From: Haliclystus octoradiatus
Taxonomy: Eukaryota; Cnidaria; Staurozoa; Stauromedusae; Haliclystidae
DNA length: 64,000 nt
NCBI GenBank assembly: GCA_916610825.1
Contig: OU744449.1
Location: forward strand, 22,829,793 to 22,893,792
Reading direction: 5' to 3'
A model generated the notes under the pieces. The model worked only from the letters and a program-made list of their open reading frames with translations. It had not been told where the DNA came from and did no database searches. Every line of letters begins with the position of its first letter. The first letter of the stretch is position 1. Below, in pieces: positions 1 to 64,000 of this stretch. The translations under genes and the position numbers were made by a program.

Positions 1-382
1 AATCTCCACCGATAATAGCATCAACTTTGCTGTATGCCAGCTGCCCAATTTCTTGTCGAATTGCTAGATTTTCATTACACATAGTATTATTCCATATAAA
101 CCGTAAAGTTCTACCAGGTAATAAATTAGGATTATTATTAATGTCTTCTAAAGCAACAGTGATAGCAGAGGCATAATACTGGCCAGTGATGTATGTACTA
201 AGGGTTATGCTTGGCTCAAAAGTATAGGGTAATAATAAGCCTAATAAAATCTCTTTGGATGAATTTCTCCCTGATATCACAACATCTCCACAATTGATTC
301 TTGTATAGCTTTGATATAATATAAGTATGACAACATTCAAACCAACGACAGTTAAGCGTGATTGTTTCATTTTTATTGACAT
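1..382 (-). CDS. Receptor guanylate cyclase paralogue, first exon only (partial, runs off left edge)
   Basis: Read leftwards from an ATG at 382-380 (alternative in-frame ATG at 370-368), the frame stays open to position 1 (127 codons). It has a hydrophobic signal-peptide-like start, then the beginning of an ANF-type receptor ligand-binding domain. Motifs EILLGLLLPYTF, LRFIWN and LAIRQEI align with exon 1 of the complete gene at 26106-25663. By eye 55 of 84 aligned residues match, or roughly two thirds. It lies 3.4 kb downstream of that gene's stop codon and on the same strand, so it is the first exon of a second tandem gene, not an alternative exon. No stop or frameshift is seen. The remaining exons, including the cyclase domain, lie outside the window, so catalytic status is unknown. 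Confidence 0.88.
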   Translation of the reverse strand, partial: MSIKMKQSRLTVVGLNVVILILYQSYTRINCGDVVISGRNSSKEILLGLLLPYTFEPSITLSTYITGQYYASAITVALEDINNNPNLLPGRTLRFIWNNTMCNENLAIRQEIGQLAYSKVDAIIGGD

Positions 383-2717
383 GATTTCACGGATAATGTA
401 TAAAAAAACTCTAGCCCATGCACACATTCGATCACGAAAGCCTCACTTCGACTATTTACAATGGCAGGCTTTCAAGTAAGTTTCTCTCTTCTTTAAAAGA
501 ATGATAAATATATCGTAATAAAACCATCATTTCAATAGTATAAACAGATTGATGTGATCTATCCACAAGCATGAATGATGAACAAATGACCGCGCAAACA
601 ATCACTAGAGCTAAGCATTATCATCATGCTGCGGCAAGAAAAACAATATTGGACATTTCACAACCAAACCAACTATCACCGCTATCTGCACATTTACAAT
701 CGACATGAAGGAAATCGATGAAATCGATAGTTATCACCTGTCATCGTTATCCAATCAAAATACTCATCATATTCACGAGAATTTAATTTAACCAATCATG
801 CCATTTGATTTCTTTGATCAAAACTTTATTCATTGTTATGCAAATTATTTGTAAAATTGGTCGGTGAATCTTCGGTATACAAAAACAAAACGATTATTTA
901 CCGAATTTAAATCTTACTGCATGACTTCCGCTTAAATAACAAATCAATGTTTTGGTATGTGCTGAAATTTGAAGCGAAAACTACTTGGAGCATCCTGCCT
1001 GACTGATGGGCATCATAGTAAAACATACATTGCCAAACGTCAAACTCTCATGAAAATACAGCTTTCAAAAGTTATTGAATATCAAATATAGATAGATATG
1101 AATTCCTAAATATTTGGTTTGAAAAAGTGGTTTATGAATATGATTCCTGATTTCATCAAGTGGCAAGCACATATAGTTTTCATGCGGCTCGAGTGGCTTG
1201 ATTATTTTCGATGTGTTTCTTGTGCATGTTTGCTATGAAATTAGTAAACTTTAAGTTTCTCCATAACATGGAAACACATGTTTTTATTTCAGTAAATGAA
1301 GTAATGAACACGTAGACAGTTAGCACTCTATGGGTCTGAAAGATGCCACATCCTGCATCCTGAATTTCAATGCAGGGGTGATACTAAATGGGGACAAGAG
1401 CATTCAGTGCCCTGCCAAACTATTCCGACCCCTCGTCGGGGAAAAAAATAACAATCGGAATTTAATTAGAATAATTTTCAGTTTCCAGAATATGCAATCA
1501 GACTTCACCAGATATGCTAGAATTAAAATTTCACCAAATACGGAAATTGACCAAATAAAGTTCTAATGATAATAACAATCATATTCATGGAGCTATTTGT
1601 TTAATTAACAGTATCCAAGTTACCAGTACAAGAAATTAATTCGATGCTATTAGGCAGCTTCATATTTTATACTAATGATACATTTACATTTTCTGTTAGG
1701 CTAACGATGAATACCAAACGTACTGTGTATCATACATAAATACAGTATACCGTATCTCTGTATCATCACTCAACAGTCGCCAATTTTATTTCTATCAGTG
1801 TATCCGATTTCCCCTTATCTTATATCACTGCTGTGTTAATATTTTATACCAGATTTCAATATGAGCTCTTAGCTTGTTTAAACTGTGCCGAATTTTAATG
1901 TGTAATATGTTCTTATCTTTGGATAAGTCTGAAATACAGTCACAATTTGAAATTTTCACACCACAAAAGATTTCTCACTTACAATACATTCACAAAGTTA
2001 TTAACTCTCTTATCTATAGATTATAGGGTAATATGTTAATTGCCTCTATACTTGGATGTGTCGGAATTTACCAAGAACAAAGGAAGTACAGCTGAGTTTA
2101 TCAGACAGACTATAACATCTGTCAACTTATACTGGAAATATCTCAAAAATAATTATTTGAGAATTACTTTAGATATAATTAAATTAAAAGGGAAATCAAC
2201 TTTCTTAAATCCTTAATTAAAGTTACAAAGAGATGTTCTGATTTTAACCTTGTATATGATAATGAAAAATCGGTAAAAATAATGAGATTTAGAATACAAA
2301 TTATAGACAAGCTTGAAATCATTCCCTTAATCTTGAAATTGTCTCTCATTAAAAGAATCAAACGCATGTCAGTAACACATATTCCAGTAGAGTTAAGACA
2401 TATTAGGCTCACCACCCTTAAATATTACTGAAAAAAAATTCAAATAAAAATGTGAAGTTGCTGTTGAAAAATTGTTCAAAGTACATGTTACCAGGGAAAA
2501 ATTTGTAACCGTCTTCGGATATTTTGATGAACTCATAAAGAAGGTAGTCGCTATAACAGTACCATACTAAATTAGCCGTTTATTCTAAAGTTTGGATCAT
2601 ATTCTTGTCTGTAAGTGCAACACTTTTAAATTGCCTTTACTATACATCTTGTTTTGTTTGTTTCAATATATAGGAAGCAAAAAATATAACTGCAATCTGT
2701 CATTTACTGAATAAGAG

Positions 2718-2905
2718 ACCGCTCTAGACAGATTGCAGCTATACACAAGTGACCACTATATACAGGTAGTTATTATAGACATGTGACCACTATACACGTG
2801 ACAGCTATCCACAGATGACCACTATACACAGGTGGTCATTATACACAGATGAACAGTATAAACAGGTGGTCATTATAGACAAGTGGCCACTATAGTGTGT
2901 TGGCG
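2718..2905. repeat. Degenerate cluster related to the ACAGTnAAACCTG MITE family
   Basis: Short motifs of the type 'gaccactata...aggtggtcattata' repeat several times head to tail. They are the internal motif of MITE family A described at 10690-10870 and elsewhere. The canonical ends are missing, so this is probably a decayed and internally amplified copy. Confidence 0.55.
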
Positions 2906-3787
2906 GTGTATATTCCTCATAAATCACAGTTTAATTTAATATTCATTTTCAAATAAATGGAAAGTCAATCAAGGTCCTTTACAATAAGTAGTTTTAAACT
3001 ACATTCGTTATAATTGATTATAAAATGTAAATAAAATCGTATGGTTACAAATATCATGGTGTTATTATCTACGTCTTTACTGTATACAATTCGAAAAGGC
3101 TATGCCCATATTAAATATTTACATTTAAAAACATTTATTATATTTTTTAAAATACAAATAATGTATCTATTTTCAATATACATTCTACGATTTCATATTA
3201 AATCCTATCTATTTTTTTCCTAAGTTTGATGTTATAGCAGATCATATAATTCTGATAGTTAATCTTTTATTGTCCCATATCTTCATTTTGTTTATTTTTC
3301 GTCCCATTTTATTTTCTACATTTTAAATTTGTTCTTTAATAATATGTTTGATTTATACAATTTGCATTTAGCTGTAAACTGAAAGTATGACTTCATGATA
3401 ATTCCACTGTATAATGTATGTCTATCGTTAATTTTTAGATTGTATGTCAGTCTGCATACAGTCTATCTAATGTAAATAAGAATCTCCTAAATAAGAATAT
3501 TATAATTTCATAAGAGGTCTAACTTGTACCAACATCTATTAGTTATACATGATCGAGTAGCCATGAAAATCAGAAAAAAGTTTTTAAATTTACCATTTGT
3601 GTATGTATATCATTTGTGTATATGACTGATATCTCTTTGATTTATTTATATTCCAGTGGGTTTTCAGTCCAAATTTAATTTGCCAATGCTCATCCTTCGT
3701 ATCTCTTATGCAGTAGCAACAAAGACGTATAATAATATCTTTTGATAGCTTTTGTTGTTGTGTATTAATATGAATAAAAATAGATCA

Positions 3788-3793
3788 TTTATT
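3788..3793 (-). promoter_or_regulatory. Polyadenylation signal of the receptor guanylate cyclase gene
   Basis: On the minus strand an exact AATAAA lies 37 nt beyond the TGA stop at 3832-3830, which fits a canonical poly(A) signal for this gene. The call rests on motif and position only. Confidence 0.5.
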
Positions 3794-3829
3794 TTCTCAA
3801 ATTTAATTTAAGATATCGGTTTTTTGTTA

Positions 3830-26106
<22,277 letters not shown>

Positions 26107-26694
26107 TTCGAGTAGGGATTAGCCGGTCTAAATGAAATCATCACCATAATGAGTAAAGTAGTAACATAAATAACACCATTTGAGATAAACTTCTTCAAAT
26201 ATATATGAATAGAATTATTTTGAAAGACAATTGCGCTTGAACCGCCATGATTTGACACGCTGAGGTCGAACAAATAATAATTGAAACATTTCACAACAAA
26301 ACGCCGAGACAACCTTTTCAAAACAGACACTACAGAATATCACATGTCCTTCATCTTATAATGTCAACCAATGAAAGCTCATTATTCATACGACAAATTT
26401 CAAGCTAGCCAATCACAGCATTGATACAAAGATTAAATATTATCATCATTATTGTTTTATTATTGTTTTTCTGAAATATAACAGCTTAACTGTTAAAAAA
26501 TAGTTAGCTTGTTTCTACTGACAGCAAGACCAGCTGACAAGAAAATAACTTGTAAAATGGTTCTTGAATGAATTTTGAAGTAAAACAATTAAAATTCAAA
26601 AATAATTACAAATAGACAGGTTTGACTTTTATTTATGTATGAATAATGTTTGGTTTTCATATCGCGGACTTGAATCATACTTGAAAATATTGCG

Positions 26695-26924
26695 TGTATC
26701 AGCGGCTTTCCCGGGAGTGACCCCGGGATCACAGGGAGATTATTTGAGTATGTTGAGAAATAGTTGCCCTGGGGGGAAGGGATTTTGTATTCTTTTCAAA
26801 ATGTTGATACCACCCCCGGGAGAACCCCCGAACTACTACACAGGGGTAATAAATTAGTTTGGTTGGACCAATTTTGCAAATCCGGGGATTCCGGGGTCAC
26901 CCCCCGGGGAAACAGCTGATACAT
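26695..26924. repeat. G+C-rich foldback MITE, about 230 bp
   Basis: Inverted ends: 'tgtatcagcggctttcccgg' at 26695 and 'ccccggggaaacagctgata' near 26920. Both carry 'gtgaccccggg'-type cores. The base composition contrasts sharply with the AT-rich surroundings. Non-coding. Confidence 0.8.
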
Positions 26925-27347
26925 GCATAACTTTGATTAGTGGTTTTGTGCTGCTATAAATACAATGCATCACTTGCATTTCTTTATTAGACTTTCTTGG
27001 TGTAAATAACAGGTGGTTTTGTAACAGTTGAAACCTCCAGAAGAACAGGGACGTCATTAAAATATTTATCAATATAACAAGTTTATCCCTGTTTGCCCCT
27101 GTTTATGTACGGATTTTTAACCGCAATTGGCTGTGACATGTCGTCGTATATGCTATTTTCAGAACATTCAATTAAATTTGAAACAAACTTTACTGGTATT
27201 CAATTTCTGAGTGTAGTCCCAAAATTGATATGTTTGCGTACGGAACAGTTTGCTGTAGCTGAGTGCAGCATAAACCAAATCTAGATTTTTGTACAAATCC
27301 GACGATCGAGGATTATCCGCCGGTAGTCCAATCGAACCCGTTAAACC

Positions 27348-27393
27348 AGAGCCATCTATTTACAAATAGATGTATTTGTAAATAGATGGCTCT
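27348..27393. repeat. 46-bp near-perfect palindrome
   Basis: Arms 'agagccatctatttacaaat' and its complement flank a loop of about 5 nt. Too short for a typical MITE. It could be a minimal foldback element or a structured site in the cyclase upstream region. Confidence 0.85.
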
Positions 27394-27897
27394 GCGTTAA
27401 ACGCCAGACATTTAGCATTTAATGCGTATGCTAAACCGTACAGCAGCAACTATAATGTTCTTTTTTACATCTGGAAACAATACTGTATTCTTTTTCAGTG
27501 AAATATAAATTTATTCAATGAAACAGACCAGAGAAAAAAATTCTCTTATAAGTTTTGTAACACCGCTTATTTTAGTGCTTTTAAAATAGCATTTGAGTTA
27601 CAATCAAAATTTGTTGGTGTTCGAAACATCAAAGCCGGAAAGTATTACAATTTCCAAGATCATGCAATAGAAATTTGGGAGCGCTCGAAGCAATTATTAT
27701 TATTTGGCAAATGTAAATATAAAACTCACGAAAGTCCTATATAGGGAACGTTAAAATAATTTGAAAATATTCTAATCTCAGTTTACACAATATATACATA
27801 TATACTCCTGTAAAACAGACCTTCCGTTATTTGCAGAATTAAAAAAATCATATTTGTCTTTGTCAACTAAAATGGGCCATAAATTATTTCATGGTAA

Positions 27898-30800
27898 TTA
27901 TTTGCCCTCATTTTTGAAGGCAACGGCTAACATTTCTTTTTCATCAATTAATTTCTCTCTAGGTTTATTTGCATTTTTCCCTCTTGAGATTTCTTCTTCA
28001 TTTATTTTTCTCCAATCTGAGAAGGTAACATGTCGTATACCTACAATTTAATAAACAAAACCTAATTACCAACACTATCTATACAAGCTTATATAGATGC
28101 ATGATCGCTATTTATAAGATGAAAAGTTAAAACAACCATGACATAGTGGCAGCTATTATAAGTTTGTAACAAAGTTAGTTTTAAACAAAATTTCGGACAA
28201 AATAAAATAAAAAGATATTGCAACAAGATGTTATTCATACAAAAACGTTTACCATCAAGTGCAGTTTCAAAGTTGAAAACTTTTTATTTCTTACTATATC
28301 TAAAAAGATTGCGGTAGATTTGCAGTAAATGTACAAAGGTACCAGAATCGAAATGTATCTTGAAAACAGAATTTACCAGGGAACTTACATGTTTTTTGTT
28401 TTAAGATGACCTACTCCATATTGGAAAAAACACATGGGGCTATAGTCCATTGTGCAGCATTTTCCTTAATTGTTGGTATGTGATAGGCCGTGATAGTCTA
28501 AATTTAGATATTGATTGGTTCGGTAGTAGATTGTATACATGGCTAAAGAAATTAGTATTTACAATAAAGATAATATAAGGATTAATTAAATAAATAATTT
28601 ACATATTTGCATTTCTTCTTCGGAGAACAGGTCCACTACGAGCAGAAGCCACAATAGAGTTCAAGTATATTTTATTTTGTTAGACAAAACAGAAAGTGAA
28701 ATAAAATTTACTATAAGCCTGTCAAGATCACAATTAAGTAACACCAGGTATCTATATATCTAGTAAGACTAGTATGATATGACTGAGAAACTGCGAAAGC
28801 TGGACTCCACATCAAGGACCACACACACCCTCTCAAGAAAATCAATCGTAAACAGTTTTAGCAATGATATATACAAGATCGATAGCGCCAACTGCACAGT
28901 GCCAAATCAACCTCTGTACCCAGGGGGGTAACTCCAGCTCTTTAGGGATGGGGAGGTGCCACTTTGGAAAAAGGTAAAGTACCCAAAAGTCTACAAATTC
29001 TGTTGATGCTACCCAAAAAGTTCTAGCAGGTTGATTGATATAAGTAAATACACAAAAGTGATGCAAAATGTTTCAAAAATTCTTGAAAAAGTCAAAAATA
29101 GGATACCCAAAAGCTCCAAAATTTGAAATCTCATACCCAAAAAGTTTTTTCTCAGCTGGAATATGGACCGAAAAAAGTGGCGCGCCCCCGTTTAGCCGTC
29201 CTAGTGGAGTTACCCACCGGGCCTCTGTAACCGTTACTTAAACGCTCAAGCATGTACATTACATGTTTTTAATAAATGCTTGTATACCACACATTTCGGT
29301 GAAGGGTCGTCAGTGTAGCGCGCGTGCAAATTTTAAGGGCATCACAGACCTGTTATTGCCTTTCTGACATCGGGGACATCTATATAGCTGAATTGCGTAT
29401 TCTATATGTACAATGTATAGGGTCCGACAAAAGTGGGGATCCTGGGATCCTAGATAATTGGGAACAGTGCAATGATTGATTGTCTGGAAACACTGATTCA
29501 GCATATGAAGATATATTGCTGCTGTATATGCAATTAATTATCGATCTAATGGATCTTGACAAATCTCAAAGATTTGATCGTTGGATCGTTTACGTTTGAA
29601 TAAAAGTTGAAAATGAACATGCATAGAATGTAGATTGTAGATTGTTGCACAGTCCACCCACGAGGCTCAACAGCTGACCGTATACTTTTTCATAACCTAA
29701 TTAAATGATAATATCAGATCAAATATTTTATTTATATTACAGCGATCTGTCATCATTGTTAATTTTATAACGTAAAAAGTATTTTCAATAACATTAAAAC
29801 TATTCCAAAAATTCGCGCGATAACGGTGTCAAGTATACGGCGTTTCATATTGTGACTTTAACTTTACGAATTCGTGCAACGTTTGTATTGCTAACTTTTT
29901 TGTAGAGTTTCCACTATCAGTAAAGCTATAATTAACTGCTTTCAATATGATATAGAAGGATAGAGATTTATTTATTTCAAACGCTCGATAAAACATAATC
30001 AAACTCAGGTTAGCTGATAAAGCTATATACTATACATTGTATGAAAGTCAACGATTGATAGTCCTGTAGGCATGGTATGACAAAAGTAGGAATCCTCCAA
30101 TCCTAGATTCCAGAAGGCTAGAGCAAATTCAGAAGAAAATCAATATTTTTATGATTTACTGGTCAAACATCAACAAGAAATTCAGAAGAAAATGTTCAAA
30201 TGCCTCTATATGATTGCAGAAGGCTGAACTCATTGTCAGACCCTGCCTAAAGGTCATATACATACAGTACTGAACTTCAAAAGAAAAAACTGTTGTTTGC
30301 AAATTTTTTATGGATTTCTTAGCAATACGTTACGATTATAAAAATATAGTGAGTATATTAACTCAATACAATAGTCTATTTAGAGTAAATTGCATCAAGC
30401 CAACTACGATCGATTATAGTCATGGCGACGGAATGTATAATTTGACTGTTTCATCGCCAATGCAATTTGAACAAAACAAAGGAATGTCAAAAGAAGACTC
30501 TCTCCACGTAAGATTATATGTACGTGCATTTATCTAGTGATTTATTTACATTTTTGAGCATCAATCTTGACCTCAAGATAGCATTATTTTGTGAAAAAGA
30601 TCGTCAAGAATGTTCTAGTAAAATTCTTCGGGCTATCCTTCATTTTCAACATGTAGTCTATGATGTAACTTCATTTTTGCATCTTCCAGTCAGAGTTTAT
30701 TTTATGTGTATTTAAGAAAGGTTAAATAGTTTCCTTATCTATATGATAAGATTGCTTGAAGAAAAGATTAAAAGATTAATCAGATACATTCATAAATGCA

Positions 30801-33800
30801 TCGCTGCATAGAGCAAGTGTCGTGTTGTCTGCGAGGTTGAGTTTCGAACATCCCTCAAACCATGCAATGCATGTCTTCTTTTTATTCAGATAAATCGAAG
30901 CACGCGGAAGAGGCTGTTAGGTGGTTCTTCTCAAGTAGTATTTCCACATCATCCATAACATAACGCTTTCACATCAATCTCAATCCCAACCAACCAGCTA
31001 TTAGCCGACATCTTATTTCTTAATCTCAAATCCCAACAATAAACATCACTCTGAGATTGATCCATACTGTCGTACACAGAAATACAAAGACGATTTAATA
31101 AAGATTAGTCTGTCCAAGATTAAAGACTGATAGATAACAACCAATGATCAATATGAAAGGGTGGTCATTAAATACACGTAATACTAGTTTAATAGGCAGA
31201 ATATCCATCAAAAATATTGATACATTAAATATTATAATCTTTAAATCTAGCACAAGTCAGAGGATATCAAAAACAGCTCAAAAGAGCTGCTTGGATTTGA
31301 AATCATTTGACTGGGCAGATTAGATCTAGATTGGATTCAACCAAATTGAATTTTGAAGTTTATTGCATGTGCTGTATATTGTATAATTCAAAAGAATCTA
31401 ATGGAACTCTTGAACTTACAAAACGTAAATTCAAAAGTTCGCAAACGTTCCATTTCCAAAACGTTTCCATGACTCAATTTCAAAGATTTCCTAATGAAAG
31501 ATTTAAACGGAGCGAAATGTTCAGGATTATACGATATAATTGAAATATTCAGGATTATACGATATAATTGAAATCCAAATGCAATATCATTAATTAAGAG
31601 GAAATTGCACAACTGGACTAGTCGAATGCCCTTTAGCAAGATTTAAGATTTCATCTTGAAATACAAGCAGCTACTAGGGTGTAAATTCTGTTTCAATCGA
31701 TTTTTCAAAACATTTGATTCTGGTACAATTGTACATTTACTACAAATATGCCAGTAGCTTTTTCGATACGAGTAGAAATAAAACTAATTACTTTAAAATT
31801 GCACTACGTTTTCAAGGAGTTGCCCACTAATTTGCACAGGGTATGGGGTAGGACTAGGGAGTTGTCCCATCAATCAACAAAGGGTATGGGGTAGGTCTAT
31901 GGAGTTGTCTCATTAATTAACAAAGGGTAAGCTCAGGGTGTGTAAGGCGTCAGTTGAATATGGTATTACAATAATACATTACAATGATGACAAAAGACAA
32001 CAATATAAATATGTATGACTCTGACTTGGAAGAAATATTGATCATACGTTACATGATTATATCATACGTTCATATAATTTCCATACCTTTCTCTTGCAAT
32101 ACAGTTATAATTGACTGACTACGATCATTACCATTTTTGACTTTGATTTGACCTATAGTAACAGTAACTAATTAATTAAAAACATTGCAGCACGGCAACA
32201 TTGCTTCAGCTTATCATCATGAATAATTATTCTTTTCATATGTTGAAAATATCAATAAATTGAAAGTTGAAAATTTAAAATGTTTTTCTTCATCTGTATC
32301 TGTTTCAATTCGATTTAAATTCAATCCCCGTGAAGACAGTTAATGAACGTTAAATTGTCCAAATTTTATCAATTGTTCATGAAAGACTCATCAACTATTC
32401 ATCAACTGTCACGGTCCATGGAATGTTTATGCAATGTTTACAAACAGTTTACGAAGCGTTCATGAAAACGATTCATGAAAAACAGGCCTTATGTAATGTG
32501 CAGTTGAAGAACTTTTTAATGAAAAGTTCATTAGTAGTTCATAAAGCTCTGAACGGTTCATGGACTATTTCTGCGAAGTTTACAAACTGTTAACGAAAAG
32601 TTCATGGAAAGGTTCATGAAAACAGCTGGCCATGTGAAAATCAGGAAATTTTTGATAAATAGTTCATTAAGTTCATGAACTGTCTATAGAATGTTTACGA
32701 ACAGTTCATGAATGTTCACAAAGTTCATAAACTGTTGAACTGTCCATGAAAATGTCATGAAAGGTTCATAATAAACAGGACATGTCAAGTTTATGAACTT
32801 TTCATAACCTGTAAATAATTTGTTCATAAAAAGTTCATGAAATATTTATAACGTGTTTATGAACAGTTTATCAATGCTAATAAAGTTTGTAAACTGTTCA
32901 TGAATTTTAATAAAGTTTATAAACATTTCATGAACTATAGCAGTAACTTTTGTGAATTAAGATCTCCCTTGTAAAATGGCTATCATGATACAGGATTAAT
33001 GAAACATAACATGAATTTCTACATAGCCTACCTGATTTCAGATCTTCCAAGATAGTATCACCAGTCTCTTTGGCTTGAGCCATTGTTGTTACAATAACAC
33101 CAACAGGTCCATGCTTAACCCAACCACTGCAATACAGCCCTACATTAATAAGTACAGACAAGTAATCAATCAATATACCATAGGTACTTTATATATACAG
33201 GCAAGCAAAGAAAAACCTATGCAGTCAAATGATTTTACACTAACATGCAGCCTTTTGTGAGGTGCTTGCAATATTCTAATGATTGCTAGTTTTCTATTGA
33301 CGAAGAGGTTACAAATTTTATAAATTGTACTTCCAATGAGATCTCTAAATACCCCTGCAAAGAAAACAGTTCAGGAGTTCATGAACAGGTCAGGCCCCAA
33401 ATTTTCATGAACTGTTCGTGAACTATCTGTGAGGGTTCATGACTGTTCATGAACAGTTAATAGAACAGTTCAGGAAAATTGAAGCCATTTAACGTTCATG
33501 AATTGTTTTTCGCAGGGGTAGTGTCAGGTACTATAACTACTTTACAATTTTCCAAACAGCAACACCATTTTCTAAATGTTCAGCCTGGATGTTTTGGTAC
33601 TACCATTGCGAAAAAATCCATGAGTTCATGAACAGTTCATGAACATTTTTTTTTTAAATAGCCATAGAGATGCAATGTTAGAGGACTAGAAAGTTACATT
33701 CTCTACTGACACCAAAACCATGAAAAAAACTGTGAAATTTTATTGCGTTTTCATGGCATTTTTACATTTTAATATGTGAATATGGATGTATTCATGGTTT

Positions 33801-36800
33801 TCAAACTTTTTCATGGCTTAATAAATTTGTAGTTTTCACTTTTTTACATTGTCATGGCGTTTTCAAACACTTTCATGGAATTTTCATGGAGTGGAAATGG
33901 TTTTGGCGTTGGTAGTTTAAATAGATACAATACACTACGCTAGGAGGATTAGCTCAGATGGCAGAGCAACCAAACTTCAGATCGGATCATATCTGATCGA
34001 CTGTGGTTCAAATCCCCCTAAGGTCAACTCAGCCTTGACTTTATCTGAAACATCAAATGAGTACCATCTGAGGATGGCGGATGGAATGGTCCAGCGGGAA
34101 TTGCATTGTGAGTAGCTGCGGCACATCGTTGCGCATTGACAATCAAGACCTATCTGCCATGAAATCTGTTGAAATTGATCTGCAGTGTCGCGGCTGAGAT
34201 CAACAAAGAGCGTTTAAAATCATTGCTCTCAGCGAAAAAAGCCACTCATCTAGAAATAGAGGGGTGGTACGGGTGCCTTCGGTAGGGCGACACCGTCTAC
34301 ATTACATTTACTACGCTACATACACTACAATCAAACTTGATATCATAAATTAGAAAAGGAGATAATTGTTTCATGAATGGTTTATAATTGCTTTCATGGG
34401 CCGTTCAAGTAAAAGTTGAAAGATTTTAAGTAAATTACCATAACATAGAAATGAGAGCAGGCGGTCTTACATATGAACAGAGAATAGGACAGAATAGATC
34501 TCTTGAATTTATTTTAAAAGTCTGATGACAACTGGAGTAAAGTAACATTTACCTTCAAAGACTTCATTTGCACCATGATGGTGTACAACTCTACCAGCAA
34601 TGTTTGGAATCACACCTATTCGTTTATCAAACGGGATATAATCTTCCATTGGTATACTCTTGTAGCCAATACTTCGAATTACGATACCGCTTGGTATAAC
34701 TTCATATTTTCCTGTACCAACAGCTTTAACTGAACCATTTTCCTACATAATTCAGTGGTTATAGAGTATTTAATTTTTATTTCAACCACATGCAGAAAAT
34801 ATGGTATTTACAGTATTTACAGTTGTAGAGTTATAACAATTTAGTGGCTGACGCCATCCTACAAGCAATGTTTGGCTGTTTTTCGGGAGACGCAAATGGC
34901 TGTCATCTAATTCTCATGTATACAAATTGGAAATACTAAACAAAATATTTGGTATCAAAGTTACAAGATCAATTATTAGGATGTGTCCTCCATTAAATAT
35001 TTAACAGAAATTTTAACAAAATTCAGAAAGTTTCATAATGTTGTACTTAATTACCTCTATGCGCTCATTAACTTCCAATTTTAGACCAAGTAGCGAATCA
35101 GATTGATTTTCACTTGGTATTATTTCGACAGGACTTCTGTTGAACATCAATTGCCATTCACGATCAGCATTACTACGGCGTTCGATTTCTTTAGATGCTG
35201 GTTCATCACTTTATGAAGTAACAGACAAGGAATTCTTAGAAAATATTTTTTCTTAAAACCTTTCTTATCTCAGTTTTCTCAATAATCAATAATCTCTTTC
35301 TTTTCTTATAGATAAATCACAATCTCATCTTAACAGAGGTTGGATCGTAACCACAACTTTGACCTTCTCAAAGTTGGATTGTAGTGCTGTGATGAATTTA
35401 TACTCCCTATGCCTGGCCTCTGATGCATGTGAGAAGGTATATATATTTTTATTCCTAAAATCATCGCGTTAGTCAGATGACATTATGTAATATCATTACA
35501 TTGATACTGAATTGTGTGTGGTTGATTATATGCGAACCAAAAGTGCATGGCACAATAGAATGGAATTATCACTCTCGGCTTTGAACAGAAAATTTGTTTC
35601 AGAAAATAAAGATTTCCTGTGAAATGTAGTTTATGAAGTTAATATATCGAAGCTCCAACTTTACAAACTTTTATGAATAGTTCGCAAACATCTAACAGAT
35701 TATTGTAAACTGTTGAGTGAACTTTTTAATTGCTTGGGTTTCATGAATAGTTCATGAACGTTGAATGGTCCCAAATTTTCATGAACTGTTCATGAACTCC
35801 TGAACTCCTATTTTCACAGGGGCAGTTCATGAATAGTTCATAAAAAGCTCATCAATATTGAATGACCTGTTTATCATGAACCATTTCAACAGGTTCGTAG
35901 AGGTTAGTAAATCAACATGAATATCTAAGGAGTATCTTTGAATCAGAAATGAAATTTTCCTACCATGCAGTCTTGCATAAAAGCTCCATTAAACGCTTTC
36001 TTGGTCGAGGGACATCTAAAATGTTTAAAATCAACATCAAACCAACTTTCCTTTAGTTGACGACTTTCAAATACGATCAAACAATACATAGGCCTATCTG
36101 TGCTTACCAGCTGATTTGGTTTTTAACAGTTCAAAGTCATTGGCTAGTAATATTGGTTTTGTTCCTTCCAGTTTAATCATTTCTCGCGTTTCCTTTATTG
36201 TAAATGAAACCTATTTTGGAGAACAATGTGAATTTGCATAAATATTTTATAGCTGTGATTCAAATTGTGAACAATTAAGAATATATGATGCATTACAAAT
36301 GTAGGCACACCTCTGCAACTAGCTGCTCCTGACTTGGGGGGTTTTAATTTTGCCCAACAAAACGGGGTGTCATTATGTGCAACTTTAAGCTTCAGTACTT
36401 CAAAGGCCTTAAATTACACAATTTGCAACTCTACGTCTCAAAATTGCCCAAAATTTTCCTAAAAATCTTTATGGGAGGTGGGGTCGGTGTTACACAGTTG
36501 TGTGTCGGCACTTACTGTGGATCATAAAATATGAGTTGTGAGTTGACATGAATATGAGTTGAGGCCCCAATATCACCAGAAAAACTTCTGCATGCATACT
36601 GATAATCAAGTTACAATTACAAAATGTAGTTCAAATACAGTTTGAATAATAGATCTAATTTACTGTACTTTAGATAAATATATGTTGAAGAGTTATACCT
36701 CCATTGGTCCTCTCCTTCCAATAATAAATACACGCTTTACCAAGCTCTTTTCTAATAATTTGAATGCATGTTTGCAAATGTCCGTTTTCTGTAACATAAA

Positions 36801-39800
36801 ATTGTAGTATAATAAAACAGCAAATAACGCCCATTATTCTATTTCTATAGGGTTACACTTAAATGAGCTTTCTGTTAGGATTACCTCCGATGGCACAGCA
36901 ACAGAACTCTAGACCAGTCTGTGCAGTTCAAAGTCACTGAAAAAGAGCTGAATTTTTTTTCTACGTTTTGATATGTTATCTTGAAAATCGAGGCATATCT
37001 GCCAAGAAATCTGTTGGGAATAGAAATACAGAATCGTAGCTGAGACCAATAAAGAGCATTTACAATCACTACTCTTAGTGAAAAGTGACCCATCTAGAAT
37101 CATATTTGAGTGTGACAGGTGCCTTTGGCAGGGAAATACTATTCAAATTACTACTATTGTACTATATACGTGACAGGTCTCCATCAGAGCAATCAATCAA
37201 CTGATCTCAATGATAATCAATCTACAGACTTTATGACAAATTGGTTTTGATGGCAAAACTTATTTTTCCGTTTTTTTCATCTGACATATGGTTGTAAGTA
37301 AAAGTAATGTGGACGGTGTCGCCCTACCGAAGGCACCCGTACCACTCCTCTATTTCTAGATGAGTGGCTCTTTTCGCTAAGAGCAATGATGTTAAACGCT
37401 CCTTAGATCTCAGCCGCGACACTGCAGATCAATTTCAACAGATTTCATGGCAGATAGGCCTTGATTGTCAATGCGCAACGATGCGCCGCAGCTACTCACA
37501 ATGCAATTCCTTCTGAACCATTCCATCCGCCATCCTTAGATGGTACTCATTTGATATTTCAGATAAAGTCAAGGCTGAGTTGACCTGAGGGGGATTTGAA
37601 CCACAATCGATGAGATATGATATGATCTGAAGTTCGGTTGCTCTGCCAACTGAGCTAATCACCCCTTGGAACACCCCAGCAATATGGTTGTAGGCTATAT
37701 ATAAACACATTTCACAAAATGGTTTCCACCCAGTGCAGTTGATGCATAACTAAAATCCTCCATATGAACATTCCTTCTTTACCAAAGTTTGGATGTAGTA
37801 GCCATGCTTGAAAGAAGCGATGCATTCAATTGATAACTAGAGATAACAATGTCATTTGCAAGTTTATCAGCTTTTTGACAATTGTTTTATTACTGTCTTC
37901 AAATAATAAATTTTGTATAATGTTACATAATTTGCAGGCAGTAGACGTAGCTGGCTTACAGAGGTTGAAAAAATTTTTCAGTGCCTGCGACCACCTAATT
38001 TTGCATTTAAAGTGCCTGCAAATATTGTAATGCCAATTTTCCTGGTCACGCACTTTAAACTGACCTTATTTATATATAAAGTAATTAGTTTCCTCCTATT
38101 AGCAACTCTTATTCGGTTTCATTAATAAACTTTATAATTATTCGTAGATTCAAAATACATAATAATAAATTTTGAAAAATGTGCCTGCAGGAATTCTATT
38201 GTTCAATAATTGTGCCTGCGACAGCCGGTCCCAGTGGTCCTAACATTTTCTATCCCTGCTGGCTTACCTTGAGTAAATCCAATGGTGCTAATAATATTCT
38301 AGCAATATCAAGGGCAACATTTCCTTGGCCTACAACTGCAACATTCTCACAGTCTAAGTTTGGATTAAGCTAAAATAAAAACAAAATATATCAATAAGTT
38401 GAGATTTAATAATCATATACCGGTAATCCTAAATCCGTATTTGCATAATGCCAGTATCTTGTTAATGTATATTGCTAGTATTGAATGTATAATAGTTTAA
38501 TTATACTGTGCTATTTCCGCTGCACGATTGAGCAATACTGTTGTTTTACTACTAATAAAAAGTCTTGTTAGTGTACGCAAGTAGTGCAGTTGATCGTTTG
38601 TTGACTCCCGCAATAGAAGTAATGTAAAGTTATATAGATACAGTCAAACCTGTTATAACGGTCACTTCTATACAGTGGCCACCTGTCTATAGTGGTCACT
38701 CTTGAAATGTCTAAAATAGTATTTTCTATTGAATCCAACCTGTATATAAAGGCCACCTGTCTATAGTGGTCGATTCATCTATCTCTCGTAGCTGGCTGTT
38801 ATATACAGGTTTCACTGTAGATAGAAATAAATTTCCATATTTCCATACCATGTAACACAAGCTCTAGTTTTTATACAGTTTCATTTTTATTTTTGTTACT
38901 CATTAGACATTTGCTACCTCGTATTATTGATTATCTAAATTCTTTTTGCAAATCTCGACGAAAATGTTTTAGATGACAAAAGGCGATGTGACAGACAATC
39001 CATGCTACCATCTATATATAGCACATTGTTGATTGGTTGAATCGATGTATAATTATTGTGTAACTCGCTTAAGTGCAATTAAGATAAGTACAATTTATCT
39101 CATTATAATCTCTCATTATCATGATTTTTGGCTGTACAAGAACAGTCACATTGTAACAAGGTCACGACGTAACAGAGAATAAACTTACATCTTTGTGTAA
39201 TGGTAAGCCATTGTACCAGCCAACAAATTCTCTAGCTGAATATACACCATTTAAATCCTAATGTAGAGTGAAAAAGTAGTGGTAGAATGAAAATATAAAT
39301 AAATAAATTTCCTAATTGCAGATTTAATTTTGAATCCATCCAAAATATGTAGGAACTAGTATCCTTTCAAAAACGTCAACTTATTTTGTAATCCAGCATG
39401 TAGAATAGAATTTCATAGCTTGCGTGAATGATCATGAATAATGAGTTAAAACTTTTCAATTTTATAAATAAATTTTATACTATGCAGACATAAAAATAAA
39501 ATAAATAATATTGACAAAGGCAAAACAGTGTGTAACTAAGTTAACGGCCAGTCTAATTTTCTCAACAAGGTAAGAACGGCTCACATTCCCACGTGGAAAA
39601 ATTCTTGAATTATTTACTAACACCTTACTGCATTATGAATTTCGAAAATCTGAAAATCTACTGAAAACATACTAAAAACTTATAATAGGCTACTGAATTG
39701 GGCTCTTATCAAGTAGCTTTCAAATTTCAAGGTGAGTTTCAGAAGTTTTCAGTAGAGAGTGAGAGGAGTCAAGATTTAAGTATCTGGTGAATTTCAGTAT

Positions 39801-42800
39801 GGTTTAATTAGGTGCTCAATCCCATTCCAGTACGATTTCAGTAGGTTTTCAGAAGCTATTCAGTATATCCAAGATTCATAGTGTTAATAGTTTATGAAGT
39901 TTAAATGGACAGTTGCCTTTGACTTTTGAGATGTCTTTCAGTAGTTTTACAGTAGAATGGAAAGAATCTAGATTAAAAGTTTCTGGTAAAGCATCATTTC
40001 AATACCTGATAGATCCATAGTGTGGATGGCAGTGAAAGGTTCAACTTCTACATAATTGAATATCTCATAAAACTTACTTCTCCTTTGATATTTAACATCC
40101 TGTCATCTTCAGCACCATAAGCCTGATGAATAAGAAAGGAGAATATATACACATCCAAACAGACTTCTAAAGGTCATTTAAAGGGTAACACAGGCACGAC
40201 AATCATGTCACCGTTAGGGTTAGGCAACTAGGTTTCATGAAGGCAGGTAAAATTCTGAAGAAAATCTAAATATTATTTTAGCAATATATAATATTATTTT
40301 AAGGACAATTTGATGTGAATAGTTTTGTTTTCATAAGAATTTGGTTGATAGAAATGCAAGTTTCTGGAAAAAACATTGTCGGACCTTTGATACACATCGG
40401 TTAACAAGTTCTCAGCAATTTAAAATAAAAGGTCTCAGGGAAGAATCAGGAAAACGTTTTGCGCTCACATGGATTGCAGGGAAAATTTGAAAAACATCAA
40501 AGCTCAGAATAATTTTCTTGATTTCAACACATGAAAACACCGGTTGCAATATTCTAAATTAAAATGTAAAGCAATCCGATAAGAGCAAGCAAAAATCATC
40601 CAAATGAATGTGGAAACTCAAACTTTTGTTAACTTATAAAGCTCCGTAAAAAATTTGACATTGTTTTGACATTGTCTGCTTGAGAGAATCTAGCTATTTC
40701 AGAAAGAGCAAAAATATTTGATTGGCAGAAGGCAGAATGCACAATATTATTCATGAAAACTCTATAGGCTACCATAAACCACATGCAAACATTGATTTGA
40801 AAACATCCAGTTAATAGAACAAAGATTACATACCAAAACCACAGCATCATATGATTCTAGAAAATTTCTTGTTGCCACATCAACACCAACTGAAATATTT
40901 CCAAAGAAACGACAACGGCTATCCGAAGCAACTTCTTCAAATGAATTTATTACATTCTGCAGAAATAAAATTGTCATAAGGTCAGGTTCATGTACAATTA
41001 ATAAAATAATTAATACAATCAACAAGGTCAGGTTCATATTGATATTTTCTGTATGGATTCAACCTTGAGAATGGAATTTCTTTGGAAGCAATATGTCAAA
41101 TTAGAATATTAGAGATAAATAATTTTTACCGCTTCAAACAAAATTCACTGCGTTCATGAACTGTTGATGAATTTCATCTATTACCTTTACAAACATTACA
41201 AACATGTGAACTGTTCATCGACAGTGAAAATTTTGGACAGTTTATAGATAGTTCATGGAACTGTTTTTGAAAGTTAAATGACCTGTTTCTATGAAATTTT
41301 ATAAACTAATCATGAACCGTCCATAAAAATTGGGCCATTTAACGTTCATACACGGTTTCCTCAGGGGTAACCACAATTAAGTACTTCATGAGCTATGCCC
41401 ATTAACTCTTTTGTCATTAAAGGGTTAGGCCTACAACACACTTGCCATGCTTGTATTCAAAATACCAAAATTCGTACTGTAATTGTATTATACTCAAAAC
41501 ATATCCATTCATATGCAACTGTTTGTTGATGCATACTCACCTTAACCTCTGGATGATCTGGCGCTACACCAAAACGAACAAGTCCATATGGAACGGGTAG
41601 CTTTTCAAATATATCAACACGTACCTTTTTGTTGTGCTATATCAGGGAGGAGAGACGAAGAATGAATTATACATCGATTGAAGCAGATATATATATATAT
41701 ATCTATATATTATCACCAGGGTCGTTCCTAAGTCTGGGGATATTAGGGATGTGACACCCCCTGACGACTTGGACAGTCGGCAAATCTTCCTGGAAATATC
41801 TCCAGTCAGCAAAAGAAAGAAGAAATGGCAAAGGGATATTGTTTTCCTGTATTTGCCTGCCAAAAAATTGTATTAAATTGATATTTAAATCAATTTATTT
41901 TGGCAAATAAATCAAATCAAATCAATTCTTGTCCATTTATTCATGTACGCACAAATCAAGAATATTGTATAAAGAGATAATTATCTTCAGCTTTTGACAT
42001 TTGATCAGGACAGATGAAAGAAATCTTGGGCTCGATGGGATCTCTAAAAAACATAGCCTAAAATTTGTTTGTTAACTTTTTGATGTCAGATGATGACATT
42101 AGGTCAATTATATACAATTTAAATACACATGGCAGACATTAACATAAGCGTCATTAATTTTTTCTTTAAATAAAAGTATTGAGAAAATAGCGTTCCATGC
42201 AAAAAAAGAAGTACGGGAATGCCATTCATTCCTCTGGATTCCATTACGGTATTCCACCACAATGAAACTCTTGATTTTATGAAGCCTTCATATTTTCTCT
42301 TTACGTGCCCTTTTGTTCACCATTAAAGCTATAATAGCTCATAGGAAACTGAGCGTGAAGTGCTTAGTATTTGGGTGCATTAGATAGAGCCCCTGAAAAT
42401 TTACCGTCAAACATGTTATAACAATCACCTCTATATCACGGCCATCTGTCTATAACGGTCACTCCAGCAATGTCTAAAATGGTATTTTCTATTGAATTAA
42501 CCCTGCATATAAAGGTCACCTGTATATAGTTGTCAATGTATCTAACTGGCTGTTATTTTCAGGCTTCACTGTAATATAAAACATAATTTGTTTAGGGGTA
42601 CGCCCCAAATCGGACTTCAAGAATACATTCATTGTCCCCCAGCTAATGAAATCCAAAAAATACTGTTGGTTCATGGTTCATCAGATCATATGCGAAAAAC
42701 AGCTCAGGAGCTCATGAACAGTTCATGAACAGTTAATTATTGTTAAATGGCCCCAAATTTTCATGAACAGTTCATGAACAGTTCATGGAAAAAGGGGCCA

Positions 42801-43249
42801 TTTAACTTTCATGAACTGCTCATGAACTTTTCATGAAATCCTGAACTGTTTTTTCACTGGGGAATTGTTCATGATAAGATGATGCAAGGTATAGTAATTT
42901 AGGTACATTAAGGGATATTCATGAATTAAATACGCACAAGGGTTTACGGTTGTGCACAGAGGGAGGCATTGGTTTAAGAAAATTTTTATATGTTGTAGAA
43001 GATCCAAGGAATATTTATTATATTTTTGGTCAGCACCACTGGCATCATTGATTATCTCAAACTTATAAATGGTACCTTTAAAAGATGTTGAGCAGTGTAA
43101 AATCCTGCTGGCCCACTTCCAATAATACAAACATGTGGCTCAGCATAACTGTACGAGGTGAATGAAAAATATCTTGATGAATTACTATCTCTCTTGCAAT
43201 GGCCAGCACTATAACGAGCCAATCGCAATATGGTACGTCCAAATGACAT
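27898..43249 (-). CDS. FDXR: NADPH:adrenodoxin (ferredoxin) oxidoreductase, mitochondrial, complete, 14 exons
   Basis: FAD enzyme passing electrons from NADPH to mitochondrial ferredoxin, for steroid hydroxylation and Fe-S or haem A synthesis. Exons: 43249-43076, 41636-41541, 40956-40834, 40122-40078, 39257-39189, 38369-38268, 36788-36699, 36210-36108, 36015-35964, 35208-35055, 34742-34553, 33139-33032, 32152-32087, 28040-27898. All junctions are GT-AG with agreeing phases, giving 504 aa (the human enzyme is about the same length). Residues 1-33 are rich in Arg and Ser with no acid before residue 21, fitting a mitochondrial presequence. The FAD Rossmann motif GSGPAG is at 44-49, followed by [18 protein letters not shown]. 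The NADP site GQGNVA is at about 183-188, then [18 protein letters not shown] and [15 protein letters not shown] near 401-416. The C-terminus FSDWRKIN...KPREKL matches the family ending. The 66-bp exon 13 is poorly conserved but is placed by its splice sites and phase. No defects seen. Confidence 0.95.
28919..29221. mobile_element. hAT-like MITE with 8-bp target-site duplication
   Basis: A 303-bp element has inverted ends 'cccaggggggtaactcca' and 'tggagttacccaccggg'. It is flanked on both sides by the identical octamer CCTCTGTA (28911-28918 and 29222-29229). An 8-bp duplication with CAGGGG-type termini is typical of the hAT superfamily. It is non-autonomous, and the ORF 28842-29066 across its edge is not a gene. 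It lies in the last FDXR intron. Confidence 0.85.
30074..30246. repeat. MITE family C, full copy
   Basis: Runs from 'ggtatgacaaaagtaggaat' to 'ctcattgtcagaccctg', with inner arms 'ccagaaggctagagcaaatt' and 'gcagaaggctgaact'. FDXR last intron. Confidence 0.78.
30250..32080. other. FDXR last intron, remaining sequence
   Basis: No domain-bearing ORF or RNA gene seen. A 28-bp exact tandem duplication ('attcaggattatacgatata...') lies at about 31516-31572. The phrase 'agggtatggggtagg' with 'gagttgtc' occurs twice near 31838 and 31881. Confidence 0.6.
32326..32945. repeat. Expanded MITE family B array
   Basis: About 620 bp of closely packed 'gttcatgaac', 'gttcataaac' and 'gttcatgaaa' palindromic decamers, interspersed with 'aggccttatg' and 'ggccatgtg' spacers. 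It is much longer than a normal family B copy (about 130-180 bp), suggesting internal amplification or nested insertions. It ends about 90 nt from FDXR exon 12. Confidence 0.8.
33352..33521. repeat. MITE family B copy
   Basis: Runs from 'cccctgcaaagaaaacag' to 'attgtttttcgcaggggt' with inverted 'gttcatgaac' arms. FDXR intron 11. Confidence 0.85.
33700..33910. repeat. 'Ccatgaaaa'-rich dispersed repeat, second copy
   Basis: Inverted relative of the repeat at 16430-16620, sharing 'gttttcatggcattttt' and 'tatggatgtattcatgg'. It lies immediately left of a full-length SINE. Confidence 0.65.
33943..34309 (+). mobile_element. tRNA-derived SINE, full-length, with target-site duplication
   Basis: The head is tRNA-like: A box 'ttagctcagatggcagag' and B box 'ggttcaaatcc'. 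The body carries 'cagccttgactttatctg', 'gtagctgcggcacatcg' and 'gtgtcgcggctgagatc', and it ends 'ggtagggcgacaccgtc' plus a short AT-rich tail. The 9-mer ACTACGCTA flanks it (33934-33942 and 34310-34318). It would be transcribed by RNA polymerase III and mobilised in trans by a LINE. FDXR intron 11. Confidence 0.92.
35690..35825. repeat. MITE family B copy
   Basis: Repeated 'gttcatgaac'-type steps with 'gaatggtccc' in the centre, ending 'tattttcacaggggc'. FDXR intron 9. Confidence 0.75.
36875..37140 (+). repeat. Diverged tRNA-derived SINE relative
   Basis: The head 'ttaggattacctccgatgg' and 'gcagttcaaagtcac' are decayed A and B boxes. The tail keeps 'catatctgccaagaaatctg' and 'gacaggtgcctttggcag'. 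It is the same family as 33943-34309 but older and internally deleted. FDXR intron 6. Confidence 0.75.
37297..37681 (-). mobile_element. tRNA-derived SINE, full-length, reverse orientation, with target-site duplication
   Basis: Reverse copy of the SINE at 33943-34309. The tRNA-like head lies at 37600-37665 and the tail 'ggacggtgtcgccctacc' at 37310. The 11-mer ATATGGTTGTA flanks it (37286-37296 and 37682-37692). The minus-strand ORF 37492-37710 is read through the SINE. FDXR intron 6. Confidence 0.92.
38641..38818. repeat. MITE family A copy (inverted orientation)
   Basis: Runs from 'cagtcaaacctgttataac' to 'tatacaggtttcactgta'. FDXR intron 5. Confidence 0.88.
39700..40020. repeat. 'Ttcagta'-rich dispersed repeat
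   Basis: Repeated 'tttcagtaggttttcag', 'gaatttcagtatgg' and 'tatccaagattcat' motifs. A relative lies at about 50780-50980 in an ACSM intron. Ends are not clear; it is probably another MITE family. Confidence 0.55.
41140..41370. repeat. MITE family B copy
   Basis: Starts near 'cactgcgttcatgaactg' and ends 'cggtttcctcaggggt'. Family centre 'gggccatttaacgttcat' is present. FDXR intron 2. Confidence 0.75.
42403..42573. repeat. MITE family A copy (inverted orientation)
   Basis: Runs from 'ccgtcaaacatgttataac' to 'tttcaggcttcactgta'. FDXR intron 1. Confidence 0.8.
42685..42862. repeat. MITE family B, long well-preserved copy
   Basis: Inverted arms run from 'gcgaaaaacagctcagg' to 'tgaactgttttttcactggg', with two 'ggccccaaatttt' / 'aaggggccattt' inner blocks and multiple 'gttcatgaac' units. 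FDXR intron 1. Confidence 0.85.
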
Positions 43250-43902
43250 TGGGCTAAAAAGAGAAACGTATTAAAATTCTTAAAAAATTATTTTGCTTAC
43301 TATTTATTTTAAAAAAAAATTCTGCCCGCAAAGAAGGCGACCATCTGTTAAATCACGCCATGTGTATGTGTGGAAATAATCCGTGGGCGCCCATAAAATA
43401 TATAGTGGATTTCAAGGGGGCTACTTTTAATTAGGCTAGGTTAAACTTGACCCATTGTGACGACACACAGTCGATGACTCAGGGCACACACAGTGCAGTA
43501 GGGCACACACAGTGCAGTAAGTAACCTGGGTTACAAGAGCTAGGGCCAGGTAGCATACGCACAGATTCATTACGCACGCAATCAGCACGTGAAGTCGATG
43601 CAGCTATTGGCTCTTCTTGGTCGAACACATGCTTTGCCGAGGGTGTGCATGTGATGACCTTATAAGGAAGCCACCACATGGAGGACAAATTAGGCGGAAG
43701 GTAATTAATTATTTAATTCATTCTTGATTGAATTTTGCTAGCTAGCCACGCAGCTTACTAACGTCTTGCTAGCCTTTATATATACACATTTTGTAGTCTG
43801 AGCAATATACCTCGTCGAACGAGAAATAGCCAAGATGCAATCGATATGATGATATTGTAGTGCAATCTGTTATTCAACTTTAGTTTCTAATTAGTTATTA
43901 AT

Positions 43903-44033
43903 TTCCACTGATTATCAGTGTGACTGGTGCTTGGGTGGTGACAGGTTCGCTAGCGGGTCCAACACAGACTCTTAACTACTTCGCTCCCACCAACCAAGCA
44001 CCAAATGCCAACACTCATCAATGGGATGAGTTT
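43903..44033 (+). repeat. Nested stem-loop motif, copy 1 (solo Ngaro-like right end)
   Basis: Hairpin CACTGA/TCAGTG, then TGACT, then GGTGCTTGG pairing with CCAAGCACC at 43993-44002, with inner GGTG...CCCACC. A further terminal hairpin ACTCATC/GGATGAGT follows. It matches the right end of the Ngaro-like element (59898-60038) in order and pairing, but the large apical loop differs completely. Confidence 0.75.
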
Positions 44034-44223
44034 AATGTATATTACAGTGGATAAATAGTGGATATATGCGGCGTATATGGTAGCAAATTTTTCTGAAATT
44101 TTGCGTACAGATAATCAAAATCCAGGAATTTTCAACTAATTGTTGGCACATTTGAATGTGACCTGACTTGGCGTGAAATACACATAAGAAGTAGAAACTA
44201 TCTCGAGTTCCAACTCAGTACAT

Positions 44224-45345
44224 GGTCAGTCCATGTCAAATCGAACGGCTTCGTTCAAAAAAAAATGATTTTGTTTAAACTTTTTATACATGTAGATATG
44301 GGTACGGAGATATCATGCATAGATTTTTTTTGATCTTAGATGAGAATAACGATTTTATTAGCAGTTTAATTTGTGCCCTATTTGTGATCAATGATCCATA
44401 AAAACTTTCTTTTTATTGTAGCTCGTTTGTTTGTTGGTTTAATAAAATGAAATTTCGTATCAGGATAGAATAAACAGTTTTCTATCGATTAATGTCATTT
44501 TATTGACAAAACTCAGAGTAGTTGTTACAATGTTTCAATTTTCCGAAAAAGCTTTAGAGTCCGATAGAATGAAAGGCACACCATTTTTCACACTGATTCT
44601 TTCATCAGTCGATCAAGCAGAATTAAAACAAGCAATGGACAAAGATGTGCGATGGTGTTATTTTTTTAAAGAGTTTAATGATCAAAAATGTAGTTTTGTC
44701 AATATTTTTTTTGATAATTATATCGCGTTTGGAATGCTGTGAAAGGCGTGAAGTGATGATTCTCACGTCATATCGCATGTCAATAATACTTGCGTGTCTA
44801 CAATAGATCGTAGTAATTTCTATTTTATTTATAGGCTAAATGAATAAGCGTTTGGTTTGGTAAATAAAATATAATCTTTTTCGGTTTAACCATGGTTTAG
44901 CAACATTGTCAATCAGTCTGCAAATAATGGCAATTTCGACGAGATCTCGGGGGCGGCAGCGCCAAAAAAAGTTAGGAGCGGTGGCGGCAACTGATCAAAT
45001 TTGATCAAATTTGACTTCAGGGGCGGCAAAATCCATCATTTCAGCAATAAAATACGAAGAAAATGACAAAATAATCAATTTTAAGTGGCGATTTTCGATG
45101 AAAACTGCAGCTCCAGGGGCAGCAATTACGAGAAAAATTTTCATCTTGGGGGAGCAGCTGCCATGCTTTGCAGACCGGATCACAAAAAGGGTAAAAATTA
45201 AACTGCTAATAAAATCGTTATTTTTCATCTAAGATCAAAAATACTCCATATATGATACCTCTGTACCCATATCTACATGTATAAAAAGTTTAAACAAAAT
45301 CATTTTTTTTTGGAACAAAGCCGTTCGATTTGACCTGGACTGACC
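44224..45345. mobile_element. Non-autonomous element with about 170-bp terminal inverted repeats
   Basis: Arms 44224-44394 and 45178-45345 are inverted copies beginning 'ggtcagtcca(t/g)gtcaaa' and containing 'tttaaactttttatacatg' and 'ttagcagtttaattt'. The 780-bp interior holds a 79-codon plus-strand ORF (44503-44742) of unknown nature and a G+C-richer stretch. No transposase is recognised and no unambiguous target duplication is seen. Confidence 0.88.
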
Positions 45346-46081
45346 CTACAAGGATTCCACCAATACTGCTCAAAATGCGGCTAATTTCACGTTGTAGTAA
45401 AAATAGTACTAATTGTGTAATAAAATTGCACAATTTGAATGAAATTTTCAATTGAATTAGAGTACTCAATAGTCAATAGTGAATGCAGTCTGGCGGCTGG
45501 CCTGGAAGATATAGGATCAGTTACCATCTTCATGAATGTGGTTTCGCCGAAAGAAAGAATCGTGTGGCGTGTGCTGTACCCTGTAAACTGTGAACTGTCG
45601 TGAACAATATAATCCTGGTGCAAAAAATTGCAAGCTTAAACATTGCAGTCTTTGATGCAGATCGTGTTGATAGTTATACGTAACTCACCTCTACTTCGAT
45701 ATGCAAATCAATGAATTGATATAAAATTGATCAGAAGAAAGAATACAATAATGAATTTCAATGTAAACTGTTTTGAAAAGGTGAAATGTAATTTATGGAA
45801 TTAGTTTGATTAAGTTAGAAAATGCAAATGAAAAGTGACAGAGCGTAAAATATTGTTTTTGTTTCCTCAATTTTCAAGCTGCCTCTTCCTGTAAAAGTAC
45901 ATGTAAAAGAAAGAGGCTAAAGAGGCGTGGTTCAGCAATATCAAAATGGCGATTTGCTGTGGTTTGCAGAAAGTTTGTTTACCTCTGTTTTGATGTCTTT
46001 TTATCGACGTAACATATAATGATGCCGCGCTAAACAGACGAACACTTTGCAAAAGATCAATAGTTAAGCTATGGTCGCATA

Positions 46082-49000
46082 ATGTCCAGTATAATGTTGC
46101 AGTGTACTATTATAAGAAGGTTTACCTTGCATAAAATTTGCCAGAGCAAGTATCGTCATGTTCTGCCAGCAACTTCATCTTGTTCCCATTCCCGACCTTC
46201 TACAGTTAATGCCAAAAGGTTGTTACGTCACAATTTTGCCAGATCATATAGCATTGAATCATCTGTAACATTTCCATCGCAAAGATCAAAGACCGGTGCA
46301 AATAACTATGAAGAACTGTGCAGGACTTTTAAACTTGATGTACCTGATTACTTCAATTTTTGTGAAGATGTGTTGGAGAAGTGGGCAGCTGATGACTCTA
46401 AAAAACAGGTATATATATGGGAAAATACTAGATCGAATGGTTATTCTAAGATCACAACAAACGGACTCGAGCAGAGTCTCAGCAGACGGGGAATTTCAAA
46501 GTCAGTGCTGTGCCCACGCTGATCGCAAATAATTCGGGATTGTGGGTTTTGCGCGGGAAATTCACCATATTCGGCAACTTCCCACGGTTGCGCAGATAAT
46601 GTATCTCCCGCACAGTCTATTCTCTGCAGCCTGGAACCCAAGTGAACTAATAAGTAATTGAGACAGTAACACCCTACCGAAGGCACCCATACCACAACCA
46701 CTCCTCTATTTTTAGATGGATCAATGCTCTTTTCGCTGAGAGCAATGATGTTAAATGCTGTTTGACTTTAGCGATCTCAGCCGCGACACTGAAAATTAAT
46801 TTCAACAGATTTCATTGCAGATAGGTCTCGATTGTTGATGCGCAATGGTGCGCCGAAATTACTAGGCCTACTCCCTTTGGACCATTCCATCTTCTCCATC
46901 CTTAGAAGGTACTCATTTGATGTTTTAGATAAAGTCAAGGCTGAGTTGAGCTTTGTTTGCAAGTCAACTGCACTACCGAGATTAAGAATTTTTCTCAAAA
47001 GAGCGCTATGAACATTTTTCTAGTCTTTCACCCCTTAAAAAAGCTCTATTTTACTGTTTGTAATTAACATAATTAGATATGCTTTAGCAATAGTTTACAA
47101 ACTCTGTAAGCATTTTTTACGAATTTGTGAATTTTATGCACTTCAAGAGTGCTCTTTCATTTTACTTAAATTGGAGTTTTGTCATACTCCTTCACTATTG
47201 GTGCACTCCTGAGTGCTCTTCTCTGCAGTCTGGCCAGCTCAGAGTTATATAGGCCTATGCGCAGCAGTGCTAAACTGAGACTGAAAAGAATGATGCTTTT
47301 GTGGGCAAGATCTTGGCCTAACAACCACTTATTTTACCAGGTTTTCGATGGATGAGTGCATTAATAAGCTGTATATTCGGCTAAGGTCCTGGCAAAAACA
47401 TCATTGATTTACTCCAGAAAAAGCTGAATTATCAAACACAATTTTAGGCAAAAGGACTATTTCATCAGGTAATGAGAAACACTGTGTTAGACAACCAGTA
47501 TAGCAGCTCATGATCAAAAACCTTGATAAAAGATTGGAAGTTGTGCTGTATGTCTTCAACCCAAAACAAGAGAGCAACTATGCATAGTAGTGAACTTTAG
47601 GCTAAATCATGGTTAAATGTTAGGGTACAAAACCGAAGGATTTCATTCAGAAATACATATCTTTTTTGTAGAATCAAAATTCCAGATACGCACTTTGGTG
47701 GACAGATGAGAATGGTAATGAAAAGAAATGGAATTATTCAATGCTGGTCAACGAAGCAAAAAGGTTCATAGTCAATTTGTAGTAATAAGTAGCATTATAA
47801 CTCATTATAACTGAAGAAGACTTATTCCATTGACATTAATTGATGTCGTAATTAGTAAGTACATACAGTCAAACCTGTATATAACGGCCAGCTGCGAGAG
47901 ATAGATAAATTGACCACTATAGACAGGTGGCCTTTATATACAGGTTTGATTCAATAGAAAATACTATTTTAGACATTGCAAGAGTGACCACTATAGACAG
48001 GTGGCCGCTTTATAGAGGTGACCGCTATAACAGGTTTGACTGTACCATCAATGCATACCTAAACAGACAAAGCATATCCAGCAAACGTAGCTATTTTTCA
48101 TCTTAGTAAGCAAACTTAAAATATTCTAAACAATTGAAGTTGATGTGACGTAATATGTAGGGATAATAGGTCTGGTCATTATTATCCTATCATGATGTCA
48201 TATCGAACCTATTTTTCCTGAGTTAATGCTTCACAGCATCAGATATTTAGGAATTATCTGCATTCTATTAGTTAAGATCATAATGGATTTAAAAACTCAA
48301 TTAATAATAACCGGCAATAATAATAATAATAACAATTATTAGATACATTGGCTGCTGTAGACAGGTGGTCTCTACATACAGGGTGAATGAATCCAAAAAG
48401 ATTGTTTATTTAATGTGAGACTACGTCTTTTTAATATTAATCAATAGTTTTGATCATAATGTAAAATATTAATATTTATTTTCAAAGGATGTCTAATATT
48501 CTTGAACAATTTTGCACTATTGAAAAGGGTGATTCAGTAATAGTAATCCTACCAAGAATACCAGAATGGTGGATATTAAATATTGCGTGTCTTAGATCAG
48601 GTGAGCCCTATGTTATGAACATGATGCGGAACAATTGATATACTGCAAAATTTATGTTGCTCTAATTTAAATTTAAATTTCAGCTGAGTAATACGCTACA
48701 TAAATGTTTAAAATGCCCTGTTTCCATGAATACATTGATACAACTCAGACATAAGAATTTTCAGACTTTTAGCAGATTTCAGACTATTTTCACATTTCTG
48801 GAGTCTAGATATTGCTGTTTTCCGTTGAAATTCATTATAAATATCTAGATATCTTTGATTTAAGACTAATTGAAATTTGAATTCTCTATCCCGAAAACTG
48901 TACATTAAATTAATGTTCATGAACTTTTCATGAATGTTCCTGACCAATTCATGAACAATTCATTGGGTTTATAAATAATTCACAAGGTTCATAAACTGTT

Positions 49001-52000
49001 CATTGACAGTAGACACATTACATGTTCTATTGTCTGTCAATTCTAAAAGAAAGCTGTCTATTATCGGCTTTCAAGCATCCAGATATAGAGTTAAACTATG
49101 AAAATACCCTTAAATTGTGGTAGCCATGTATATTTCTTATTTTCCCTGTTGTAAAATGTAAATGTCTGCTTTCATTACTATGAATCATGGATACACTGAA
49201 ATCGCTAGGCTACTTAAATTAATTGTGATATAGAAAAAATATGAATACCTGATTTTAGTAGGCTACCTACTGTCTCACAAATCAGATAGATCCTTAAAGT
49301 GCATATATCGCGTTTTTTAAACAACAGTTGTGGATACAACTTTTTTTCAATACATGTTGTTGTTTACACAGCGCTACTCTTTCGCCTTCAAAATTGTCCT
49401 CAAACATGACATTTAACGGAGAAAGAGTCGCAATGTTTAAAAAAGGCGATATATACAATTTAATGATAAAATGATCATTTGAAAAGGTGCTGTTATTTGT
49501 CCTGGCTCAACATTATTGACACCAAAGGACATCTTACTTCGACTCGAAGGATCAAAAGCAAAATGTATTATAACAGATGAAACTACAGCCAAAGCAGTTG
49601 ATAAGGTATGTTATCAATTGATTGATTGATTGATTTTTATTTGTCAAATGAAATAAAAGTTTGACAGGCAAACACTGCCAAGTTACATATAACTTCCACT
49701 TACATTGGAGCCTAAATTTGAAATACAACATGATAATAATTAAAAGCTAAGTCTACAAACATTTAAAAAATCTATTTGGTCTAATGTTTTTTTAAATGTA
49801 ACAAAAGGAGCAGTAACTAATGATTCTGGTAATGAGTTCCATATTGGTATTGCGCGGTTTGCAAATATATTAGCTACAGTGTTATTAATAGGTAAATGTC
49901 TTTGATATAATTTCTGAGAATGTCCTCTAGTTTTGGTTTTGTGAGAGGCAAAAAACATTTCTTTCTTTAATTCAACCATTCCATTAACAATTTTGTAAAC
50001 CATACATAGATCGGCGTGAATTCGCCGAACTTCCAAAGAAAGCAAACCTAGCACCTTAAGTCGAGTACAATAATCAGAATTATCAGAATTTGAACATTTT
50101 CGGCATACGCGTTTTGTAAATCTCCGTTGAACTTTTTCTATGCATTTAACATTTTTAATAAATAAGGACTCCATACTGGTGAGTTAGACTCCAATATAGG
50201 ACGTACATACGTTGTATAGGCTTTTATTAGTAATCTATGGTCTTTAGAAGAGAAACATTTGAATATACGGTAAGATGTTGAATGAGCTTTAGCAGCGATT
50301 TTAGCACAGTGACTTGATGACTTTAAATCAGAACATATAATAACACCAAGATCTCTAACTTTATCTATTCTAACAACTTCTTCACCGTTCAGATAATATT
50401 TGCATATGGATAAGTTCTTATTTCCAAACGAGATAGCATTGCATTTTTCTATGGCGATTTGAAGCTGCCAGGCATTTGCCCAATCACAAAAAGCGTCAAG
50501 CGTGTGGTGGAGTGCATTATCGTCTGAGTTAGTGTAACGACCAACTGAAAATTTAGCATCATCAGCGAAAAATTTAGCTTCATAATTCTGCTTTAAACAA
50601 GAATCAATGTCATTTACATAAATTAGAAACAATAAAGGTCCCAAAACAGAACCCTGCGATACCCCGCTAGTAACATTTATTGATGACGATAAAGAATTTC
50701 CAATAACTAGGCTACTTGTTGCGAACGACCATTTTAATGATTGGTAGTAAGAAACAACTGAAAATCAAAGTATGTAGGATTATAATTACTGCGAATTTTG
50801 AAAAAATTAATTGATAATCATTCTGAATTAGGCACAATTCAGTAACTTTCAGCAGTTTTTCCGTGGAAGGAGGAGAAATCTAGGTCTGTTGAATTTCAGT
50901 ACCATTTCAGTATGTTTTCCGTTGATTTTCAGTAACATTTAAGTACCGGTATATCCAAGATTCATGAATTAATGATGGATTGGATTCCCATTAGCAAGCA
51001 GTAGCTGCTTACTGAATTATGTGAATGTAGGCCTACAAGCGTTGTTGTTGTGTTGTTGATAGTCAGGGTCATTTCAAGACAATACTGGCTGTAAGCAATT
51101 TATTTTTATTTTATTAATTAAACAGTTTTGCAAGAAATGTAATCATAAACCATTCCAGTTTTAAAAGTTATTTTGTGATTTGTGATTGGCTGTGTCTTGG
51201 CTTAAAATATTGATCAATAGGTATATGCCTACTATATCTCAATTATTCAACTATTTGTCAATCCATCCTTTTTTCTCGCTTAAACAGACATGTGACAGCT
51301 TGGGTTGTAGGCATATGCCTACGGAGCATTTGCCTTAAGATAACCATATATAGAAAGATAATAAATAAAAAATATAAATCAGTGCTGATGATATGCGTAT
51401 ATTATCCCTTTGTTTCGAATAGGTAGCCGGTGACGCTAATTACTTACAAACCAAGTTATTAATTGGTGACACAGAAAAGAGGTAATTGCATGATTTCGTA
51501 CATTTAGAAAAGGAATAGTTGGACCATATTTGGGGATCAAACCCGCACATATCTCTGCACTCTGGAGTTTAGCGTCATACCATTAGGCAATCAAGATTCG
51601 CGCAACGTATGCCTTTTTTGCAAATTATTCCCACAGATTTTTAATTAATCTTGCAAAGGCAAAAAATCTCGCAAACGAATAAATTTAGTTCATGAACTGT
51701 TCATCAACCTCCTGAACTGTTCATGAACATCTCATGAATTCCACAAGCATGCATAAACAGTTCATGAATAGTTCACAAAGGTAATTAAATGGCTCAAAAT
51801 TCACGAACTTTTTCAAGAAGGTTCGTGAGATGTTCATTATAAAATTGACCTTTTACCTTTCATGAACTGTTTTTGCAGAGAAGCTTGTGAACAGTTCATT
51901 AACTTTTAACACGCATTTTTTATTTATTTACAAATAAAAAATAAATGAATGAATAAAAAATAATAATAATAATAAACTTCACAAAATGTAAATTTGCACA

Positions 52001-55000
52001 ATCCTTTATCAATTTGTAAGAGGTTATTATTTTATTTTATAAGGTTTCATACATTTATTATTATGTCTTTCATGAACTTCATTTGCGCATGTTAAAAATA
52101 TGCTTTTCAATTCATAAAAATTTCATTCATCTTTTTTATGAATATTTCATTTGATGTTCATGAACTTTCTACCTGCATGTTTCTTAAAACATTTTAGATT
52201 TCAGTTTCAGTCCATTAAAAAACCCATTAAAAGGAAATTAATTTCACAAACATGAATTTCATCTACTGTACTTTGCATGGGCTTTTTTTTTTCTTACATC
52301 GATTTGATAACTGTCCGTAATATTACTAATAAACAATGATAAATGCTGTATTGTTTTAGGGAAGGATGGATATCGTATTCTGATGTTGTATCTCAAGTTG
52401 ACGATAACCATCAGGTAATTATTGCAATAAAAACCACTTATAAGGGGAGAGAGGTTTACTATGATGTTCCATAAGGATAGAACATGTTTTGTAATTTCTA
52501 ATTGCTTTGTAAAACACTTTTAATACACTTGTAGATGACTTTCTTATACATAAGTTGATTGTTTTGTTTCCTGATAGTGACGTCTAGGATAGAATTGCAA
52601 GATTGGCTGCATTAAAGTGTATATCCCGGATATTGGAAGATTGCTTCTTTAGATAGAGAAAAATTTTCTATTCGTACATGATCTTCTTGTGTTTTTACTT
52701 TGCGCGATCATTTCTCCTTCCAAAATGCAGTCAAAGTGACGATTTTGGGTTAATTTTGTGTCTCACTCTTTTTCCTCGAACAGGAACCCGTTTATTTTCA
52801 ACAAGAGAGTTTACACCGGAAAAAACACTAAACTTTTTACTTATTTGTCTCTAAATAAAAAGTCGCTTAAGCAAATGACAATCTGCTTTCGGTATGAATT
52901 TTTCAACGTTCAGCTGAAGATTTAGAGCTATATTTCATCAATATTTAAGATCCAGGTAAAGAGATATAAGCCTCTAAAGTCAAAATTTTTTAGTTTTGGA
53001 TTTTTCTCACTCAAGTGCTCACGTGATTAGCATCTCTTTACGACTTCCGGTCTAAGCGGTTATCGCTGCTGGTTATTGAAGGTGTGTGGCTATTTTTAAT
53101 ACGCATGAACTATGCCGACTCTGCTTAGACGAAGTCGCAAAGAGGTGTTAATCGTGTGAGCACTTGAGTGAGAAAAATCCAAAAGTAAAAAGTTTTGACT
53201 TTAGAGGCTTATATCTCTTTACCTGGATCTTAAATATTGATCAAATATAGCTCTAAATCTTCAGCTGAACGTTGAAAATTTCATTACGAAAGCAGATTGT
53301 CATTTGGTTTAGCGGTTTTCTATTTAGAGACAAATAAGTAAAAAGTTTAGTGTTTTTTCCGGTGTAAACCTTCTTGTGGAAAATAAGTGGGTTCCTTTTC
53401 GAGGAAAAAGAGTGAGACACAAATTCGTATCTTTGATTGCATTTTTGAGGGGGAAATGCTTGCGCAAAGTAAAAATACAAGAAGAACATGTACTGATAGA
53501 AAATTTTTCCCTATCTAAAGAAACAATCTCCCAATATCCGGGATAGGCTATACACTTTAATAATAGTTGATTTTTCAAACCTGGTTTTGATTTGTGTTAA
53601 TAATATGATTTGGCGTTGAACAGCTCTAAACCAATCTTCAGACTAATGGAGTGTAATTATTGATATGTGTTCGCAGAGGTTTCTACATTCAATTGTGATC
53701 CTAATGAAAACCCTGTATAGACCAACCACCTGTATACAATGACCACTTTAGAGACTGTATTCTATAACAGAGAAGTGTGTTTTAATTTTCACATTAATTT
53801 GTTTAATTATATAGTGCGTTAAAACGAAAGGTACTGATCGTATGGCACTCTTTTTCACAAGTGGCACTACGGGATTACCGAAGATGACAGAACATACTCA
53901 TATTAGCTACGGTATGGGTCATAACTCAACTGGAAGGTACTCAAAAGTTTTTTATCCAAAGTTTAATTTGTAGGAGTACATTTACAATATGCTATAGTGC
54001 TATGTTACGTTTTTGTATTGTTGATGATCATTGTGGGTACAGTTCAGTAATTACAGTTAAATTGTAACTATATATCATGTAGTTGAGGTTAAAATCCAGA
54101 CCTTTTTGAGGGGGTTCGAAGTACGTCCTACGTACAATCGTTATGCTGGAATTGCCTCGTTTGAATGTATGCCATCAGATGCCACGAGGCATAAGTGCAC
54201 TGCATTACCTGGAATCATGTGATCTTGGTCAGCCTCTTCTCCACAACAGAGGGTAAGTCTCGTGATACTGTAAGGGTGTAGTCATACTTGCATGTGCTAG
54301 CTTGCTAGCAGGTCGATAACGAACGAACGAATTCGCATTTAATTAAACGCAACGCAAATATGTCAAGACGTACACGAAACAGTCGTGATTCGATTGCTTC
54401 AATGCCTTATGTGATACCGGAATCAAGATCATCTTTGGTTACGTCTCCTCAAGTCACTTCAGAAGTTCCTTTTCCGAGTGGTATGTTTGAAGACCCTCAA
54501 CAACGCCAGGATTTTGTTAACGACGTGGCACAAGCTGTAATGGCAGCTAGTAGACCATCACCATCGGCTCCGGTAAGCGCACCATCGGCACATTTACCAA
54601 CTGCAAATGCCAGCGTTAATCCAGGTACGTCAGGTTTATTGTCTATGCCCTCTTTTGTGAATACTTTTTCTATGCCGTTGTCTAGCGGAGACGCCGTTGC
54701 AGCTGCCACTTTTTTATCTGGTACATCGGCATCACTGGATACTACGACACCAATCACCAGCAGCCTATTGCCTACGCTGCCACAGGTCTTTCAACCTTAT
54801 ATTATTGGTCCAGGTTACTCGCCAATTCCAGCTAAGCTGGTTGGTCAGATAGTCAATGGTCGCTTCATAGAGCTTTCTGAACTATTGTCGCCTTCGGTGG
54901 TTGACGTTGAGACAGAGCCACAATTAGTTATGGACGGTCTAGCTATTTTAATTGGTAAGCCAAAATCAAATCGTCGAAAGATTGACGATATTATCAGCTG

Positions 55001-58000
55001 GGTGGAAGCTTTCACAATATTTATGTCAGTACTAACCACTTATTGCCCTGGACGATGGAAGGACTTATCGTCTTATAAACTTGTCATAATCCGGCTATTC
55101 CGCCAATTCAATTGCTGGGCGTGGTTGTCCTATGATACAGCCTTTCGACAACACGCTGCAGCTAGTCAACAATCAGATTGGTCTCTAATCAACCATCAAT
55201 TATACACATACCATACTGCTGGAGCTGTTGTTCGCTCTCGACTAGACCACACGCGTTCGGAAAAAGGTGGTACAGCTACAAGAGGTGCAGAACCACGAGG
55301 TACCACTAACGGATTACGAGTTTGCACATCATGGAACGGTGGATGGTGTTCATCGCGGTATGGAGTATGCCGATTCAATCATATATGGTCAAAATGTTCA
55401 GAAAGCCATCGAAGTGTTGACTGCAATAAACAATCTAATGTGCCAGCTTTGGTACAACCTCTCAAGCCTTCCGACAGCAGGCAGTTGCAACGGCGTTAGT
55501 CCTTATATATATGTTGGTCTAGTTTGTTTATTTTATTTCTATTCTGTTGATTTCCTTCACTGACAAAATAGTAGTTAGTGGATTTATAATTGTTTTTATC
55601 TTATTTACTCTTTTCTTAATGTTATCATAGTGTTTCAATGATTATTTGACACTCAATTCAATTCGTTGTGTTTTTTTGTGTCTATTTATTGTCATTAAAA
55701 AACGGTGAAGGGTTGTTCTCAGTTTCTTGTTTGTGGCCATATAAGTCTGAAAACCGAGGCATGTGTTACAAAAAGCGAGTTATTGGTCATTGAGCTTATT
55801 CATAAAATATGTCTTGTTTTTGTTTTTGAGTGTCTCAACTGTGACGATTTAATTATCCGAAACATTGTTTATCACGACTTCAATAAGGTCACGATTTCAA
55901 ACCAAGGTCGAGGAATCTATGCGTGCAATAGTACTGTCAGTTTTATTTACAAAAACATAAACTGCTGTTAGCGGTAAATGAAAAAATATATTCAATTTAT
56001 CGCACCTTGATCGCTGGTTATTGTTGTAACTTTCGATGTTGTTATACGAGTGTAGATTAAATTGGAGCCGATTGAATTGTAAATCAAAACTTAAATGCAA
56101 ATTTACGTTACTATTCAAGTAAATCTCAAGGCAGTTAGTTTACCTTGCTTGTGTCGCCAAAAAAAAAAAAAAACGTTACTTGTAGACCAAACAAATAGGC
56201 AGCTTCACAAATTCGTTTCTCAATCCAATAGTTCATTATAAAATGTAGTCAAAGCCGATTGGCTAATAATTGCTTCCTCTCTTTTAGATTGGCCAAGGCA
56301 TGGTCAATGTTATTGCGTAACACCCCCCCTTTGTTTGTCTCATTTAGCTGCCAAATTCATCAGCTACGATCGAAAATAATTTTTTTAGATAGCAGCCGAT
56401 CTTTTCAGACGTAACGACCGAGAAGTCCGCAATCAAATTTAACGGATTCACCAAATTAAAATACGGAATACAGAATAGCGGACCAATATCCGTAATCCGT
56501 AATTTTTTTTTTTTTTTTTTTTTTTTTTATTCAGTGTTGATTGAGCGAATTATTGGATGTGGCTCAGTGTGTTTTGATTTTTGTTCTAGCTGCCAGTCTT
56601 TTGCCTTCAATTGCATCAATCACTCCTTTACAAGTGGATCGTTTTGCCTATTATTTGACCTCTCATCCTAATTCCTTATTTGCTTCTTACGTTATAAGTG
56701 GAATCAGAGAAGGCTTTAGATTGGGTTTTAACCCTATGCAACGTCTCAAGTCATCCAAAAAAAATAATGCTTCGGCCCACAAATATTCTTCAGTGATTGA
56801 TAACTATCTGGACAATGAAGTATACTTAGGAAGAGTTGCTGGCCCTTTCAACATTCCTCCTATCAATGGACTTCAAGTCAGTAGCTTTGGTGTTATTCCT
56901 AAGAAGAATCAACCAGGAAAATGGCGACTCATAGTAGATTTGTCAGCCCCCTGTGGCTCTAGCGTCAACGATGGCATTGATAAGTCTGAATTTAGTATGC
57001 ATTATGTCCAGCTAGACCAGATTCTCTCAATGATAGGAAGCCTTGGGGTTGGAGCGCTGATGGCAAAATTCGATGTTGAAGCTGCTTACCGGAATATTCC
57101 AGTTCACCCGACAGACCGGGCATTACTAGGTATGAAGTGGCGAGGCAATTACTTTGTAGACTTGACCCTACCATTTGGGTTGAGATCGGCACCATTTATT
57201 TTCAACGCAGTGGCTGAAGCGGTCGAATGGATTCTATCATTCCATTTTGATGTGTCAAATATTGTCCACTATTTGGACGACTTTATCATGGTAGGGCCAC
57301 CTGATTCAGATCAATGTGCTCGCCAATGGTATTTAGCACAAGAGGTATGCAGGGAATTGGGCCTACCACTCAATTCCAAAAAATGTGAAGGACCTTCTAC
57401 GTCGATGGTTGTACTAGGCATTGAGCTAGACTCTCTAACTCAGACTGCTTGTCTCCCAGCAGACAAACTGGCTAACCTTCAATCTCTGATAGAGTCGTGG
57501 GTTTCCAAACGGCGATGTAACCGCAACGAATTGGAATCTCTTATTGGTCATTTACACCATGCAGCTAAAGTAGTTTGGCCTGGTCGCACCTTTATACGCC
57601 GTATGTTGAATTTGCTGGGCTCCTTTAGATCAAACTCTCATCCGGCGCGACTGAATTGCGAGTTCAAGCAAGATTTGTTTTGGTGGCATAACTTCCTTGG
57701 TCAATGGAATGGCGTCAGTTTTTGGTTGTTCCCAGGAATGCCAACAGTCGCTGAATTTGAATTGTTTACTGATGCTTCTGGTTCAATGGGTTATGGTGCA
57801 TACTACCAAGGAAATTGGTTTAATGGAATCTGGAGCAAATATCAAGCAGAGCAATCAATTGCATATAAGGAACTATTCCCCATTGTAGTTGCAGCTCACA
57901 TTTGGGGTTCAGACTGGACCCGTTGTCATGTAAATTTTCGATGCGACAACGAAGCAGTTGTTCACATTCTCAATTGTCGGACTTCTAAGGTTCCTATAAT

Positions 58001-61000
58001 CATGCGACTATTAAGAAAATTACTATTTGTGGCCGCACAACAGAATTTTTCTTTCACTTCACAGCATATTGCTGGCATCAACAACGGGATTGCTGATGCA
58101 TTATCTCGCTTTCATTGGCAGGTATTCTTCAAACTGGCACCCTCTGCCAAAGACTGTCCAACACTGCTAGACAACCGGTTGTTGATGGACCTGGCATAAA
58201 TCAACTGCAAGCAAGATGTCAGCAACTTATATGCAACAGCCTGGCACCCTCCACTAGACGTACGTATTCATCGGCCCAACATCGTTTTCTGGTGTTCTCA
58301 ACTCAGCATGGCTATTCATCTCCTTGTCCCACTACTGAGTCAATGTTATGCTTGTTTGTGACTCATTTGTCTGATTCACTCAAGCTACCTTCAATCAAGG
58401 TTTACCTATCGGCTGTAAGAGCATTACATCTAGAGCTAGGTTTTGCAGACCCACTAATAAATTGTGCACGCCTCCATCGACTTTGTCAAGGAATTAAAAA
58501 GACACACCTTGACAGCACTATACCTCGTCTGCCCATTACAGACTCGCTCATGGAAATTATTCATCGGTCATTGAATTTCTCATGTGAAGACCACATAATG
58601 TTTTGGGCTGCATGCACGCTAGCATACTTTGGATTCCTCAGGTCATCAGAGTTCACCGTACCGAATCTACAAAGTTTTGATTCAGCAATCCATTTGCAGC
58701 TTTCTGATCTGTCTTTCGATTCAGTCATTACACCTACTTGTATGCGAGTGAGAATCAAGGCATCCAAAACTGATTCATTCCGTGAAGGATGTTATGTCCA
58801 TATTGGCCTTGGATCATCAAGACTGTGTGCTGTTGCAGCTATGTCTGCTTATCTGTTCAAGCGTGGTGAAAAGGCTGGACCCCTTTTCTTATATAAATCT
58901 GGCGATACCTTGTCTCGTCTTCGTCTGTCATCTTGGTTGCGCTCTATCTTTGTGGAGTCCAAAATTCCCGGAAATTTCTCAACGCACAGTTTCAGAATTG
59001 GGGCCGCAACAGTGGCTGGTCGTAATGGCATTCCAGATCATATCATCAAAGCTCTAGGACGCTGGAATAGCCAAGCGTATCTGCTATATACCAGAACTTC
59101 ACCAGCATCACTTTCAACCTTTTCCAGTGTTCTGGCATAGTTTGATGTCTTTTCCAGAAAGTCAGTTTGATGTTTGTGCTTGCTGCTTGGGCATAATTTG
59201 GTGGGAGCTACAGATAAGAACCTGTATCTCTTCTCCAAGCACCTTGGAGTCCAATTTTGGTGGAGACAGGTTAGCACGAGTTTAGCTGCCTAACGAACGA
59301 ATGAGTAACTCCCACCAACCAAGCACCAATCCCAAAACCCCACCAAAGGGTGGGGATTTTAATTGTAACTATATATCATGTAGTTGAGGTTAAAATCCAG
59401 ACCTTTTTGAGGGGGTTCGAAGTACGTCCTACGTACAATCGTTATGCTGGAATTGCCTCGTTTGAATGTATGCCATCAGATGCCACGAGGCATAAGTGCA
59501 CTGCATTACCTGGAATCATGTGATCTTGGTCAGCCTCTTCTCCACAACAGAGGGTAAGTCTCGTGATACTGTAAGGGTGTAGTCATTCTTGCATGTGCTA
59601 GCTTGCTAGCAGGTCGATAACGAACGAACGAATTCGCATTTAATTAAACGCAACGCAAATATGTCAAGACGTACACGAAACAGTCGTGATTCGATTGCTT
59701 CCCACCCGCCCTCTCCATTACTGTCTTTGCTGATTATACTTTAGATAAGTTAGCAGGTATTTAGTCTCATATAGGCTAGGCTTTGTTCGACACTATAGTG
59801 ACTGCTATTAGATGAATGTAGAGTCTATGTTTGAGTTAATATTTCTGTATAAAAATGTAGAATGTCTAACCTTTATTTCAACAGGGTAGTTTTAATTTCT
59901 CCACTGAATATCAGTGTGACGGTGCTTGGTTCGAGTGGTGGAGACAGGTTAGCACGAGTTTAGCTGCCTAACGAACGAATGAGTAACTCCCACCAACCAA
60001 GCACCAATCCCAAAACCCCACCAAAGGGTGGGGATTTTAACATGTATGTAACTGCCAGCTACTAGAGGTAGATAAATTGACCACTATAGACAGGTGGCCT
60101 TTATATAAAGGTTTGATTCAATAGAAAATACTATTTTAGACATTGCAAAAGTGACCACTATAGACAGGTGGCCGCTGTATAGAGGTGACTGTTTTAACTG
60201 ATTTGGCTGTAGGGGATTTATGATTTGATTTCTTGAATTATTTCAATAATTATTGTCTAGTTTGATCCCCAGTTTATTGTTATTATAAGTTTGTTGAATT
60301 TTATATGACTCATTAAAGTGCATATTCTTGTCGCAAATGGCGTTTATACCGAAAAGTTTAATACCGAAAAAAAAGCCGCGCAAGGAAAATGTTTAATACC
60401 GAAAAGTTGAATACCGAAAAAAGCGGCAAAATAAAAAAGTTTAACAGCATATTTTTTTATCAAGTTTTTTTAATTTACTTCGATACATATCTAAGTATGA
60501 CATACTAAGATAAACAGTGAATGGTACTGCCCGTTCTATTGTGAGAGACATTTAAAGTCTAGAAACATTTAAAACCGCACTGTATTGAAGTCACGGGTGC
60601 CAAATCCCGCTTTTCTTCACTAACGCCATTTAAAAATCGCGCGCGGCATAAGATATTACCGCGCGATTGAAAAAAATGTTTAACGCCGAAAATTTCACAA
60701 ATGGCGGTTTTCAAAAAAAGTTTAATACCGAAAATACATTTTCGGCATTAAACTTTTCGGTATAAACACATACAACCATTCTTGTTCAAATGGTTGTTTC
60801 TCTTAATTAAATCAAATAAATTAAATTTATTAAATCAAACTTTCTGGACCTGTAAATGATGCCAGTTTAAACGTATCTAGCTATCACATTGAATGCTACA
60901 TTAGTCCATCGAACTATCATCACATTAGAAAAATTATTATATGCCAGGAAAGGTTTTTGCCTAGCAATATGAGCAATATGAGCAATAGCCTAATGATTTC

Positions 61001-63312
61001 CAGTTTTGTGAAAAATTATTGCTGTAAAACTTATCAGGTTTACTGAATAAATGATGATGATTTTATAGACTGGTAGTCTTTATGTCTTTATAGTAGAATT
61101 CTGTATGAAAGATTCTCAAGGTTGACCATCCATTTTACTGTAAAGTATTCTGCTAATTATGCTAGTGTACTTTTATGAAAACAGTATAACAACGAGCTCT
61201 CTAATTATACATCTAGGTAGATTATATTTCATTGACACAGCTGTATCACACAATTAAATTTTTGTGTAGATTCTGGCTAGATTTGACTCGAGATGATGTC
61301 ATGTGGAATATGGCTGATACTGGTTGGGCTAAAACTGCTTGGTCATCAATATTTGGTCCATGGTCACAGGGAGCGTGTGTATTTGTTCACAATTCCCAAA
61401 AGTTTGAAGCAACAACAGCACTTGATGTGTTGCAACGTTATCCTATAACAGTTGCTTGCATTCCACCAACTGCATATAGAATGATTGTCCAAGAGGATCT
61501 GTCAGATTATAAATTTAATCATTTGCGACATTGTGTTAGCGCTGGTGAGCCATTGAACCCAGAAGTTGTTCAAACATGGCATAAAGCTACTGGTCTTGCC
61601 ATTCGTGAAGGCTACGGTCAAACTGAAACGGTAAATACAATTTTAGCCTGCTTAAATTAAGAGCAAGTAAAAATTGCCACCAATTTTCGTTACAGTTATC
61701 TGAATTTGCACTTATTCTTAATTGTTCAAGAAGGACTTGATCAGAAAATAGTTTATTATAGAGTTTCAGATTGAGGTTGCAGATAAGCGGGAATTTCATT
61801 TAAACGGGTCACACAGCTGTACTACCTAACCTATTATTTTAGGTGCAAATCTATAAGCTTAAAAACAGATACTATATTACTACTTTTCTTCTAATTTGCT
61901 CCAGCCTTCTCAATTATAGGTTTGCAAGATATTTGCTTTTGTTAGACCTTATCCTAACAGTGTAAACAGGGTTCGACAAAAGAGGGGATCCTGGGATCCT
62001 AGATCCTGGAAGGCTAGAGCAAATTCAGTGAAAGGGCGTTCCAGTAATGAAATATATTCCAATGCACCCCTAATTATTAGACCTTCTAATGCTCCAAATT
62101 TTATCTAGGCCTTGCTTTGTGGTACTTTACCATGCATGAAAGTGAAACCAGGATCAATGGGAAAACCAGCACCTGGATTTGATTTACAGGTAAGTATTTG
62201 GGATTTGTGCAATCTATGTTACCCCAAACGTTTTTAAACATTTTTTAATGTGGTTAAATCAAAGATTTAAGTGAAGTTAAAATGATGTATAGTGTGCTAC
62301 TGTTAGGCTATCTAGGACCTGTTTAATAGTAGCGGAAGTGAACAAGATGCAAGGTTAAAACCCCATTAGATTAGTGGATCAACTACTGAAGCAATACGAG
62401 TCAGTGAGTGTAAGTAAGTAATGTCACACCCCTTTGTACATGTGCGCATGTTCCAAAGGGCTGGGTGTGTCAATCACTCTTGCCATCGTGACCTAGCTTG
62501 CTAGTTGCTTTCGAGAAGCTCTTGAATTTTCATGTTGCTACCTCTTTAAGAATCGTGAAGATCTTGCCTTTGCTAATTCCAGGCATATCACTCTACTACA
62601 TACTATCATGTGCTACATGTACAATAACATTTTCTAATTGTCTCATTCAAATGCAATGTGGCATCCTATGCTTGACATCAAGGTATGCCGGTGCTAAACT
62701 GCACATTGTCATCACTTTATTTTATGTGCTATACTGCACTTTTTGAGTATTGTACTATACTGCACTTATATAGTACACTATGTGCTATACTGCACAGTTA
62801 CAAAGTATGTGTTATACTACACAGATTCATCATTATAGATTGGTATGTGCTACACTGCACATAGCGGATTATGTGCTATACTGCACTTGAGGAAGTTGCT
62901 ATACTGCAATGAGGCTAATCGATATTACAACTGATCAATTGTGTCCACACCCTCCTTCCTCTCTCTCTCTCAACATGGTTAGGTAAGTATATTAGGTATT
63001 CCACTGACATAGCAGTGTGACTGGTGCTTGGTCTTGATGGTGACAGGTCTGCTGTCTACGGTAGCATAGCACTGGTTATATATGGTCAACCGCCAGCCGT
63101 CCCACCAACCAAGCACCAAAAGCCAAACAATATATTACAATATCAATGATACATACATAGATTTTAATATGTCTATTTAATTAATTGCATACAATGATTA
63201 CCCATTTCAGATAATTGACGAGAATGGGAATCCTGCTACTGATGGGAATGAAGGTGATTTGGCTATCAAGATACACCCTAATCGTCCAATTGGTCTCTTT
63301 ACGAAATACCTG
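46082..63312 (+). CDS. Mitochondrial medium-chain acyl-CoA synthetase (ACSM type), exons 1-10, 3' end outside window
   Basis: Activates medium-chain fatty or aromatic acids to CoA thioesters via an acyl-AMP intermediate, in mitochondria. Exons: 46082-46408, 47672-47763, 48488-48600, 49487-49605, 51423-51481, 52360-52414, 53815-53936, 61270-61630, 62109-62189, 63211-63312. All introns are GT-AG with agreeing phases (477 codons). The N-terminus (about 1-65) is basic, Ser-rich and poor in acids, fitting a presequence. Family landmarks: [17 protein letters not shown], the P-loop-like AMP motif TSGTTGLPK (about 270-278), [26 protein letters not shown] and REGYGQTET (about 408-416), then [13 protein letters not shown] and EGDLAIKI. 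The C-terminal roughly 100 residues, with the hinge and CoA-site lysine, are not in the window. The 7.3 kb intron 7 contains the Ngaro-like element, intron 4 a LINE, and intron 10 an LTR element. No stop or frameshift in the exons. Confidence 0.94.
46668..46948 (-). repeat. tRNA-derived SINE, reverse orientation, head truncated
   Basis: Starts 'acaccctaccgaaggcaccc' and continues through 'cgatctcagccgcgacactg' to 'aaagtcaaggctgagttga', where the tRNA-like part should begin but does not. Truncated relative of 37297-37681, in ACSM intron 1. Confidence 0.85.
47867..48046. repeat. MITE family A, best-preserved copy
   Basis: Runs from 'acagtcaaacctgtatataa' to 'ctataacaggtttgactgta', with symmetric inverted ends. 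Useful as the family reference. ACSM intron 2. Confidence 0.9.
49635..50765 (-). pseudogene. 5'-truncated, frameshifted LINE (non-LTR retrotransposon), RT C-terminal half
   Basis: Minus-strand frame from about 50765: the RT palm region with [19 protein letters not shown] and the catalytic FFADD box, then [19 protein letters not shown] and [17 protein letters not shown]. At about 50165 a one-base frameshift moves it into a second frame ([16 protein letters not shown] ... [15 protein letters not shown]) ending near 49740. The 3' end terminates in a short (CAAT)n tract at 49615-49640 (minus strand), a tail type seen in CR1/L2/Jockey-like LINEs. The 5' half with endonuclease is missing. It is in ACSM intron 4, opposite to the gene. 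Confidence 0.9.
51685..51890. repeat. MITE family B copy
   Basis: Packed 'gttcatgaac'-type steps from 'ttcatgaactgttcatc' to 'catgaactgtttttgcag', with 'aaatggctcaaaattc' in the centre. ACSM intron 5. A smaller cluster of the same motif is at 48910-49010. Confidence 0.75.
52611..53561. mobile_element. Foldback element with about 445-bp arms
   Basis: Left arm 52611-53058 and right arm about 53119-53561 are inverted copies along almost their whole length ('ttaaagtgtata', 'tatcccggatattgg', 'ctctttttcctcgaa', 'tcacgtgattagc'/'ctaatcgtgtgag'). A loop of about 60 bp separates them. The arms differ by scattered substitutions and small indels, so the element is not brand new. ORFs 53253-53578 lie in one arm and have no recognised domain. 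ACSM intron 6. Confidence 0.93.
54060..54400 (+). repeat. Ngaro-like repeat A1 (341 bp)
   Basis: Direct repeat of 59361-59701. It contains 'tgctagcttgctagcagg', a strong splice-donor-like GGTAAGTC at 54252-54259, and the gag start codon with its first 13 codons, so the gag N-terminus is duplicated at the other end. The only difference noticed is 'gtcatactt' here against 'gtcattctt' in A2. Confidence 0.95.
54360..55499 (+). CDS. Gag-like protein of the Ngaro-like element (379 aa)
   Basis: Putative nucleocapsid protein. The N-terminal 150 residues are Ser/Pro/Thr-rich and low complexity. Residues about 165-290 form a more conserved core ([35 protein letters not shown]). Near residues 322-357 lies a Cys/His cluster: TSWNGGWC, then CRFNH, then KC, then SHRSVDC. 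This W-N-x-G-x-C ... C-x-F-x-H ... C-x-x-x-x-H-x-x-x-x-C arrangement is typical of DIRS/Ngaro Gag proteins and probably binds nucleic acid through zinc. The start ATG lies in repeat A1. Confidence 0.82.
   Translation: MSRRTRNSRDSIASMPYVIPESRSSLVTSPQVTSEVPFPSGMFEDPQQRQDFVNDVAQAVMAASRPSPSAPVSAPSAHLPTANASVNPGTSGLLSMPSFVNTFSMPLSSGDAVAAATFLSGTSASLDTTTPITSSLLPTLPQVFQPYIIGPGYSPIPAKLVGQIVNGRFIELSELLSPSVVDVETEPQLVMDGLAILIGKPKSNRRKIDDIISWVEAFTIFMSVLTTYCPGRWKDLSSYKLVIIRLFRQFNCWAWLSYDTAFRQHAAASQQSDWSLINHQLYTYHTAGAVVRSRLDHTRSEKGGTATRGAEPRGTTNGLRVCTSWNGGWCSSRYGVCRFNHIWSKCSESHRSVDCNKQSNVPALVQPLKPSDSRQLQRR
55500..56540 (+). other. 1.0 kb gap between gag and pol ORFs of the Ngaro-like element
   Basis: No recognised domain. 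An 88-codon ORF (55705-55971) is unassigned and may be chance. The segment has a poly(A) run at 56160-56173 and a T run of about 25 at 56504-56528. In the pol frame a TGA stops at 56538-56540. Confidence 0.6.
56541..58199 (+). CDS. Reverse transcriptase - RNase H polyprotein of the Ngaro-like element
   Basis: Copies the element's RNA into DNA and degrades the RNA strand. Counting from the TTG at 56541: pol N-terminal motif [14 protein letters not shown] fingers RLIVDLSAP, catalytic [10 protein letters not shown] (about 174), [10 protein letters not shown] and YLDDF (about 244), then RNase H with FTDASG (about 408), KEL, CDNEAV and NGIADALSR (about 516). All catalytic acids are present and there is no stop. 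The frame has no ATG before codon 66 (56736), which lies inside conserved sequence. Translation therefore probably depends on an upstream spliced exon, recoding or a non-AUG start. An acceptor-like 'gatttttgttctag' ends at 56589. The last 85 nt overlap the recombinase ORF in another frame. Confidence 0.93.
   Translation: MSELLDVAQCVLIFVLAASLLPSIASITPLQVDRFAYYLTSHPNSLFASYVISGIREGFRLGFNPMQRLKSSKKNNASAHKYSSVIDNYLDNEVYLGRVAGPFNIPPINGLQVSSFGVIPKKNQPGKWRLIVDLSAPCGSSVNDGIDKSEFSMHYVQLDQILSMIGSLGVGALMAKFDVEAAYRNIPVHPTDRALLGMKWRGNYFVDLTLPFGLRSAPFIFNAVAEAVEWILSFHFDVSNIVHYLDDFIMVGPPDSDQCARQWYLAQEVCRELGLPLNSKKCEGPSTSMVVLGIELDSLTQTACLPADKLANLQSLIESWVSKRRCNRNELESLIGHLHHAAKVVWPGRTFIRRMLNLLGSFRSNSHPARLNCEFKQDLFWWHNFLGQWNGVSFWLFPGMPTVAEFELFTDASGSMGYGAYYQGNWFNGIWSKYQAEQSIAYKELFPIVVAAHIWGSDWTRCHVNFRCDNEAVVHILNCRTSKVPIIMRLLRKLLFVAAQQNFSFTSQHIAGINNGIADALSRFHWQVFFKLAPSAKDCPTLLDNRLLMDLA
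58115..59140 (+). CDS. Tyrosine recombinase of the Ngaro-like element
   Basis: Expected to integrate the circular double-stranded cDNA. Catalytic set visible in order: Arg in [10 protein letters not shown], Lys in [10 protein letters not shown], His and Arg in HSFRIGAAT, Trp in LGRWNS (commonly His/Trp), and the nucleophile Tyr in YLLYTRT. An SAM-like N-terminal core-binding region covers about residues 40-130 ([13 protein letters not shown] ... [13 protein letters not shown]). The open frame starts at 58115 with TTG, inside the RNase H ORF, and the true start is uncertain. No inactivating change seen. Confidence 0.93.
   Translation: MAGILQTGTLCQRLSNTARQPVVDGPGINQLQARCQQLICNSLAPSTRRTYSSAQHRFLVFSTQHGYSSPCPTTESMLCLFVTHLSDSLKLPSIKVYLSAVRALHLELGFADPLINCARLHRLCQGIKKTHLDSTIPRLPITDSLMEIIHRSLNFSCEDHIMFWAACTLAYFGFLRSSEFTVPNLQSFDSAIHLQLSDLSFDSVITPTCMRVRIKASKTDSFREGCYVHIGLGSSRLCAVAAMSAYLFKRGEKAGPLFLYKSGDTLSRLRLSSWLRSIFVESKIPGNFSTHSFRIGAATVAGRNGIPDHIIKALGRWNSQAYLLYTRTSPASLSTFSSVLA
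59258..59360 (+). repeat. Ngaro-like repeat B1 (103 bp)
   Basis: Direct repeat of 59936-60038. It contains 'gcctaacgaacgaatgag', 'ccaaccaagcaccaatccc' and the terminal hairpin CCCCACC-aaa-GGGTGGGG. It lies directly against A2. Confidence 0.95.
59361..59701 (+). repeat. Ngaro-like repeat A2 (341 bp)
   Basis: Second copy of A1, including the duplicated gag ATG at 59661 and 13 codons, after which the sequence departs from gag. Confidence 0.95.
59936..60038 (+). repeat. Ngaro-like repeat B2 (103 bp), right terminus
   Basis: Second copy of B1 and right end of the element. Together with the 38 nt upstream (59898-59935) it can form the nested stem-loop also found at 43903-44033 and 62999-63125. 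B1 lacks the upstream hairpin. Confidence 0.95.
60039..60211. repeat. MITE family A copy split by the Ngaro-like element (right part)
   Basis: Begins 'aacatgtatgtaactgccag' and ends 'gatttggctgta'. The missing first bases 'tacagtta' lie at 54052-54059, left of the element. Joining the flanks restores the family A start. Confidence 0.88.
60340..60768. repeat. Foldback MITE with 'taccgaaaagtttaa' ends
   Basis: Inverted ends: 'gcgtttataccgaaaag' at 60340 and 'cttttcggtataaac' at 60768. The internal 'gtttaataccgaaaa' motif recurs several times, with a CG-rich core ('atcgcgcgcggcataag' and 'ttaccgcgcgatt'). ACSM intron 7. Confidence 0.85.
62720..62915 (+). repeat. Irregular array of 'tatgtgctatactgcac'
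   Basis: At least six full or near-full copies (about 62723, 62750, 62779, 62806, 62843, 62870, and a partial at 62898) with spacers of variable length and sequence. This is unlike a simple tandem satellite. It lies about 80 nt left of a nested stem-loop motif. ACSM intron 9. Confidence 0.85.
62999..63125 (+). repeat. Nested stem-loop motif, copy 3
   Basis: Same order as copies 1 and 2: hairpin CACTG/CAGTG, TGACT, GGTGCTTGG pairing with CCAAGCACC, and inner GGTGACAGG ... CCCACCAA. The apical loop sequence is unrelated to the other copies. The distal terminal hairpin is not evident. ACSM intron 9, ending about 85 nt before exon 10. Confidence 0.72.
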
Positions 63313-63465
63313 GTATAAAAAACCTATATTAAAATTGTCTGATTTGTCTCCATTTGAATGTTTTCACTAACATAATAATGAAGATACACAGATGCCAAAC
63401 TAGGAGTATATGATGTCAAAAATGGGGTTGAGGAGTGGAGGGGAATATAGAATCATTTTTTATAC

Positions 63466-63660
63466 TGTAGTATCTAATGGAAAGGCTTGCTTAGTGTCGT
63501 ATTACGTAATTGTTATTCCTGTATATATAACCTCTTTAGATTAACCTCGTTTTGATGTAGACTATAAAAGTAGATGTTCTTTATTAATAAGATTAGATTA
63601 TGTTGGATCTCGCGTTGTACTCATTGACTCATGAATATCTTTAATCATTGTCATACGACA
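63466..63660 (+). repeat. 5' LTR (about 195 bp)
   Basis: Begins TGTAGTATC and ends ATACGACA, giving the usual TG...CA ends. It contains a TATA-like 'tataaaag' at 63563-63570. Boundaries are inferred from the termini and the adjoining primer site, because the 3' LTR is not in the window. Confidence 0.65.
63563..63570 (+). promoter_or_regulatory. TATA-like box in the LTR
   Basis: TATAAAAG, about 95 nt before the LTR end, is a plausible polymerase II promoter for the retrotransposon. Confidence 0.45.
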
Positions 63661-63663
63661 AAT

Positions 63664-63675
63664 TGGCGCTGCGAG
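63664..63675 (+). promoter_or_regulatory. Primer-binding site of the LTR retrotransposon
   Basis: TGGCGCTGCGAG begins four nucleotides after the LTR, where a minus-strand primer tRNA should anneal. The TGG start matches the CCA end of a tRNA. I cannot assign the tRNA. Confidence 0.6.
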
Positions 63676-63709
63676 TTATAAAGTACAAAGAATCTTCGCT
63701 GACATTGCG

Positions 63710-64000
63710 ATGGACCGAAAAAGAATTTTAGTCTTAGATGATGTCGAGAAAGCAAACGCTTGGTTTGCTTCGTTTAATGCTAAATGCCGTCGCGATCATC
63801 TTGAAGATGGTGATCTTTCCAAAGACGGGTATTTAGAGCAAACTGATATGTTCATAGAAATGTGTGGAGAGACATCATATATCACATTGTCAAGATTGGT
63901 TACACCAAAGAAGCTTGAACAAATGCCATTTGCTGACATTTATGCTATCGCTTGTAAATACATAGAGCCAAAAGAGCGTTTTTTGATTGCTGAACGCACT
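63710..64000 (+). CDS. Gag of LTR retrotransposon (partial, first 97 codons)
   Basis: Open from the ATG at 63710 to the window end. Features such as WFASFNAKCRRDHL, YITLSRLVTPKKLEQMPF and KYIEPKERFLIAER resemble the retrotransposon capsid pattern L.xLvaPkkp...y.eiv..l..h..pkp..iaER of Ty3/gypsy-like Gag proteins. No disruption is seen in the visible part. Confidence 0.78.
   Translation, partial: MDRKRILVLDDVEKANAWFASFNAKCRRDHLEDGDLSKDGYLEQTDMFIEMCGETSYITLSRLVTPKKLEQMPFADIYAIACKYIEPKERFLIAERT

Follow-up and report, generated by a model that had tools for sequence, protein, structure and literature searches.

Three places in the stretch of DNA analysed here (the window, 64,000 nucleotides) carry the same nested stem-loop arrangement, raising the question of what kind of genetic entity it belongs to and whether it has been kept as structure or as sequence. 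A preliminary description had reported the shared motif at 43903-44033 (W1), 59898-60038 (W2) and 62999-63125 (W3), and had proposed selection on structure, with a cis-acting structure or a recombination site as possible roles. All three places read as described, with hundreds of exact matches in the genome; the intervals are right for the motif itself and too short as extents, since each covers just the 3' part of a longer unit.

The motif at the three window loci

Read from the sequence, the common parts of the three loci are a CACTG/CAGTG hairpin, TGAC, a 9-bp outer stem and an inner stem. At W1, the hairpin arms occupy 43906-43910 (CACTG) and 43916-43920 (CAGTG), and GGTGCTTGG begins at 43926. 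At W2, CACTG (59902-59906) and CAGTG (59912-59916) are followed by TGAC and then by the arms GGTGCTTGG (59921-59929), GGTGG (59937-59941), CTCCCACC (59987-59994) and CCAAGCACC (59997-60005); the order of parts at W3 is identical to that at W2. Terminal hairpins are found at W1 (ACTCATC/GGATGAGT) and W2 (CCCCACC/GGTGGGG) and are missing from W3. Predicted folds of the + strand are stable relative to shuffled sequences (z = -4.00, -4.51 and -2.88 for W1, W2 and W3; 0, 0 and 1 of 200 shuffles, respectively, folding as well), and those of the - strand are about equally so (z = -4.08, -4.11 and -3.10).

A tyrosine-recombinase retrotransposon with split repeats

W2 forms the right end of an element, as had been proposed: a tyrosine-recombinase (YR) retrotransposon at 54062-60040 on the + strand, to which all features below likewise belong, with the order A1-gag-RT/RH-YR-B1-A2-X-B2, recognized from its direct repeats and its RVT_1 and Phage_integrase matches. 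The A1 repeat (54062-54400) contains the 5' box GAGGTTAAAATCC, whose TTAAAATCC portion is inverse-complementary to the 3' end GGATTTTAA. ORF1 (54360-55499) is gag-like by position only and has no Pfam match. ORF2 (56541-58199) encodes the reverse transcriptase (RT; RVT_1, E 1.5e-15, above the Pfam cut-off) and RNase H (RH; RVT_3 at 17 bits, below the cut-off of 21.6), and ORF3 (58097-59140) the recombinase, in which HSFR ... LLYTR was read by eye and which in this copy matches Phage_integrase at E 1.5e-4 and 22 bits, below the cut-off of 27.1 that related copies exceed. No methyltransferase domain was matched by Pfam in the three frames scanned, and there is no room for one between RT/RH and YR because their reading frames overlap at 58115-58199. 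Downstream of the YR gene lie a 5' half-stem (59184-59207) with the outer arm TGCTTGG, partly eroded here, and the inner arm TTGGTGGGAG, facing the arm in B1; a hairpin h (59233-59249, CTCCAAG-CAC-CTTGGAG) 5' of B1; and the direct repeats B1 (59258-59362, starting at TGGTGGAGACAGG) and A2 (59363-59701). The segment X (59702-59935) opens with a C-rich tract and carries the CACTG/CAGTG hairpin (59902-59916) and the outer 5' arm, whereas the B2 repeat (59936-60040) holds the inner 5' arm GGTGG, a GACAGGT box, the loop and both 3' arms, followed by the terminal hairpin at 60016-60033 and the TTTTAA end. Read by eye, the flanks are consistent with an insertion that separated TACAGT(T/C)AAA from C(A/C)TGTAT and duplicated no target sequence. 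As a separate observation, X and its counterparts in other families show a splice-site-like order (a pyrimidine tract with AG, then often GGTAAGT) 5' of the hairpin, and the A repeat also contains GGGTAAGT.

The presence of an RT, a YR downstream of it and split direct repeats (A1 - B1A2B2 after the YR), together with the lack of a methyltransferase match, agrees with Ngaro elements; the split-repeat arrangement, with X between A2 and B2, was read in other families as well. Judged by gene order and split direct repeats, the motif is very probably the 3' end of Ngaro-type retrotransposons, with two of the three window loci representing solo A-X-B units. The window element resembles this type in the succession of gag-like ORF, RT/RH and YR, in internal repeats after the YR and in the occurrence of solo AB repeats, and differs from it in three respects: A2 and B2 are set apart by X in the six families whose A1 and A2 were compared, A-ORF-B units occur alone, and the 3' end is conserved and paired, with two 5' halves. 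None of these three differences appears in the accessible parts of PMC8547959, PMC9210276, PMC4157794 and PMC3783388. The Cafeteria Ngaros, according to the accessible part of PMC8547959, have isolated AB units scattered in the genome that are compared with solo LTRs; the solos here are alike, except that they also carry X and the structured end, in about 20 families. Split repeats and solo AB repeats are already known, and searches of the openly accessible literature brought up no account of the conserved paired end. Two other identities were rejected. A DIRS1-like element would have inverted terminal repeats, which are absent: the inverted-repeat relative likewise has an internal copy of the joined ends along with RT and YR genes, whereas the terminal repeats here are direct and only about 9 nt of the ends are inverse-complementary. 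A MITE or SINE is excluded by members that carry RT and YR and by copies that finish at a TTTAA-type end.

The two loci called solo are solo terminal-repeat units of sister families, comparable to solo LTRs. W1 belongs to an A-X-B unit at 43415-44035 (+ strand, 621 bp) of a sister family that includes the L030 copy, whose YR is 52% identical to that of the window over 263 residues. W3 belongs to a unit at 62249-63167 (+ strand, 919 bp) of another sister family including L083 and L095, both of which carry a YR, L095 having an RT upstream in addition. Repeated GTGC-n-GCAC palindromes were seen at 62714-62886 within this second unit, and comparable repeats lie upstream of the C-rich tract in L016, L022 and L031. 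In L030, the X-type end is interrupted after GACAGG (3' of the outer 5' arm) by what looks by eye like a hAT-transposase end.

Coding units also occur alone. One (L101+L090) starts with an A repeat 99.4% identical to A2 of L015, and for the other (L102+L093) the stretch starts inside A; both end at B and continue into sequence other than A2. Lone coding units may arise from recombination between B1 and B2, and solos from recombination between A1 and A2. At three further loci (L103, which begins TGACAGG, L110 and L115) the left end is cut in or near the start of B with the B arm kept, which could reflect reverse-transcription stops or plain deletions.

Occurrence across the genome

In the 262 Mb genome, the pattern CAGTGTGACN{0,3}GGTGCTTGG has 326 exact matches against 0 for the reversed pattern, the 5' core CCACTGN{4,6}CAGTGTGAC has 692 against 1, and CCCACCAACCAAGCACC has 638 against 0. 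With hundreds of matches set against 0-1 in reversed controls, the motif is not a product of chance. The units fall into about 20 families when grouped by eye; where an RT is listed upstream, the motif-bearing families other than that of the window have RTs 58-78% identical to the window RT. No relatives of the RT were found in viral contigs.

The X-type end, as it recurs in these families, comprises a C-rich tract (CCCACCC or similar), often GGTAAGT, then TTCCACTG-loop-CAGTGTGAC, GGTGCTTGG and the inner arm, followed by the GACAGGT box, a family-specific loop, CTCCCACCAA, CCAAGCACC, CCA and the TTTAA end. Of 81 rows, 55 have a CACTG/CAGTG hairpin with a 5-nt loop and 26 one with a 6-nt loop; the stem arms are separated by 48-295 nt. 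The apical loops, reported as unrelated, do differ from family to family and yet are alike within each. The terminal hairpins, likewise real at W1 and W2, had been taken for covariation; they are two clade-specific versions (CTCATC/GATGAG or CCCCACC/GGTGGGG, between CCA and the TTTAA end) that are missing in several families, which excludes the terminal hairpin as a general feature.

At E <= 0.01, the genome has at least 132 Phage_integrase matches, as counted from the 150 of 180 candidates that were scored. Among 18 YR loci picked for diversity, 11 from several families have the B arm in their 3' region, nine with an X-type end and two (L090, L093) with the coding-unit end only; at the other seven, nothing of the motif kind was found. 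At the loci oriented by their YR, motif and YR gene are on the same strand. On contig C1 below 29.11 Mb, an exact motif lies within 2.5 kb downstream of 7 of 21 YR matches and upstream of none. The pattern for hairpin h, CTCCAAGCACN{0,2}TTGGAG, has 138 exact matches in the genome and 0 in the control; it occurs on the same strand within 1.2 kb after 31 of 98 YR matches on five contigs, before none, and once on the opposite strand. The two exact 5' patterns mark 108 motif sites on the same portion of C1, and since the exact hairpin h precedes just 13 of these within 2 kb, most copies seem to be solos. Among 20 copies that were found by the 3' arm and are absent from the exact 5' patterns, 11 show the hairpin with 0-3 changes, one (L121) has a coding-type end and the remainder are cut or too decayed to read; none offers a clean new stem variant.

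Pairing constraint on the inner stem, sequence conservation of the outer stem

Co-variation was analysed in a set of 90 sequences, consisting of 78 loci, the three window places and nine of the 18 YR loci (the seven without motif and the two without X being omitted). Both arms were obtained from 81 of them, the failures being L010, L011, L016, L022, L029, L030, L061, L074 and L075. The registers of the inner arm differ by family (that of L088 is shifted), for which reason arms were swapped between families instead of pairs being counted in fixed columns; the tests used 29 and 20 of the 81 rows, picked by eye so that each family is represented by one row or a few, with the start of the outer 5' arm set at the best match to GGTGCTTGG. 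Since most loci had been picked by exact 5' patterns, the set understates variation in the hairpin and the outer 5' arm; conversely, 17 rows (the L059-L078 set) were picked for lack of an exact outer 5' arm.

Whole arms pair better with their own partners (-28.67) than after swapping (-26.39, sd 0.45) in 29 families, none of 20,000 swaps being as good, and the same count of 0 in 20,000 was obtained for the 20-family subset. For the inner stem of the 20 families, 2 of 20,000 swaps were as good on the strand as read and 1 of 20,000 on the complementary strand. The count rises to 53 of 20,000 without L088 (19 families) and to 1,270 of 20,000, a weak signal, when L065, L073 and L077 are removed as well. 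Across families, the inner stem is constrained to pair. No such signal is seen for the apical part on the GACAGGT side (10,188 of 20,000 swaps as good) or for the outer 9-bp stem (3,667 of 20,000), where own arms are no better than any swap once L073 is left out. The outer stem is conserved as sequence, without compensatory change. Counted per distinct arm pair and separately by selection set, its positions comprise 32 conserved pairs and four mismatches, with neither G-U nor A-C, in the YR-chosen loci (nine rows, four distinct); 111 conserved, one compensated (L073), four G-U, eight A-C and 20 other in the loci without an exact arm (17 rows, 16 distinct); and 91 conserved, six G-U, two A-C and nine other in the arm-chosen loci, a biased set (44 rows, 12 distinct). 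Compensation beyond L073 is found in none of the three sets, and the asymmetry of G-U over A-C does not single out the + strand. Selection on structure, as first suggested, is thus borne out for the inner stem and not for the outer. Compensation in the very stem that had been stressed amounts to one of 16 distinct arm pairs at loci without the exact 5' arm; genome-wide copies lacking compensatory changes, named in advance as the contrary outcome, are what the outer stem presents and the inner stem does not.

One 3' arm with two 5' partners

With the 3' arms inside B and the outer 5' arm outside it, the stem straddles the B boundary. In most elements measured, B starts at or shortly before a GGTGGTGACAGG box; exceptions are L095 and L087, whose ungapped match extends further to the left over few identical bases, and L096, whose match is shortened by a small insertion. 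The compound elements read have two distinct 5' halves, one after the YR gene facing B1 and one in X facing B2. The coding-side half, 3' of the YR, consists of GGTGCTTGG, (TT)TGGTGGGAG and hairpin h (CTCCAAGCACC-TTGGAG), then B1; it is eroded in L030 and partly so in the window copy. Across seven families, one of which has the same arm as another, coding-side halves pair with their own B1 arm at a mean of -31.2 versus -28.9 after permutation, 0.79% of 5,040 permutations being as good. Shuffled coding-side halves paired as well in 28 of 500 cases for the eroded L030, three of 500 for L083 and none of 500 for each of the other five families.

The fit is clearest in L088, where the B arm is altered and the two 5' halves both suit it. 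That arm reads CACCCCATCAG-CCAAGCACC; the X half, CTGATGGGGTG, reaches -34.4 with it against -17.8 with the canonical arm, and the coding half, CTGAT..GGGG, reaches -31.8 against -26.4. The comparison is weak for L129, which combines a coding-type end with an L026-family arm and has no YR within 1.5 kb upstream (-22.9 own, -21.6 canonical), and for the X half of L026 (-28.7 own, -28.3 canonical).

Functional interpretation

Based on the conserved order of parts, the two 5' halves and the co-variation of the inner stem, all of them observed, the motif is understood tentatively, with a probability of a little under one half (0.45-0.48), as a cis-acting structure at the 3' end of the element's RNA or cDNA, by which that end would be recognized for reverse transcription, for particle uptake or for both. 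The structure stands directly before the terminal TTTAA, which together with the 5' box forms a likely recombinase site, and would be read through pairing in the inner stem and through sequence in the outer. The 3' arms belong to the B repeat, of which each copy has a 5' half of its own, so that either B copy could be presented in the same fold, and an arm with two partners could guide a strand transfer that carries RT between the B copies and keeps B1 and B2 identical. We infer this strand transfer, with RNA as the active molecule and RT or Gag as its reader. The arms are 48-295 nt apart, with a family-specific loop between them, unlike those of a fixed-spacing protein dyad, which favours the 3'-end signal. 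Against it stand the lack of outer-stem co-variation, implying that much of the conservation is of sequence; the equality of the two strands in inner-stem swaps and in folding; the weakness of the inner-stem signal without the four most divergent families; and the weak tests on L026 and L129.

The main rival, supported by the absence of outer-stem compensation and in our assessment a serious possibility though unlikely, is a recombinase apparatus acting at the DNA level. Here the 9-mer that recurs as GGTGCTTGG outside B and as CCAAGCACC within both h and B would be an accessory 'arm-type' binding site of the YR, the TTTAA end and the 5' GGTTAAA boxes would be the core site, and inverted orientation, not base pairing, would be decisive. 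The 9-mer is conserved as sequence between families whose YRs are as low as 52% identical. The last bases of the element are inverse-complementary to its 5' box, and the two vary in concert (GATTTTAA with TTAAAATC, GTTTAA with TTAAAC): the longest exact matches in 11 families are 9, 6, 7, 4, 5, 9, 9, 7, 9, 8 and 7 nt, nine of the 11 reaching at least 6 nt, and their mean of 7.27 falls to 5.92 after swapping (0.0001); the fit is poor in L012 and L025, which have the GAGTTTAA end. Target left flanks of 16 insertions are T-rich, with T at -5 in 13, at -4 in 11 and at -3 in 10. The terminal TTTAA and the 5' box are likely a recombinase site. Such an apparatus leaves unaccounted for the co-variation of the inner stem, the fit of both L088 halves to their own arm, the 48-295 nt of arm spacing and the 5- or 6-nt loop of the CACTG/CAGTG hairpin.

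The 3'-end signal may be extended to a two-part genome, a speculative proposal that we consider unlikely as a whole. In it, an A-ORF-B coding unit would be joined head to tail, via the recombinase site, to a non-coding A-X-B unit; both would possess separate ends and a separate 5' half and could exist alone (L101+L090 and L102+L093 on one side, the solos on the other), and the common B arm with its two 5' partners would guide strand transfer. If this is true, the split direct repeats gain a mechanism; to our knowledge, how reverse transcription starts and how both ends are restored in split-repeat YR retrotransposons is unsolved. Conserved pairing across the repeat boundary, with two different partners for one arm, points to specific bases for mutation and to the particular compensating changes that should restore mobility, and the marker of hairpin plus arm finds hundreds of non-coding copies invisible to protein searches.

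Integron integrases use folded attC sites, and by analogy a folded single-stranded cDNA might serve as the recombination substrate. The motif resembles attC in its long inverted arms and free loops beside a YR, here encoded in the same element and next to the recombination end, and the two strands do about equally well in folding and in inner-stem swaps. This possibility is improbable. attC is bacterial, and the crossover here, deduced from TTTAA and the empty site, appears to lie outside the stem, not at unpaired bases inside. Comparably improbable is a motif that now has no function and that the families share by common descent, as an ancestral end multiplied through copying. The predominance of apparent solos and the uncompensated outer stem would agree with this; against it, motif-bearing families with RTs 58-78% identical to the window's keep the non-coding boxes while their loops differ, the inner stem co-varies, and two separate 5' halves match one arm. 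Other retroelements carry ribozymes, and strong folds with the fixed boxes TGAC and GACAGGT might suggest a new self-cleaving type at the 3' end, a highly improbable one in that the window has no Rfam match at gathering scores (in keeping with the earlier exclusion of the hammerhead), a permissive search of 59650-60100 gave SECIS_5 as best match (E = 0.74) and no ribozyme at E up to 5, and no catalytic core was recognized by eye. A cis-acting structure and a recombination-site role, both named at the outset, remain the live options.

Surroundings of the element

The element at 54062-60040 is inserted at the left edge of a MITE-like repeat (TACAGTCAAACC..., GACCACTATAGACAGGTGGCC), of which there are many copies, at 60041-60211, 47872-48044, 42402-42547 (inverted) and other places in the window; more of them flank other motif loci (L002, L011, L021, L056). 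Directly left of the retrotransposon, at 52622-53545, is a fold-back element of nested inverted repeats, with arms of 293 nt (92% complementary) and 129 nt (87%). Open frames at 46082-46522 and 61232-61660 resemble, by eye, exons of a medium-chain acyl-CoA synthetase; if they are such exons, one of the introns of this gene may harbour the element.
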